Numbered from the stretch's first letter, positions 1 to 64,000 are shown. The stretch is 64,000 nt of DNA from Halobacteriovorax marinus (GCA_002163155.1 MAAO01000016.1:1-64000); one strand, 5' to 3'. The notes: generated from the letters alone by a model not told the origin. Made by a program: numbers and translations.

Positions 1-103
1 TTACAGAGATAGCTGCAGTTAAAGTTGTTTTACCATGATCAACGTGTCCGATTGTACCGATGTTTACATGGGGCTTACTTCTGTCAAATGATTCCTTTGC
101 CAT
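1..103 (-). CDS. tuf: Elongation factor Tu, N-terminal fragment (runs off window)
   Basis: Reverse strand from ATG at 103 reads [33 protein letters not shown], the EF-Tu N-terminus. Confidence 0.97.
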
Positions 104-395
104 TCTTTACTCCTAAAAACTTGTTATATTAGTCTTAATTACTATGAAAATGAGTACAAAGTATCGATCAATATCGAGTTCATGACAAGAGAAAAAAACT
201 TCCGTCATAACTAAAACTTGTCGGATACCAACGCATTTAACTAAATTTAGCATTTGATTTACATTGCCACTGGCCTAACGTCAAACAATTAAAGACTTTG
301 CGTTAAAAAAACGACAAATTTTAGAATTTATTTAGTCCTATATTCGTAAGACTTGATCTTTATATATGAATTTTCTTGTGTGCTTAAATGTGAAA

Positions 396-470
<75 letters not shown>

Positions 471-540
471 ATTTTCCAATAGAAGAAATACTACTAACAA
501 AAAATGCAAAAAAAAAGCCTTTCCGAAGAAAGGCTTTTTA

Positions 541-616
541 TGGAGCGGGCGACAAGGTTCGAACTTGCGACATTCAGCTTGGAAGGCTGACACTCTACCA
601 ACTGAGTTACGCCCGC
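541..616 (-). tRNA. tRNA-Gly(TCC)
   Basis: Cloverleaf with acceptor GCGGGCG/CGCCCGC, anticodon loop CTTCCAA, encoded CCA. Confidence 0.95.
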
Positions 617-659
617 ATACATTTGAATTTTTATTCCATCATCCAGTTTAAAACAAAGA

Positions 660-745
660 TGGTGGCGAAAGATGGATTCGAACCATCGAAGGGATAACCC
701 GACAGATTTACAGTCTGTTGCCTTTGGCCACTCGGCAATTTCGCC
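660..745 (-). tRNA. tRNA-Tyr(GTA)
   Basis: Class II tRNA with long variable arm, anticodon loop TGTAAAT, encoded CCA. Confidence 0.95.
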
Positions 746-751
746 ATTAAA

Positions 752-827
752 TGGAGCTGGTTATAGGATTTGAACCTACGACCGCCGGTTTACAAAACCG
801 GTGCTCTACCAACTGAGCTAAACCAGC
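752..827 (-). tRNA. tRNA-Thr(TGT)
   Basis: Cloverleaf with anticodon loop TTTGTAA, encoded CCA; Thr-Tyr-Gly-Thr-tuf order matches the classical tufB operon. Confidence 0.95.
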
Positions 828-893
828 ATACTCTAAACAAAACAAAGGATCAATTGGTTTTTAAAACTTCGCTTAATTGTTTCGAGGATTGAA

Positions 894-922
894 TTTATAA
901 ATGTTTCCACTCTTAAAATCAA
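894..922 (-). promoter_or_regulatory. Sigma70-type promoter for the tRNA-tuf operon
   Basis: Reverse strand TTGATT-N17-TATAAA just upstream of the first tRNA. Confidence 0.6.
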
Positions 923-966
923 CCTTTTTCTTTTTTTTTTTACTTTTTTCTAAATTCAAATATTTC

Positions 967-1725
967 CTATTTAAGCCATCGCTCCATCGCTATTGCTCCG
1001 GCTACTGAAACATTCAGAGATTTTATTTGCCCAAGCGGCTTGATAGCCACTCTATGTTTTACCACTCTAGAAACGGCATTGGACATTCCTACGTCTTCAG
1101 CTCCAAGAACTAGGGCAACGCTTCCTTTCGTATCAATCCCTTCTCCTTCTTCACTTGCGTGCTCAGAGAATCCAATCACTGTAACATCTTTTTCTATGAG
1201 TTTAGTTAAGGCCTTTGGAAGTGAAGAACATATGACAACTTTTACGTGCTCAATGGCGCCTGAGGCGATTCTTGCGAATGAAGGACCTGTTCCAAAATGT
1301 CCCTTAGCACCAGTTACAACACAGTCCACGCCGTAGAATGCTGCTGTTCTCATGATGGCTGCAGCATTATGAACATCAGTGACTTGATCTAAGCAGAGAA
1401 TTTTTACTCGCTCTTTTGAATCGATTTCATCATATAGCCATGCAAGATCGTAAGTTTCTATAGAATCAATTACCATAAAAATTTGCGAAGGAACTCTTTG
1501 AAAAGATAGGTCTAATTCTTTATAGAATTGTTCCGCTGTTTTTTGCAGATCATGAGAGTTTACAATTTTTATATCAAATGTTTTAAGCTCTTTATCAAGT
1601 CTCGTTTTCTTTCTAAAATCTCTTAGCCCGTCATTCGTTGCAATGATTTTTCTAACCGCATCTGGTCTGCAAATAATGGCTTCTGCGATGCTGTGAATTC
1701 CAACAATTAAATCAAACTCTCTCAT
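967..1725 (-). CDS. rlmB: SpoU/TrmH family RNA 2'-O-methyltransferase (RlmB-like)
   Basis: C-terminal SPOUT motifs LCLDQVTDVHNAAAIMRTAAFYG, LVLGAEDVGMS, LNVSVAGAIAM. Confidence 0.8.
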   Translation of the reverse strand: MREFDLIVGIHSIAEAIICRPDAVRKIIATNDGLRDFRKKTRLDKELKTFDIKIVNSHDLQKTAEQFYKELDLSFQRVPSQIFMVIDSIETYDLAWLYDEIDSKERVKILCLDQVTDVHNAAAIMRTAAFYGVDCVVTGAKGHFGTGPSFARIASGAIEHVKVVICSSLPKALTKLIEKDVTVIGFSEHASEEGEGIDTKGSVALVLGAEDVGMSNAVSRVVKHRVAIKPLGQIKSLNVSVAGAIAMERWLK

Positions 1726-3449
1726 TTTGTACTCGCTATTAGTTCTTTAATTTTAGTAACAATATCTACAGGAGCTACTCTAATACTCTCTCCAGATCTT
1801 CTTATTCTTATTTCAAGCATTCCATCTTTTTTGAAATCTCTCTCTCCAAAGATCAGTTGAATAGGAAGGCCCAACAGGTCTGCATCTTTAAATTTAAATC
1901 CTGGTCCAGCTTTTCTATCATCGAAAACTACTTCAACGCCTGCATCTAGAAGCTGTTGATAGATATCGTTTGCAAGCTTTTTGTTCTCTTCTGACTTTGT
2001 AATTTCAGCGTAGTAAACATGAAAGGGAGCTAAAGACATGGGCCATATAATTCCTTTTTCATCATGGTGTTGCTCAACGGCAGCAGCAACAACTCTAGTT
2101 ACTCCAATTCCGTAACAACCCATGAGAGGCGACATAGTCTTACCATTATTATCAAGAACAGTTGTTCCAAGAGCTTTCGTATATTTATCACCAAGTTGGA
2201 AAATGTGACCAACTTCAATTCCTCTTTTAACTTCTACAGTTCCCATACCATCAAGAGTAAGATCACCTTTACAAGCTGTTCTAAGGTCAGCAACGTCGAA
2301 GTTTTCTACATCTCTTTTTGGAATCATATTTCCAAAATGTAGATCAATTTTGTTCGCACCTGCAACGTAAGCTGCTTCTAAATCAATTTGTGAATCAAAA
2401 ATAATTCTCGCTTTTGAGGAAAGTTTATGAGGTCCAATATAACCTTTTACAAAACCTTCGTGATCAATTTCGCTATCAACTGCTGCTTTAAGATGATCAC
2501 ATTTCAAGTGAGCCTCAAGCTTTAATTCATTGAGAGTATCGTCTCCGAGTAGGAGTATTAAAAGTGTTTCCTCTTCGTCACCAATCATCGATTTATAAAC
2601 GAGAGATTTTAAACTCTGATGTTGTGGTTTTTCTAAGAAGTTGCAAACTTCTTCAATAGTTTGTTTATCAGGCGTGGAGATTTCTTCTACAACATTTTCC
2701 GTTTTAAAAAAGTCTAGAGGCGCTCTCTTTGTTTGTGCCTTTTCAATATTGGCAGCATAACCAGTTTTTGCACAGTAGATAACTTCATCTTCACCTGTAT
2801 CAGCAATAACCTGAAACTCGTGAGTTTTCTGATCTTTATCGGCCATGGCCCCAGCATCTGCTTCTACAGCACTAAATTCGAGCCCTGCTCTAGTAAAAAT
2901 GGCTTCATAAGCTTTAAATAATCTAGCGTAGACTTCATCTAGAGAAGCCTTATCTACGTGGAAGCTGTAAGCATCCTTCATCGTAAACTCACGACCTCTC
3001 ATTAATCCAAAGCGAGGTCTGAGTTCATCGCGAAACTTTGTATTTATCTGATAGAGAGTTACGGGAAGATTCTTGTAAGATTTAATTGTCTTTCTAAAAA
3101 TATCTGTAACTGCCTCTTCATTTGTTGGAGATAGACATAGGTCTCTTCCACCTTTGTCTTTTATTTTAAGCATTTGCTCGCCCATGGCATCCCAACGTCC
3201 AGACTCTTTCCAAAGTTCTCCTGGAGTTACAACACTCATATGAATTTCATGTGCACCAGCACGATCCATCTCTTCACGAATGATTTGTTCTACTTTTCTA
3301 ATCGCTTTATATCCAAATGGAAGATAGCTATAAAGGCCTGATCCCGTTTTATGAATAAGTCCAGCTCTCATCATTAATTGATGCGAGGGAATTTCTGCGT
3401 CTGCAGGAACTTCCTTATATGTTTGCCAAAACCCTGTTGATAATCTCAT
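1722..3449 (-). CDS. proS: Prolyl-tRNA synthetase
   Basis: Bacterial-type ProRS: MRLSTGFWQTYKEVPADAEIPSHQLMMRAG, class II motifs, GCYGIGVTRVVAA. Confidence 0.97.
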   Translation of the reverse strand: MRLSTGFWQTYKEVPADAEIPSHQLMMRAGLIHKTGSGLYSYLPFGYKAIRKVEQIIREEMDRAGAHEIHMSVVTPGELWKESGRWDAMGEQMLKIKDKGGRDLCLSPTNEEAVTDIFRKTIKSYKNLPVTLYQINTKFRDELRPRFGLMRGREFTMKDAYSFHVDKASLDEVYARLFKAYEAIFTRAGLEFSAVEADAGAMADKDQKTHEFQVIADTGEDEVIYCAKTGYAANIEKAQTKRAPLDFFKTENVVEEISTPDKQTIEEVCNFLEKPQHQSLKSLVYKSMIGDEEETLLILLLGDDTLNELKLEAHLKCDHLKAAVDSEIDHEGFVKGYIGPHKLSSKARIIFDSQIDLEAAYVAGANKIDLHFGNMIPKRDVENFDVADLRTACKGDLTLDGMGTVEVKRGIEVGHIFQLGDKYTKALGTTVLDNNGKTMSPLMGCYGIGVTRVVAAAVEQHHDEKGIIWPMSLAPFHVYYAEITKSEENKKLANDIYQQLLDAGVEVVFDDRKAGPGFKFKDADLLGLPIQLIFGERDFKKDGMLEIRIRRSGESIRVAPVDIVTKIKELIASTK

Positions 3450-3659
3450 TTATGCTTCCTTTTATATTTTTTGGAATTTTAACTTAAATACAGTTATTAA
3501 ACTACCTCAATAGCTTATTTACCTCATATATGTGACTGATGGATATGTCGAATATCTTCTGTATTCATAAGCAATTTTACTTTATTTTATAAAGTTTGAC
3601 ATATCAAACACCGTGGAAAAATATCCTTTGGTAAATATAAATCAAACCGGACGATATTA

Positions 3660-4484
3660 ATGAAGATTCTAATTGCGCTTTTAATAACAATTAATTCTTA
3701 TGCCTCTATAACTTCTATATATAGTACAAGAGATGGTAGTTATCTAAGTTTTAATCAACTCTTAGAAGAATTACCTAAGTCAGGATTTGTTGTTCTTGGA
3801 GAATTTCATAACACGAAAAGTATTCAAGAAGCTCAAGCAAGAATCATTAAAGAGAAAGCTATTCTAGAAAACAAACAAAGTTCCACGCGCATTATGTGGG
3901 AATTCTTAAATCACACTGATCAAGAAAAAATAAATGAATCTTTTAATTTCTTATTATCAAGATCGATTAGCACTGAAGAATTTGTTACAAAAGTAGCGGG
4001 CAAACAAAATCTTGCTTATATCCCAATAATGGAAGTTGCCAAAGAATTTGGAAATGCACCAATTGCTCTAAATTTGCCCCGTGAATTAAAGAAGAAAGTG
4101 ATGAATGAGGGAATTGGTTCTATCGATCCTATCTTCGTACCGGCTCATCATTACGTGGGAGGAGAAGATTATCTTACTCGCTTTAAACTAGCGATGGGTG
4201 GACATGCTCCAGATGACATGGTCGCAAAATACTTTCTTGCTCAATGTTTAACAGACTCTGTTATGTCTGATGAGGCAAATAAAAATCATCTTAACCTTAG
4301 TTTCATTATTGCAGGATCATTTCATACTGATTTCTTTGATGGAACTGTTTCCAGATTAAGAGAAATAAATTCTTCTGAGATTATTTCATTAAAAATAACT
4401 TCTAAAGAATTATATGATGAAGAATTTATTATTGGTTCTGATTTATTTGGGCAATACGCGGATTTTATTTTAATCACACAGTAA
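3660..4484 (+). CDS. ChaN-like (haem-binding/TIKI superfamily) exported protein
   Basis: Signal-like N-terminus; FVVLGEFHNTKSIQEAQARII resembles the ChaN GExHxxxxxQ motif. Confidence 0.7.
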   Translation: MKILIALLITINSYASITSIYSTRDGSYLSFNQLLEELPKSGFVVLGEFHNTKSIQEAQARIIKEKAILENKQSSTRIMWEFLNHTDQEKINESFNFLLSRSISTEEFVTKVAGKQNLAYIPIMEVAKEFGNAPIALNLPRELKKKVMNEGIGSIDPIFVPAHHYVGGEDYLTRFKLAMGGHAPDDMVAKYFLAQCLTDSVMSDEANKNHLNLSFIIAGSFHTDFFDGTVSRLREINSSEIISLKITSKELYDEEFIIGSDLFGQYADFILITQ

Positions 4485-4488
4485 CAAG

Positions 4489-4917
4489 CTACTTTGTGAT
4501 TATTGCCATTGTAAGTCTAGAGACACAAACCAATTGCTTTTCTTCGTTGAAAATTTTTATTTCCCAAACATGACTCTTTTTTCCGATATGGATGGCTTCA
4601 CATATTCCTGTGACAAGTCCTGATTTAGCACTCTTGATATGACTGGCATTTATACTTTGTCCTACAGCTGCGAACTTCTTAGGATCTACAACTAAATTTG
4701 AAGCGATACTTCCAAGGGACTCAGCCAATACACAAGACGCCCCTCCATGAAGTAAACCAAAAGGCTGTTTAGTTTTATCTGTTACAGGCATTGTCCCTAC
4801 CAGAGAGTTCTCCTTAAGTTCGGTAACCTGAATATCTAATAAACCTGTCATCGACGACAAACCTCTTTTATTTACAGGATCCAAGTCGTAATCATTAAAC
4901 CAAATACTCACAAACAC
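4489..4917 (-). CDS. Hotdog-fold thioesterase (PaaI/YdiI type)
   Basis: PFGLLHGGASCVLAESLGSIAS motif typical of hotdog thioesterases. Confidence 0.85.
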   Translation of the reverse strand: MFVSIWFNDYDLDPVNKRGLSSMTGLLDIQVTELKENSLVGTMPVTDKTKQPFGLLHGGASCVLAESLGSIASNLVVDPKKFAAVGQSINASHIKSAKSGLVTGICEAIHIGKKSHVWEIKIFNEEKQLVCVSRLTMAIITK

Positions 4918-5217
4918 CTCATTTTATTGGCAGCAATAGTAATTATTTATTGAGTTTTTCTCTCTATTGTAGCTCTAAGCCTACAATAACTGGAAAGATT
5001 ACAATAGGACTAATATCTGATTCAAAAAAGGCCTACAATCTGATACTAGTGGATATTAAAATTGAAGCTAAACATCCATCTAGGTGGATTACGGACAAAA
5101 TGGGCAAAATATTCGATTTGAAGCTTGGCCTAAGGTTTGTCCGGTATTATAAGTTATTGAGTTGCCATGCTTTATGCATACGGTTAAACTGGTAACTCGT
5201 AGAAAATTGGAAGAATA

Positions 5218-6138
5218 ATGATTTACCAACGCACTATTGCAAAAAAAGTTGAAGTTACAGGAATCGGAATCCACTCCGGGCGCAAGGTTACAATGAGCCT
5301 TTACCCAGCGGAAGCCGATTACGGTATTCAATTCAAAAGAATCGACCTCAAGGACTCAGAAATCCTAAAGGCCGAAGCGACTTCTGTTGGTGCGACAGAA
5401 AATAATACTACAATTGGTGAGGGCTTAAATGCAGTTCACACAGTTGAACACCTTCTCTCAGTTCTTTACGGTCTTGGTATTAATAATGTCTATGTCGAAA
5501 TTGACGGTCCAGAAGTTCCCATTATGGATGGTTCTGGTGCTTCATTTGTTTTCCTTTTAAAAGAAACAGGTATTCAAACATTAAATAAATCTAAGAAATT
5601 TCTTGTTGTCCTCGAAACTGTAAAGGTTGAAGTAGGAGACAAATGGGCGATGATAGAGCCTGCTTCCAAACTCATTATTGATTCAACAATTGTATTCACT
5701 CACCCACTGATTAAAACTCAACAAAAGACTTTTGAATTTTCTTGTGAAAACTATATAAAGGAAATTGGAAGAGCTCGTACATTTGGTCTGCTACGTGATG
5801 TTGATATGCTTAAGAGAAAAGGTTTAATTAAAGGCGGCTCTCTTGATAATGCAATAGTGCTAGATGAATACAAAGTCGTTAATAACGATGGTCTTCGTTT
5901 TGGTGATGAATTTGTAAGGCATAAAATCTTAGATACAATTGGCGACATAAGCCTTTTAGGTTTTGAAGTTGCTGGTAAAATTACGACTTTTAAGTCTGGT
6001 CACAACTTACACAATCTCTTATGTAGAAAACTGCTAGCAACTCCATCTGCCTTTCAGATAGTTTCTGCAAATGCCCTACAAAAAGAAGCTGTAGAGGCCT
6101 TTGATTTACCTCAGAGTATCTTTCCTACTTTCGCTTAA
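5218..6138 (+). CDS. lpxC: UDP-3-O-acyl-N-acetylglucosamine deacetylase
   Basis: GIGIHSGRKVTMSLYPA, VHTVEHLLSVLYGLGI, HKILDTIGDISLLG. Confidence 0.97.
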   Translation: MIYQRTIAKKVEVTGIGIHSGRKVTMSLYPAEADYGIQFKRIDLKDSEILKAEATSVGATENNTTIGEGLNAVHTVEHLLSVLYGLGINNVYVEIDGPEVPIMDGSGASFVFLLKETGIQTLNKSKKFLVVLETVKVEVGDKWAMIEPASKLIIDSTIVFTHPLIKTQQKTFEFSCENYIKEIGRARTFGLLRDVDMLKRKGLIKGGSLDNAIVLDEYKVVNNDGLRFGDEFVRHKILDTIGDISLLGFEVAGKITTFKSGHNLHNLLCRKLLATPSAFQIVSANALQKEAVEAFDLPQSIFPTFA

Positions 6139-6207
6139 TTTCCGCTAAAACTCTCAAGAGATTGAACTGAAATGAAGTCTATTATAGATTTATTAATATG
6201 TTTACTT

Positions 6208-6240
6208 ACAATGAGGGGTCTTGCTCTCCTCTCATTTTTT
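6208..6240 (+). terminator. Intrinsic terminator after lpxC
   Basis: AATGAGGGG...CTCCTCTCATTTTTT stem followed by T tract. Confidence 0.6.
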
Positions 6241-6865
6241 AATCTACAAATTGGCAATTCTTGTAATGAGATATTGCAACTTCAGGAACATTAACAACAG
6301 TTTCTATACCTAATATATTTTTTGTAAAATATGTCGTTACTTTTTTCAAAGTAACTTTCTTATTTTGTCGTCTGACTTTAAGTTGCCATGTTGTTACAGA
6401 TTTATTCGTTGCTATGATAGGTCCATTTAAACCTCTAGTTGTAGGCCCCATTTTACATTTATACTTTAGAGAATTAAATGTATTGGCTCTATTCGGTCCA
6501 TCAACTAAAACAACCTGCTTTGTAATTTCCTCAAAGCTTCCATTCCTATAATTGTAACAAGTATCTTTAATTGGAGCGAAAGTGTCTCTTCCTGAGTATT
6601 TATAAAGTCCTATAATATTTCCATTTTCATGAGAATATATAAATCTCTCATCCGAATTTTCTTTCTTACATACATAAAAAGAATCTAAAGTATTTGATGC
6701 TTCTCTGATAGCGCTAGACTGTATATCAAACTGTCTTGCTTCTTCTGTATTACCATCTTGATTTTCTATTCTAGGAGTGACTGGTTGCTCTACTGGTGCA
6801 GATACTTTATCTGAACACGAACTTAAAATGAATAATATAGAAAATAAGGAAAGAAGCTTAAACAT
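6239..6865 (-). CDS. Lipoprotein of unknown function
   Basis: MFKLLSLFSILFILSSCSDK lipobox. Confidence 0.7.
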   Translation of the reverse strand: MFKLLSLFSILFILSSCSDKVSAPVEQPVTPRIENQDGNTEEARQFDIQSSAIREASNTLDSFYVCKKENSDERFIYSHENGNIIGLYKYSGRDTFAPIKDTCYNYRNGSFEEITKQVVLVDGPNRANTFNSLKYKCKMGPTTRGLNGPIIATNKSVTTWQLKVRRQNKKVTLKKVTTYFTKNILGIETVVNVPEVAISHYKNCQFVD

Positions 6866-6988
6866 GGTGTTTCCTAGAATTAAATTGATAATCTCAATTA
6901 ATTTAGAACACTATGTATAACAAGAATAGCTACTCTGAAAAAACAACTATATTTTCTTTACACTGTCAGAAGCTAAGTCCCTGAAACT

Positions 6989-7978
6989 TTAAGATTTTAA
7001 ATGATCTTTCGCTTTTTGAGAGATTTCTCTCCCCCTGGGAGTACGAATTAAGAAGCCTTCTTTTAATAGGAAGGGTTCATACACATCTTCAATGGTGGTT
7101 CTATCTTCAGAAAGAGTAGCACATAAGGCTTCAATCCCCACAGGTCCACCCTTGTAGTAATCATTAATCACTTCTAGAATTTTCCTATCCATGCGATCCA
7201 GACCAAATTTATCTATGTCCATTAACTCTAGAGATTTTTCAACAGCATCTTCACAAATGCTATCTTTTCCCGAAACAATGGCATAGTCACGAACACGCCT
7301 AAGTATCCTATTGGCAATTCGAGGTGTCCCCCTCGAGCATTGTGCAATATGAATCTTTGTCTCACCTTCCAGGCCAATTTTTAATTTTCTTGAATTGTTT
7401 TCAACGATTTGACTTAACTCTTCATGATCATAGAAATCAAAATGAAGGTGTGCCATAAAACGGTCACGAAGAGGGCTTGATAGAAGCCCTGACCTAGTGG
7501 TCGCCCCTATGAGAGTGAAAGGGGCAATACCTATTTGCATAGTTCTCGCCGATGGACCTTCTCCAATGACTATATCCAAACGGTAATCTTCCATGGCGGA
7601 GTAGAGTATTTCTTCAATGGCAATATTCAAGCGATGAATCTCATCAATGAAAAGAACATCTCCTTCATTTAAATTCGTAAGTAATGCAGCAAGATCACCT
7701 TTTTTCTCTATAGCAGGTCCTGAGATCACATGTAATTCACTATCAAGTGCTTTGGCTATAATCATGGCAAGAGAAGTTTTTCCAAGACCTGGAGGTCCAG
7801 AAAGAAGAGCATGATCCATAGCTTGTTTTCTTATTTTTGCAGACTTAACCATGACGTCTATATTTTGAACGACTTTCTTTTGCCCAACATATTCTGAAAA
7901 ATCTTCTGGTCGAAGAAATACTTCCTGCCGATTTTCATTTTCTGATTGTTCTGTCTCTAAAATTCTTTCGTCATTCAT
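6989..7978 (-). CDS. ruvB: Holliday junction branch migration ATPase RuvB
   Basis: RPEDFSEYVGQKKVVQNI, GPPGLGKTSLA, DEIHR, GATTRSG. Confidence 0.98.
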   Translation of the reverse strand: MNDERILETEQSENENRQEVFLRPEDFSEYVGQKKVVQNIDVMVKSAKIRKQAMDHALLSGPPGLGKTSLAMIIAKALDSELHVISGPAIEKKGDLAALLTNLNEGDVLFIDEIHRLNIAIEEILYSAMEDYRLDIVIGEGPSARTMQIGIAPFTLIGATTRSGLLSSPLRDRFMAHLHFDFYDHEELSQIVENNSRKLKIGLEGETKIHIAQCSRGTPRIANRILRRVRDYAIVSGKDSICEDAVEKSLELMDIDKFGLDRMDRKILEVINDYYKGGPVGIEALCATLSEDRTTIEDVYEPFLLKEGFLIRTPRGREISQKAKDHLKS

Positions 7979-7980
7979 TT

Positions 7981-8634
7981 TTAAACTTCTTTTAGAACTA
8001 AGTGAACAAGTTGTTCAGCTTTTGTAATTTCAATACTTCCTAGAATTTTTTGAGCAATAGGAATAACTTTTTCTTCTTTAAATCCTAATTCCTTACAGGC
8101 CATTAAAGCGTCGTTTAAAATCACATCACTATTGATATGCTGCTCTTCATTTTCTACTATCTCGTGAATTTCATTCTCGATTTCCTCTGCAGGAATAGTA
8201 GAAAAGGTTTGTATTCCTTTTGTTTTATTAGAATACATTTTAACTTTCGAAATTTTATTTTGTAGATCTAGGATCATTTGTGAGGCAGCCTTATTACCAA
8301 TGCCAGGAGCCTTAGTTAAGGTTTTCTTATCATCAAATGTGATAGCATTTATGATTTGATCGACACCAATTGCTCCAACCAGACTAAAGGCAGATTTTGG
8401 TCCAACTCCTTTTACACTTGTAAGCATTTCAAACATCTTTTTTTCTCGAATCGACTTGAATCCGTAAAGCTCTTCACTTGCATCTCTAATAACATGAGAA
8501 ATAAAGAGCGAGACACTACTTCCTTCAGGAAGAACTTGTCGAATATAGACTTGGTATCCAATTCCCGAATTTGTGAGAATGACAGCTTCAACGCCATCGC
8601 TAAAAAGAACTTCGCCTTGAAGATGTCCAATCAT
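7981..8634 (-). CDS. ruvA: Holliday junction branch migration protein RuvA
   Basis: MIGHLQGEVL..., LTSVKGVGPKSAFSLV, helix-hairpin-helix; adjacent to ruvB and ruvC. Confidence 0.95.
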   Translation of the reverse strand: MIGHLQGEVLFSDGVEAVILTNSGIGYQVYIRQVLPEGSSVSLFISHVIRDASEELYGFKSIREKKMFEMLTSVKGVGPKSAFSLVGAIGVDQIINAITFDDKKTLTKAPGIGNKAASQMILDLQNKISKVKMYSNKTKGIQTFSTIPAEEIENEIHEIVENEEQHINSDVILNDALMACKELGFKEEKVIPIAQKILGSIEITKAEQLVHLVLKEV

Positions 8635-9185
8635 GATCTTTTTTCCCTATCTTTGAAGACACTTTTAAGAGTCCTTCCACGTGAACTAGATTTAACTTTT
8701 GTTCCTGCAACGTTTGTACTGCCACCAAGAGCATGACAAAGAGCAATTGCTAACGCATCAGACTCATCATTTGTTTTAAACTCTATTTGACCAAAGATCA
8801 TTTTCAGAGTTTTCTCTATGGCCAATTTATCTGCATGCCCATATCCGGTCACTGTGGACTTTATTGAATTTGGAGAATATTCGTAAACTTTTCCACTATG
8901 GGTTTGAACAATGGCTGCAATCATTGCACCTCTCGCCTGAGCAAGCTTGGCCAATGAAGTGACACTCTTCACATAGATAAGAGATTCAATCGCCACAACT
9001 GCTGGCGAATATTCAGTCATTAATTCTTGAATGGAATTATAAATAACACCTAATCGATCAACAAAGTTATCGATCTTGTCATAGCGAAGGGAACCTGATG
9101 AAAGATAAGTAATTTTTCTTCCGTCTTTTTCTATTAATGCCCAGCCAGCCTTTCGCGAACCGGGGTCGATACCCAATATTTTCAT
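8631..9185 (-). CDS. ruvC: Crossover junction endodeoxyribonuclease RuvC
   Basis: MKILGIDPGSRKAGWALIE, AIESLIYVKS, DESDALAIALCH catalytic motifs. Confidence 0.97.
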   Translation of the reverse strand: MKILGIDPGSRKAGWALIEKDGRKITYLSSGSLRYDKIDNFVDRLGVIYNSIQELMTEYSPAVVAIESLIYVKSVTSLAKLAQARGAMIAAIVQTHSGKVYEYSPNSIKSTVTGYGHADKLAIEKTLKMIFGQIEFKTNDESDALAIALCHALGGSTNVAGTKVKSSSRGRTLKSVFKDREKRS

Positions 9186-9225
9186 TTGTACATTCTACAT
9201 TGAGAGCTGATCGATCGTCTAGAAA

Positions 9226-9402
9226 CTAACCCTTCTGTTTGGATTTTATAAACTGACCGATGTAGAAAGAAACTGATCCACCGATGAGCTGCAAGAATTC
9301 CATCTGACCGTAGTCTCCCTTATTTATACCTGCAAAAAGGCATAGACCCACAGAGGCTAAACCGATAAGCTGTAATCCTAAACCTAAATAAAAAAGCACC
9401 AT
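9226..9402 (-). CDS. Small hydrophobic protein, 58 aa (not in supplied ORF track)
   Basis: Read by eye: MVLFYLGLGLQLIGLASVGLCLFAGINKGDYGQMEFLQLIGGSVSFYIGQFIKSKQKG*; two hydrophobic segments; fills the ruvC/folD gap. Confidence 0.6.
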   Translation of the reverse strand: MVLFYLGLGLQLIGLASVGLCLFAGINKGDYGQMEFLQLIGGSVSFYIGQFIKSKQKG

Positions 9403-9532
9403 GAGTTCCTTGAATTTAATTTAAGTCGTAATATAGATGGTGCGTCGAGAAAATTCAAAAAAAAACTTTTTTTCTCTTAGCAAATCTAATAATATACATT
9501 AGTATTGCTTAAAACTGATTTAAGGAAATTGA

Positions 9533-10405
9533 ATGACAGGTAACACTCCAATTCTTATGAAATCTGCACCAGTGGTTGAACAATCACTTAGTGAGCTTTC
9601 CAGTAAATGTTCAGCCCTTAAAGAGAAGGGAATCACGCCTACTATGAAAGTTATTCTTGTGGGAGATAATCCGGCGAGCATCATCTATACGAGAAATAAG
9701 AAACGTTTCATGGAAAAGTTTGGTGCCGAATGTGAAATTATCAAACTCCCTAGCAACCTTTCAGAAACAGAGTTTCTTTCTAAGGTTAAGGCCATTGTTG
9801 ATGATCAGAGTAATCACGGATGTTTCGTGCAATTACCACTCCCTAAACAACTCTCGCATATAGATGTAGGAGAATTGATTCCTCCTAGTAAAGATGTTGA
9901 TGGTTTCAATAAAGCCAATATTATGAATCTCTTTAAGGGTGAAAAGGGAGAGAGCGCGCTCATACCATGTACTCCAAAAGGTATCATAACTCTCTGCAAT
10001 CACTATGGAATTGAGTTACTGGGTAAGAATGTTGTAGTTATCGGGAGAAGTCTGATTGTTGGAAAACCTATGAGCCTATTGCTGGGTAATCACAATGCCA
10101 CAGTCACTATGTGTCACTCCAGAACTCAGAATCTCAAGGAGCATACTAAAGCCGCTGACATTATTGTTATCGCTATAGGGTCTGCCAAGTTTCTAACCAA
10201 AGAGTTTCTAAACAACTCAAAGAAACAATACATTATTGATGTCGGCATGAACCAAGACGAGAATGGAAAACTTTGTGGTGACGCAGACTATCAAAACATT
10301 AAAGAATTGGTGGCGGGTATAACCCCCGTGCCTGGTGGCGTTGGTCCCATGACAATTCTCTCGCTAGCGCAAAATCTTTTACAAGCCGCTGAAAACAGCT
10401 TATAA
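9533..10405 (+). CDS. folD: Methylenetetrahydrofolate dehydrogenase/cyclohydrolase
   Basis: VGDNPASIIYTRNKKR, GCFVQLPLPKQL, PSKDVDGF, VVIGRSLIVGKPMSLLL, PVPGGVGPMT. Confidence 0.98.
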   Translation: MTGNTPILMKSAPVVEQSLSELSSKCSALKEKGITPTMKVILVGDNPASIIYTRNKKRFMEKFGAECEIIKLPSNLSETEFLSKVKAIVDDQSNHGCFVQLPLPKQLSHIDVGELIPPSKDVDGFNKANIMNLFKGEKGESALIPCTPKGIITLCNHYGIELLGKNVVVIGRSLIVGKPMSLLLGNHNATVTMCHSRTQNLKEHTKAADIIVIAIGSAKFLTKEFLNNSKKQYIIDVGMNQDENGKLCGDADYQNIKELVAGITPVPGGVGPMTILSLAQNLLQAAENSL

Positions 10406-10440
10406 AACTAGGGCAACTTTCATCATAAAAAGGAGAGGCA

Positions 10441-11520
10441 ATGAGCCTTTTAAAAACTTCCTTGCATCAAATCCACGTAGATTTGAAAGCAAAAATGGCA
10501 CCTTTCGCAGGTTTCGACATGCCCTTACAGTATTCTTCAGTAAAAGAAGAATCAAAAGCAGTTAGATCAAACGTCGGCGTTTTTGATGTTTCACACATGG
10601 GTGAATTCTTTGTAACTGGTCCTGATGCTATCAAGTTTGTGGACTATCTAATAACAAATGATTTTGCAGGTGCCGAATTACAAAAAGCTGTTTACTCACC
10701 TCTTTGTAGAGAAGATGGTACGACAATTGATGATCTTATCGCTTACAAACTGGAAACAGAGAGAGTGCTCATCTGTGTAAATGCTTCCAATATTGTAAAA
10801 GACTGGAACTGGATCTCCTCTAAGACAAAGGGATTCAATATAGAGCTAACTAATGAATCTTCGAATTATTCGCTACTTGCAGTACAAGGTCCCAAAGTAG
10901 AAGAAATATTCAAGGCCATTGAACTCATCAATGACGAAGATGGGCTTGTTTACTATAGTGCTAAAGAACTTACTAAAATGGGTGAGAAAGTTATTCTCGC
11001 CAGAACTGGTTATACGGGTGAAGATGGTTTTGAAGTTTTCTGTTCACACGAGATGGCCAAAACACTTTGGTCTAAACTACTGGAAAAAGGTGCTGTCCCC
11101 TGCGGTCTTGCCGCTAGAGACGTTCTTAGACTTGAAGTTTGCTACCCTCTCTACGGTCATGAGCTTAACGATACACTCACGCCATTAGATGCAGCTCTAA
11201 AATGGACAGTTAAAACACAAAAAGATAATTTCATAGGAAAGGAAGCTCTAACAGGCCTCACTTCAAGCAAGCGACTAGTTAAACTTAGCCTCGATAAGGG
11301 AATCCCAAGAGAAGGCTATAACATACTGAATATGCAAGATGAAGTTATTGGAGTAGTCACTTCAGGGACTATGTCAGTAGAAACAGGAAAAGGAATTGCC
11401 CTAGGTCTAGTTGATAGAAATAAATTTCCAGAGAATAAGCTATTTAAAATCAATATTAGAAAGAATAATATAGAAGCTAATTACCACACAAAAGCATTTA
11501 TCACAGGAGGGCACAAATAA
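10441..11520 (+). CDS. gcvT: Glycine cleavage system aminomethyltransferase (T protein)
   Basis: MAPFAGFDMPLQY, VFDVSHMGEF, RTGYTGEDGFEVF, GLAARDVLRLE. Confidence 0.95.
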   Translation: MSLLKTSLHQIHVDLKAKMAPFAGFDMPLQYSSVKEESKAVRSNVGVFDVSHMGEFFVTGPDAIKFVDYLITNDFAGAELQKAVYSPLCREDGTTIDDLIAYKLETERVLICVNASNIVKDWNWISSKTKGFNIELTNESSNYSLLAVQGPKVEEIFKAIELINDEDGLVYYSAKELTKMGEKVILARTGYTGEDGFEVFCSHEMAKTLWSKLLEKGAVPCGLAARDVLRLEVCYPLYGHELNDTLTPLDAALKWTVKTQKDNFIGKEALTGLTSSKRLVKLSLDKGIPREGYNILNMQDEVIGVVTSGTMSVETGKGIALGLVDRNKFPENKLFKINIRKNNIEANYHTKAFITGGHK

Positions 11521-11906
11521 TGTCTCAAAATATTCCGCAAGAACTTAGATATACAAAAGACCACGAATGGGCAATTTTAGAAGGTGACGTTGTCTCAATA
11601 GGTATCACTGACTTCGCACAGTCTGCACTTGGTGATATCGTTTTCGTTGAGCTTCCAGAAGTGGATACAGAACTCTCTCCAGAAGACTCTTTTGGTGTTG
11701 TTGAATCTATTAAATCTGTAAGTGATCTCTACTCCCCAATCGCTGGAACAGTAGTAGAAGTAAATAGCGACCTAGAAGGAACACCTGAAGCCTGTAACGA
11801 AACTCCTTACGGCTCATGGATGATTAAACTGAAAGTAGCATCAACAGACGAGTTCAACGCACTCATGTCTCCAGAAGCATATAAAGAGCTTTGCGATAAT
11901 CAATAA
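11520..11906 (+). CDS. gcvH: Glycine cleavage system H protein
   Basis: RYTKDHEWAILEGDVVSIGITDFAQSALGDIVFVELP, lipoyl site VVESIKSVSDLYSP. Confidence 0.97.
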   Translation: MSQNIPQELRYTKDHEWAILEGDVVSIGITDFAQSALGDIVFVELPEVDTELSPEDSFGVVESIKSVSDLYSPIAGTVVEVNSDLEGTPEACNETPYGSWMIKLKVASTDEFNALMSPEAYKELCDNQ

Positions 11907-11912
11907 TTTTCA

Positions 11913-11942
11913 TACCCAAAAGAGGTCATCTTCTTTTGGGTA
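11913..11942 (+). terminator. Hairpin after gcvH
   Basis: TACCCAAAAGA-GGTCATC-TTCTTTTGGGTA stem. Confidence 0.5.
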
Positions 11943-12183
11943 ATTATCCGTTGCAAGAAAAAAATAAAAAAAATCACTCCCCCAAAGTCAACATTCAGAC
12001 CTCAAAAAAGTAAAAAAAATCGATTTAATTTTCTTACATTTTTAGGCACTTAACTAAATAGATATTTTTTTTCACATTGTAATTTTTTCTCTTTACGAAA
12101 GGCCCGTGAACTCGCATACTGCTCAAGTTCTAAGACATAAGGACATGCATTCAAACAAAAAGTTTAATAGGTAAAAAGTAAAT

Positions 12184-12483
12184 ATGATTTCTGAAACTCA
12201 AGAATCAGTTCAATTATTAAATACTGCTATTATCAAAAGCAAAGAAAAGAAAATCGATAACAACTTCGAAGATCGTCTTGCGGAAGCATGTCAATCACCA
12301 GAAATGGAAGCTCTAAGTGTTGCAATTACTTTTCTTGCAGAAAAACAAAAAATCTCAAGGGACCAAGCGGCAATTTCTTTAATCGAAAGAATGCGTGAAC
12401 TAGATACTATCTGGAATGACTATGTCATGATGGAAGGAATCAGCAACCTAAAAGATCTTCTCACTCGTTCTAATAAGCACTAA
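12184..12483 (+). CDS. Hypothetical protein, 99 aa
   Basis: Intact ORF with own leader; no recognised motif. Confidence 0.6.
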   Translation: MISETQESVQLLNTAIIKSKEKKIDNNFEDRLAEACQSPEMEALSVAITFLAEKQKISRDQAAISLIERMRELDTIWNDYVMMEGISNLKDLLTRSNKH

Positions 12484-12495
12484 CAAAACCCTCAC

Positions 12496-13377
12496 TTAAT
12501 TCACTGAAGGCTTATATGGCTTTCCATCAACAAAAACTTTATATAGATTTGTATTTTCAAATTCTATCAATCCCATCTTAACTCCAACAAAGTTAACATT
12601 TCGAAGTTCACAATCAGTAAATGTAAGTCCTAGAGAATTAACTTTATTGAAAATTACATTTTCTAGCTTAGTATTCTTAAACTGAGTGCTCTCTAAGTCT
12701 GACCCATTAAAATGAACGTGAACCAGATGACTATTGTTAGAAATTTCATTTCCCTTAAATTCGACGTTATTGAATTTAAAGTGTGAAAGTTTAATATTTT
12801 CAAAATGAGAAATATTCCACTTCCCTCCGCTCATAGAACCTTTATACATTTTGCCGGAAACTAAACTTACATCGATAAAAGTACTTTTATTAATTTTAAT
12901 ATTTTGAAAGTTAATTTCCAAAAGCTTAGAGTTTCTAAATTCAGTTAAGTAAATCGTTGAACGCAAAAGCGAAAAAAGAGAAGAGTTCAAATTCTTTATA
13001 TAAATGGCCTTAATATGTGATAATTCTATTAGTAAGTTTTCAACATCAACATTCAAAAGTTTTCCATAGTTCCAATAAGTATTTCGTAAAGATATTCTTT
13101 TATTTCTAATATCTTGCAACTGGAAGAAAGTAAGGGAGCTTGCCGTAAAACCAATATCTTTAGAAGTAGAATTGATAACAGAGGAATCTAATAAATACGT
13201 ATTTAGGAAGTCGATCTTTTCACTACTAAAAATTAGGGAGTCCTTAACCGTCGCTCTACTAAAGAAAGAACTCTCTTCTAGTTTTAGACTTTCATCACTA
13301 ATAGTTGAATTAAAAAAGTTTTTGCCAAAGGAATTGGCACAAGTAAAAAGTAAAACTAGAATAAGAAAATATCTCAT
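12496..13377 (-). CDS. Exported pentapeptide-repeat-like protein
   Basis: Signal peptide MRYFLILVLLFTCANSFG; repeats such as HFNGSDLESTQFKNTKLENVIFN. Confidence 0.65.
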   Translation of the reverse strand: MRYFLILVLLFTCANSFGKNFFNSTISDESLKLEESSFFSRATVKDSLIFSSEKIDFLNTYLLDSSVINSTSKDIGFTASSLTFFQLQDIRNKRISLRNTYWNYGKLLNVDVENLLIELSHIKAIYIKNLNSSLFSLLRSTIYLTEFRNSKLLEINFQNIKINKSTFIDVSLVSGKMYKGSMSGGKWNISHFENIKLSHFKFNNVEFKGNEISNNSHLVHVHFNGSDLESTQFKNTKLENVIFNKVNSLGLTFTDCELRNVNFVGVKMGLIEFENTNLYKVFVDGKPYKPSVN

Positions 13378-13892
13378 CTCTCTCCCCTATCATTTGAAAA
13401 AATCATTCCCCTCTTCATGGCCTCAGCTCTAGAAAAAGGAAGAATTGTTGAATTATTAAACAATGCACCGTCAAAAATAGTATTACCTACATGGGAATAC
13501 ATAAATTCAGTTCCACGTAAGTCCGAAAAACTTAAGTTACAGTCTGTAAAAATCACATCTCTAAATTGAACTCTTCTTAAATCTGTATAAATAAAATTAG
13601 AATTGGCAATATTAACATTCTTAATCTTTCCACCATTGAGCTTAGCAAAACTAAAATCAGTATTTTCGATATCAATATTTTCAAATAAAAAATATACGAT
13701 ATGAGATTTGTGAAAATTAATTTCTCTAAAGTCCTTTTTAGGTACAAATTTTTTAATGACAGAAAATGAATAATTTCTTTCTTTCACGTCAGTATCGATA
13801 CTTTCAATACGAGTCCCAACACTTTGAGAAACCGTAACATTGGCCATTAGACATAAATTAAATATAAATTTAAGGAGTAAATTCAAGCTCAT
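13374..13892 (-). CDS. Exported pentapeptide-repeat protein
   Basis: NTDFSFAKLNGGKIKNVNIANSNFIYTDLRRVQFRDVIFTDCNLSFSDLRGTEF; 4-nt overlap with the next gene. Confidence 0.7.
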   Translation of the reverse strand: MSLNLLLKFIFNLCLMANVTVSQSVGTRIESIDTDVKERNYSFSVIKKFVPKKDFREINFHKSHIVYFLFENIDIENTDFSFAKLNGGKIKNVNIANSNFIYTDLRRVQFRDVIFTDCNLSFSDLRGTEFMYSHVGNTIFDGALFNNSTILPFSRAEAMKRGMIFSNDRGER

Positions 13893-14592
13893 AATCTACC
13901 TTCATTAAAACAGGTATTAATACCGTTTCATTTTTTGCTGTTATTAAAACATTTTGTATTTCTGTTATTAGAGGTGTTTCGTAAGAAAGGGTATTGCAGG
14001 GAGATTTATTCACAATAAATACCTCTCTCTTTTCCAGGTTTTCTAGAAATTTTTCATTTATATTTATCATTTGTTCACATTTTGTCTGTGCAAGATATTT
14101 CATTCTTCGATTAAGGCACTGAGCTTTTCTCATACGATGCTTTTTACATGAAAAAGTATTATCAACAGATTTTACAGATAAACTACCATAGTGAGTTGTT
14201 TCAAGAGTATTTTTAAAAAAGGGTGTTAAACTCTTTGTTTCAATTATGTGTTGTTTAAATCTAGCAAGCTCTCCTTCTGTACCGTATATAGAAAAAGTTA
14301 TTGAACTATTATTCACAAATGTATCCCAATGAATCGAACCATCAGTCCAACTCACCATATCTTCAGAATAGTCAAAGCTACCAACCCCTGAAATGAAGTT
14401 AGCCGATACTACATTATTAAAATTACCATAAACGACTAATGAGATTAACCCTTCTCTAGTTTCTAGGATTTCATAGGTTGCATGCTTTGCAATTTCAGTA
14501 AGCTCGTTATCTAGCGGTCCACCGGTAATCATTCGATCAATAGTCACTGCATTAACGTTTAAGAATATGAGAAAAACAATAAAATATCTCAT
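13870..14592 (-). CDS. Exported protein of unknown function
   Basis: Signal peptide MRYFIVFLIFLNVNA; overlaps neighbours. Confidence 0.65.
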   Translation of the reverse strand: MRYFIVFLIFLNVNAVTIDRMITGGPLDNELTEIAKHATYEILETREGLISLVVYGNFNNVVSANFISGVGSFDYSEDMVSWTDGSIHWDTFVNNSSITFSIYGTEGELARFKQHIIETKSLTPFFKNTLETTHYGSLSVKSVDNTFSCKKHRMRKAQCLNRRMKYLAQTKCEQMININEKFLENLEKREVFIVNKSPCNTLSYETPLITEIQNVLITAKNETVLIPVLMKVDYELEFTP

Positions 14593-16316
14593 TAAATCCC
14601 ACCAGCATTCTTTATTAGTTTAATTAATTTCTTATTTCCCGTCTTTTTAGCGAGACTCAATACTGTTTCACCATGAACATTCTTAAGATTGATCAACTCG
14701 CTGATATTAAAATCAGGTCTTGAAGAAAAAACAGGTTTCTTTAATAAGTATTTAGCAATTTCATACTTTCCAAAACGCGTGGCCATAAGTAAGACCGATT
14801 CATTCAAAGGGTTAATAAAATTTAAGTCTGCTCCATTTGCTACATACCTTTTAAGCTCTTTGACTGTTGGAATAGACACCTTTGACATAAAAGCATAATG
14901 AAGAGGTACAAAACCAAGTCTGTCCCTAACGGCCCAATGACCTTTCCAGAGTTTTGAAGTTGTCACTTTTGAAGTACTTAGGAATTTATAATTACCATTT
15001 CCTCTTGAATAAAGTGCATAAGATAAAGGACTCTGACCAAGTAAATTATACTGATCGTCAATTGCGATATATCTCCAGTTGGCCCAAACTTTTCGGACCT
15101 CTCTCTTTAAGAATTTTAAATTACTGCTAACAACTTTAGTTTCTTTTGGAAGATCAAAACCTAAGAAAGTATGTAATATATTATTTTTTGTCTCATACTC
15201 AGGTCTAGGAAGAGAGTGAGATTCGTACACACTTTCCATTTTTGATCTCACATGATATCGAACTAACATCCCACCATTTTTTAAAAACCTAGAAAAATAA
15301 TTAGTAGAAGACCCTTCACCTTGATGAGAAACCAAATTCGTGTAATCAAAAACATTAATTCCTGCATTAAGTAATAAATTAGCAATATCAACGTGTCCCA
15401 TTAATAGAGCATTATTAATCGCCTTGCTATTTAATTCAAACGAGTAGCTTTCTAGTAGTGAATGTATAATTTCCTTGTGACCATTCGCAGCTGCAATTTC
15501 TAAAGGTGAGCCAATACTGCTTTCAAAAGTAGTATCAACTCCTAAACTAATTAATAACTTCATTAAGGCCGTATTTCCATTTTCAGCTGCGTAGTGAATC
15601 AAGGCATAGTTTGTCTTTCCAGCATACGAGAACCTTCGATTTAACCCTTCAGTTGCTTCACGTAGTAAATCCTGTGCAGCAACAATGTCTGAATGAAAGT
15701 AAAAATCTGGAGAAATTTCATTATTAATAATTTTCTTTAAGACAAATGTATTATCGACGCCTCGAGAGAGTAAAGACCACACTATATTTGGTAAATTGTT
15801 TTCGTAGGCTAACGCCAAGGGAGATTTTCCCCAAGGAGTTTCTTTTTCAAGATCTCCACTGTAATGATTAATGAAATAGTTTGAATGATCACTATCTTTG
15901 AGCGTTGAATTTTCAATAAGAGCGTGAAGTGCAGTATAACTATAGTCTTCAGAGTAAAGAGGGGCTTTATTTAAAACTCTTCTGGCTAAGTTAATTCTCT
16001 TGGCCTTAATCACTTCTAAAAGAAAAGATGAATTGGATCCAACTTTAAAGTTTGCATCAAAACCTTTTCTCTTAACTAAGTAGCTAAAAATATCTGGTAA
16101 GCCAAAAATAACTCTTCGCTCTTCTGATTGTAAAAGCGCTAGTAAGAGTGGCTGACCATTACATGTTGCATCTTTAGTAATATTTTCAATAGCGACCTCT
16201 ACGGACTCTTTACAAGTCTTCACATAAATATCGTTGAATTCTTGAAGTTTAACCTCTTCATCACAAGAGGCAAAAGATAAGAGAATAGTTAAAAGAAATA
16301 GTGTTTTAATTTTCAT
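14592..16316 (-). CDS. Ankyrin-repeat lipoprotein
   Basis: MKIKTLFLLTILLSFASCDEE lipobox; repeats such as NYALIHYAAENGNTALMKLLISLGVDTTFESSIGSPLEIAAANGHKEIIHSLL. Confidence 0.85.
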   Translation of the reverse strand: MKIKTLFLLTILLSFASCDEEVKLQEFNDIYVKTCKESVEVAIENITKDATCNGQPLLLALLQSEERRVIFGLPDIFSYLVKRKGFDANFKVGSNSSFLLEVIKAKRINLARRVLNKAPLYSEDYSYTALHALIENSTLKDSDHSNYFINHYSGDLEKETPWGKSPLALAYENNLPNIVWSLLSRGVDNTFVLKKIINNEISPDFYFHSDIVAAQDLLREATEGLNRRFSYAGKTNYALIHYAAENGNTALMKLLISLGVDTTFESSIGSPLEIAAANGHKEIIHSLLESYSFELNSKAINNALLMGHVDIANLLLNAGINVFDYTNLVSHQGEGSSTNYFSRFLKNGGMLVRYHVRSKMESVYESHSLPRPEYETKNNILHTFLGFDLPKETKVVSSNLKFLKREVRKVWANWRYIAIDDQYNLLGQSPLSYALYSRGNGNYKFLSTSKVTTSKLWKGHWAVRDRLGFVPLHYAFMSKVSIPTVKELKRYVANGADLNFINPLNESVLLMATRFGKYEIAKYLLKKPVFSSRPDFNISELINLKNVHGETVLSLAKKTGNKKLIKLIKNAGGI

Positions 16317-16349
16317 TCCTGCTCCTACAGATTGTTTTCAGGATACTTA

Positions 16350-16366
16350 AAGCAAGTTGTGTGCCA
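16350..16366 (-). promoter_or_regulatory. Sigma54 (-24/-12) promoter for the ankyrin/pentapeptide operon
   Basis: Reverse strand TGGCACACAACTTGCTT, exact GG-N10-GC spacing, about 34 nt before the ATG at 16316. Confidence 0.75.
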
Positions 16367-16398
16367 ATTCAAGGGTGGCTAAAGTACTAATAAAAGGA

Positions 16399-16434
16399 GT
16401 GCTCCAACCTCTCTGTTTCGATTTTGGAACACTT
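16399..16434 (-). other. Inverted repeat: terminator or activator-binding dyad
   Basis: AGTGCTCCAA ... TTGGAACACT between two minus-strand genes, upstream of the sigma54 promoter. Confidence 0.45.
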
Positions 16435-16440
16435 CTTTTC

Positions 16441-17580
16441 TTATAAGAGATTTTGAAGTTCTTGAGAGAAGTTCTCTTTATTAAGTGCAGGAATTTCAAT
16501 TGTATTGTGGCTTTGAATAGCGCCATAATTGATATCATTGATTGAAATATCAATAACGCCAATTTCTTCAACTTCTTCTTTAGAATAAGCTAATTCAACT
16601 CCAACAATCGCACTAGAGCCACTTCCACCATTTGAGCTTGAAAAAGTCACTGGCTTTAAAGGGTCCTGCTCATTAGGAGTATTTCCATCTTTTGTTGCTG
16701 TAAAAGAATAAAAGTAATTTTTGAGCATCTCTGTAAACATCTTCATGTAGTGAGCTTTAATTTGTGGATCAGTACTTTGAATATTTAACTTTAGATGACC
16801 TGTGAATGCTAACTGTTTCATGGCCTTACTAATTTTTGCTTCAACTTGTGCAGATACATATTTAAATGTCCCTGTTAACTTTCCACCTGCACTCATCATC
16901 GAACGAAATTTTCTTGTATCTATTTTAAGAGATACATTATCTTCGTACTTATATGGGTGAGCAAGTTTGATAGAAGGAAAAGCTGGACCAATTCCCTTCA
17001 TCATTGATTTAGCAAATGCTGGCTCTAACTTTTTAGGAACAAGAATTGAGATGTTAAAAGTTCTAGCAACATTAAAATTAGTACAATTATCTAAACTATC
17101 TTGAGAAAAACCAAATTTCACTTGCGTAATATTTGCAGAAGAATCTGCAGCACCAATAATTGTCGGCAATCCTAAGGCCATACCACACAGAGGTAACATT
17201 CCAACAATCTTAGCTTCGTACCCATGAATTCTTCTTAACTTCTGAGTTGCTCTTATCAATTTCTCTTGCCCAAGATTCTCGAGAGATACTTTCATATCAT
17301 ATTTAGAAAATTTGTTTCCATTCGCATCTTCAATGAAACCTTGAGTTACGGCTTGCGTATTTTTAATCACGAGATTACCATTTTCATCAGGAATAAGATC
17401 ACTATGAGTCCTTAACTTAAACTTTGTTGGTAACCAATAGAATGTATCCGGATTATCAGCATCTTGAATAAGCATTCTTCCTTTTAAATTTACATGTGCT
17501 CCGTTCCACAAACTAGCCCCTGCTCCAGCCTGGGCAGAGATAGTAGAGAGTAGAATTGCAATTGAAACTAGAAACTTCAT
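16441..17580 (-). CDS. Exported protein of unknown function (start trimmed to MKFLVSIAILLSTISAQA)
   Basis: Signal peptide begins at the internal Met; FYWLP motif shared with the 18799-20211 product. Confidence 0.65.
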   Translation of the reverse strand: MKFLVSIAILLSTISAQAGAGASLWNGAHVNLKGRMLIQDADNPDTFYWLPTKFKLRTHSDLIPDENGNLVIKNTQAVTQGFIEDANGNKFSKYDMKVSLENLGQEKLIRATQKLRRIHGYEAKIVGMLPLCGMALGLPTIIGAADSSANITQVKFGFSQDSLDNCTNFNVARTFNISILVPKKLEPAFAKSMMKGIGPAFPSIKLAHPYKYEDNVSLKIDTRKFRSMMSAGGKLTGTFKYVSAQVEAKISKAMKQLAFTGHLKLNIQSTDPQIKAHYMKMFTEMLKNYFYSFTATKDGNTPNEQDPLKPVTFSSSNGGSGSSAIVGVELAYSKEEVEEIGVIDISINDINYGAIQSHNTIEIPALNKENFSQELQNLL

Positions 17581-17588
17581 AAATACTC

Positions 17589-18797
17589 CTATAAACAGTC
17601 TGAATTCCGAGGAATCCATTTCTTATTGTTATTAATTAAACACTTAAACTGAGAACTTTTAATGAAACTATTAATATCATCATGAATAGTTTTATCTATA
17701 TCTTCAGCTGCTATCGCTACAAATACATCTTCAGTTTTTTCTTTAAATATTCTTCCACTAATTGTATTTTTTATTTCCGATTTTCTTACTAGGGCACTTG
17801 GTTCGTACACAATTAACCTTTGAGCCGCGTCGATAAGACTTGAAACGAAATTTGTCTGAAGAAACTTGTTATATAACTTCGTATAGAAACGATCCTCTAA
17901 TAAAGGATCAGCTTTTTCGTCAAAGGCAAAGTCTATAACCATGCTCTGACTTGAAACCATTTTCTTTAAAACATAAGTTGTTCTTTTTTCATTTCTACAG
18001 TGGTGGCGATTTTTACACTTCGTTATGAATATATATTTCTTACATGTTCTAGTCGTCCAACAAACTTTTTCATAATATGCTTTTTTTTCAAATTCACTAA
18101 AGGCTGCATAATCTCCTCTAATAAATCCTTCAGCCTCTATTTCATCAAAAGATGTTTTCATTCTCAGAACTGCTTCTTTAATAATCTTTCCAGAAACAAT
18201 TTTTTTAAACACTCTACCTTTTTCATGAAGAGGATTGTTTTTGATATCAAGCTCTAAAAGAATTCCCCTATCGTCACTTCTTAGAGAAATGTTATAATCA
18301 AACTCTATATCAGTTGATGCCAAGGCCAAAACGACATTCTGAACACTTAGTGGAACCTGCTGAATTTCCTTTATGCTACTTAAACATTTTTTTGCGTAAA
18401 CAGTGTCTTCTAGATCCAACTGATACTTTTTGACTCTTCTATTTTCTTCATCAAGTTTAGTTTTTATAAAGAAATTTATATTTTTTAGATAATTCTCTTT
18501 CCTTTCTTGATCTAATGACTGAGGCCTTAAAACTAAGTGGTAAAGACTCTTAGGCACCTTTACTCTTTCTCCTTGTATGAATTTATTCTTCATTTTAAGT
18601 TCACTAAAAGACAGGTCTTTATCAACAATCCAATCATGTTGAAAAATGTATACCTTCCTACATTCGCCTCCAATCAGAGCAATATCTCCCTTCTCGCCTA
18701 GGGGAATCACTCCCCCTAGGTTAAAAAGCGACGACTCAGATGAAAAACAACTTAATTGAAAACAAAAAGTCAAAATAACTAGAGTTAGATTTCTCAT
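17589..18797 (-). CDS. Exported protein of unknown function
   Basis: Signal-peptide-like MRNLTLVILTFCFQLSCFS; cysteine-rich segment CWTTRTCKKYIFITKCKNRHHC; operonic. Confidence 0.65.
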   Translation of the reverse strand: MRNLTLVILTFCFQLSCFSSESSLFNLGGVIPLGEKGDIALIGGECRKVYIFQHDWIVDKDLSFSELKMKNKFIQGERVKVPKSLYHLVLRPQSLDQERKENYLKNINFFIKTKLDEENRRVKKYQLDLEDTVYAKKCLSSIKEIQQVPLSVQNVVLALASTDIEFDYNISLRSDDRGILLELDIKNNPLHEKGRVFKKIVSGKIIKEAVLRMKTSFDEIEAEGFIRGDYAAFSEFEKKAYYEKVCWTTRTCKKYIFITKCKNRHHCRNEKRTTYVLKKMVSSQSMVIDFAFDEKADPLLEDRFYTKLYNKFLQTNFVSSLIDAAQRLIVYEPSALVRKSEIKNTISGRIFKEKTEDVFVAIAAEDIDKTIHDDINSFIKSSQFKCLINNNKKWIPRNSDCL

Positions 18798-18798
18798 A

Positions 18799-20211
18799 TT
18801 AATCCTCTAAATCTAAACACGTTTCATTAATTGGTATTAATGACTTTCCAATTAAATTTTTATGTAGCTTAAGCTGTTTAAAGTAACTTCTTTGGACACA
18901 CCTAAACATAGATGTATTGTACTCATCTCTACTTAGGACAATATTCTCATTACTGTCTCTATAGATATCTGCACTAATCGAAATCCCTTCAAATGTTGAT
19001 TGTTTGATTTGAATCTTATAATCAACTCCCGCTGTAGATTCACCTTCCTTTCCATTAAAGAAGACGGCGCCATCTTTTGCTTTGAAAGTTGTTTTAAAAA
19101 CTCCATCAGAGATTTGTTGCACTTGCTGATCTAGATTGAATTGTACTAATTGCTCTAACATTTTATACTCAACCCATTGTTGGAGCGGAAATGTTTTACA
19201 CTGGCTATCATCATTACAAACAATCTTAGTTTTACCATTAAAGTTTGATTTTCCATGATCAAATAAAATTTTCACATCAGAACTTCCACTCACCATATTT
19301 GTCGTTAACTTGTACGTACATACTGATGTTGTTGAGGAAGAACCACCAAATAAGGATCCACCAACAAATGCTCCAACGGGTCCGCCAATTAAACCTCCGA
19401 CAGCTGCTCCCATAATTTGATCTTCACTATCAGTACTCGTAACATTACAGCCTAAATTTTTCATACTACTTTCAAACTCTGCAGAAAACTTTCCTGTAAA
19501 ATAATATGAGCTGTTTACATTTAACTCACGCCCTTTAATCTCATAAATCAGCTGCCCTACCTTAGAGCCTTCACCGTAAGTTTTCCATTTCTTGTCTTCG
19601 GTCTTACTAAAAGGATGACTTGCATCATGATAAATTTCACCCCAAAAATGTGAAAGAGGGCTAAAGACAGTGTCGTTATCGAATTTATTAGAAAGATCAA
19701 AGGCGCCATAAGGTCCCTTCTTGTTTGTCACTTCGCTATCAACATTCTTCATAGCGGACATTTTTCTAACTGGAATGACATTTAAGTTAATTTCACCAGG
19801 TGTTACATTCGTACAGTGCTTATATTCTTCAGCACCACCTTTGATTTGACTTGAAATATGTTGAACAATTTTGTTTCTAAGCTTTACTTCATTCTTATTA
19901 AGGTTAAAATCTGGTTTGACTTCAATTTCCATTTTAGAAGCAAATCCAATATAACTTTGATTATTACTTTCTATCAACTTAGGAACAACAGTGTGATTGA
20001 AGTGTCCCGAAGTTTTATAAACACCAGGGAGCCAATACCAAGTTGCACAGGCCTCATGATCTCTATAAGCTACAAGGTTTTGTTTTTGATTTTCTAATAC
20101 ATCGACCTTTGAACTTGTAAGAACTGTAACTGCCTGTGTTTGAGAACACATCAATGCTAGAAAAGGTAATATTGCTAATTTAGATTTCATTAATCCCTCC
20201 AATTTTTTCAA
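18799..20211 (-). CDS. Exported protein of unknown function with glycine-zipper segment
   Basis: Signal peptide (probable start MKSKLAILPFLALMCSQTQA at 20190); IMGAAVGGLIGGPVGAFVGGSLFGG; WYWLP motif. Confidence 0.65.
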   Translation of the reverse strand: MKKLEGLMKSKLAILPFLALMCSQTQAVTVLTSSKVDVLENQKQNLVAYRDHEACATWYWLPGVYKTSGHFNHTVVPKLIESNNQSYIGFASKMEIEVKPDFNLNKNEVKLRNKIVQHISSQIKGGAEEYKHCTNVTPGEINLNVIPVRKMSAMKNVDSEVTNKKGPYGAFDLSNKFDNDTVFSPLSHFWGEIYHDASHPFSKTEDKKWKTYGEGSKVGQLIYEIKGRELNVNSSYYFTGKFSAEFESSMKNLGCNVTSTDSEDQIMGAAVGGLIGGPVGAFVGGSLFGGSSSTTSVCTYKLTTNMVSGSSDVKILFDHGKSNFNGKTKIVCNDDSQCKTFPLQQWVEYKMLEQLVQFNLDQQVQQISDGVFKTTFKAKDGAVFFNGKEGESTAGVDYKIQIKQSTFEGISISADIYRDSNENIVLSRDEYNTSMFRCVQRSYFKQLKLHKNLIGKSLIPINETCLDLED

Positions 20212-20249
20212 ACTCTAATTTGAGTTTAGAATTGTTTCGAAGAGCAATT

Positions 20250-20265
20250 TGCAAGGAGAAGGCCA
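20250..20265 (-). promoter_or_regulatory. Sigma54 (-24/-12) promoter for the 20211-16441 operon
   Basis: Reverse strand TGGCCTTCTCCTTGCA, exact GG-N10-GC spacing. Confidence 0.7.
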
Positions 20266-20294
20266 ACAATCTATTAAGTAACAATCAAAATATT

Positions 20295-20310
20295 GTTCCA
20301 CTCTTGGAAC
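20295..20310. promoter_or_regulatory. Dyad GTTCCA-CTCT-TGGAAC between divergent sigma54 promoters (candidate enhancer site)
   Basis: Perfect 6-bp inverted repeat, 4-nt spacer. Confidence 0.4.
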
Positions 20311-20368
20311 CTTTGTTCTTATTTCGAAACAAAAACAGACAAAAAACACCCAATTCATTACAGATTTG

Positions 20369-20384
20369 TGGCATCAGAAATGCA
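20369..20384 (+). promoter_or_regulatory. Sigma54 (-24/-12) promoter for 20430
   Basis: TGGCATCAGAAATGCA, exact GG-N10-GC spacing, 46 nt before the ATG. Confidence 0.65.
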
Positions 20385-20429
20385 CTTATACATATTAGTT
20401 AAGTAACCCACGTTAATAAGGATGGATAA

Positions 20430-21245
20430 ATGAAACCAACGATTATACTTCTCGCTCTTTCACTAAGTACACTGCAAGTACAGGCCCAAGATAAGACTCT
20501 CGAAGAAAAGTTAACACCTTTAAGGACACAATTTTTAAACACACTAACGACATTAGATAAAACAAACGAATCGTCCCTAAGTACTAAGACAAAGGACAGG
20601 CTTATTAGACTTGCTAAGAACCTTAGGTCTGACTTCATGTCTTTAGAGAATATAGAAATCGACCTAGAGCTAGAAAGACTTAAGCAAGATTTTCATATTG
20701 ATATGAAAAAGAAAACTAACTGTTTTAACAAGTGTGAATATATTACTGTTCTTCAACCAGATCTTCCATTTTATCTACAGAGTGAAAGTAGAGTTTCATC
20801 ATTAAAGATAATCGTTAATAAACTTTCAAAAAAATATGCCGATTCTTACTCCAGAATTCGTAGTATTGAAAGTACTCACTACGTACTAGGAAGAGAATTA
20901 CAAAAAGGGATTATTCATAAAACAGATCTTATAAGTAACATGTCTAAAAACATTAAATCGATTCAGGACGCTAAGAAAACCAAGGACATGTTCGCAAACA
21001 AATATGGACTCAAAACATTATTTAACCCACAAACTAATAAATTTAGCTGGGACATAGAATTGCTCGTCAAGAAAACATCTTTTATCTCCTTCAAAGAAAT
21101 GGATAAAGAAACAAAGGACAAATATTATTTTCACCTTGCTGAGTATGAAAATGAAATGCAATCTGCTTACCAGCCTTATTTCACATTAATGTCTGAAGGT
21201 GAGCATGGCTTTATTATTAATACTATAACTTCACTCGACGAGTAG
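20430..21245 (+). CDS. Exported coiled-coil-like protein of unknown function
   Basis: Signal peptide MKPTIILLALSLSTLQVQA. Confidence 0.65.
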   Translation: MKPTIILLALSLSTLQVQAQDKTLEEKLTPLRTQFLNTLTTLDKTNESSLSTKTKDRLIRLAKNLRSDFMSLENIEIDLELERLKQDFHIDMKKKTNCFNKCEYITVLQPDLPFYLQSESRVSSLKIIVNKLSKKYADSYSRIRSIESTHYVLGRELQKGIIHKTDLISNMSKNIKSIQDAKKTKDMFANKYGLKTLFNPQTNKFSWDIELLVKKTSFISFKEMDKETKDKYYFHLAEYENEMQSAYQPYFTLMSEGEHGFIINTITSLDE

Positions 21246-21248
21246 TTT

Positions 21249-21542
21249 ATGAGAATGGAAAAGCTCTTCCTATTAATACTCCTAGTACTTGTGTCGTGTG
21301 GGAAAGATTCATCTTTAACTGGGGAAGTAATTAATCCTCCTACGAACACTTCTAATAATACAAACCAAGAGGACAATGTAAGAAGGTGTGAAACAGAAAT
21401 AGTGAATAAATTGTTTAATACAGAATTAGAATTAGCCTCAAAAGGACCTGATAGTAACGAATCTATCAAAGTGTATTCTAAACTATTGAATGACTTGAAC
21501 TTTCAACTTCAGGAGCTTGAGAACTGTAAAAGTATAAACTAG
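21249..21542 (+). CDS. Small lipoprotein
   Basis: MRMEKLFLLILLVLVSCGKD lipobox. Confidence 0.65.
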   Translation: MRMEKLFLLILLVLVSCGKDSSLTGEVINPPTNTSNNTNQEDNVRRCETEIVNKLFNTELELASKGPDSNESIKVYSKLLNDLNFQLQELENCKSIN

Positions 21543-22495
21543 GATTTTACGACAAATCCCCATTCAATTTTTGCTTGCCCGTCTTTTACTAATCCCTTAG
21601 GTGGATTAGGAAATGGCCCGGCACGATTGAATGACTCTACAGCAGCTTGATCTAATTCATTAATACCACTAGTACTCTTCACAAAGACATCTATAATATT
21701 TCCCTTTTTATCAATTGTGATTTGAAGGGAAGTAATTTTATTTTCATCACTGGCCAATCTTCGACCTGATTTCCACATTTTACGAGCCTGCTTTCTGAGA
21801 GAATCTCCCCAGTATTGTTCAAGCTTTTGTCTAATTCTGTAATAGAATCCGTAATATTTATACTCAACTGTATTTAAACGTGTCATATCTCCAAGAGGAA
21901 GATCTTCAATGAAATCGTTATTTCTTGATAGTCCCCTAGACTTAGAATTTCCATGTTTAATTCCAAGCAATGGTGCGGACTTTGAAACAGGTTTTTTCTG
22001 CATCATTTTACCTAAACCAAGATCTGTGAATTTAAGATTTTTAGGATTAAATTTCTTAACGATTCTTTTTCTAACGGATTTCTTTTTAGAAAGCTTCTTA
22101 TGTCCCTTACTTGTTTTCGCCACTTGTTGTTTCGCTACTTTAGAACCGTTTCTTACGCCTTTTCCAGCAGCTTTAAAGCTACCAGTGATAGCAGCTTTCG
22201 TTTCTCTATCCACTTTTTGATTTTGTTTTCCAAGAAACTTTGCGTCCTCTGGAACTTGTTTAGATTTTTTTAATTCAGTATTAACTATTTGTTTAGCTTT
22301 AGACTTTTTTCTTGTTTTAAACACAAGTTTAATTCTTTTTTGCTTCTTTATAACAGTTGTTAAGTTTTGTTTGGTACTCCAATCAACTTTTGAAATAAGG
22401 AAAACTAGGTGGAACATTACCGAAAGAAATATAGGAACAAAAATTAGCCTTCTAATCTTCTTTTGTTCTTCTGAATTTTTAGATGTGTTATCCAT
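21539..22495 (-). CDS. TonB-family C-terminal domain protein, basic linker
   Basis: One N-terminal TM; TSLQITIDKKGNIIDVFVKSTSGINELDQAAVESFNRAGPFPNPPKGL is TonB-C-like. Confidence 0.75.
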   Translation of the reverse strand: MDNTSKNSEEQKKIRRLIFVPIFLSVMFHLVFLISKVDWSTKQNLTTVIKKQKRIKLVFKTRKKSKAKQIVNTELKKSKQVPEDAKFLGKQNQKVDRETKAAITGSFKAAGKGVRNGSKVAKQQVAKTSKGHKKLSKKKSVRKRIVKKFNPKNLKFTDLGLGKMMQKKPVSKSAPLLGIKHGNSKSRGLSRNNDFIEDLPLGDMTRLNTVEYKYYGFYYRIRQKLEQYWGDSLRKQARKMWKSGRRLASDENKITSLQITIDKKGNIIDVFVKSTSGINELDQAAVESFNRAGPFPNPPKGLVKDGQAKIEWGFVVKS

Positions 22496-22558
22496 TTACG
22501 GTTCCCTTGGATTAATACCCTTAGGAACCTATCGGTGGATTAAATAAAAATTTTACAA

Positions 22559-25294
22559 TTATTGATTATTATAATAATCATCTTCTTCAAGAAACTGAGT
22601 AGATTCATCAGACTTTAACTCTTCGATATTTGCTTCTTTCTTAACTCCTGGCTCAGAACCTTCTACAAAAGATTCAAGAAAAGCTAAGGAACTTCCTCTT
22701 CTCGCGAGCTTACCTGTTTTTTTATCAATCTCAACATTGACTACTCCAAGCGGAGATTGAAAATCATATTCACCCATTTTCTTTAAGCCAGCTCTCATAA
22801 ACTCTTTCCAGATTGGAAGTGCAGACTTTGCCCCTGTCTCTCCCCACCCTAAAGTTTTATTATCGTCAAACCCGGTCCAAACACCAGTTACAATATTTGA
22901 AGAAAACCCTAGAAACCAAGCGTCGACATAACTATTTGTAGTTCCTGTTTTTCCTCCAAGAAATGGACTAACTTCCTTTGCCCCTTTCCCCGTTCCGTGC
23001 AAGACTACACCTCGCAATAAGTTCGTCATTAAATAAGCTAAACGTGGGTCGTAAACTTGATCTCCACCTAGAGCAACATGATAAGGATTAACTTCTATTT
23101 TTTCATCATTATTAACTTCCAAGCTTACATCGAGTGAAGCATCCTCTTTATCAGAGTCAGCTTTTATTTCATTGTTTTGATTTGAAGCTTCTCTGCGCTC
23201 ATCAATTTCATATGTTTTTCCAAAACGATCTACTACTGAAATAATAGATTTCGGCTGAACAAGTTTTCCACCATTTGGAAACAATGCATAAGTTGCAACA
23301 ATATCCATTAAAGTTACACCAAATGAACCTAGGGCAAGACTAAGGTCTTTATCAAGATTAGCATTAAAGCCAATGCGGTCAGTAAACTCTAATATAGTAG
23401 GAACTCCAATCTCTGATGCCAGTCTAATTGTTGGAATATTTCTAGATTTTTCAAGAGAGTTTCTAAAAGTCATTGGACCTTTGAATTTTCCATCATAATT
23501 TCTTGGTTTCCAATTAAGAGATGCATCTACGCCTCCTAAAGCTTCCGGAGAATCCATTAAAATACTTGCCGGAGTAAACCCATTTTCTAATCCAGCAGCA
23601 AAGAGAATAGGCTTAAAGGATGACCCTGGTTGCCGGTGAGATTGAATTGCACGATCAAACTGAGATTTCGAAAAATCTGCACCACCAACAAAGGCAATTA
23701 ACTCACCAGTCTTAGGATCGAGAGACACAAGAGCTCCCTCTGCCTCAGGAATCTGATCTAAGAGAAAAAGAACATATTTTTCTTTTTTAACTAAATCATA
23801 ATCTTTCGAACTTTTAAAAGAGGGCTGAAAATTCTTCCAAATATACTTTTCAATCCCTACAGATTTCCTAAGCATAGAGACATGTATAATATCTCCAGAC
23901 TTCAAAATTTGAGATGGTCTCGTTACATATGACCAATAAAACTTGTCTTCAGAAATATTTCTCTCGTGTGCCCAACGGAATTGCTCATAAGGTATAATTC
24001 CATTAATTCCAGCATAGGAGACATAAATCATTCTAGAGCGATTATCTACTCTTCGTACCACAGCTTTATAAAGCTTATCCTTTTCTAAAAATGAGAGAAC
24101 CGGATCCAACTCATAGTTACCTGGGTAATATCTCTTACTTAATATTTTATCTATGAATTTTAAGTGAGTTTTTTCTCTCAAATTTGTTATTTCTTCATCT
24201 ACTTCAACTTCGTATTTGCGTGATAACTTTTCATCTTCATTTAGTGTAAAGAAAATAGACTTCTTCTTATATAGAGCTATTCTTTGTTTATTTAAGAACT
24301 CTGTCGACTCTTCAAGCTTTTCATGATGTCCGAGATGTCCTTTATAACCTTGCCTCTTATCAATGGCCTTGACTCCTCTTAAAACCTGTTTTTCAGCAAC
24401 GACTTGTAAGTCGTAATCAATTGTTGTTTGTACCTTGAAGCCATCAGTTAGAAATTTCTCTGAGCCAACGAGTTGTACAACCCTCTGCCTAACCCAATCA
24501 GTAAAGTAACCTGCCTTAAAAGCACGATTCTTTTTTAGACGAAACTTTATTTTTTCAGAAAGAGCATCCTTATATTCTTGTTCAGATATCTTTTCTGTTG
24601 CATACATTCTTCCAAGAACATATGACTGCCTCTTCTTTGCATATTTAGGATTAATATAAGGAGAATATTTTCCGGGAGCTACAAGTAAGCCCGCAACGAT
24701 AGCACTTTCAGCAATAGATGCTTCATCCAGCTCCTTTCCAAAGTAGCCCTTAAAAGCAGACTTAACTCCATAATAACCACCACCCAGATAAACTTGATTT
24801 AAGTAGAGATATAATATTTCATCTTTAGTAAATTTTTCTTCAATTCTTTGAGCTAATAAAAAATCTTTAATCTTTCTTGTAATCGACCTTTCTCTTGATA
24901 ATAATAAGGACTTTGCAACCTGTTGAGTGATTGTAGAACCTCCCTGAACAACCTTACCTGCTTTCAAGTTGGCTATAAAAGCTCTAATAACACCAAGGTA
25001 ATCAACCCCTTTATGCTCATAGAAGTTATCGTCTTCAGCAGATAAGAAGGCATTTATAATTCGCGTTGGTATTTCATCTACTTTAGCGACGTATCTCTTC
25101 TCTCTACCTATTTCGGTTAAAACTGTTCCATCTTTTGCGAGAATTTGACTTGGAATAGGAGGATTATAATCTGCTAAACTTGAGATCTTTGGTAGTCCAA
25201 AAGAAAAGTAAACAACAACTACGACAACAACTAGTCCACCTAAAAGAGATGCACCTAATCCAAAACCGATTAATCTCATCAGTATTTTTTTCAT
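22559..25294 (-). CDS. mrcA: Penicillin-binding protein 1A (transglycosylase/transpeptidase)
   Basis: FLSAEDDNFYEHKGVDYLGVIRAF, GGSTITQQVAKSLLLS, RQPGSSFKPILF, GGKTGTTNSYVDAWFLG. Confidence 0.95.
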   Translation of the reverse strand: MKKILMRLIGFGLGASLLGGLVVVVVVVYFSFGLPKISSLADYNPPIPSQILAKDGTVLTEIGREKRYVAKVDEIPTRIINAFLSAEDDNFYEHKGVDYLGVIRAFIANLKAGKVVQGGSTITQQVAKSLLLSRERSITRKIKDFLLAQRIEEKFTKDEILYLYLNQVYLGGGYYGVKSAFKGYFGKELDEASIAESAIVAGLLVAPGKYSPYINPKYAKKRQSYVLGRMYATEKISEQEYKDALSEKIKFRLKKNRAFKAGYFTDWVRQRVVQLVGSEKFLTDGFKVQTTIDYDLQVVAEKQVLRGVKAIDKRQGYKGHLGHHEKLEESTEFLNKQRIALYKKKSIFFTLNEDEKLSRKYEVEVDEEITNLREKTHLKFIDKILSKRYYPGNYELDPVLSFLEKDKLYKAVVRRVDNRSRMIYVSYAGINGIIPYEQFRWAHERNISEDKFYWSYVTRPSQILKSGDIIHVSMLRKSVGIEKYIWKNFQPSFKSSKDYDLVKKEKYVLFLLDQIPEAEGALVSLDPKTGELIAFVGGADFSKSQFDRAIQSHRQPGSSFKPILFAAGLENGFTPASILMDSPEALGGVDASLNWKPRNYDGKFKGPMTFRNSLEKSRNIPTIRLASEIGVPTILEFTDRIGFNANLDKDLSLALGSFGVTLMDIVATYALFPNGGKLVQPKSIISVVDRFGKTYEIDERREASNQNNEIKADSDKEDASLDVSLEVNNDEKIEVNPYHVALGGDQVYDPRLAYLMTNLLRGVVLHGTGKGAKEVSPFLGGKTGTTNSYVDAWFLGFSSNIVTGVWTGFDDNKTLGWGETGAKSALPIWKEFMRAGLKKMGEYDFQSPLGVVNVEIDKKTGKLARRGSSLAFLESFVEGSEPGVKKEANIEELKSDESTQFLEEDDYYNNQ

Positions 25295-26244
25295 TTTATT
25301 TTTGATTCCTTTTTGATGAACTGCTTAAGCTCATCTATTTTTTCTTTATTTAGATTTATTGTAGATTGAAATAAATTCTGAATATTGTTTGCTCTATCAA
25401 TCTCCCTATTCTTTAAAGAGAGATTTATCCATAGCTTATTCTCATTTTTCTTTATTGATTCCCTTAAAGAGAATCCAATTAATTTACTATAAAGCCCTAT
25501 TAGGTAATGATTTGTTTCATAGAAATTTATTTTACTACCAAGGGAGTTTATTACTGCAATCTTATCCACACCTTTATTCATCAGTTTATCAATTTGCAAA
25601 TTGCCAACAACCAGAGGCGAATAAAACAACTTATTCCCACTTATATTCATTTCAAAATTGAGAACTAAAGTATTATAAAGATTGCCCCTTGATAAGTAAC
25701 GGATTTTACCCATTTTTTTATCATATACCGGTAATACGAGAGCATGCTTAACCCCCTCGATTCTTAGTGATTGAAACTCTTTTTTTAGAAATAAGTGAAA
25801 CTCTTCCTTCCAGTCAATAGAGAGATATTTCTTACCCTTAAGCTTATCTATAAGGGAAAAGAACTTCCACTCAATATGATCAGGCGTTAACCCCTTAGCT
25901 AGTAAGGCAGCAATAACGGCACCAAAGCCAGCGCCAGAGTATACACTCGGATGAATTTTATATTTCCGTAAGTTATCAACAACTTTTAAGTAAGACAGTG
26001 AAGAAAAGCTTGCAGGGTAAAAGAAGAAAGCGACAACTTTCTTCGAGGCTAATGTCTCAAATTGAGACATTTCTTTAACAGGTGGACCATAACCTGAGCG
26101 AGAATCACCTGCTTCTATGAGTGGTATCTTCTTTGAATCAGAGTTATCAAAGTTAACACCCGAATAAACAGAAAAGTCTTTTTCCTTTTCACTAACTGAA
26201 CAAGAAATTAATATCAATAAAGTTAATAAACCTACGAGTTTCAT
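25291..26244 (-). CDS. Patatin-like lipoprotein, apparently lacking the catalytic Ser/Asp
   Basis: Lipobox LILISCS; YSGAGFGAVIAALLAKGLTPDHIEWKF aligns with patatin GTSAGALVAALLA...SPDEIE but has G in place of S. Confidence 0.7.
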   Translation of the reverse strand: MKLVGLLTLLILISCSVSEKEKDFSVYSGVNFDNSDSKKIPLIEAGDSRSGYGPPVKEMSQFETLASKKVVAFFFYPASFSSLSYLKVVDNLRKYKIHPSVYSGAGFGAVIAALLAKGLTPDHIEWKFFSLIDKLKGKKYLSIDWKEEFHLFLKKEFQSLRIEGVKHALVLPVYDKKMGKIRYLSRGNLYNTLVLNFEMNISGNKLFYSPLVVGNLQIDKLMNKGVDKIAVINSLGSKINFYETNHYLIGLYSKLIGFSLRESIKKNENKLWINLSLKNREIDRANNIQNLFQSTINLNKEKIDELKQFIKKESKIK

Positions 26245-26456
26245 TCTTCTAAGTTTACTTCCTTTAAGGATTCAGAAAGCTTAGTGATCTTCTTTTCCGC
26301 TTTTCCCAATTGTTCCTTGCAAAACTTGTAAAGCTTAGCCCCTTCTTCAAATTTCTCTATACTTTCATCTAAAGATAGATCTCCATCTTCTAAATTAGAA
26401 ACTAATGCTTCTAATTGCTCAAGAGACTCTTCAAAACCTTTTTTTTCTTTCGTCAT
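26241..26456 (-). CDS. xseB: Exodeoxyribonuclease VII small subunit
   Basis: FEESLEQLEALVSNLEDGDLSLDESIEKFEEGAKLYKFCKEQL. Confidence 0.93.
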   Translation of the reverse strand: MTKEKKGFEESLEQLEALVSNLEDGDLSLDESIEKFEEGAKLYKFCKEQLGKAEKKITKLSESLKEVNLEE

Positions 26457-26499
26457 TTCTTGTCCATTGCTAATTTATTGACATCTTTTTTACGCATGG

Positions 26500-26515
26500 G
26501 GCAAAATTGGCACCA
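26500..26515 (-). promoter_or_regulatory. Possible sigma54 promoter upstream of xseB
   Basis: Reverse strand TGGTGCCAATTTTGCC with GG-N10-GC spacing. Confidence 0.35.
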
Positions 26516-26628
26516 CCAAAAGGTGCAAAATTTTCCATGTTTTTCTTAATAATACTATCAAAGACCTTCTAAAACATACAATATCAGAGACTTACTTTCT
26601 ATGGATAAATTTGCCCATGTGGAGAATT

Positions 26629-26645
26629 TGGCACTGTAGTTGCTA
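26629..26645 (+). promoter_or_regulatory. Sigma54 (-24/-12) promoter for the flagellar operon
   Basis: TGGCACTGTAGTTGCTA, near-consensus, 67 nt before flgF. Confidence 0.8.
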
Positions 26646-26711
26646 TAGTTAGAGTTGTATAGAAAGGCCTGCCAGGACGGCACCGGCTAAATAAAATCCA
26701 GGAGGGATGGC

Positions 26712-27551
26712 TTGAAGGAACTTTGGGTCCCATTATCAGGTGCAATAGCTCAAATGCGAAAAGTTGAGACTATAGCCAATAATGTAGCCAACGCAAACAC
26801 GCCTGGATTTAAGAAAGATCATCTCATCTTTAAAGAGCATTTAACTCAATTTGAAAAAGGTTATGAACAAGACATAGACCTCCCTCACAAGGAATGGAAG
26901 CCATCGGACTTTTACAGAAGTTATGGCGCAGAGCACGCAAAAGTAAAAATAGATGGATCTTATACTGATTTTAAACAGGGCCAATTAACTCCTACCAGTA
27001 ATCCTCTTGATCTAGGATTAAAGGGAAAAGGTTTTTTAGAAGTCCTCACTCCAAACGGTATCCGTTTCACAAGAAAAGGAAGTCTTACTATAAATGGTAC
27101 TGGTCAGTTAGTTACTGACGGTGGAAATCCTGTATTGAATAAGATTGACCCCGCTCTTCTTGCTGCAAATGCAGATGGAGCACCCCTACCAAAACCAGAA
27201 GAAAGATTTATTAATATTCCTTCTGGTGGAAGACTCTCTGTAAACTTACAAGGTGAAATACTTGTAAATAATACAAAAATTGCAGACCTTTCAGTTGTCG
27301 AATTCAAAGATATTCAATCTCTTCGTAAAGAAGGGAACTCCTTTTACATAAATAACGATTTTAAAAACATTAGTACTGGACCAGTTAAGACTGCGATTCA
27401 TCAAGGCTTCGTTGAACAATCCAATGTTAACGCTATAGCAGAAATGTCTGAGTTGATTAGAGCAAACAGACAATTTGAAAGTATCCAAAGAGTGATAAAG
27501 ACCTACGACAACATTAGTGGAAAAGGCATAAACGAAATTGCAAAATTCTAA
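26712..27551 (+). CDS. flgF: Flagellar proximal rod protein FlgF (TTG start)
   Basis: Flagellar rod N-terminus VETIANNVANANTPGFKK and C-terminus EMSELIRANRQFESIQRVIKTYD; first of the flgF-flgG pair. Confidence 0.85.
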   Translation: MKELWVPLSGAIAQMRKVETIANNVANANTPGFKKDHLIFKEHLTQFEKGYEQDIDLPHKEWKPSDFYRSYGAEHAKVKIDGSYTDFKQGQLTPTSNPLDLGLKGKGFLEVLTPNGIRFTRKGSLTINGTGQLVTDGGNPVLNKIDPALLAANADGAPLPKPEERFINIPSGGRLSVNLQGEILVNNTKIADLSVVEFKDIQSLRKEGNSFYINNDFKNISTGPVKTAIHQGFVEQSNVNAIAEMSELIRANRQFESIQRVIKTYDNISGKGINEIAKF

Positions 27552-27559
27552 GGAAAGAA

Positions 27560-28411
27560 ATGTATAAATTAATTAAGACAATTGTTCTCGCACTATTCTT
27601 ATTTCAATTACCTAAATCATTCGCAATGATGAGAGCTCTTAATACAGCTGCGACAGGAATGGCTGCACAGGAAGTGAATGTTTCTACGATTTCAAATAAT
27701 ATTGCGAATATTAATACCACTGGATATAAAAAACAAAGAACAGAAATCGAAGATCTACTGTATGAAACTGTTGTAGAGGCAGGTTCACGATCAAGTGTTT
27801 CAACTATGAATAATGTAGGTGTTCAGATTGGATCTGGAGCGAAGGTATCTGGAGTTAGAAAAGAGTTTTCCCAAGGATCTCCTCAAATTACAAATAATCC
27901 TTTTGATCTAATGATAAATGGCGAAGGATTCTTTGGAATAGTGATGCCTAATAATGAAGTTCGCTACACAAGAGATGGGTCTTTTAATGTTGATAGCAGT
28001 GGAGCTCTCGTAAACAAACAAGGCTATAAACTCTTTCCTTCATTTGTTTTCCCTCCTGGAGTAAAGAGTGTAAACATTGGCCAAGACGGATCAGTCGAAG
28101 CTTACCTTTCAAATCAAGTAGAGCCTCAGAACCTGGGACAAGTTCCAGTATTTACTTTTATCAATCCTGTAGGGCTTAAGTCTACAGGAATGAACCTCTA
28201 CGCACTTACAAGGTCCAGTGGGCAAGCGATTCAAAACATTCCGGGTGAAAATAGTTCTGGAAGCATTCAACAAGGAGCTCTTGAAGCTTCTAACGTAAGT
28301 ATCATGAATGAAATGACAAATTTAATTAAAGCGCAAAGAGCTTATGAAATGAATTCAAAAGTAATGGGTGTCGCTGATCAAATGCTTCAAACCGTAAATA
28401 ACATAAGGTAA
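27560..28411 (+). CDS. flgG: Flagellar distal rod protein FlgG with N-terminal signal-peptide-like extension
   Basis: MMRALNTAATGMAAQEVNVSTISNNIANINTTGYKK preceded in frame by MYKLIKTIVLALFLFQLPKSFA. Confidence 0.93.
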   Translation: MYKLIKTIVLALFLFQLPKSFAMMRALNTAATGMAAQEVNVSTISNNIANINTTGYKKQRTEIEDLLYETVVEAGSRSSVSTMNNVGVQIGSGAKVSGVRKEFSQGSPQITNNPFDLMINGEGFFGIVMPNNEVRYTRDGSFNVDSSGALVNKQGYKLFPSFVFPPGVKSVNIGQDGSVEAYLSNQVEPQNLGQVPVFTFINPVGLKSTGMNLYALTRSSGQAIQNIPGENSSGSIQQGALEASNVSIMNEMTNLIKAQRAYEMNSKVMGVADQMLQTVNNIR

Positions 28412-28414
28412 TCA

Positions 28415-29308
28415 ATGACAAAGTTACTAGTCGTTCTTACATTCTTATTTTCAGTCACCTCTTGGTCAAAGCCTTGTAAGATTGAAATTTATGCAAAAAA
28501 TTATCTCTTATCAGATAATATTGCTAAGTTAAGCAAAAGTATTATTAAAAAATCAACTTGTGCGCATTCTACAAACTCTGAATTTATGCGTTTTTTAATA
28601 ACGACTAATGGAAGTGTTTCCAGTAGTCAAATTAGTAGGATCTTCAAGGCGCTTTCTGGAAAGTCCGTAACAATAACTCCTAAAAGAATCACAGTACACA
28701 AGCTTGAGAACTATCTTACAGAAAGATTATCGTTTTCAAAAAATTGGTATATTAGAGAATTAAAATCTTTGAACCCAAAAGGGGTTATAACTTTAAACAA
28801 CAACGAAAATATAACTGTTGAATGTCCCAACTGCAATTACCCAGGTAATAAATCAATTCGAATTATTATTCAAAATCCCGTTAAGAACAAAAATTCTTAC
28901 TTCATGCTCAATGGAAAGCTTCAAATAAAGACAATGGCGCTAGTTCCAAGAGGAATTATCCAAGTTGATAATCAACCTCTCTCAAAACTTATGTTTAAGA
29001 AAAAAGAAGTCTTCGTAGACAACCCTGCCAATATCTTTACAAATGAAAATGCCCTTACTTTTTACAAAGTTAACAAACCATTAAACGGAAAAGCATTAGT
29101 TTTAAGTGATTTAACACCGGTGTCGCTTGTTAGAGCTGGTACCCCTACCAAGATTTATCTACAAACAGGAAGTATTTCACTTAAGAGTATGGCTACTCCA
29201 TTAAGAAGTGGGAAATATGGTGACACAATACAACTGAGATCAACTTCAAATAATAAAATAATAATTGGAAAAGTCATAGACTATAACAAGGTTGCAATAG
29301 AATTATGA
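28415..29308 (+). CDS. flgA: Flagellar P-ring assembly chaperone FlgA
   Basis: Signal peptide; C-terminal LVRAGTPTKIYLQTGSISLKSMATPLRSGKYGDTIQLRS...GKVIDYNKVAI; between flgG and flgH. Confidence 0.85.
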   Translation: MTKLLVVLTFLFSVTSWSKPCKIEIYAKNYLLSDNIAKLSKSIIKKSTCAHSTNSEFMRFLITTNGSVSSSQISRIFKALSGKSVTITPKRITVHKLENYLTERLSFSKNWYIRELKSLNPKGVITLNNNENITVECPNCNYPGNKSIRIIIQNPVKNKNSYFMLNGKLQIKTMALVPRGIIQVDNQPLSKLMFKKKEVFVDNPANIFTNENALTFYKVNKPLNGKALVLSDLTPVSLVRAGTPTKIYLQTGSISLKSMATPLRSGKYGDTIQLRSTSNNKIIIGKVIDYNKVAIEL

Positions 29309-30078
29309 AAGCTATCAAACTACTTTTGATATTTTTACTTCCTCTACTTTTTTCATGTAGTAACTACATTAATAAGATGTATCGTGACCTTGATAAAGAT
29401 CAGGGAAGGAAATCTCCAGCAAGACAGGATCAATTTAATAGATATCGTAATCCACAGTTAAATCCTCAAGGACACACCCGAGTTGGATCGAAACCACTAA
29501 ATTATCAAAGAAATGCATACATGAATTCCCAAAACCGAAACCGTCTACCTCAAACAAGGCGGTCCTACAGGCCTCAGCAACAAGTAAAGAAGAGGTATAC
29601 TTCTAATGACCTTTTAGATACCGGAAGAAATACTTCTAGTCTCTGGGCCGGAAAAGGAAAAGGAAAACATTTATTTACAGAACAAGAAGAAAAGAAACAC
29701 GGAGATATTATTCTCATCAATGTTCAAAAGGCACTTAAGAACGACATGACTCTTGAGCTTAAAAGGGCATTTCCAACAATGGCTAGAGCTAAGAAGAAAG
29801 ACAACAAAGAAGCAGATAAGAAAGACGACAAAGCAAAAGAAGATGTTGCAAAAAAAGAAACGGGGACAACTGATAAAGTTTACGACCGAGTTTCTAGTGT
29901 TGTTATAGAAGAAATAAATCAAGACCATTTATTAATTAGAGGTCAAAAAAGTGTTCTGTTTAAAAATAGAAAGAGACTTGTTGAAATTCAAGCTCTCATC
30001 TCGAGAAGAGATATCACTGATGAAGATACAGTTAATTCAGATAATATTTTAGAAACTAGTGTTCACGTTTTAAGGTAA
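29305..30078 (+). CDS. flgH: Flagellar L-ring lipoprotein FlgH (divergent)
   Basis: Lipobox LLFSCSN; SSLWAGKGKGKHLFTEQEEKKHGDIILINV; position between flgA and flgI. Confidence 0.85.
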   Translation: MKAIKLLLIFLLPLLFSCSNYINKMYRDLDKDQGRKSPARQDQFNRYRNPQLNPQGHTRVGSKPLNYQRNAYMNSQNRNRLPQTRRSYRPQQQVKKRYTSNDLLDTGRNTSSLWAGKGKGKHLFTEQEEKKHGDIILINVQKALKNDMTLELKRAFPTMARAKKKDNKEADKKDDKAKEDVAKKETGTTDKVYDRVSSVVIEEINQDHLLIRGQKSVLFKNRKRLVEIQALISRRDITDEDTVNSDNILETSVHVLR

Positions 30079-30081
30079 ATT

Positions 30082-31083
30082 ATGAAAAGAGTCGTTTTAC
30101 TTTTAAGTATTCTCTTAAGCACCAACATCTTTGGGGCTTCTCGTCTTAAAGACCTACTAACCTTAAAAGGTGTTAGAGATAATCCAATCATTGGTTATGG
30201 TCTTGTTATTGGATTAAATGGGACTGGAGATGGTGGAGGAGAGATCACCAACAAGTCTCTAAAAAGAATGTTTCAAAAGTTAGGTTTAAACCCACAAAGT
30301 GAAATCACCTCAAAGAATGTAGCGGCAGTAATAGTTACGGCAAAACTTCCCCCTTTCGCCAGACAAGGGCAGAAAATTGATATTACAATTTCTTCCATTG
30401 GAGATGCAAATTCACTTGCAGGAGGAACTTTACTTATCACTCCTCTAAAAGGTGGTGACGGTGAAGTTTACGCTATCGCTTCTGGCCCACTTTCAATTGG
30501 TGGATTAAATAAAGGAAGAGTCTTTGCTACGACCGGAACAATTCCAAATGGAGCAATTGTAGAAAATGAATTGCAATCAGATTTTGACAAGAAGAAATCT
30601 CTTCGTTTTGCACTGAAAAATCCTGATTTTACTACCGCTGCAAGAATTGAAAAAACGATTAATCAAGAACTTGGTGGAAAATATGCCATAGCAAAAGACG
30701 CAACTACTGTTGATTTGATTATTCCTTTTCACTATCAAAGAAAAGTTGTTCAACTTGTCGCTATTGTAGAAAACTTTAAGGTGAACTCTGATTCAAAAAC
30801 TAAAATTGTCATCAATGAAAGAACAGGAACAATAGTAGCAGGAGGAGGTGTTCAAATCTCACCCGTGGCCATAAGTCATGGAGACCTAACTATTGAAGTC
30901 AAAGGTGACGGTGAAGGCAAAGGAGACAAACCAAGTTCTCTCTACTTTGTTGACAAAAAGACTACACTAAGTGACTTGGTTAAAAGCTTAAATGCTTTTG
31001 GTGCTACTCCAGAAGACTTAATTTCAATATTTAAGGCCTTAAAGAGCAATGGTGCTCTTATTGGTGATTTAGAATTTATATAA
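30082..31083 (+). CDS. flgI: Flagellar P-ring protein FlgI
   Basis: RLKDLLTLKGVRDNPIIGYGLVIGLNGTGDG, NVAAVIVTAKLPPFARQGQKIDITISSIGDA. Confidence 0.97.
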   Translation: MKRVVLLLSILLSTNIFGASRLKDLLTLKGVRDNPIIGYGLVIGLNGTGDGGGEITNKSLKRMFQKLGLNPQSEITSKNVAAVIVTAKLPPFARQGQKIDITISSIGDANSLAGGTLLITPLKGGDGEVYAIASGPLSIGGLNKGRVFATTGTIPNGAIVENELQSDFDKKKSLRFALKNPDFTTAARIEKTINQELGGKYAIAKDATTVDLIIPFHYQRKVVQLVAIVENFKVNSDSKTKIVINERTGTIVAGGGVQISPVAISHGDLTIEVKGDGEGKGDKPSSLYFVDKKTTLSDLVKSLNAFGATPEDLISIFKALKSNGALIGDLEFI

Positions 31084-31173
31084 TCTCTTCACTAACTGGA
31101 TTTGATTGTAAAAAAGTGCTAAGATATAGACGTAGAGCGGTGATCAAGGATTGAACTTCGCTAAAAAGTCAGG

Positions 31174-31653
31174 ATGACTATGATGAAAATGAATAACTCC
31201 ATTCCTCTTAATAATTCTAATATTCAAAATAGTAAAACTATAAATAAAAAGTACATCCCTAAACCCTACCTCGAAGCTGCGCAAGGTATGGAAAAACAAT
31301 TTATTCAGCTGATGGTTAAAGAGATGAAGAAAACAACTCAAGGACCAGAATCTACCTCAACGGGAATGGACTATTATATGGATCTGCAAAGTGGTGAACG
31401 AGCAGACGCTATGGTTAAGAAAAATCAAGTCGGTCTACAAGACCTCATCTTAGACAAAATTTATCCTGAAAAATTTAGAAATGTTCATGCATTTAATGCC
31501 TATAAGCAACAGACCAATCAGATGAATAATAGGTCAAATGTTGAAATGAGAGATGCTCATGTTAAAGAACACAATGATATTGAGCTTCATAAAGTAACTA
31601 CGAAGAATTCGGTAATCTCGAATGGACAAGGCCTGGAGGCAAGTCATGACTAG
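31174..31653 (+). CDS. flgJ: FlgJ-type rod-binding protein without a muramidase domain
   Basis: AAQGMEKQFIQLMVKEMKKTTQGPES...MDYYMDLQSGERADAM; position after flgI. Confidence 0.8.
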   Translation: MTMMKMNNSIPLNNSNIQNSKTINKKYIPKPYLEAAQGMEKQFIQLMVKEMKKTTQGPESTSTGMDYYMDLQSGERADAMVKKNQVGLQDLILDKIYPEKFRNVHAFNAYKQQTNQMNNRSNVEMRDAHVKEHNDIELHKVTTKNSVISNGQGLEASHD

Positions 31654-31969
31654 TATAGAATCAACTCGTTCCAAATTTTTCCCAGGTAATAAACCTGCGG
31701 TTAAAGGAAATAAAGCGGCACAAATTAATGCTCTTAAAAGAAATGATCCATCTAGGTACAATGAACTGAAAGATATGAGTCAGAGGGATTCTAATGTTTC
31801 TATTCCAGAAGCAGTGAAAGATTTCTCTAGAATACGTAGTGCTGTTGATGCTAGTCCAGAAGTTGATAACTCAGAGAAAATTGCCAAACTTAAAGAGCAA
31901 ATTGAAAAAGGTACATATCAAGTTAATTTTGAAGCGGTTGCAGATAAAATACTTATGGAAGAGTTTTAA
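31646..31969 (+). CDS. flgM: Anti-sigma28 factor FlgM-like
   Basis: KIAKLKEQIEKGTYQVNFEAVADKILMEEF; start trimmed to MTSIESTRSKF with GGAGG upstream. Confidence 0.8.
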   Translation: MTSIESTRSKFFPGNKPAVKGNKAAQINALKRNDPSRYNELKDMSQRDSNVSIPEAVKDFSRIRSAVDASPEVDNSEKIAKLKEQIEKGTYQVNFEAVADKILMEEF

Positions 31970-31972
31970 TTT

Positions 31973-32470
31973 ATGGAAAATCAAAAAAAAGAACTATTCT
32001 ATTTTCAAATTACTGATCTTTGGAAACGACTTTGCGAAAGTCACTCAGAGCTTTTTGATTTAACTTGTGATGAATACTCTCTCCTATTAGGAAGTGAAAT
32101 AGACAAACTCGAAAATAAAATTATTCAGAAACAAGAATTAATAGCAAAAATTGCGATTTTAGAGTCTATAAGAGAAGAGCTCATTACAGATGTTAATAAA
32201 CATTTAAATGCAAAAATTTCAAATGTTACTGAGTTAATTTCCTTTTTCCAAACTTATGAAAGTAGTTTAAATCAAAAGCATCTTTTTAGTTTTAATTCTC
32301 TACTAATAGATATTATTGAAAAAATACAAGCACAAAATAAAAACAATCAACTATTTATAAATAAAGCACTAGGCTCTCTTCGAAGTATTCGAGAAGAGGT
32401 TCTTGGAGAAAAAAGTTATTCGACATATACCTCCAAGGGTAACGCTAAAGCTAGAAGTTTGTCGGTATAG
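31973..32470 (+). CDS. flgN: FlgN-like flagellar chaperone
   Basis: Position between flgM and flgK; helical sequence of FlgN size. Confidence 0.6.
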   Translation: MENQKKELFYFQITDLWKRLCESHSELFDLTCDEYSLLLGSEIDKLENKIIQKQELIAKIAILESIREELITDVNKHLNAKISNVTELISFFQTYESSLNQKHLFSFNSLLIDIIEKIQAQNKNNQLFINKALGSLRSIREEVLGEKSYSTYTSKGNAKARSLSV

Positions 32471-32478
32471 AGGTTTAA

Positions 32479-33942
32479 TTGTCTAACTTATTAAACATTG
32501 GAAGCACAGGATTGTCTGCATCTAAGAAGTCTCTTGAGACTACTGGGCACAATATCGCCAATGTTAATACGGAAGGTTTTTCTAGACAAAAAGTTAACCA
32601 AACAACAAATATACCAATAACAAAAAGTGGACTTGTTCATGGAACAGGTGTGCGAATAAAATCAGTAACTCGAGTTAATGACGACTTCATTAACAAGAGA
32701 CTCGCAAAATCTATTTCAAACGAAAGCTTCTATAGTCAACGAATGGATCGCATGACTCAAGTAGAAGATATCTTTAATGAGATCGATACTGAAGGTTTAA
32801 ATCAAGTTATGAATAGGTTCTTTAACTCTTTTAGAGAGCTTGCTAACCAACCTGAAAATGAAACGATTCGTTCTGTAGTAAGAGATCAAGCAAATCTTGT
32901 CGTACAAGACTTTAAAAGAATTAGAGAAAACTTAGATGATATATCAGCAGGTATTGATGAAAATATAAAAGCTGAAATCATTGATATCAATCAAACTTCT
33001 GATCATATCTCAAATTTAAATAAAAAAATTCAAGCTCTAGAAGCTATTCACGAAGAGACAGGGGACCTGCGCGATCAAAGAGATTTAGCTGTAAGAAATT
33101 TATCTAAATCTTTTAAGATTCACACCTATCAAGACAATGGCGGGAAATACGTAGTTGCAGCAAAAGGAGTTGGAACACTAGTTACCGGAACTCTTGCTCA
33201 GCATTTACAAGTTGGGACAAAAAACAAGGCCGACGCTTCCAATGGTCTTGCAGGATCTACAGAAATATATTTCAAGGGAAAACCTGCACATGTAATTACT
33301 CAAAAATTTCAGGGCGGAAGCATTGCTTCTCTAGTAAAAGTTAGAAATAAAGATATCGTTAGTATAAAATCTAAAGTCGATACCATTGCTTTTAATTTAT
33401 CAAAAAGCGTTAACGCCATACATAGACGTGGGTTTGTTAACAGAGAGTTAGAAGTAAGTGAGTCTGGTCAACCATCTTCAGTTGATGCGAGAGGACCTAC
33501 TACTGGAATCGACTTCTTTAAGGAACCAACAGAGTTAGTTGACGCTGCCCTAAATTTATCACTTAGTGATGCCGTTAAATCTGATCTCTCAAATGTTGTT
33601 ACGGCCCTTACTCCTAATAGTCCTGGTGACAACAGAATTTCTCTCGCTATTTCAAAACTTCAACATGAGAGAATTCTTGGTGATAAGGACGCTACACTTG
33701 AAGAGTTTTATCTTCAAGCCGTAGGTACTATTGGTTTAGAAACAGGAAAAGCAAGATTAGATAGTGAACAAGCCGAAGGCTTAAAGGCACAGGCAGAAAG
33801 CATACGTGAAAGACTCGTCGGTGTTTCAATTGATGAGGAAGCTGCAAACATGGTTCGTTACCAACATGCTTACGAAGCTTCGGCAAAGATAATGCAAACA
33901 GCAGACGAAATGTTTAAAACCGTAATTGGGATTAAGAGATAA
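32479..33942 (+). CDS. flgK: Flagellar hook-associated protein FlgK (TTG start)
   Basis: NIGSTGLSASKKSLETTGHNIANVNTEGFSRQKV; C-terminus NMVRYQHAYEASAKIMQTADEMFKTVIGI. Confidence 0.95.
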   Translation: MSNLLNIGSTGLSASKKSLETTGHNIANVNTEGFSRQKVNQTTNIPITKSGLVHGTGVRIKSVTRVNDDFINKRLAKSISNESFYSQRMDRMTQVEDIFNEIDTEGLNQVMNRFFNSFRELANQPENETIRSVVRDQANLVVQDFKRIRENLDDISAGIDENIKAEIIDINQTSDHISNLNKKIQALEAIHEETGDLRDQRDLAVRNLSKSFKIHTYQDNGGKYVVAAKGVGTLVTGTLAQHLQVGTKNKADASNGLAGSTEIYFKGKPAHVITQKFQGGSIASLVKVRNKDIVSIKSKVDTIAFNLSKSVNAIHRRGFVNRELEVSESGQPSSVDARGPTTGIDFFKEPTELVDAALNLSLSDAVKSDLSNVVTALTPNSPGDNRISLAISKLQHERILGDKDATLEEFYLQAVGTIGLETGKARLDSEQAEGLKAQAESIRERLVGVSIDEEAANMVRYQHAYEASAKIMQTADEMFKTVIGIKR

Positions 33943-33946
33943 ATAA

Positions 33947-34951
33947 ATGACTAGAGTATCAGAAAATAGCGCAACAGCTGCACTTAGATTTTCCCTCGGG
34001 AAGTCCAAAGCGAAGCTTGAGAATCTTCAAATGAAGGGTTCAACCCTCAAGGATATTACGCGCCCGTCCGACAATCCTCTCAGTAACGTCGAATCTCTCT
34101 CTATCGGTTCAAACATTGCTGACAATAAGCAATATATGAGAAATGCAGACTACGCACTCTTGCATTTAAATGTTACTGAAAAAGCGCTGGAGCAACTGAC
34201 TGACTTAGTAGTTAAAGCTAAAGAGATTGCCATTTCCCAATCATCTGATTTCTACAATGAAGATGTAAGAAAGAATATTGCTAATGAAGTTAACCAACTT
34301 AAAAACCTAGCCGTTTCCATTGCTAATAAACGAGTTGGTCAGAAATATATCTTTGGTGGCTTTTCTACACTAAAGCTCCCCTTTGACGCAGAGGGTAAAT
34401 ACAGCGGCGACAAGGGTCATTCAACCGTCGAGGTGGCGAAAGATTTTTTTCTGCCAATAAATCTCAATGGACACGAGATATTTTTCTCCTCAGATGATAC
34501 TTCTGACAAGAATGTCCACCCACTCAAGCAGATTAATGACGTCAAAGAATCTAACGGTGAAGAGTTAAAAAAGGCAAGAGACCTTGCCTCTGTTCAAGAA
34601 AGTAAATCTCATAAGAGAGACAATATCTTTGCTCAGCTAGAGAGTTTATCTGTAGCGCTAGAGACTAATGATCCTAACCTCATTCAAAACCTCCTTGAAG
34701 AGTTTGATGACAGTGTCTCAAGACTAATTACACTAAGGACACGTATAGGATCAATTCATAGCTCTGTCATGAACTCTAAATCACGTCTAGAATCAGAAAA
34801 CATAGACAGTGCAACGCGAAACAGTAAACTCGTTGACGCTGACATAGCAGAAGTCTTCGCAGACATAACAAAACACCAATCAATACTTAAAACTACGTAT
34901 CAATCCTCTCAGGGAATGATCAATCAGAACCTTATGGATTTCTTAAGGTAA
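33947..34951 (+). CDS. flgL: Flagellar hook-associated protein FlgL
   Basis: Flagellin-like N- and C-termini; follows flgK. Confidence 0.88.
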   Translation: MTRVSENSATAALRFSLGKSKAKLENLQMKGSTLKDITRPSDNPLSNVESLSIGSNIADNKQYMRNADYALLHLNVTEKALEQLTDLVVKAKEIAISQSSDFYNEDVRKNIANEVNQLKNLAVSIANKRVGQKYIFGGFSTLKLPFDAEGKYSGDKGHSTVEVAKDFFLPINLNGHEIFFSSDDTSDKNVHPLKQINDVKESNGEELKKARDLASVQESKSHKRDNIFAQLESLSVALETNDPNLIQNLLEEFDDSVSRLITLRTRIGSIHSSVMNSKSRLESENIDSATRNSKLVDADIAEVFADITKHQSILKTTYQSSQGMINQNLMDFLR

Positions 34952-35064
34952 ATGGTAAAAGCTATTGATTCATACAAGAGAACACTTATTTCTACAAAAA
35001 TTATATATATATTTGATGTACTTTGCCTGTTTTTACTTGCTTTTTGAAAGTGTAGGTAATATAT

Positions 35065-35091
35065 GATTCGTTGCGGATCGAATCAGGAAGG
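35065..35091 (+). promoter_or_regulatory. Hairpin with GGA in loop plus AGGAAGG in the csrA leader (candidate CsrA sites)
   Basis: GATTCG-TTGCGGAT-CGAATC followed by AGGAAGG. Confidence 0.4.
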
Positions 35092-35114
35092 TTCACGAAA
35101 GTTGAGGTTTATTT

Positions 35115-35342
35115 ATGCTCGTTTTGACAAGGAAGCTAGGAGAAAGCATCGCAATTGATGACCACATAAAGATTGTTGTGGTTCAAATCAAAGGCAAGCA
35201 AGTCCGGCTGGGTATCAAAGCCCCCAAAGAAACGAAAATTCACAGAGAAGAAGTCTACAAGGCCATACAGGATCAAAATACTGAGGCTTCACAGGCAGAT
35301 CTATCTTCTATTTCTGATTTAACAGACGAATTAAAGAAATAA
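35115..35342 (+). CDS. csrA: Carbon storage regulator CsrA
   Basis: MLVLTRKLGESIAIDDHIKIVVVQIKGKQVRLGIKAPKETKIHREEVY. Confidence 0.98.
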   Translation: MLVLTRKLGESIAIDDHIKIVVVQIKGKQVRLGIKAPKETKIHREEVYKAIQDQNTEASQADLSSISDLTDELKK

Positions 35343-35360
35343 GCAGGAATTTCCTTCTTG

Positions 35361-35429
35361 CACTTCTGGTCCTACGGCTGCTAGAATCATCATGCGAGCC
35401 ACTTGGGCTCAAAATGGAGGCCAGAAGTG
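35361..35429 (+). promoter_or_regulatory. Stem pairing CACTTCTGG with the fliW SD/GTG region (CCAGAAGTG), nested hairpin
   Basis: 35361-35369 perfectly complementary to 35421-35429; nested GAGCC-ACTTG-GGCTC. Confidence 0.5.
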
Positions 35430-35984
35430 AAAATCAATACAACTAGATTTGGTGAACTTGAAGTTGATAATAAAGATATTATCACGTTCAAAGACGGGTT
35501 ATTAGGTTTTGAACAACTAACTAAGTTCTTTATCGTTGATCCGGGTGATCAAACTTTAATCCTATGGATTCAATCAGTTGACGATGCAAGCACTGCTTTT
35601 CCTATGATCGAACCTAAGATCTTCATGCCTGATTATTCAGTTAAATTATTACCAGCTGAATTAACAAGCTTAAGCCTTGAAAACTTAAACGATGCTAGTA
35701 TTTATACTATTCTGACTATTCCTCAGGTTGTAACTGAAATGTCAGCTAATATGAAAGCACCTATCGTTATAAATAATAAGACGAAAATTGCCAGACAAAT
35801 CGTCCTACAAAACTCTAAGTTAGAAGTTAGAAATCAAATGTATGCAGATCTTAAAAGATACATTGTAGCCTACACTTCTGATGACTCTGTTAGAACAAAA
35901 GTTACTGAGCCTCAAGTAGCAACAATAACTCCAACAGATGAAATCAAAACCGATACAAATAGAGAATTAAACTCTGAAGCATAA
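35427..35984 (+). CDS. fliW: Flagellar assembly factor FliW (GTG start preferred over the track TTG at 35403)
   Basis: VKINTTRFGELEVDNKDIITFKDGLLGFEQLTKFFIV; adjacent to csrA. Confidence 0.93.
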   Translation: MKINTTRFGELEVDNKDIITFKDGLLGFEQLTKFFIVDPGDQTLILWIQSVDDASTAFPMIEPKIFMPDYSVKLLPAELTSLSLENLNDASIYTILTIPQVVTEMSANMKAPIVINNKTKIARQIVLQNSKLEVRNQMYADLKRYIVAYTSDDSVRTKVTEPQVATITPTDEIKTDTNRELNSEA

Positions 35985-35987
35985 TAA

Positions 35988-36015
35988 AAGCCAGCTTTAA
36001 GCTGGCTTTTTTTTT
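35988..36015 (+). terminator. Intrinsic terminator after fliW
   Basis: AAGCCAGC-TTTAA-GCTGGCTT followed by T tract. Confidence 0.9.
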
Positions 36016-36036
36016 ATCTAAATTTCAATTCTATTT

Positions 36037-36768
36037 TTATAAACTTGTTTCTGTAGCCGTTTTAGAAAGGTTTAAATACATTGCTGCTTCCGAGTTGTGA
36101 GGCTCAAGAGACATAACCTTTTCCCACTCTAGCTGGGCCTCTAAGATGTTTCCATTACCGTACTGAAGTACTCCAAGTGCTATACGAGCATTAGAGTAAT
36201 TAGGGTACTCAAGCCTCAAATTCTTAAGCTCATCAATCGCCTTCGAGATAAAGCCTTTCTTAGCATAAACTTTTGCAATTTTAATTCTAGTTTCAAGACT
36301 TTCAGTATCAAGTGCAACAACTTTATTATATTCAAAAAGTGCTTCGTCGAAGCGATTATATGTCATATATAAATCAGCTAATTCCAAATGTTTTAAGGAA
36401 AATTTCTTATTTACGTGTTGATCCTCAATCCCCTCATTGCCTCTTGCACGAGTCTTAACTCTTTCATTGGCCTGATTGAATATTTTCTTTGCGTCTTCGT
36501 AGCGTCCAATATCATTATAGAGAACTGACAAACTAATGGCCGCATCAGTATGAGTTGAGTCAAGAGTCAGGACTTTATTAAAAGCTTTGATCGCTTTACC
36601 GATTTCACCATTTATATGAAAAATATTTGCAAGATAAAAGAGAGCATCAACAGACTTAGGGTCAACTTCAATGATTTCGTTAAAGATCGCTGCAGCTTTC
36701 TTGTACTCACCATTGCCATAACAATTCTTCGCTTTTTCTAATAAATCAGAGGCATTAAAAGTTTCCAT
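36037..36768 (-). CDS. Tetratricopeptide-repeat protein
   Basis: Multiple TPRs, e.g. AKNCYGNGEYKKAAAIFNEIIEVDPKSVDALFYLANIF. Confidence 0.85.
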   Translation of the reverse strand: METFNASDLLEKAKNCYGNGEYKKAAAIFNEIIEVDPKSVDALFYLANIFHINGEIGKAIKAFNKVLTLDSTHTDAAISLSVLYNDIGRYEDAKKIFNQANERVKTRARGNEGIEDQHVNKKFSLKHLELADLYMTYNRFDEALFEYNKVVALDTESLETRIKIAKVYAKKGFISKAIDELKNLRLEYPNYSNARIALGVLQYGNGNILEAQLEWEKVMSLEPHNSEAAMYLNLSKTATETSL

Positions 36769-36774
36769 AAATTT

Positions 36775-37533
36775 CTATTTCCCTAAACACTTATTATGAA
36801 CGTTAGTAAGTAGTTTCAAACTCTTAGGATTTATTTGGCTTTTATATAGATTGAAGTACTTGGAACAGTCTTCTTTCTCACCAAGCTTCTCTGAACTCAT
36901 GACAATTCTGATCATCGAATGTGACTTAAGCTCCGGAGCATTTTTAAAACGATCAATTATTGAAAGATAACGATACCTAGCTGCATCATAAGCCTCTGTT
37001 CGATAATAGAAATCTCCAATATACTGCTCTTTATCAACAATCATTTTTTCGCAAAGTTTAATCTTATCAACGGCACCTTGATTGAATTTAGAGTTAGAGT
37101 GAAAATTCAAGAGTTCGCGATAATACTTCATTGACTCAAAGGCAGAAGAGAGATCTCTATCGAACGTATCTGGAATTTGCTTATAAAAAGATTCTGCAAT
37201 TCTAAAAATTACATAAGCTAAATCTTTATGCTTTGGATGAAAGTCCTTAAAGAGAATATAGGCAGCAGCTGATTCAACATAATTCTCTTGCTTGAACAAT
37301 ACATCTGCTTGTAAAAGCTCGGCATGAGTAGCAAAAAAACTGTATGGATACTGAGATCTTAAAGTATTCAGCTTTTCTGTAGCCAGAATGAAACGAGAAT
37401 CTTTTATTAAATCTTTAGCTTCTTTATAGAGAACTTCAGCTTCAGTTTTTCCTTCAGGCCTTGAAGTTGAACAAGATACAAGAGCTAAACACAATGTGAC
37501 TATTAACCAGCGCACTATTACTTCCTTTGTCAT
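36775..37533 (-). CDS. bamD: BamD-like outer-membrane assembly lipoprotein
   Basis: Lipobox ALVSCSTS; LYKEAKDLIKDSRFILATEKLNTLRSQYPYSFFATHAEL. Confidence 0.75.
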   Translation of the reverse strand: MTKEVIVRWLIVTLCLALVSCSTSRPEGKTEAEVLYKEAKDLIKDSRFILATEKLNTLRSQYPYSFFATHAELLQADVLFKQENYVESAAAYILFKDFHPKHKDLAYVIFRIAESFYKQIPDTFDRDLSSAFESMKYYRELLNFHSNSKFNQGAVDKIKLCEKMIVDKEQYIGDFYYRTEAYDAARYRYLSIIDRFKNAPELKSHSMIRIVMSSEKLGEKEDCSKYFNLYKSQINPKSLKLLTNVHNKCLGK

Positions 37534-37580
37534 AAACTTATAGAAAGCATATCATTTGCTGCACTTTATCGTCAAAGTAA

Positions 37581-38630
37581 CTATTGCGATTTTACACCAT
37601 AGACTTCATTGTAAATTTCAATACATATCAACTTGAGCGCTGCAGCAACGGGAATAGACACCACCATCCCAAGAACTCCTAAGAAAGTTGATCCTAGTAT
37701 TACGCTAATAACAACAATTAACGGATGAAGATTAACAATCTTAGAAACAAGAATTGGGAACACAAGAGCAATATCAATAGCATTTGCAACACTATATAAA
37801 ATAACAATAGCTCCAAAAGTGGGCCCCCATCCATACTCTACAAGACCAAATATTATAGCTGGGACAGTACCAAGAATTGGACCGAGATAAGGAATAACAT
37901 TAGTCACTCCAGCAACAATTCCAAGTAATATGCCAAAACGAACGTCTAAAATCATTAGACCTGTCGTAATAATTACACCCACAAGACTGGCCTCTACAAA
38001 TTTAGCAAATATATAGTCTCCAAGTTGCCTATTGAATTGATGAGATAAGTAATAAACTCTCTCGAATATTGAATTAGGAACTATTCGTAGGAATTTCTTC
38101 TTAAAGCTTTTTCCATCTTTCAACATGAAGAAAACAAATAAAGGTACCAAAAATATCCATTCTAAAAAGTTTCCAACATATTTCGGAACTTTTAAAAGAA
38201 TGTTCGTTGTCGAATCCTTAGCAAACTTTAAAGTATCGATTAGTATTTCATTACCGACAACGTAACCTGTTTTTTCTTCGACTTTCTTAGTTAATCCACG
38301 ATATTCAGATTTTATGAAGCGCTCGACTTTAGGTAAGTAATATTGGAGGTTTTGTGCTTCTGAAGTGATAACGGGTGTAACTCTTACAAGAGGATATGAA
38401 AAAATAAATAAAAATCCGAAAAAGATAATATTCACGGCCATTGTTCTTCTAATTCCCAATCTCATTATAAATGGAATTGCTGGACCAAAAATTAAACTAA
38501 TAACGTATGCTACACAGATAGGAACCGCAACTCTTGGAAACAGAACGAGAGAGCAGGAGAATATAAACAAAACAAAGAAGAAAAGGAAAACTCTTATTTT
38601 CTCTGTTCTTTTATTTGTTATTGTTGCCAT
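37581..38630 (-). CDS. AI-2E family transporter
   Basis: Multi-TM; VGVIITTGLMILDVRFGILLGIVAGVTNVIPYLGPILGTVPAII. Confidence 0.88.
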   Translation of the reverse strand: MATITNKRTEKIRVFLFFFVLFIFSCSLVLFPRVAVPICVAYVISLIFGPAIPFIMRLGIRRTMAVNIIFFGFLFIFSYPLVRVTPVITSEAQNLQYYLPKVERFIKSEYRGLTKKVEEKTGYVVGNEILIDTLKFAKDSTTNILLKVPKYVGNFLEWIFLVPLFVFFMLKDGKSFKKKFLRIVPNSIFERVYYLSHQFNRQLGDYIFAKFVEASLVGVIITTGLMILDVRFGILLGIVAGVTNVIPYLGPILGTVPAIIFGLVEYGWGPTFGAIVILYSVANAIDIALVFPILVSKIVNLHPLIVVISVILGSTFLGVLGMVVSIPVAAALKLICIEIYNEVYGVKSQ

Positions 38631-39261
38631 TTTTTACTTCCAACTCTTTAATTTTAAATTTAAGTCTTCTTACTTCATTAGTAAGTGAAAAAAGCCTGTT
38701 TGCTGTAATAACAGAAACAGCCTGGAGTAATCGAGTTGCCACGGTAGGATTAGAATTTATAAGGTTTTCTAGGTCTGGTTTAAAGATACCTAGCAGTTGA
38801 CAAGACTCTCTAGCGACTGCGGAAGCATTTCTAATACTTTGTTGCTGCAAGAGTGCAAGTTCTCCAAAATAATCCATTTTATCTAGGGAAACAATATGGT
38901 TCATTTTAGGGATTGAAGCATTTGAGTCTTTAACAATTTGTTCATCCTCAACAATGATATCCACTCGGCCACTGTAGATAAAATAAAATCCAACACCAAC
39001 ATCATTTTGATTAAAGATTTTTTCACCATCAGTGAATTGCCGAAAGTGCATTGATTTGGACAAGACACGCAATTCATTATCCGAAAAATTTTCGAGTACT
39101 TTTATTTTTCTTAAAAATCTTGGAATAGAATTTTTATTGGAAGCAAAGAGCGGGTTACTTTGCCAGAAATATTTTAGAATTGGGATATCTAACTTTGTTG
39201 GTAAGGCTTGGTTATCTCTTACCTTATCATTTACTTCTTTTTCAAAACTATCATTTACCAT
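38611..39261 (-). CDS. Cyclic-nucleotide-binding domain protein
   Basis: FNQNDVGVGFYFIYSGRVDIIVEDEQ...MDYFGELALLQQQSIRNASAVARES. Confidence 0.85.
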   Translation of the reverse strand: MVNDSFEKEVNDKVRDNQALPTKLDIPILKYFWQSNPLFASNKNSIPRFLRKIKVLENFSDNELRVLSKSMHFRQFTDGEKIFNQNDVGVGFYFIYSGRVDIIVEDEQIVKDSNASIPKMNHIVSLDKMDYFGELALLQQQSIRNASAVARESCQLLGIFKPDLENLINSNPTVATRLLQAVSVITANRLFSLTNEVRRLKFKIKELEVKNGNNNK

Positions 39262-39270
39262 ACTAACCTC

Positions 39271-39936
39271 TTAAAGAAGACCTACATCTTCTTTCTTTAC
39301 CCAACCAGAGAGTTCTACTGGATGATCTATATAGAACCAACCCTTATCAGATTTTCCCATAATAAATTTTGATCCTGCTGGTAGAGTAGTCTTTACATCA
39401 TATATCGCTGATGGTCCTTCAAATATTTTAAGTTCATTCATACTAACTGCAAAAGTTTTATCTGCTATGAGATATGAGTGAAGAACTGGTGGCATTGTTG
39501 AAATAAATAGAGCCAGAGCGACTATCAGTTTAGACTTCACCAATTGGGCTCTCATTAATATAAGAAAAATGGCAACAAGTACCAATGTGATACTAACAGA
39601 GTATCCTACTGGAAAAGTTGAAAGAAAATTTATAACCTTGTCTGCTAAAAAGTCAGAATTCGAAATATCGGCCACTTGAATTTGAGACTTTATAACGTTG
39701 AGATTATTTATAAGGTCCGAACCTAAATATCCCTTCTTCATAGCCAACTCAAAATGGTAACGCCCAGGGCCAAGCTCGCCCATCTTAGCGTAAACAACGC
39801 CTAGATTGTAGTGGAAATCCACATCTGTAAGAGCGGACTTACTTTCCAATAAAAGGTCTACAGCTTTTTCAAACTTACCATCTAAATATAGTGTCTCTAA
39901 TGACTTTGATAATTCATTCATGTTAATATTCGCCAT
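39271..39936 (-). CDS. TPR/BatE-like membrane protein with SH3-like C-terminus
   Basis: N-terminal TPR, two TM segments, C-terminal SH3-like segment. Confidence 0.6.
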   Translation of the reverse strand: MANINMNELSKSLETLYLDGKFEKAVDLLLESKSALTDVDFHYNLGVVYAKMGELGPGRYHFELAMKKGYLGSDLINNLNVIKSQIQVADISNSDFLADKVINFLSTFPVGYSVSITLVLVAIFLILMRAQLVKSKLIVALALFISTMPPVLHSYLIADKTFAVSMNELKIFEGPSAIYDVKTTLPAGSKFIMGKSDKGWFYIDHPVELSGWVKKEDVGLL

Positions 39937-40012
39937 AAAGATATTATCAACTTAGCAAAATAATAAAGCAAGTTGCGGAAATCTATACACATAAATTATA
40001 GAAGGAACAAAT

Positions 40013-41377
40013 ATGACAACAGGCGTATCAAACCAAGAAATTCACGACCTTTCTAATAAACTATTCTCTAGTATATTACTTGAACAACAAAAATATATGG
40101 CCATCAAAGGTCCAGATGAAGATAAAAAACATCTTAGCGACTCAATATTACAAGAATATGAGCAACTAAAAGGAAGAGGATTTTTCTTTAATTATGTTTC
40201 ATCGGGAAAAGGGCACGGCCCATTTACAGAACTAATCGATGGTTCAATAAAGTATGATCTTATAGGAGCGATTGGACCTAACCTATTAGGTCACTCTCAC
40301 CCACTATATATTAAGGCCCACTTAGAAGCAGCAGCAAGTGATGTTATGATGTGTGGAAATCTTCTCACTCATAAAGAAGCCTACAACTTAAGTAAAGAAA
40401 TTATTGATTCTGTAAAAGGAAGTAAGTTAAAGCATTTTTGGTTTTCTGGTTCAGGAAGTTTTGCCAATGACACAGCATTAAAAATGTTATGGCAGAAAAA
40501 AGATCCTTCTCATAGACTTATAGCTTTTGAAAAAGCATTTGCTGGAAGAAGTATTGCAACCCAAGATATCACTTATAACCCTGACTATAGAGTTGGACAA
40601 CCGCAAACGATAGAAGTTGATCATGTTCCCCACTACGATCATAGCGACCCAGAGAACGCTATTAAGAAAACAATTGATGCTCTTGATGCAGTTGTTAAAG
40701 CTAATAAGGGTCAACATTGCGCGATAATGCTTGAACTCATTCAAGGTGAAGCAGGTTTTGTATACGGAACAAAAGAATATTATGAAACAGTATTTAAATG
40801 GGCGAAAGAACACGACCTATATATCTGGGTTGATGAGGTTCAGTCATTCGGTAGAACAACTGAATTATTTGCTTTTCAAATGTTTGGTTTAGATGAGTAT
40901 GTAGATGTCGTAACTATCGGAAAAGCTCTACAAGCATGTGGAACTTTATTTTCTGAAGAACTAAATCCAAAGCCAGGGCTTGTCGCAGGAACTTTCAATG
41001 GCTCATTAGCCTCTCTAAATGCTGGTCAAAAAGTAGTTCATTACTTAAGAGAAGGAAACTTCTATGGAAGTGACGGCAGAATGAAATACCTTGAAGACCA
41101 ATTCTTAAATCGATTAAGTGTTCTTTCGAAAGGAACATGCAAAGGTAAAATAGGATATAGCGGTGGAGTTGGAACAATGATTTCTTTTGAAATTGGTGAC
41201 TCCTCAAAAGAGATAACAATTAAGTTTGTTAAGAAGTTATATGAGAACGGAATCCTGTCTTTTATGGCAGGAAAAGAGCCTACAAGAGTTCGTTTTCTAC
41301 TACCAACCTGTTTAACTGACGAGCATATAGAAGAAATCTTTAAAATTCTAATTAAGACTGTTGAGGATGTTCTATAG
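40013..41377 (+). CDS. Class III aminotransferase (AstC/ornithine type)
   Basis: IWVDEVQSFGRTTELFAFQMFGLDEYVDVVTIGKALQ PLP-lysine region; in operon with astA/astD. Confidence 0.8.
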   Translation: MTTGVSNQEIHDLSNKLFSSILLEQQKYMAIKGPDEDKKHLSDSILQEYEQLKGRGFFFNYVSSGKGHGPFTELIDGSIKYDLIGAIGPNLLGHSHPLYIKAHLEAAASDVMMCGNLLTHKEAYNLSKEIIDSVKGSKLKHFWFSGSGSFANDTALKMLWQKKDPSHRLIAFEKAFAGRSIATQDITYNPDYRVGQPQTIEVDHVPHYDHSDPENAIKKTIDALDAVVKANKGQHCAIMLELIQGEAGFVYGTKEYYETVFKWAKEHDLYIWVDEVQSFGRTTELFAFQMFGLDEYVDVVTIGKALQACGTLFSEELNPKPGLVAGTFNGSLASLNAGQKVVHYLREGNFYGSDGRMKYLEDQFLNRLSVLSKGTCKGKIGYSGGVGTMISFEIGDSSKEITIKFVKKLYENGILSFMAGKEPTRVRFLLPTCLTDEHIEEIFKILIKTVEDVL

Positions 41378-41386
41378 GAGAACTCT

Positions 41387-42406
41387 ATGTTTATTGTAAG
41401 ACCAGTTAAACTATCAGATGCTGAAGACTTATTTGCCTTAAGCCAGCACTACACTTTCATAAGTCTTCCTTCTGATAAAACCATTATTACTAAACTAATT
41501 AAAAGTTCTCTTAAAGCATTTGAGAAGGCTTCAAAAAACATTAGTGAAGATACTTATATTTTTGTTCTAGAAGATTTAAGTAAGGTAAAAGTCATCGGCT
41601 GCTCAATGATTCATGCTCAGCATGGAACTGTAGAGGAACCGCATTTTTTCCTTAAAGTCTCCCAAGAAAACAAGTTCAGTGAATCAATAAATACTGGCTT
41701 TATACATGGAACTCTAAAACTAGGTCATGATACAAATGGTCCAACAGAGATTGGTGGACTCATACTAGACCCCAACTATAGAGGAAATACTCATAAGCTT
41801 GGAAAGCAACTTTCATTTGTTCGCTTTTTGTACATGGCACTCAATAAGAAGAAATTTAAATCTGTAATTCATTCTGAGTTAATGCCTCCATTTGATAAGG
41901 ATGGCAGATCTCCACTTTGGGAAGCGATCGGAAGAAGATTTTTAAATATGGAATATACTGATGCCGATCTTCTCAGCAGAAGTAACAAAGAGTTTATCTT
42001 AAGTCTTTATCCTTCAGATACAATTTATGAGACTCTTCTTCCCATAGAAGCTAGAAACTCTATAGGAAAAGTTGGAGAAGATACGCAACCAGTAAAACGT
42101 ATGCTTGAGAGTATTGGTTTTAAATACACAAGAGAAGTTGATCCTTTTGATGGTGGGCCACATTACCGCGCGAACCTTGTTGATATAAAGCCAGTTGATG
42201 AAATGTCTGAGTGTCTTTTAGTTTTCAATAAAGATATAGAAAAGAAAGACTGCAAGAATTATCTAGTTAGTCTTATTGAAGGAAGATCTTTTGAGGTTAT
42301 TAAAGTATTAGGTATAATGGAAAAAGGTAAGCTAACAACTTTTCAAAAAGAACAACCCGATTACAGCTTTGTAACTAATTGTAAAATAAATGCGATCCCT
42401 CTTTAG
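41387..42406 (+). CDS. astA: Arginine N-succinyltransferase
   Basis: MFIVRPVKLSDAEDLFALSQ, EIGGLILDPNYRGNTHKLGKQLSFVRFLYMA, DPFDGGPHYRA. Confidence 0.88.
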   Translation: MFIVRPVKLSDAEDLFALSQHYTFISLPSDKTIITKLIKSSLKAFEKASKNISEDTYIFVLEDLSKVKVIGCSMIHAQHGTVEEPHFFLKVSQENKFSESINTGFIHGTLKLGHDTNGPTEIGGLILDPNYRGNTHKLGKQLSFVRFLYMALNKKKFKSVIHSELMPPFDKDGRSPLWEAIGRRFLNMEYTDADLLSRSNKEFILSLYPSDTIYETLLPIEARNSIGKVGEDTQPVKRMLESIGFKYTREVDPFDGGPHYRANLVDIKPVDEMSECLLVFNKDIEKKDCKNYLVSLIEGRSFEVIKVLGIMEKGKLTTFQKEQPDYSFVTNCKINAIPL

Positions 42407-42414
42407 GAGCACTC

Positions 42415-43935
42415 ATGACTTTCGAATTAAAAGGTAATTTCTTTGATAATCAATTTTTTCAACCACCAATAACTGGTCCAGACTCTGTTGAGAAATGGAT
42501 TTCAAGAACATGTCCAGCCGACACTGACACTACTCTTTGGAAATGTCCTATATATAATGGTCACACAGAACACGTCATTCAATCTTCCCTGGAAGGTTTT
42601 TCTACTTGGAGAAAGACACCTCTAGAAAAAAGAGTTCAATGTTTAAAAAGATATCAAGAACAACTTGTCACTAAGAAAGAAGAAATTGCAAAAGCGATCT
42701 CCCTCGAAATGGGTAAACCTTATTGGGAAGCCCTTACCGAGGCAGGAGCACTTATAGCGAAGATAGATGTGACAATTAATGACTCTCTACCAAGAATAAC
42801 ATCTAAAGTATTTAATGAAATTATGCCGTCAACCAATGGCTATATTCACTACAAACCAATTGGACCATGTTTTATAATTGGTCCCTTTAATTTTCCATGC
42901 CATCTAGCAAATGGACAAATAACTAGTGCTCTCATTGCAGGTAACTCCATTATTTTTAAACCCTCTGAGAAGACCTGTTATTCAGCACAACTGATGTTTG
43001 AATGTATGGCCAATGCGGGATTTCCAAAAGGTGTCATCAACCTCATTCAAGGCAATGGTGATACAGCAAGACGAATATTGAAGAGTAGAGATATAAAAGC
43101 TGTTTTCTTCACGGGTTCAAAAGATATCGGAAAAGGTATTTTAAAGCAAACACATCAAGACCTTGGAAAACTTGTTTCTCTGGAGCTTGGTGGAAAGAAC
43201 CCAGCCATTGTTCATAAAGATGTAAACATGAACTACGTTCTTAATGAATTAATAAAGGGAGCATTCCTCACAACTGGACAAAGGTGTACTTCGACTGCAA
43301 TTGTTCCAATCCATAGAAGTATATGTGATGAATTCGTCACTAAATTTCATGATCTTTCCAAGAAAATAATTGTTGATCATCCAATTGATCACGAACAAGT
43401 TCCTTTTATGGGTCCACTAGTCGATCAACAGGCGCTCGATACTTATATTCTCTATGTCGGTATGGCCAAGAGAGAAGGCTTAACAGAAATCATGCGTGGA
43501 AAGCAGTTAGAAAAGAAGTACAAAGGCCACTACGTTACGCCATCAATTCATGTCGCTCCGAAATGGGACAATTCAAGCCACTTTTTAACTAGTGAAATTT
43601 TTGGACCTAATTGTACTTTCGTTCCATATGATGAAATCGATGAAGCCATCGAAATTGCCAATAGTACTGAATATGGCCTAGCTGCTTCAATCTTCACTAA
43701 AGATCATTCTATATATCAAGAATGTTTAAGAGACCTAGATCATGGTTATGTGAACCTAAACAGATCAACAGTTGGAGCAAGCTCTAAACTTCCGTTTGGA
43801 GGTGTTAAGAACTCAGGAAATTATCATCCTGCCGCGGTAACAACAATTGACTCTTGTGTTTACCAACAAGCAAGTTTAGAAATTTTAAAAGAAGATGAAG
43901 TTGATTTAACTTCAATTGTAGGCCTTTCTAAATAA
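42415..43935 (+). CDS. astD: Succinylglutamate-semialdehyde dehydrogenase
   Basis: ALDH motifs LELGGKNPAIV, TTGQRCTS; adjacent to astA. Confidence 0.88.
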   Translation: MTFELKGNFFDNQFFQPPITGPDSVEKWISRTCPADTDTTLWKCPIYNGHTEHVIQSSLEGFSTWRKTPLEKRVQCLKRYQEQLVTKKEEIAKAISLEMGKPYWEALTEAGALIAKIDVTINDSLPRITSKVFNEIMPSTNGYIHYKPIGPCFIIGPFNFPCHLANGQITSALIAGNSIIFKPSEKTCYSAQLMFECMANAGFPKGVINLIQGNGDTARRILKSRDIKAVFFTGSKDIGKGILKQTHQDLGKLVSLELGGKNPAIVHKDVNMNYVLNELIKGAFLTTGQRCTSTAIVPIHRSICDEFVTKFHDLSKKIIVDHPIDHEQVPFMGPLVDQQALDTYILYVGMAKREGLTEIMRGKQLEKKYKGHYVTPSIHVAPKWDNSSHFLTSEIFGPNCTFVPYDEIDEAIEIANSTEYGLAASIFTKDHSIYQECLRDLDHGYVNLNRSTVGASSKLPFGGVKNSGNYHPAAVTTIDSCVYQQASLEILKEDEVDLTSIVGLSK

Positions 43936-43952
43936 TTTATTTCTTGTACCTC

Positions 43953-43980
43953 AAGGTGAGATAGTTAACTATCTCATCTT
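43953..43980. terminator. Perfect hairpin between convergent genes
   Basis: AAGGTGAGATAG-TTAA-CTATCTCATCTT. Confidence 0.6.
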
Positions 43981-44003
43981 AAGTTATATTTTTCACTTAT
44001 TCC

Positions 44004-44516
44004 TCAGTATTGTTTTTTATTTATGAGAACACCAGATTGAGCAGACTTGGATAAATCATCTTTTAAAGCACGAACCTGTTCCACATCAACTGCTGCATTC
44101 TTCTTATAGAGACTTAGTACTTCCACTTGTTTTAACTTTGCTTGTGAATAAGCAAACCTTTCTTTTTCTTTAAAAATAAAACTAGATGTTTCAACTAGTT
44201 GACCAGAATCATCTAGAGCGGTATCACTAATTTTTTGTCGCTCAAAGAACCTCTCCAAGTATTCCAAACAAGTTGGTCCCGCTTTTGTGACTTCAACCTT
44301 TTCGACATCTACTTCCTCACTATTTTTCTTAAAAGGGAGAATTTTTGCCATTTTCTCAGAGTCCGAAAAGTCATGATCTACACCAGACAATCTTTGATTT
44401 ATGATATCTGTGAGCAAAACTCTATTGTCACCAATAGAAGTAGTGGTCAACTCGTTGATCTCCTCAGGAGTTAAAACCCTTAAGATCGTTGAAAGTAGAA
44501 AATTCTTAGCGGCCAT
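44004..44516 (-). CDS. Hypothetical protein, 170 aa
   Basis: Intact ORF, no recognised motif. Confidence 0.55.
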   Translation of the reverse strand: MAAKNFLLSTILRVLTPEEINELTTTSIGDNRVLLTDIINQRLSGVDHDFSDSEKMAKILPFKKNSEEVDVEKVEVTKAGPTCLEYLERFFERQKISDTALDDSGQLVETSSFIFKEKERFAYSQAKLKQVEVLSLYKKNAAVDVEQVRALKDDLSKSAQSGVLINKKQY

Positions 44517-44662
44517 TGATTGTCCTTATAACTAAAACCTACTATTCTTATCGGGTTTTACCTAATAAACTTAAGGCATATCACCTTGACAATAAAAACA
44601 GCAGGTTAGCTCCCACACTCTATACAATTTCCATTGTTTAGAAAATAAATCGCTAAAACTTC

Positions 44663-44691
44663 TAGACAAAAACCCTCGTTAGACTTATAAA
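44663..44691 (+). promoter_or_regulatory. Sigma70-type promoter for tRNA-Asn
   Basis: TAGACA-N17-TATAAA upstream of the tRNA. Confidence 0.5.
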
Positions 44692-44710
44692 AGTATTTCT
44701 ATAAATGTAT

Positions 44711-44785
44711 TGGGATGTGGCGCAGCGGTAGCGCAGAAGACTGTTAATCTTTTGGTCGTCGGTTCGAACCCGACCATCCCAGCCA
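44711..44785 (+). tRNA. tRNA-Asn(GTT)
   Basis: Cloverleaf TGGGATG/CATCCCA, anticodon loop CTGTTAA, encoded CCA. Confidence 0.95.
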
Positions 44786-44902
44786 TTTTTTTCTTAATTA
44801 AATCCATCTTTTTTAGTTTTTACCAGATCAATCAATCCTTAAATAATTGTGTGCAAAACTGTTTTAGCTAAGCTAGAAGATGTTTCTATATAGGAGTTCC
44901 AA

Positions 44903-46339
44903 ATGTTTACCCAGAAAACTGTATTTGATAAAAAGTTCCATTCTAAAATTAAAGAAAAACTATCTCAAAGCTACGAAGAACTTATTTTCGATTTACGAGA
45001 AGATTTAAACTCTGGTTATACTAATGATTTCTTCTGTGAAGGTTTTCTTGATCGCTTGAAAGAAATTATTTCAGATAAGAGCTTAAATAGTTACACCGAC
45101 CTAAATCACTACTGGTCAAACCTCTTAGAAAACGCCATCTATCTTGTTCAGCTGCATGAAGAGTGTTCAGAGTCTCAATCTAATGATGACGAAGTAGAGT
45201 TCTCTGAAGTTGAAGAAGAGATATTCAATTTTTGGAATGAAAGTGACTTGACTGAAAGTTTCCTTGAATTAAAAGACCAAGATAAGTCAGTATTTGAAGT
45301 TTCAAAAATATTACAACCGTTAATTGAAAATCAGATTATTTCATTCTTCTATTTAAATATTTCTAAGAACCCCCTTCTTGGTGAAGAAAGTTACATATAT
45401 AAAGCCGTTCCAGAAAAGGGTGACAATGACAAATGTCTTTACCTTGGAGAAAATAATCAACTGGTTAGATTAGAGCCTCCATGTGAAACATTTCCTACAA
45501 TGCCAGTTGTTGGTGTGAACAAACATGAGAATCTTATTTTTCTAGAAGGAGATAAGAGATATGTTATTACAGAAGGCCTTAAACCAATTACTCATGGAAA
45601 TCTGTCTCTTCACATTCTTCCAAACTGTGAAAAAGGTTTTAGTCAAATTGAAGATATTTCAAAGAATGTATTATGTGCTCTAGATATAATCAAAGAAACT
45701 TCAAGTGATTTATATCAGACCTTCTCTAGTTTCACTCACTCTATCATACCTGTTGATGAACCTGGCATTGTTAGCTTTTCTCAACAACAGCTACCTGGAT
45801 ACTCTTCAATAAATCTATTTGAAAGAGACTTTGTAGATCTCATTGATGATCTTCTTCATGAGAATGGTCATCATTATTTAAATGCTTTTCTAAATGTTGA
45901 TGAACTCATTATCGAAGATGACGAAAAAATATATTTTTCGCCATGGCGAAAAGCCCTAAGGCCTGTCAGAGGGATTTATCACGCAACTTTTACATTCTAC
46001 TGGGCCTTAGAATTATTCTCTTCTCTTTACAAGAATGTCGTAGTTGAAGATAAAATCAAGTCTTATCAATTTTCAACTGAGCAAAAGAATAAAATCACAA
46101 AGAGATTTATAGAAGAGTTTGAAATGCTTACTTACTGTTTTACAGATCTAAAGCATGCTCATAAAAATAAGAAGATTACAGAGCAAGGTTGGAGTTTAAT
46201 AAGTGAATCTTTTAAGATGATTGAATCACATAGAGAGTTACAAGTTAAGGCCTATAAAAACTTAGGTATTAATGACCTTAATTCAATTAATGAACTAAAG
46301 TCCCTCTTAAGCGAACAAAGAGCTCACTTTAAGCTCTAG
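44903..46339 (+). CDS. HExxH-motif protein resembling the peptide beta-hydroxylase / RiPP-modification (mod_HExxH) family
   Basis: LLHENGHHYLNAFLNVDELIIEDDEKIYFSPWRKALRPVRGIYHATFTFYWALELF; spacing to a PWR..RP..G segment fits that family. Confidence 0.6.
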   Translation: MFTQKTVFDKKFHSKIKEKLSQSYEELIFDLREDLNSGYTNDFFCEGFLDRLKEIISDKSLNSYTDLNHYWSNLLENAIYLVQLHEECSESQSNDDEVEFSEVEEEIFNFWNESDLTESFLELKDQDKSVFEVSKILQPLIENQIISFFYLNISKNPLLGEESYIYKAVPEKGDNDKCLYLGENNQLVRLEPPCETFPTMPVVGVNKHENLIFLEGDKRYVITEGLKPITHGNLSLHILPNCEKGFSQIEDISKNVLCALDIIKETSSDLYQTFSSFTHSIIPVDEPGIVSFSQQQLPGYSSINLFERDFVDLIDDLLHENGHHYLNAFLNVDELIIEDDEKIYFSPWRKALRPVRGIYHATFTFYWALELFSSLYKNVVVEDKIKSYQFSTEQKNKITKRFIEEFEMLTYCFTDLKHAHKNKKITEQGWSLISESFKMIESHRELQVKAYKNLGINDLNSINELKSLLSEQRAHFKL

Positions 46340-46341
46340 TA

Positions 46342-47865
46342 TTATTTTAATTTCACCAATCGTGCCTGCATTTCATTTGCAGGCATAAGTTCGCCCCTGG
46401 CACTAGCTACAGAAATCCCTTTTTTATAAACTTCCTTAGCTTCAGAATTTTTATTAAGGATCTCAAGAGTTTTTCCAAGTAATGAATAAGCTGTTGAGTA
46501 TTTCGCATCGACGCTTATGACTTTTCTTAAGTGTAATTCAGCTTGCTCATACTCTTTTTTATAAAAGTAAATATCGGCCATACCAAAGTTAGCAATAGTA
46601 TCTTCTAAATCAATTTCAAGCACTTGCTTAAACATTGATTCTCTTTTTTCCATTTCAGAATCTTTTTCCAACTTTTGAGCTTCGATTTCTTTCTTCTCTT
46701 TAGCTTCCTTTCCAAATACAGCAAATGACTTAAAGGTTGCGTGTCCCTTTTCCACCTCTGCTTCTTCAATTTTTCCAAGATTCATTAAAAATAAAGACTT
46801 GTTTGTATGGGCCATAACTGAAGTGTTATCCACTTTGAGTAATTGGTCCATAAGATCAATTCCCTTTTGAAAGTCACCGAGTCTTCCAAAAATAACACCA
46901 AGAATTTCATAAGCATCAGAAAAGTCGGGAGAGAGCTTGATTACTACTTTTAAATATTCTATCGCCTTTGCCTCATCATTCTTCTGAAATAAATCTACAG
47001 CTTTATGATAAATATAGTCAGCAAACTGGACCTTAGATAAGTTTGTATTGTAATTCTTAAATTCCACTTGAAATGATTTTCCATTTTGAGAAATTTCAAA
47101 TTGCTTATTCTCAATACGAAATTCTCTAAAGACATTTACCATCACAGCATCTTCACAGATTGCTAGGACTTCCCCGCCTTTTCTAGAATTAATTTCGTAA
47201 GGACCAAGCTCTAAGCCCTCAATAGACTCTGATAAGAGACGAATAGGATAATATGTTGCCCCTCTACCATTTTGTACCTTAGAGACCGTTTCTTGGCCTA
47301 GAAAACAACCTTTGGTGTATGAGACACTCAATTCATTTAGAAGCGTATTATTTATCAATTGATCTACATGAACATCTTGTCCCCAAACCGGCCAACCCAA
47401 TTCGATATTCAATCTATTCATTTCATTTTGAGTCATTACATCGAGTTTACTATCTATTGGCTCAATAGAAATAAGAGCAGGTACTCCAAATAGAAAAGAC
47501 TCAAATCCTGTATTTGCATCAAAGTCAGCACCAACAATAAAGGAAACCGTTCCTTCACTTGGGATAATTTCTACATCATCCATAATAATAAATTTATTAA
47601 ATTCACCAACGGCCTCTTCGGCCATTGAATTAGGGATTAACAAATAGAGGTATTCTGAACTTTTAAGAAGAAGGAAAAAGAACTGAACTTTTCCCCCTCT
47701 ATCTATTCGAGAATTTAATTGAAAAGAGTTATTCCCTAAGGAAACAAGATCATTAGTTGTTTGACCTTGAAAGAACTTCTCTCGATCAGGGCCAGAGATT
47801 TTAAATAGACAATAATCAGTAAATTGCCCCTGCCTACCTTCAATAAAGAGATCGATAATATCCAT
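46342..47865 (-). CDS. YgfZ/GcvT-like folate-binding protein fused to C-terminal TPRs
   Basis: FFQGQTTNDL, KGCFLGQETVSKVQNGRG (YgfZ signature), then TPRs. Confidence 0.85.
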   Translation of the reverse strand: MDIIDLFIEGRQGQFTDYCLFKISGPDREKFFQGQTTNDLVSLGNNSFQLNSRIDRGGKVQFFFLLLKSSEYLYLLIPNSMAEEAVGEFNKFIIMDDVEIIPSEGTVSFIVGADFDANTGFESFLFGVPALISIEPIDSKLDVMTQNEMNRLNIELGWPVWGQDVHVDQLINNTLLNELSVSYTKGCFLGQETVSKVQNGRGATYYPIRLLSESIEGLELGPYEINSRKGGEVLAICEDAVMVNVFREFRIENKQFEISQNGKSFQVEFKNYNTNLSKVQFADYIYHKAVDLFQKNDEAKAIEYLKVVIKLSPDFSDAYEILGVIFGRLGDFQKGIDLMDQLLKVDNTSVMAHTNKSLFLMNLGKIEEAEVEKGHATFKSFAVFGKEAKEKKEIEAQKLEKDSEMEKRESMFKQVLEIDLEDTIANFGMADIYFYKKEYEQAELHLRKVISVDAKYSTAYSLLGKTLEILNKNSEAKEVYKKGISVASARGELMPANEMQARLVKLK

Positions 47866-47877
47866 TATTGCTATCTC

Positions 47878-48219
47878 TTAAACGGAAAAAGATTCGCCAC
47901 AACCACAAGTATTCTTGGCATTTGGATTAACGAAAATAAAACCTTTACCATTAAGACCGTCATTGAAGTCTAGAGTAATCCCTTTCAAATATATTGATGA
48001 CTTAGGATCTATGAAAACCTTAACATCACCAAAACTACAAATATTATCGTTATCTTTCTTTTGGTCAAATTCAATTTTATAGTTAAGACCAGAGCAACCA
48101 CCACCAATGACGCCAAGTCTTAGGCCATGATCTAACCCTTTATTTTCACTAGCAAATATCTGACGAATGTGCTCAAGAGCCTTCTCAGTTACTGCTACAA
48201 TTTGCTCTGTCTCACTCAT
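47878..48219 (-). CDS. A-type Fe-S carrier (IscA/ErpA family)
   Basis: LRLGVIGGGCSGLNYKIEF ... NTCGCGESFSV. Confidence 0.93.
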   Translation of the reverse strand: MSETEQIVAVTEKALEHIRQIFASENKGLDHGLRLGVIGGGCSGLNYKIEFDQKKDNDNICSFGDVKVFIDPKSSIYLKGITLDFNDGLNGKGFIFVNPNAKNTCGCGESFSV

Positions 48220-48348
48220 AATTTATCCATATATGTTAAATACGTTCTTTTGACCCTTATATCATATAACATATCAAAACTAAATGCCCGATTTTTCCCC
48301 ATTTGTACCAAAGACAAACCTGATTTATCATTAGAATTGGAGAAATAT

Positions 48349-49095
48349 ATGGCCATAGTGCTGATAATACAGGACGGAGATCAAACATCTCGAATTAAAT
48401 TAACGAGTCGACCAATTACCATTGGTAGATCAAGCAAGTGCGATATCAAAATAGATGACGATATGTGTTCTGGTAAACACTGTGCGCTCAAAATAAATGC
48501 CAATTCAATAGTTCTAGTAAAAGACCTAGAGTCTACTAATGGGACGTTTCTCAATGATGGGAAAATTATGGACACTCATCTCATGTTAGATGACTTATTG
48601 AAGATAGGAAATTGTGAAATAACAATTGATAGGTCAGAGCTTTCACCTAAAGAAAAAATCGCCCTAACTAGAGACGAGCCTACAGCTCATATTAAATTTG
48701 TAAGCTTAACTCCTGAAAAGAAAAAAGTTCGTCCTTCTCAGGTAATTAGAGCTAAAAAAGAAGCACAAGCTCCAAATATATCTCCAAAAATATCCAAGCC
48801 AGCTTTAAAGAAAGAAAAACAAGAAATAAAGCCTGATCCTAAAACCAGTAACACTGAGACTGAAAGCAAAACAGGCACAATGTCTTTAAAAGACAGAATC
48901 GCTGCTAAAGGAAAGAAGATATCAAAAGGTAAAAGTGTCGCTGTTACAGAGAATCTCTCAGAGAGACAAATCGACTTAGAAGAATCAAGTGGTGCAACAA
49001 AACTAATTAAATTAGAAAAGCCCTCTACAGGCAAGACTGGAAAGTCCTCTATCAAGTCCAAGATTAAAAACGTATTTAAGAAGAAAAAAAAATAA
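48349..49095 (+). CDS. FHA-domain protein with lysine-rich C-terminus
   Basis: ITIGRSSKCDIKIDDDMCSGKHCALKI...LVKDLESTNGTFLNDGKI; start trimmed to MAIVLIIQDGD. Confidence 0.88.
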   Translation: MAIVLIIQDGDQTSRIKLTSRPITIGRSSKCDIKIDDDMCSGKHCALKINANSIVLVKDLESTNGTFLNDGKIMDTHLMLDDLLKIGNCEITIDRSELSPKEKIALTRDEPTAHIKFVSLTPEKKKVRPSQVIRAKKEAQAPNISPKISKPALKKEKQEIKPDPKTSNTETESKTGTMSLKDRIAAKGKKISKGKSVAVTENLSERQIDLEESSGATKLIKLEKPSTGKTGKSSIKSKIKNVFKKKKK

Positions 49096-49097
49096 AC

Positions 49098-49679
49098 CTA
49101 AGGTATCCAGTAGATTTCTTTTACTCCACCAACATTATTAACCATTCGAGATAAAACAAAGAAATAATCAGAAAGTCTATTTAGATATTTTAAGCTTTCC
49201 TGTGGTAACTCACCTTGATTTTGACTTTCATAAGATGAAGCGTAACGCTCAACTCTTCGGCAAACAGTTCTCGAGACATGCAAGTTCGAAGAAATCACAT
49301 GGCCACCTGGAAGTACAAAGTGCTTAAGTGGAGTAAGTTTTCCATCGAGATCATCAATAGCATCTTCAATTTTCTTTACGTCAACATCAGTTATTTCTGG
49401 TAACGAAAAGCTTCCCCTCCTCTCTTTTTCACAAGCGAAATTTGACCCTATAACAAAGAGGTTGTGCTGAATTTCTAGCAGAAGAGGAACTCCTAAAGAG
49501 GATGAATCTAAATCACTAGTTTCTATCATTGAAATAACGACTCCAAGCTGAGCATTTAGTTCATCAACCTCACCGTATATATGGATTCTAGAATCTCCTT
49601 TTGAGACACGTGTTCCACCAACCAGACCCGTTAGGCCTTTATCACCTGAACGAGTATATACTTTAGACTTATCAGTCAT
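49098..49679 (-). CDS. Cob(I)alamin adenosyltransferase, PduO/MMAB type
   Basis: VYTRSGDKGLTGLVGGTRVSKGDSRIHIYGEVDELNAQLG. Confidence 0.95.
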   Translation of the reverse strand: MTDKSKVYTRSGDKGLTGLVGGTRVSKGDSRIHIYGEVDELNAQLGVVISMIETSDLDSSSLGVPLLLEIQHNLFVIGSNFACEKERRGSFSLPEITDVDVKKIEDAIDDLDGKLTPLKHFVLPGGHVISSNLHVSRTVCRRVERYASSYESQNQGELPQESLKYLNRLSDYFFVLSRMVNNVGGVKEIYWIP

Positions 49680-52600
49680 TACATATTCCTTCTGTAGCGA
49701 CCACCGATTTCGTAGAGTACATTTGTAATTTCTCCTAACGTACAGTAATTAACCGTTGTTAAAAGTTCCTCAAAAATATTTCCATCAGCAAGTGCGATTT
49801 CTTTTATTCTCTGAAGATACTGCTCGGAATGTTCCGCATTTTTTAGCTTAAACGCATTCAAACGATCAATTTGATTATTTTTCTCATCATCGGAACATCT
49901 TGAGATTTCAATTTCTTGATTCAATTGTTCTTCAAAATTGTCAGCAATAAATGTATTCACACCAATAATTGGTAAGGATCCATTATCCTTAAGAGTTTCG
50001 TAATAAAGTGATTCCTCTTGAATTTTTCCTCTTTGGTACATACTTTCCATAGCACCTAGAACACCACCTTTATCAGAAATCCTATCAAATTCTGTAAGCA
50101 CAGCTTCTTCAACTATGTCACATAATTCTTCATAGATATAAGAGCCTTGCATTGGATTATCAGTTTTATTTAATCCAAATTCTCTATTGATAATCATCTG
50201 AATCGCCATGGCCCTTCTTACTGATTCCTCAGTAGGAGTTGTAATGGCTTCGTCATAGGCATTAGTATGTAATGAGTTACAGTTATCACTTAGGGCCAGG
50301 AACGCCTGTAGAGTGGTTCTAATGTCGTTAAAGTCTATTTCTTGAGCATGAAGAGATCTTCCAGATGTTTGAATATGATATTTAAACATTTGTGACTTCG
50401 TACTTGCACCGTACTTATCACGCATTGTTACGGCCCAGATTTTTCTAGCGACTCGTCCAATCACAGAGTATTCGGGATCTAATCCATTAGAAAAGAAGAA
50501 AGATAAGTTTCCAGAAAATTCATCTATCTTCATTCCTCTTGAGAGGTAATACTCTACAAAAGTAAATCCATTAGACAGTGTGAATGCCAATTGAGAGATC
50601 GGATTCGCACCAGCTTCTGCAATATGATATCCACTAATTGAAACGGTATAATAATTCTTTATTGCGGCTTTACAATAATACTCTTGAACATCTCCCATTA
50701 ACTTTAGTGCAAACTCGAGAGAGAATATACATGTGTTCTGCGCTTGATCTTCTTTTAGAATATCAGCTTGCACAGTTCCTCGAACTTGGCGCATAATTTC
50801 CATTCTCTTTTCTTGATCCCAAAAGTCTTCTTCACTTAAAGCCTGCTTCATCGCCGTATTCATATACATAGCAAGAATAATGGCCGCGGGACCATTAATG
50901 GTCATCGATACAGAAGTCATAGGATCAATTAAAGAGAAGCCTTTGAACAAATCTCCCATGTCATCAAGAGTTGCAATAGAAACTCCAGCTTCTCCAATTT
51001 TTCCAAAGATATCTGGTCTCTTATCTGGATCTTCACCATATAAAGTTACTGAATCAAAAGCCGTAGACAATCTCTTGGCAGGATCATTTTCAGATAGATA
51101 ATGAAACCTCTTATTTGTTCGAAGAGGCCCACCCTCTCCAGCAAACATTCTTTTTGGATCTTCATCTGCTCTTTTAAAAGGAAAAATACCAGCAGCAAAA
51201 GGGAAAAATCCAGGAAGGTTTGCTCGTTTTATAAATTTATATTTCTCTGCTAGTGAATCTGTTGTGGGATAAGCAACCTTTGAAATAATTGAACCAGAAA
51301 GAGATTCAAATTTTGAAGGAACTTTTAACTCTCTTCCTCTAACAGTATAAGAGTATTCTCCAGATTTATATTGAGAGATTGTATCTTCACAAACTTCAAG
51401 TTCTTTAAATACATCTTCAGAAATTGAATCTTTAACTTCAGTAAGTTTTTCTTTTAAAGCTGTATTCTCAGGAAGTATTTCACACGCTTTAATTAGCGCT
51501 TCGTAATCCTGTAATTTCGCAACATTTTCTTCAGCTAGCGAGTTATACTTTTTGAGAGTTGAAGTTATGTCTCTGAGATACAAGCTTCTCTCAGGAGCAA
51601 TGATTCTAGTTTTATTTTGTGGTGCTTTCTCTCGTTTAATTTTATCAATTTTTTCTAGATCAAAATTAAATTGTTTTGCTATTTCAAAAAACAGAGCATT
51701 TACACCAGAGTCATTAAACTGTGATGCCATTGTTCCAAAAATTGGAAGTTCATCGTCAGTTGGAGAACCTGGATGACCTGCGAATAGTTTATAGTTTCTT
51801 CTATATTGTTTTCTAATATCTCTAAAAGCATCTTCTGATCTAGGCTTTTCAAATTTATTTAAAACGATAAAATCAGCTTGCTCTAGCATTTCAATTTTTT
51901 CTAACTGAGTAGCCGCACCATACTCTGGAGTCATTACGTAGACACACTTTTCAGCAACTTTAGTAATTGCATCAGAAGCTTGCCCAATTCCAGAAGTCTC
52001 TACAATTATAAGATCGTAACTTTGACTCTTAAGTAATTTTACAACTTTTTCAATTTGTGGAGAGAGCTCTGTATTCGAATCTCTTGTGGCAAGAGATCTA
52101 ATATAGAAGTTGTCGTAAGCAGAACTACCTAGACGAATCCTATCACCAAGAAGTGCTCCCTGTGTCTTCTTCTTAGTTGGATCAACAGAAATGAGCGCTA
52201 TATTACATTCTGGATAGTACCTATGGAAACGAAGTAAAGTTTCATCAATCAATGATGACTTACCCGCTCCACCTGTTCCAGTTATTCCCAAAACCGGTAC
52301 TTTCCTGTCATTAAATTCAAATGGAAGGCTTCCATTATCTTCTAAAGTCGTTATCGCTTTCGCTACTTCAAGTTTAGATAAGTCTCTATTCTTAAAACTT
52401 TCAAAGTCTATTCCCTCAGTTGTCGAGTAAGTCGCCCTATCAATCATATCCATTATGATTCCTTCTAGACCTAACTTCATTCCATCTTCAGGTGAGTATA
52501 TTTTTGTAATCCCTTTCTTATGAAGTTCTTTAATTTCCGAAGGAGTTATCACTCCACCGCCACCACCAAAGATACGAACATCTTTAGCTCCAGCTTCGTC

Positions 52601-52834
52601 TAAGAGCTCACGAATATAGGCAAAGTATTCATTATGACCACCCTGATAAGAGCTTAGGGCTATTGCATTTGCATCTTCTTGTAGACAAGCATCAACTACA
52701 TCTTTTGCTGAGCGGTTATGGCCTAAGTGGATAACCTCTACACCGTTCGCCTGTAGCAAACGCCTCATGATATTAATTGAAACATCATGCCCATCAAATA
52801 AACTAGCTGCCGTTACGAATCTTAAACGCTTCAT
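49679..52834 (-). CDS. icmF: Fused isobutyryl-CoA mutase IcmF (B12-binding + MeaB-like GTPase + mutase)
   Basis: DGHDVS B12 motif; GTGGAGKSSLIDE P-loop; GIFPFKRADEDPKRMFAGEGGPLRTNKRFHYLS. Confidence 0.93.
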   Translation of the reverse strand: MKRLRFVTAASLFDGHDVSINIMRRLLQANGVEVIHLGHNRSAKDVVDACLQEDANAIALSSYQGGHNEYFAYIRELLDEAGAKDVRIFGGGGGVITPSEIKELHKKGITKIYSPEDGMKLGLEGIIMDMIDRATYSTTEGIDFESFKNRDLSKLEVAKAITTLEDNGSLPFEFNDRKVPVLGITGTGGAGKSSLIDETLLRFHRYYPECNIALISVDPTKKKTQGALLGDRIRLGSSAYDNFYIRSLATRDSNTELSPQIEKVVKLLKSQSYDLIIVETSGIGQASDAITKVAEKCVYVMTPEYGAATQLEKIEMLEQADFIVLNKFEKPRSEDAFRDIRKQYRRNYKLFAGHPGSPTDDELPIFGTMASQFNDSGVNALFFEIAKQFNFDLEKIDKIKREKAPQNKTRIIAPERSLYLRDITSTLKKYNSLAEENVAKLQDYEALIKACEILPENTALKEKLTEVKDSISEDVFKELEVCEDTISQYKSGEYSYTVRGRELKVPSKFESLSGSIISKVAYPTTDSLAEKYKFIKRANLPGFFPFAAGIFPFKRADEDPKRMFAGEGGPLRTNKRFHYLSENDPAKRLSTAFDSVTLYGEDPDKRPDIFGKIGEAGVSIATLDDMGDLFKGFSLIDPMTSVSMTINGPAAIILAMYMNTAMKQALSEEDFWDQEKRMEIMRQVRGTVQADILKEDQAQNTCIFSLEFALKLMGDVQEYYCKAAIKNYYTVSISGYHIAEAGANPISQLAFTLSNGFTFVEYYLSRGMKIDEFSGNLSFFFSNGLDPEYSVIGRVARKIWAVTMRDKYGASTKSQMFKYHIQTSGRSLHAQEIDFNDIRTTLQAFLALSDNCNSLHTNAYDEAITTPTEESVRRAMAIQMIINREFGLNKTDNPMQGSYIYEELCDIVEEAVLTEFDRISDKGGVLGAMESMYQRGKIQEESLYYETLKDNGSLPIIGVNTFIADNFEEQLNQEIEISRCSDDEKNNQIDRLNAFKLKNAEHSEQYLQRIKEIALADGNIFEELLTTVNYCTLGEITNVLYEIGGRYRRNM

Positions 52835-52991
52835 ATATAGAGTACTCCATAAAAATAATTTACAACTTAGTGAATTTACACCAGAGGGAATATATCGTAT
52901 AAACCAGAGGTTGCAAAATCTCTTTATAGGATCCTATTTTTGAGCTATTATAGAGCCTAAGCAGATACTTATTATTAGAAAGGTTATTCAT

Positions 52992-53426
52992 ATGAGTGAT
53001 GACAGAACAGTTATAGTAGAAAATCCATTTCATGAGGCTAGAAAGAAGACTCCAAGAAAAGGTAAGAAACCACCGAAATTACTAGCGGTTGTTCACCAAA
53101 GTGGCTGTACTGGTTGTGAAGTATGTATTGCGGGTTGTCCTGTAGACTCAATAGAGCTAGTTGCTGGGCCAAACCCTTTAAACCCAGGTTTTAATCAAAC
53201 CGTCGAAATTGACCTTGCGCGTTGTATCGGTTGTCAAAACTGTTCTCAGGATTGTCCTTGGGAAACAATTACGATGTATAACACCAATGATGCTTTTTCT
53301 GTTTGGGGCGCTGAGACTTTAAAATCTCACCTCTATGTTTCTGAGAACACACTAGAAAAACTCAATGAAGACAATGGTGTTGTTGATGAAGCTGAAAAAG
53401 AAGAAGACGAAGAAGTTACGGCTTAA
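52992..53426 (+). CDS. 2x[4Fe-4S] ferredoxin-type protein
   Basis: SGCTGCEVCIAGCP and RCIGCQNCSQDCP motifs. Confidence 0.9.
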   Translation: MSDDRTVIVENPFHEARKKTPRKGKKPPKLLAVVHQSGCTGCEVCIAGCPVDSIELVAGPNPLNPGFNQTVEIDLARCIGCQNCSQDCPWETITMYNTNDAFSVWGAETLKSHLYVSENTLEKLNEDNGVVDEAEKEEDEEVTA

Positions 53427-53433
53427 TATATAG

Positions 53434-53465
53434 AGGTGGTTACTTCTAACCACCTACTTTTCTTA
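53434..53465. terminator. Hairpin between convergent ferredoxin and lspA
   Basis: AGGTGGTTA-CTTC-TAACCACCT then T-rich. Confidence 0.7.
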
Positions 53466-53466
53466 C

Positions 53467-53964
53467 CTAAGATTCCAATTCTTTATTTCTCTTTTTTTCT
53501 AAAAAAGCAAAGTCTATAATCAACATGATTGCCGCAATTGTAATAGCGCTATCTGCAACATTAAAAGCTGCAAAATGTTTATTACCTAGGTAGAAATCAA
53601 ACATATCCACTACATATTTCAAACTATATCGATCAATTAGATTTCCAACGGCTCCTGCAAAAATTAAACTATAGGTAGTGCATAGCCAAAGACTTGTATG
53701 TCTCGAAGTCCAAATTAACCACATCAACCATAGGCTTGCCATTGTAGGTAGCACTAAGAAGAAAGTGATTCTAACAAAGTCACCAGATCCCGCCCCCATT
53801 CCAAAGGCAGCACCAGTATTCTGAACGTATGTAAGATTAAAAAAACCAGGTATTACAGAAATAGATTCACCCAGTGTAAAACTTTGCTGTATTGCACCCT
53901 TACTAAATTGATCAAGAAGGATCACTCCAACAATCATGAGCGCCATTTTCCAAATTCTATCCAT
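53467..53964 (-). CDS. lspA: Lipoprotein signal peptidase
   Basis: GAVGNLIDRYSLKYVVDMFDFY...FNVADSAITI with both catalytic Asp. Confidence 0.96.
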   Translation of the reverse strand: MDRIWKMALMIVGVILLDQFSKGAIQQSFTLGESISVIPGFFNLTYVQNTGAAFGMGAGSGDFVRITFFLVLPTMASLWLMWLIWTSRHTSLWLCTTYSLIFAGAVGNLIDRYSLKYVVDMFDFYLGNKHFAAFNVADSAITIAAIMLIIDFAFLEKKRNKELES

Positions 53965-53972
53965 TTCTATTC

Positions 53973-55472
53973 CTAATAATAAGATTTGGGACTAATTTCA
54001 TATTTCTCAATCTTTCTAAGCAAAGTTTTCTTAGGAATATTTGCTTTAAGAGCTGTTTGATTGATCTTACCCTTATTTAACTTAAGGGCATGAACAATGA
54101 ACTGCTTTTCAAAAAGGTCTTTTGCCACTTGAAAATCAAGTTTAATTTCATTGTCTTCTGTAATGGTTGCAAAAGTAAATTGATACTTCTCTACCTCACT
54201 AGCGTCCAGAGCTTTATCGACAACTGAATCCTGAATGCCCTGAAAGTCTATTTGTACACTAGACGTCTCACTCACCTCTTCAGGAATAGACTTAATATTG
54301 GCACTCTTCTTAACTACTTCTGGAAGAGATGAAATATTTATCTGTTCACTAGATTCAATTATAAAAGCATGTTCAATTACATTACGAAGCTCACGAATAT
54401 TTCCAGGCCATGAGTAATTTGTTAGCACATTAAGAGCGTCTGGAACACATCCCTTCATGTCGAGATTATGAATTCCATTGAAGTAGTTGACGTAGTAATC
54501 AATTAAAAATGGAATATCTGATTTTCTTTCTCGCAGTGGTGGAAGATAAACAGGAAGAACATTTAATCTATAAAATAAATCTTCCCTAAAAGTTCCTTCT
54601 TTGATCATTTCTTCAAATGGTTTATGCGATGCTGCGATCACTCTAACATCTGCTTTAATAACTCTATTTGATCCCACAGGTGTGAACGTTTTCTCTTGTA
54701 AGACACGCAGTAACTTTACTTGCATCGTAGATGAGATATCACCAATTTCATCTAAGAAAAGTGTACCGCCATCAGCATATTGAAACTTACCAATTTTTCT
54801 CTCACTAGCTCCCGTGAAAGCTCCTTTTTCGTGTCCAAAAAGTTCAGATTCAATCAGAGTATCAGGAATCGCTGCTAAGTTGATGGTTACAAACTTATCG
54901 TCTTTCCTTGGCCCATTAAAGTGAATGGCCTTAGCAACAAGCTCTTTACCTGTCCCAGATTCACCTCTAATAAGAACAGGTGTATTCACCTGTGCAAGTT
55001 TTGAGATTATCCCAAAGACTTTCTGCATGACATCTGACTCACCAACAAATTTATCATTACCAGTTCCTAAAGAAAGAGTTGGTGCAGAAAAAATTGAAGT
55101 CTCAACTAAACTTCTCGCCTTTAGAGCTCTTTTAATTAGTGCTACTAAGTTCTCAGAAGAAATAGGTTTTTCAAGATAGTTAAATGCTCCTTCCTTTACG
55201 GCCTTAACAGCATCTCCAACATTAGAATAGGCTGTTAATATAAGGACAATTATTGAAGGGTCATATTTCTTTATTTCGGTGAGAGCTTCAATACCACTCA
55301 TCTCAGGCATGTTTACATCCATAACCACGAGATCATATTTTTCTTTATAAACTGCACTCAGAGCTTCTTTACCATTGTCAGCGGTATCAACTTTGAAATG
55401 ATGGAATTCTAAAGCCTGCTTGACTGAATCTTGTAAGACTTTGTCATCATCAACCACTAGTACTCTATGCAT
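53973..55472 (-). CDS. NtrC-family sigma54-dependent response regulator
   Basis: Receiver domain; GESGTGKELVAKAIH, GAFTGASERKIGKF; Fis-like HTH. Confidence 0.95.
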   Translation of the reverse strand: MHRVLVVDDDKVLQDSVKQALEFHHFKVDTADNGKEALSAVYKEKYDLVVMDVNMPEMSGIEALTEIKKYDPSIIVLILTAYSNVGDAVKAVKEGAFNYLEKPISSENLVALIKRALKARSLVETSIFSAPTLSLGTGNDKFVGESDVMQKVFGIISKLAQVNTPVLIRGESGTGKELVAKAIHFNGPRKDDKFVTINLAAIPDTLIESELFGHEKGAFTGASERKIGKFQYADGGTLFLDEIGDISSTMQVKLLRVLQEKTFTPVGSNRVIKADVRVIAASHKPFEEMIKEGTFREDLFYRLNVLPVYLPPLRERKSDIPFLIDYYVNYFNGIHNLDMKGCVPDALNVLTNYSWPGNIRELRNVIEHAFIIESSEQINISSLPEVVKKSANIKSIPEEVSETSSVQIDFQGIQDSVVDKALDASEVEKYQFTFATITEDNEIKLDFQVAKDLFEKQFIVHALKLNKGKINQTALKANIPKKTLLRKIEKYEISPKSYY

Positions 55473-55488
55473 GCTATTCCCTTTTGTT

Positions 55489-57387
55489 TTATCTATTTCT
55501 CATTTTTATTTTAAAAGTTGTTCCTTCACCTAGCTTCGATTCAGCTACAATCGTCCCTCCATGAAGTTCTACAAAGTATTTTACCAGATATAAGCCAAGA
55601 CCGGTCCCTTTAATTGAGTGACTTGCATCATTTTTTACCCGATAAAACTTCTCAAATATATACTCTACTTCTTCTTCGGGAATTCCTACTCCATTATCAC
55701 TAATCGTAATATAGACCCACTCGTCGTCATCCCAAGTTTTGACTAGGACTTCTGAACCATCACCAGAGTACTTAATGGCGTTTTCTACCAGGTTTGAAAA
55801 TACGCGCTTCATTAAATTCAAATCAAATTCAATTGGGTAGAGAGGACTCAGCTCCTTAACAACTGAGACATTTTTTTGTGAAGCTTCATATCTCAGACCT
55901 TCAATTGTGGTTTCAACGACAGTGTTAATATCTTTAGAAATCATATTTAAAGAGATTTTTCTTGATTCAACTTTAGTTAGGTCAAGAATTGAGGTGATAA
56001 ATTTATTTAATTCTTTCGTCGAGTCAATTATTGATTGTAGGCCATTCGATAGATCTGTATTTTCTATATTTTTTTGCTTCATAACATCTGCCATTCCTGC
56101 AATTTTCGCTACTGGAGTTTTCAAGTCATGACTCATTAATGAAATAAAATTTTGCTTAAGGTTCTCAACTTTCTTTAGAAGTTTTGTTTCTTCCTGAATA
56201 GCATATCTACGTTGATATTCACCAATTGCTCTAAATGGTACCCAAATGTAGTAGACAACAAATACTGTCAAAACAATATGCGTAGTATAGAGCCATAGCC
56301 CCAGCAGGGAGAAAAGAAAATATGCGAGAATGATAACTCCAAACATAAGCGCCAAAGTCATCGCAAGGCCAGTTGTAGGCCTCATTCGAGAAATTATGAT
56401 TGATAGAAAAAGTGCAATCAGTATCGCCAAGACATAAGAGACATCTTTTGGAATTTGTAGAACTGTTTTGTTTTGAATAAAAGCTTCAATAATTTCTGCG
56501 TGAACAGCTAGTTTTGATGTGTCATATTCCTCTCTATTAAATGGAGTCAATACGGTATCACTTGTATTAGAAATATAGCTAGGACCAACTAAGACAATTT
56601 TATCTTCAAAGAAACCTTTAGGAAAATTTCCTACTAGGACTCTGTGAAAAGGAATCTTCTTAATTTTTGCATATTTCGAAATTGGAGATGTGAAGTATCT
56701 AAACATAGCAAAGGTTGCATCTGCCTCTTGCAAATAATATGAGCCTTGAATCGAAGTAGCATCTAATCGTTCAGCATTACGATGTTCTCTATATGAGTTT
56801 GCCATCCAAAGGTGAAATGATTCTTCACCCGAAATATTAATTAAGGCCCTTCTAGAAATATCATCTTTTGCAAAGGTAGCATTATCAACATTTAAAAGAG
56901 CAAGAGAGTAACCAAGATCTGCTAGATCCTTTGGTGGTATATGCTCATCCCAATCATCCATGTTGGTTCCAAATCGAAAAACTCCCCCATTTTTTTTATA
57001 GTTGTTAATAGAGTCTTTGAATTTAAACAGAGCTACATCTTCTCTTTTAGAGTCCGGTGCCAATAGACCAATCAAATAGCCTATTGCTGCAGGACCGTCT
57101 TTAATTAATCTCTTAGATAAAACCTCATGTGAAGCATAAGTATAAGGATAACTCTCACCTAGAAACTGATCACTCTCTTCGTCCATTGTTATTAAAACAA
57201 TTCTGTCTTGATAACTTATTCCCCAATCAAACTTAATTCTAAGATCATAGAAAACTGCTTCAAGTGATGAAAAAGAGTATTGAAATAATACAATAATAAA
57301 AATTACTGTAAAAATAAGTGGATATAGCCTAGAGCTATCAAAAGAAAATTTCTTCTTTTTGTTACTTGAGTTTTCTAAATTTTCCAA
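55489..57387 (-). CDS. CHASE2-domain sensor histidine kinase
   Basis: CHASE2 extracytoplasmic region, 3 TM, LMSHDLKTPVAKIAG H-box, GTGLGLYLVKYFVELHGG. Confidence 0.93.
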   Translation of the reverse strand: MENLENSSNKKKKFSFDSSRLYPLIFTVIFIIVLFQYSFSSLEAVFYDLRIKFDWGISYQDRIVLITMDEESDQFLGESYPYTYASHEVLSKRLIKDGPAAIGYLIGLLAPDSKREDVALFKFKDSINNYKKNGGVFRFGTNMDDWDEHIPPKDLADLGYSLALLNVDNATFAKDDISRRALINISGEESFHLWMANSYREHRNAERLDATSIQGSYYLQEADATFAMFRYFTSPISKYAKIKKIPFHRVLVGNFPKGFFEDKIVLVGPSYISNTSDTVLTPFNREEYDTSKLAVHAEIIEAFIQNKTVLQIPKDVSYVLAILIALFLSIIISRMRPTTGLAMTLALMFGVIILAYFLFSLLGLWLYTTHIVLTVFVVYYIWVPFRAIGEYQRRYAIQEETKLLKKVENLKQNFISLMSHDLKTPVAKIAGMADVMKQKNIENTDLSNGLQSIIDSTKELNKFITSILDLTKVESRKISLNMISKDINTVVETTIEGLRYEASQKNVSVVKELSPLYPIEFDLNLMKRVFSNLVENAIKYSGDGSEVLVKTWDDDEWVYITISDNGVGIPEEEVEYIFEKFYRVKNDASHSIKGTGLGLYLVKYFVELHGGTIVAESKLGEGTTFKIKMRNR

Positions 57388-57411
57388 AAAATATCCAAAA
57401 GTTATCGTCTA

Positions 57412-58197
57412 TTAAAAGTCTGTTCTTTTAATTCTTAAGTAATATGATAACTTTTCTTTACTTTCTTGTTCAGTAAGGGAAATTGTTTCAATACATGTAT
57501 CAAAGAGATAATTTCTCTTCAGGCTTGGAATTTTATTAATTTTAAAAATAGCTCCATTAATTGAATGGCTCATAGGATAATCTGTTAGAAATTCTTCTAA
57601 AAGAGAAGCCTGAATTTCTTGCACATCAATAACCGAGTTTTTTAATTGCACAAAGGGAACCATAAAGAATTTAATAGTGGCAGAAATATAAGTCATTTTA
57701 TGGGCCTCTAAAAATCGGCATATAGAAAGAGGCATCAACACAAGAGAGAAAAGTACCAGATAGATACTACTTTTCCTGGCGCGACCTGATTTAATTTTAA
57801 AACAGGCAAAACTCAGCATCGTTCGAAGCTCTTCTCTATTGAGTTTTTTAATTGAATCTTGATTTACAATAATTGAAGGGGCTGCAAATGAATTATCTAA
57901 AATATACCAACCACTAACCATTGGTGATAAATAGAGCCTTACTCTTGGAATCTTAAATTTAAGTCTAATATTTGATAAGTCATAAGCAAGGTCATTTTGC
58001 TTTGTATTTAGCTTAGCCCTCATAAATCCTAGAAGAATTCGATCTCCAAAGAGAAAAACCACAAAAATAACGAAGCTTAGTGCACTTGAAGCATATATTT
58101 CACCAAATGATGGAAGAAGTATAAAGCCTAGGGCACTTATCACGCTATATAACAAAAATAGAAAACTTAATAAAAACAACATATTACCATCAAACAA
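57412..58197 (-). CDS. HtpX/M48-like integral membrane protein without the HExxH motif
   Basis: IIVNQDSIKKLNREELRTMLSFACFKIKSG aligns with M48 (I.V..gl..L...EL.a.laHElgHik.g); QEIQASLLEEFLTDYP matches the downstream M48 segment. Confidence 0.6.
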   Translation of the reverse strand: MFDGNMLFLLSFLFLLYSVISALGFILLPSFGEIYASSALSFVIFVVFLFGDRILLGFMRAKLNTKQNDLAYDLSNIRLKFKIPRVRLYLSPMVSGWYILDNSFAAPSIIVNQDSIKKLNREELRTMLSFACFKIKSGRARKSSIYLVLFSLVLMPLSICRFLEAHKMTYISATIKFFMVPFVQLKNSVIDVQEIQASLLEEFLTDYPMSHSINGAIFKINKIPSLKRNYLFDTCIETISLTEQESKEKLSYYLRIKRTDF

Positions 58198-58266
58198 AGA
58201 AGCTTTATACTTTCTTTATTACACCTTTAGCTACAAATTATAGACAACTGTTTTGATTAGGGCTAT

Positions 58267-58335
58267 AACTCAGTACGTCAAACGTATACAACATGGATAA
58301 AAAAGCGTTAAGTAGATGTATTTACTGAGTTTTTC
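58267..58335 (+). ncRNA. Candidate structured leader or small RNA with terminator-like end
   Basis: AACTCAGTA...TACTGAGTTTTTT closing stem with inner TACG-TCAAA-CGTA hairpin. Confidence 0.3.
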
Positions 58336-58414
58336 TCGGCGCGTCTACAGTCTGATCCAGAATTGTGATATGACTCTTTTTCAATAAGATAAGTAATACT
58401 CTCACGGAGAATAT

Positions 58415-59251
58415 ATGCAAGCTAATAAGCTACTGTTCGGAACTGCTGGTGTACCAAATAGCACTCAAAAGAAAAATAATCCAATTGAAGGGGTTAAACA
58501 AATTCATGCTCTCGGCTTAGATTGCATGCAATTAGAATTTGCTCATGGTGTAAGAATGAAAGACGAAGTGTCTTCTGCCCTTAGAAAGGTATCCTATGAA
58601 TTAGGAGTGCCTCTTACTTCTCACGGCCCTTACTACATCAATCTTAATGCAAGAGAACAAGATAAAATTGATTCTTCTGTTGAAAGAATTATTCAAACTG
58701 CAAAAATCTCTGATCTTTGTGGAGCTGAATCAATGACATTTCATGCTGCCTTCTACATGAAGGATTCTCCATTTGATGTTTTTGATCTTGTAGAAAAAAG
58801 TATGAACGTTATTGAAGAAAGATTAAGTCGATTAGATATTCAAATTGAACTTCGTCCAGAACTAACAGGAAAGACAAGTCAGTTTGGCTCTCTTGATGAG
58901 CTGATTTCTTTAACTAAGAATGTTAACTCTTGTGCTCCTTGTATGGACTTTTCTCACCTATTCGCAAGAACTGGTAAGTTCAACTCTGAAGCCGAGTTTA
59001 AAGAAGTTCTCGAGAGAATTAAAAGTGAAATTGGAGCTGAAGCTTTATCAAATATGCACATTCATATTTCAGGAATTAGTTCTAACTCTAAAGGTGACTT
59101 AAAACACCTTAACCTAGAGAGTTCAAAATTTAATTGGCGTGAATTGCTAAAAAGTTTAAAAGATTATAACTGCGGTGGATATATTATTTGTAATAGTCCT
59201 AACCTAGAAGAAGATGCTCTTTTAATGAAAAATTTCTACAGTACTTTATAA
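58415..59251 (+). CDS. Endonuclease IV-like TIM-barrel protein
   Basis: LTSHGPYYINLNA, MTFHAAF, CMDFSHLFARTG, HIHISGI. Confidence 0.8.
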   Translation: MQANKLLFGTAGVPNSTQKKNNPIEGVKQIHALGLDCMQLEFAHGVRMKDEVSSALRKVSYELGVPLTSHGPYYINLNAREQDKIDSSVERIIQTAKISDLCGAESMTFHAAFYMKDSPFDVFDLVEKSMNVIEERLSRLDIQIELRPELTGKTSQFGSLDELISLTKNVNSCAPCMDFSHLFARTGKFNSEAEFKEVLERIKSEIGAEALSNMHIHISGISSNSKGDLKHLNLESSKFNWRELLKSLKDYNCGGYIICNSPNLEEDALLMKNFYSTL

Positions 59252-59260
59252 TTTAGAGTA

Positions 59261-59290
59261 GGAAGTTCTCTTTGGAGAGCTTCCTTTTTT
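59261..59290 (+). terminator. Intrinsic terminator
   Basis: GGAAGTTCTC-TTTG-GAGAGCTTCC-TTTTTT. Confidence 0.85.
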
Positions 59291-59792
59291 ATGCAGCGAC
59301 TTCACCTGACTCACAATACTTCCTAAGCCAATTCAAAACATCTTCTTTACCTTTAGGTAGAAATATTAAATAGCTTTCTCTATTTCCACAAAAACAAATT
59401 GTTTCATATTCGTATTCAACTAAGCCTGAAAATAACTCGTCAATAAAGTGGTCAGAGTTAAACCCCTCCATTAATTTCAACCTATCAAAGCTTATTTCAC
59501 GATGAAGCTCAGAAAAGCTTCCCCAGTTTCTTGGACAAGAAAATTGTTGTTCTTGAATATTAAAGTGAAAACATGATGTTTTTTGAGAATACTGTATTAA
59601 AGAGAATGAAACTCCATTTCTAACTAGGGTATCTTCTAATAAGTGATCATTAGCTTCATTCCTATTTCCGCTCTTTAGTTCAAAGTACGTCGAGAGGTCT
59701 AATTTGGAGTTTGAACCCTCATCACCTGAAACTCTGTAGGTTTCATCAACTAAGGTGCTTATTATAGATTCTTCTGTATTATGATTTGCCAT
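59289..59792 (-). CDS. Hypothetical protein, 167 aa
   Basis: Intact ORF, start codon abuts an inverted repeat. Confidence 0.6.
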   Translation of the reverse strand: MANHNTEESIISTLVDETYRVSGDEGSNSKLDLSTYFELKSGNRNEANDHLLEDTLVRNGVSFSLIQYSQKTSCFHFNIQEQQFSCPRNWGSFSELHREISFDRLKLMEGFNSDHFIDELFSGLVEYEYETICFCGNRESYLIFLPKGKEDVLNWLRKYCESGEVAA

Positions 59793-59828
59793 ACTAAAGT
59801 TATCGGTTATTAAGGCAATAACTTTAGT
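59793..59828. repeat. Perfect 11-bp inverted repeat abutting a start codon
   Basis: ACTAAAGTTAT-N14-ATAACTTTAGT. Confidence 0.8.
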
Positions 59829-59874
59829 AAAAAGGTATGTTGTTTCTGTAATTTAAGACAGTTAGAGTGATTAT

Positions 59875-60327
59875 CTAAATATCAAGTGCCTCTTTGGACT
59901 CAATATAAGTTTTTACATTTGTTACATTTTCAATTTTCCAAGATTCTTCAAGCTTAACCATCTCAGCAATTTTCTTATTATCTACTCTAAAAGATTTTTT
60001 AGAGTCCCTAAACTGGTCGTAACTAATTAAATAAGTAATAAAGCACTTTTCAACAGAACAATTAGAGTGAGTTATCTTAAACTTTTTCTTCTTATACTTT
60101 GATAAATCCGAGTAATTGGTAAATTCAGTTTCATTCATGGCCATTATCGAGCTCTTAAGAGTTCCACTTAAATACTCACCAATCTCATTATGATCTAGAT
60201 TACCTTTAAACCTTTCCTCAACAAAAGACCTCAAAGTTTCTTCTGCCCCTTTTTCCTTAAAACAGCCAGATAATACCAAAGCTAGCAATACGATTAATAA
60301 TTTTGGCATAAATAACCTCTTAAACAT
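59875..60327 (-). CDS. Lipoprotein of unknown function
   Basis: LLIVLLALVLSGCFKEK lipobox. Confidence 0.7.
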   Translation of the reverse strand: MFKRLFMPKLLIVLLALVLSGCFKEKGAEETLRSFVEERFKGNLDHNEIGEYLSGTLKSSIMAMNETEFTNYSDLSKYKKKKFKITHSNCSVEKCFITYLISYDQFRDSKKSFRVDNKKIAEMVKLEESWKIENVTNVKTYIESKEALDI

Positions 60328-61030
60328 TTATTGGGAATATTCCTCTATCAGAAATTATATCATAGAAATCAAACCAGTTAAGAGTAGAAGCTTTTTTCTC
60401 CTCTATAACTTTTAAACCCACTCCTGACATAGACTCAGTAACGATATTTGCTTTGAATAGAAACTTAATTTTCTGATATTGAATTTCTACTTGAACTTCA
60501 CCACTAATCTCTGCACCATTTTCTAGTGATACAAAGATACTCTCTTTGGTCCAATTCATTATTGTAGCTGTTACCATTCTTCCGGATTTATCAGCTAAGA
60601 GCACTTCAGCTTTTCTTAATCCGCTAGGTCTAATTGCTCTAAAGTCGTAATTAGGGTTATAAATTGCTTCCGCCAATTCTAACTTCCAAATCATAATAAA
60701 AAAGAAAGCTACTACGATATAGAACAAGTCGTAGAAAAGGATTGTTTTGTTGAAAGAAGAAAGAAATTGAATAAAACATATAACACTAATAACTGTAGAT
60801 AATAGAATTGTTAGGTAGTATGAAAACTTCTTTACCATGAAAATTAAAATAGTATTCAGAATCATTAAACCAAGTAAAACACTTTGATCTTTAAATAGGT
60901 CAATTAATAAATTAAAATCGAGGGCTGAATACCCTTTTTCTAAAGAATAGATGACATGGAGAAATAGAAAAGAAAAAATTTGAAATACAATCAAATTGAT
61001 TATATTTGAATTTCGCTTCGATATTCTCAT
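60320..61030 (-). CDS. Membrane protein, possible PilZ-like C-terminal domain
   Basis: Multiple TM, then IRPSGLRKAEVLLADKSGRMVTATIMNWTKESIFVSLENG; weak PilZ resemblance. Confidence 0.45.
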   Translation of the reverse strand: MRISKRNSNIINLIVFQIFSFLFLHVIYSLEKGYSALDFNLLIDLFKDQSVLLGLMILNTILIFMVKKFSYYLTILLSTVISVICFIQFLSSFNKTILFYDLFYIVVAFFFIMIWKLELAEAIYNPNYDFRAIRPSGLRKAEVLLADKSGRMVTATIMNWTKESIFVSLENGAEISGEVQVEIQYQKIKFLFKANIVTESMSGVGLKVIEEKKASTLNWFDFYDIISDRGIFPINV

Positions 61031-61090
61031 TCTTCACCCGGTAAATTCTGCATTATCAATTTCAAGACCATTCGAGTTTATAATGAAAGA

Positions 61091-61294
61091 ATGAATCCTG
61101 AACTAGAAATTAATAATCTTTGTATCTCTTGTGATAATTGTAGGCTCATATGTCCAGAAAAGGCCATTATAAAATACAAGGACACTTACGCTGTAGATCC
61201 ATGGTCTTGCACTCTCTGCTCTATGTGTATTGAGGTCTGCCCAGTTGATTGCATAAAATTAGTTGAAAAAGATAAGCCTAAATCTGAGTCTTAA
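61091..61294 (+). CDS. Small 2x[4Fe-4S] ferredoxin
   Basis: CISCDNCRLICPEKAI ... CTLCSMCIEVCPVDCI. Confidence 0.9.
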   Translation: MNPELEINNLCISCDNCRLICPEKAIIKYKDTYAVDPWSCTLCSMCIEVCPVDCIKLVEKDKPKSES

Positions 61295-62180
61295 TCTCGT
61301 TAAAAACTATACACTTTTTAAAGGTACTATCATCTTTTCCCTCGATTACTATATTGCCAAAACCAGGGTTCTCTTCATTCGTCAGGTTTATGCTATAGGG
61401 AGTCCCTGTGCAATTGTATGTTGAGTTTTTTCCTACCTTGCTAACAGTAATTGCATTTGAATTAATTAAGAAGTTGTATAAATGAGACTGTTTTAGACTA
61501 AAAACTTTCCTCATGGACTCAAAGTATCTTTCAGCAGTTCCAAAATCCCAATACTCTAATTCATCATGATTATAAACATAGACTGACTGATCTTTATACT
61601 TTGCAACAGAATCAAAAAACTTACTCTCTCCAGAGACAGGAATGAGTTTAGAGAGATTGATAATACTAGAGCCACTGTAGGTAAAATAGTCCTCTTTCGA
61701 ATCATGTTTTGTAATTTCAATTAACTGATTATTTTCTAGAATTAATTCATTATATCCAGAGTCATGAGAAACTTTTAAACCCAATAATGTTGCCGTATAA
61801 TTATCACTTAGGTTTATTAACCTCTCATAATGACTTATCTCTTGAAATAGGAACTGATCACCGTTGAGAATTAGTACCTTCCCCTTATAACTTAACAACT
61901 TTGCCAGGTTATGAATTCCCCCTCCAATATCTAAGAGAGATTCCTCATGAAGGACATTGATATTCAATTTTTTTTCACTAATGTATTTATGTATCTGCTC
62001 AGCATGAAAGTGTGTATTAATATAAATATTTTGTACGCCAAGAGATTTTGCAAAATCGACTTGTAACTCTAAGAGAGACTTTTCAAAAACTGGCCATAGC
62101 AATTTTGGCAGAACTTTACCAACTTCACCCATGCGTGTTCCAAGACCAGCACCAAGGATAAAAGCATTTTCAACTTTCAT
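61278..62180 (-). CDS. murU: Nucleotidyltransferase, MurU-like
   Basis: AFILGAGLGTRMGEVGKVLPKLLWPVFEKSLLE, VLILNGDQFL; overlaps an AmgK-like kinase. Confidence 0.75.
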   Translation of the reverse strand: MKVENAFILGAGLGTRMGEVGKVLPKLLWPVFEKSLLELQVDFAKSLGVQNIYINTHFHAEQIHKYISEKKLNINVLHEESLLDIGGGIHNLAKLLSYKGKVLILNGDQFLFQEISHYERLINLSDNYTATLLGLKVSHDSGYNELILENNQLIEITKHDSKEDYFTYSGSSIINLSKLIPVSGESKFFDSVAKYKDQSVYVYNHDELEYWDFGTAERYFESMRKVFSLKQSHLYNFLINSNAITVSKVGKNSTYNCTGTPYSINLTNEENPGFGNIVIEGKDDSTFKKCIVFNEIKTQI

Positions 62181-63189
62181 AATACTTACCAATCAGAAGA
62201 TTATACAATTCGAGATATTCAGGATATTTTTTTAACTTATTACGTACTTTTTCGAATCCGTAGCCTATGTATTTTACATAACGAATATCTTTTCTAGTTT
62301 CGTATATATAGGAAAAACTTCCTATGGCCTTTAAAACTCTTTGAATAGTCATTAAGTCATATAGGCGGTCAAATTGTTCTTGTGATTGGTCTATCGAGGG
62401 TGAGTGTTTGAAATAATATTCTTTTAATTTTTTTATATTATCGTCAGTTAGCTGAAAGTAACAGTCTTCAAGCATTGAAACTAAATCATATTGCGCAATA
62501 CCTTGTCTTGCATCTTGAAAATCAATAACGACGAAATCCTCGGACTTTACCATTATGTTTCGAGAATGAAAGTCTCTATGACTTAAAACTTTGCTGGTCT
62601 CAGATAGTTCCTTAACAAGTTTATTTAATTGGCTACTATATACTTTCTCTTCATCTAAACTAAGTGGGTTTTGAAGAAAGCAATTAAAGAAGAACTTATT
62701 TGTAAAGTTCATTTCTGACATGTACTTTTCCACATCAAACTCCAACTTACCCCAATTAAACTTTTTATCCACTGGGATTTTATGAATTTCAATTAGAGTA
62801 TTAATCACCTTCTTATATGTTTCGAAAATTTCTTCATCACATGTTAATTTCGTTACGTAACTTAAAAATGTAACATCCCCTAAATCCTCTTGCAGGAAGT
62901 AGCCTTTAGTTATGTTTAAGTCGTGGATTGTTGGTACTCTTACATTAAATCTATTTAAAACTTTATAAACGTTTAGAAAGTCACTATGTTCTTCATCTTC
63001 TTTAGACTCACTAAGACAAGAAACAAAGCTTCCTTTATTAGTATGAACTCTATAGTAACGTCTAGTTGAAGCATCACCTGTGAGCTTATTCACTTTTTCT
63101 ATTTTCATATTTGTTAAATCAGCAATACGCGATTGTGTATTCGAAAATAATTCTTCAATTAACAATCTTTCACTTTCTTCAGGTCTCAA
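62170..63189 (-). CDS. amgK: Aminoglycoside-phosphotransferase-fold sugar kinase, AmgK-like
   Basis: LTGDASTRRYYRV, VLSHRDFHSRNIMV, VVIDFQDARQG. Confidence 0.8.
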   Translation of the reverse strand: MRPEESERLLIEELFSNTQSRIADLTNMKIEKVNKLTGDASTRRYYRVHTNKGSFVSCLSESKEDEEHSDFLNVYKVLNRFNVRVPTIHDLNITKGYFLQEDLGDVTFLSYVTKLTCDEEIFETYKKVINTLIEIHKIPVDKKFNWGKLEFDVEKYMSEMNFTNKFFFNCFLQNPLSLDEEKVYSSQLNKLVKELSETSKVLSHRDFHSRNIMVKSEDFVVIDFQDARQGIAQYDLVSMLEDCYFQLTDDNIKKLKEYYFKHSPSIDQSQEQFDRLYDLMTIQRVLKAIGSFSYIYETRKDIRYVKYIGYGFEKVRNKLKKYPEYLELYNLLIGKYYES

Positions 63190-63980
63190 AGAGATCTCCT
63201 TTTTACTTCACCAATGAATGAATAAAATGTTTTGGTCGAGTTCTTTTCTCTTTTTAAATATTCAGAATCTGACAACTTTAATCCCGCTATAAATCTTTTA
63301 AATAAAAATTCTTCTCTTGAAATATCTTGGGTGTTTCCATATTGAATAGAAAAATCCAAAGTATTTTTGTTCATACTCTGTATCCACACTAAATAAGCAT
63401 ATGGGTCATGACCAGACCTTTTGATAACATGATAGGTCCAATTGTTAATTTGAGATTTAATCTCCACAGGAATCCTTGTGTAAGCAAGTAAGTCCTCACT
63501 ATCAATATACCCTTTAGGTATTCTTATTGATTTCGAATATAAGTTCCTATGACTTTTTACAATTTCACTCGCTAGAACAGCAACGAAGACTTCCTCATTT
63601 TTAAAGTACTTTAATACTAGTCCACTTGAGAAGAAGAACTGACCCTTTGGTAATGAAAAATAAAAAGGAACATCACTTTTAATTATATTAAAGGTTGGTT
63701 TAAAGGCTTTTTTCAGAAGTAGTTTATTATTTTCAATTATTTTGTAATAGTAATTCTCTAGATAGTTCTGGCTTCTTTTTGACAATTTAAGGCTTTTTAC
63801 GCTTTTCGTTTTAAGATAACTCTCTTTGAGTGATGATAGTTGATCGAGATAGTCAGCATTTTTTATAATGAAAGCTGAGTCATCTATTTCAAATTCATTT
63901 TTTTGAAAGATTGAGCACGAAGCCAAAAGAAGAGTAATAAGTAAAACAGGTATTTTCATTCTATAAAGTATACCAATCAC
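63186..63980 (-). CDS. M48/BepA-like lipoprotein without zinc ligands
   Basis: LLLASCSIF lipobox; PFYFSLPKGQFFFSSGLVLKYFKNEEVFVAVLASEIVKSH aligns with M48 ..A...pgG.ifv..GLl....neeelaaVLaHEiaH. Confidence 0.65.
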   Translation of the reverse strand: MIGILYRMKIPVLLITLLLASCSIFQKNEFEIDDSAFIIKNADYLDQLSSLKESYLKTKSVKSLKLSKRSQNYLENYYYKIIENNKLLLKKAFKPTFNIIKSDVPFYFSLPKGQFFFSSGLVLKYFKNEEVFVAVLASEIVKSHRNLYSKSIRIPKGYIDSEDLLAYTRIPVEIKSQINNWTYHVIKRSGHDPYAYLVWIQSMNKNTLDFSIQYGNTQDISREEFLFKRFIAGLKLSDSEYLKREKNSTKTFYSFIGEVKRRSL

Positions 63981-64000
63981 AATTCACTTTACAAGCTTCC

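Follow-up and report, generated by a model that had tools for sequence, protein, structure and literature searches.

Predicted sigma54 control of an island of exported-protein genes in Halobacteriovorax marinus

Nine consecutive genes for exported proteins in a Halobacteriovorax marinus genome probably form three sigma54-dependent operons, controlled by one activator (enhancer-binding protein, EBP) at the palindrome TGTTYC-N6-GRAACA and belonging to a larger regulon of mainly exported proteins. The island occupies positions 12496-21542 of the whole stretch of DNA analysed, 64,000 nt long and hereafter called the window (contig C5:1-64000); the genome scanned comprised 4.55 Mb in 16 contigs. 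The original prediction, made from the window, had proposed, besides a possible link to predation or the surface, a co-regulated programme of exported proteins under sigma54. The co-regulation is supported by the presence of rpoN and GAFTGA-type activators, by a common operator, by conservation and by the enrichment of exported proteins behind sigma54 sites. A penicillin-binding protein neighbouring the island showed 78% identity to that of 'Bacteriovoracaceae bacterium UBA3083' and 52% to that of a 'Halobacteriovoraceae' MAG.

Results

Genes of the island

The island contained nine ORFs in three operons, p7-p6-p5 (start 20190, minus strand), p4-p3-p2-p1 (start 16316, minus strand) and p8-p9 (start 20430, plus strand):

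18799..20190, minus strand: p7, 463 aa, predicted exported, with a glycine-rich hydrophobic segment; homologs in four genera, distant ones in other families
17589..18797, minus strand: p6, 402 aa, predicted exported, cysteine-rich; adjoins p7 in 4 of 4 related family loci
16441..17583, minus strand: p5, 380 aa, predicted exported, N-terminal FYWLP.K motif; distant p7 relative (probable)
14592..16316, minus strand: p4, 574-aa ankyrin-repeat lipoprotein; found with the module also in L240 and L241
13870..14592, minus strand: p3, 240 aa, predicted exported; no known family
13374..13892, minus strand: p2, pentapeptide-repeat protein, predicted exported
12496..13377, minus strand: p1, pentapeptide-repeat protein, predicted exported
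20430..21245, plus strand: p8, 271 aa, predicted exported; homolog at the same divergent position in L240 and L241, and probably in L242
21249..21542, plus strand: p9, 97-aa lipoprotein with an LVSC lipobox, in the p8 operon

By inspection, all nine proteins carry the N-terminal signal peptide or lipobox that had been claimed for them. The family types proposed at the same time held in part: ankyrin repeats in p4 (Ank_2, 3.8e-27) and pentapeptide repeats in p1 and p2 were above the Pfam cut-offs, whereas the glycine zipper of p7 was visible but had no significant family match. NCBIfam and PADLOC searches of the island proteins revealed generic repeat similarity and nothing more. The similarity of p1, an exported protein, to the Qnr/MfpA quinolone-protection proteins was of this kind (38 bits against an NCBIfam cut-off of 240), as was the sole match to the known anti-phage defence systems in PADLOC, located in the ankyrin region of p4. 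An hhalign comparison (81% over the N-terminal 100 columns) points to a probable distant relationship between p5 and p7; no clear relation of p6 to either was found. PDB profile searches with p7 and p5 gave no meaningful match, single-sequence AlphaFold models of the two had a mean pLDDT of 33-35, and no relative of p7 was detected when genome contigs were scanned with it.

Promoters of the island

Three GG-N10-GC sites had been claimed in the island, and all were present on the strands claimed, in intergenic DNA and with exact -24 (TGGC(A/C)-type) and -12 (TGC) elements at the fixed spacing:

20250..20265, minus strand: predicted sigma54 promoter of the p7-p6-p5 operon, TGGCCTTCTCCTTGCA, exact GG-N10-GC
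16351..16366, minus strand: predicted sigma54 promoter of p4-p3-p2-p1 (the ankyrin-lipoprotein operon), TGGCACACAACTTGCT
20369..20384, plus strand: predicted sigma54 promoter of p8-p9, TGGCATCAGAAATGCA, with the lowest PWM score of the three

The second site had been placed at 16350-16366; its sequence and strand were correct, but it starts at 16351, position 16350 adding one T. The sites had been put at about 20-60 nt before start codons, and the measured distances agree. The 20250 site lies 60 nt from the ATG at 20190, which has a GGAGG Shine-Dalgarno sequence (a TTG at 20211 is the less likely start of p7), and the 16351 and 20369 sites lie 34 and 45 nt from theirs.

With a PWM trained on other sites, the 16351 site scored 24.7 and the 20250 site 16.9, both above everything in a 200 kb background. 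The 20369 site scored 12.1, which was reached four times in that background. The proposed comparison with background thus upheld two sites but not the third, which, with its score at background level, needs context and conservation for support. Within the window the correct spacing gave 4 matches and ten wrong spacings together gave 1. The clustering of the three sites had also been offered as evidence, and this argument did not survive simulation: three of 64 sites fell within 4 kb of each other somewhere in 9% of random placements. Clustering is therefore weak evidence and was dropped as an argument for sigma54 control.

A fourth strict site in the window, TGGCACTGTAGTTGCT (26629-26644, plus strand), is located 68 nt upstream of a flagellar rod operon starting at 26712. 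It is a plausible positive control within the window.

Sigma54 machinery and genome-wide sites

One rpoN was detected in the genome (Sigma54_DBD match, E 5.5e-65), together with 15 AAA+ activator-domain matches. At least six sigma54-competent activators are predicted: among the loci examined in full, the GxFTGA loop was found in six EBPs and was absent from L098. One candidate regulon activator is encoded in the window itself, an NtrC-type EBP with a response-regulator domain (53973-55472, minus strand), beside a histidine kinase (55489-57387, minus strand) with an N-terminal region that appears CHASE2-like by inspection.

The strict pattern TGGCMYN5WTGCW occurred 64 times in the genome as compared to 6 times for the reversed control, a count slightly fitted because the pattern was chosen to match all three island sites. 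A looser pattern, TGGC-N8-TGCW, gave 148 matches against 41 for the control. By a simple ORF caller 51 of the 64 strict sites were intergenic, and 47 of these had a same-strand start within 150 nt. The first gene was predicted to be exported in 39 of the 47 cases (approximately 83%), compared to 32% of the first-in-unit genes in 200 kb of unselected genome (Fisher p ~3e-9, and 1.5e-8 without the island); the exported calls stem from a crude hydrophobicity rule that was applied equally to site genes and background. The proportion was similar in two species of another genus, 18 of 21 in G013 and 8 of 9 in G031 (86-89%). Paralogy was discarded as the cause of the enrichment, the 47 first genes having no mutual similarity.

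About three quarters of 40 non-island sigma54 genes had no family in a Pfam scan. The remainder includes a subtilase, an S33 hydrolase, a fatty-acid cis/trans isomerase, a Kazal domain, a BamE-like lipoprotein and two cytoplasmic enzymes. A cytoplasmic HTH-like protein of about 110 aa (...IQ.TR.FRI.NG...) was encoded directly behind sigma54 sites in several genera (L061, L084, L124, L185) and is possibly a downstream regulator.

The island-type operator

The palindrome TGTTYC-N6-GRAACA was found upstream of all three island promoters, 28-57 nt from the sigma54 site:

20294..20311, no strand assigned: putative operator 1, TGTTCCACTCTTGGAACC, common to the divergent promoters; gap of 28 nt to the 20250 site and 57 nt to the 20369 site
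20314..20331, no strand assigned: putative operator 2, TGTTCTTATTTCGAAACA, 20 bp from operator 1; gaps of 48 and 37 nt, respectively
16414..16431, no strand assigned: putative operator 3, TGTTCCAAAATCGAAACA when read on the minus strand; gap of 47 nt to the 16351 site

The 16414 operator overlaps, by eye, the apparent p5 terminator, and the palindrome at 20295 was scored as terminator-like.

Eight exact copies of the operator were present in 4.55 Mb, one of them in the island (16414-16431). Three of the eight are located 29-47 nt upstream of strict sigma54 sites, and the two of these outside the island (L033 and L057) precede exported proteins. A fourth lies 38-39 nt upstream of a one-mismatch sigma54 site (L096/L231), and at L049 an exact copy lies some 40 nt upstream of TGGCACTTAAATTGTA, a near-site whose -12 element is imperfect, at a gene for a trypsin-like lipoprotein. 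The gene at L231:1360-6894 (minus strand; G000 contig C15), behind the island-type operator and a sigma54-like promoter, encodes an exported protein of 1,844 aa with weak SpvB and FG-GAP matches.

The motif was discovered by inspecting these sequences, so that the independent test is the search of the family. When operator and sigma54 site were searched as a single pattern, 18 matches were found in 7 of 129 family genomes, and the control gave 1. A gene followed within 200 nt in 16 intergenic cases, and in 13 of them it encodes an exported protein. An exported peptide family with a conserved DGGVKDADCNCGPADDGDPNVGYRT core was seen with the island-type operator in three genomes from two genera (L250, L253, L234).

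A second operator with stepped spacing

With up to one mismatch and a distance of up to 100 nt allowed, another palindrome, TGTC-N9-GACA (consensus TGTCTAA-N3-TTAGACA), was found upstream of 14 of the 44 non-island sigma54 sites, where approximately one was expected. Combined with the sigma54 site as a single pattern it was detected in 95 of the 129 genomes of the family, against 7 for the control. Among other palindromes tried, GTGTCA-N4-TGACAC and TGTC with most other spacers displayed little or no enrichment and were rejected, TGTC-N8-GACA alone being mildly raised. None of the EBPs of the genome was matched to either operator class.

In 150 listed cases this operator tended to lie 39-40, 49-50 or 57-58 nt from the -24 element, and gaps of 44-45 or 53-55 nt did not occur. 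Such steps fit dimer sites one helical turn apart. The far class has an additional TGT...ACA site, degenerate and about 18 bp closer to the promoter, and ACA at offset 32-35 occurred in 25 of 44 far sequences compared to 1 of 30 near ones. With this nearer site included, the proximal site of the far class is again near 39 nt, and pure helical phasing was accordingly abandoned as the explanation of the 56-60 nt gaps. An additional element, TAAST-N2-CTG, was observed 17-19 nt upstream of the -24 element in class-2 promoters of G000 and relatives, including six of the genome's own promoters.

Conservation of the module

Two other genera have the module as well, together with its sigma54 sites and the spacing of its operators, at 17-44% protein identity to the proteins of the window. 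The genome G006 (L242) carries p7-p6-p5 with divergent p8-like genes, the p7 and p6 homologs being side by side, and a search with p5 added the genomes G095 and G046. In G095 (L240) the order is ankyrin lipoprotein, p5, p6 and p7, divergent from a p8-like gene, whereas in G046 (L241) p7-p6-p5 is divergent from a p8-like gene plus the ankyrin lipoprotein.

Sigma54 sites precede p7, p8 and the ankyrin gene in L240. The counterpart of the 20250 site is found there at 4684-4699 (minus strand, TGGCACTGACTTTGCA), and in L241 at 4318 (minus strand, one mismatch); the counterpart of the 16351 site in L240 is at 697-712 (minus strand, TGGCATCGACTTTGCT). The weakly scoring 20369 site has strong counterparts at the equivalent position in both loci (L240 4804 and L241 4460, plus strand). 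Palindrome gaps in L240 are 27/47, 59/39 and 37 nt, compared to 28/48, 57/37 and 47 nt in the window. L241 has a strict site before p8 and the one-mismatch site before p7, and its palindromes read TATTYC-N6-GRAATA. No convincing sigma54 site was found at the p7-p6-p5 locus of G006.

The distribution of p5 is patchy: it was found in 4 of 129 family genomes and 6 of 369 genomes overall, and was absent from all four congeners searched. Remoter relatives of p5 and p7 were detected in two other families of the phylum. In one genome of another family (G296, L249) exported p5/p7-like proteins occur in tandem; they have a [FWY]Y-x-x-P motif in common close to the N-terminus and point to a larger family without a name.

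Discussion

The evidence from the whole genome and from the family indicates that the island is probably one locus of a sigma54 regulon that, in Bacteriovoracaceae-type bacteria, serves largely exported proteins. RNA polymerase with sigma54 waits at a closed promoter until a signal-activated EBP bound upstream remodels it. From the computed sites, spacing, operators, conservation and exported enrichment we infer that the palindromes are EBP sites, on the grounds of their position, spacing and conservation, and that the island genes would be induced together. In the proposed mechanism an EBP would bind TGTTYC-N6-GRAACA, with its centre about 60-90 nt before the transcription start, and would activate all three island promoters by ATP-driven remodelling of RNA polymerase-sigma54. 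The identical operator would control a few further exported proteins encoded outside the island, while a second class of EBP would use TGTCTAA-N3-TTAGACA for a larger set of genes. The products, predicted to reach the envelope or the outside of the cell, may constitute an envelope module centred on p5, p6 and p7; an envelope or contact module with the ankyrin lipoprotein as partner is our guess.

It is most improbable that the GG-N10-GC matches arose by chance and that the genes are transcribed from sigma70 promoters. The simulated clustering (9% of placements) and the background-level score of the 20369 site would agree with this, as would a sigma70-like TTGGCA-N16-TATCCT that overlaps the 16351 site, but two of the three sites outscore all of the 200 kb background, sigma54 sites are found at orthologous positions in two other genera, and sigma70-like matches in the region (30) are below the shuffled expectation of 36.9. 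Alternatively, the promoters may be sigma54-dependent but the palindrome may serve a repressor or form a terminator hairpin, with the EBP binding elsewhere or acting from solution. A repressor site would resemble the putative activator operator, palindromes of this size suit many HTH dimers, and the one at 20295-20310 is terminator-like on both strands. However, 20294-20331 lies between two divergent starts, where there is no transcript to terminate, and the conserved steps of 28-59 nt from the -24 element with tandem copies 20 bp apart, in the window as in L240, are activator geometry. Operator and promoter also stay together in relatives (18 matches against 1 in the control), and we regard this alternative as quite unlikely.

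Somewhat unlikely, yet deserving more weight, is a horizontally spread accessory module of toxin-immunity, contact or defence type that simply came under the control of the sigma54 system already present. Such an origin agrees with the preferred explanation as far as regulation is concerned and differs from it on the purpose of the products. The patchy occurrence of p5 (including its absence from the four congeners) speaks for it, and some defence and effector families include ankyrin and pentapeptide proteins. Against it, the 64,000-nt window showed no gene for an integrase or a mobile element, the G+C content of the island is close to that of its surroundings except at 12-14 kb, and the PADLOC match, in the ankyrin region, is a generic one. 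The sigma54 sites are moreover conserved along with the module, meaning that the regulation travels with it.

Sigma54 control of the cell exterior as such has already been published: comparative genomics has tied sigma54 promoters and EBPs to surface components including lipoproteins (Francke et al. 2011, PMC3162934), a text in which no mention of Bdellovibrio was found. That study concerns the transport and biosynthesis of surface precursors, whereas the targets here are structural genes of uncharacterised exported proteins, with specific operators. In the Desulfovibrio vulgaris sigma54 regulome (PMC4641369), EBPs likewise have specific palindromic UASs, which mostly lie no more than 100 nt from the promoter, but operators and targets are others, and the part examined contains no description of quantised spacing. 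NtrC-type activator sites are located at least ~70 bp upstream, and phasing relative to the promoter is known for one two-site system (PMC7408454), whereas the stepped spacing seen here extends, as a pattern in sequence, across many promoters and genomes. The global attack-phase regulator of Bdellovibrio bacteriovorus appears to be FliA (sigma28; PMC3627812). It is also an alternative sigma factor acting globally, on cell-surface anchors, proteases and uncharacterised proteins among others, but it recognises TTAAG-N16-CCGATA, whereas the elements analysed here are those of sigma54. We found no paper on sigma54 in Bacteriovorax or Bdellovibrionota in the open literature, and a cross-phylum sigma54 survey of 2025 (PMC12316311) does not mention Bacteriovorax or Bdellovibrionota genera. 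In the open literature searched, these operators, the module and the extent of the regulon are not described.

Tentatively, and with somewhat less than even confidence, we propose that sigma54 is the main switch of the secreted and envelope proteome in Bacteriovoracaceae-type bacteria, with at least two EBP operator codes, and that p5-p6-p7 plus the ankyrin lipoprotein represent an undescribed envelope or contact module. TGTCTAA-N3-TTAGACA would then be a family-wide code and TGTTYC-N6-GRAACA that of a subset, in what may be a parallel to FliA in Bdellovibrio.

In relatives of the Bdellovibrio-like predators, much of the genome codes for exported proteins to which no function has been assigned. 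The sigma factor and the two operators that mark a coordinated subset of these offer a way to sort exported proteins into regulons and to find the signals that deploy them, which would allow roles in prey contact, starvation or envelope stress to be tested. The spacing rule is in addition a natural data set, with many promoters from about a hundred genomes, for the placement that an EBP site requires relative to the sigma54 promoter.
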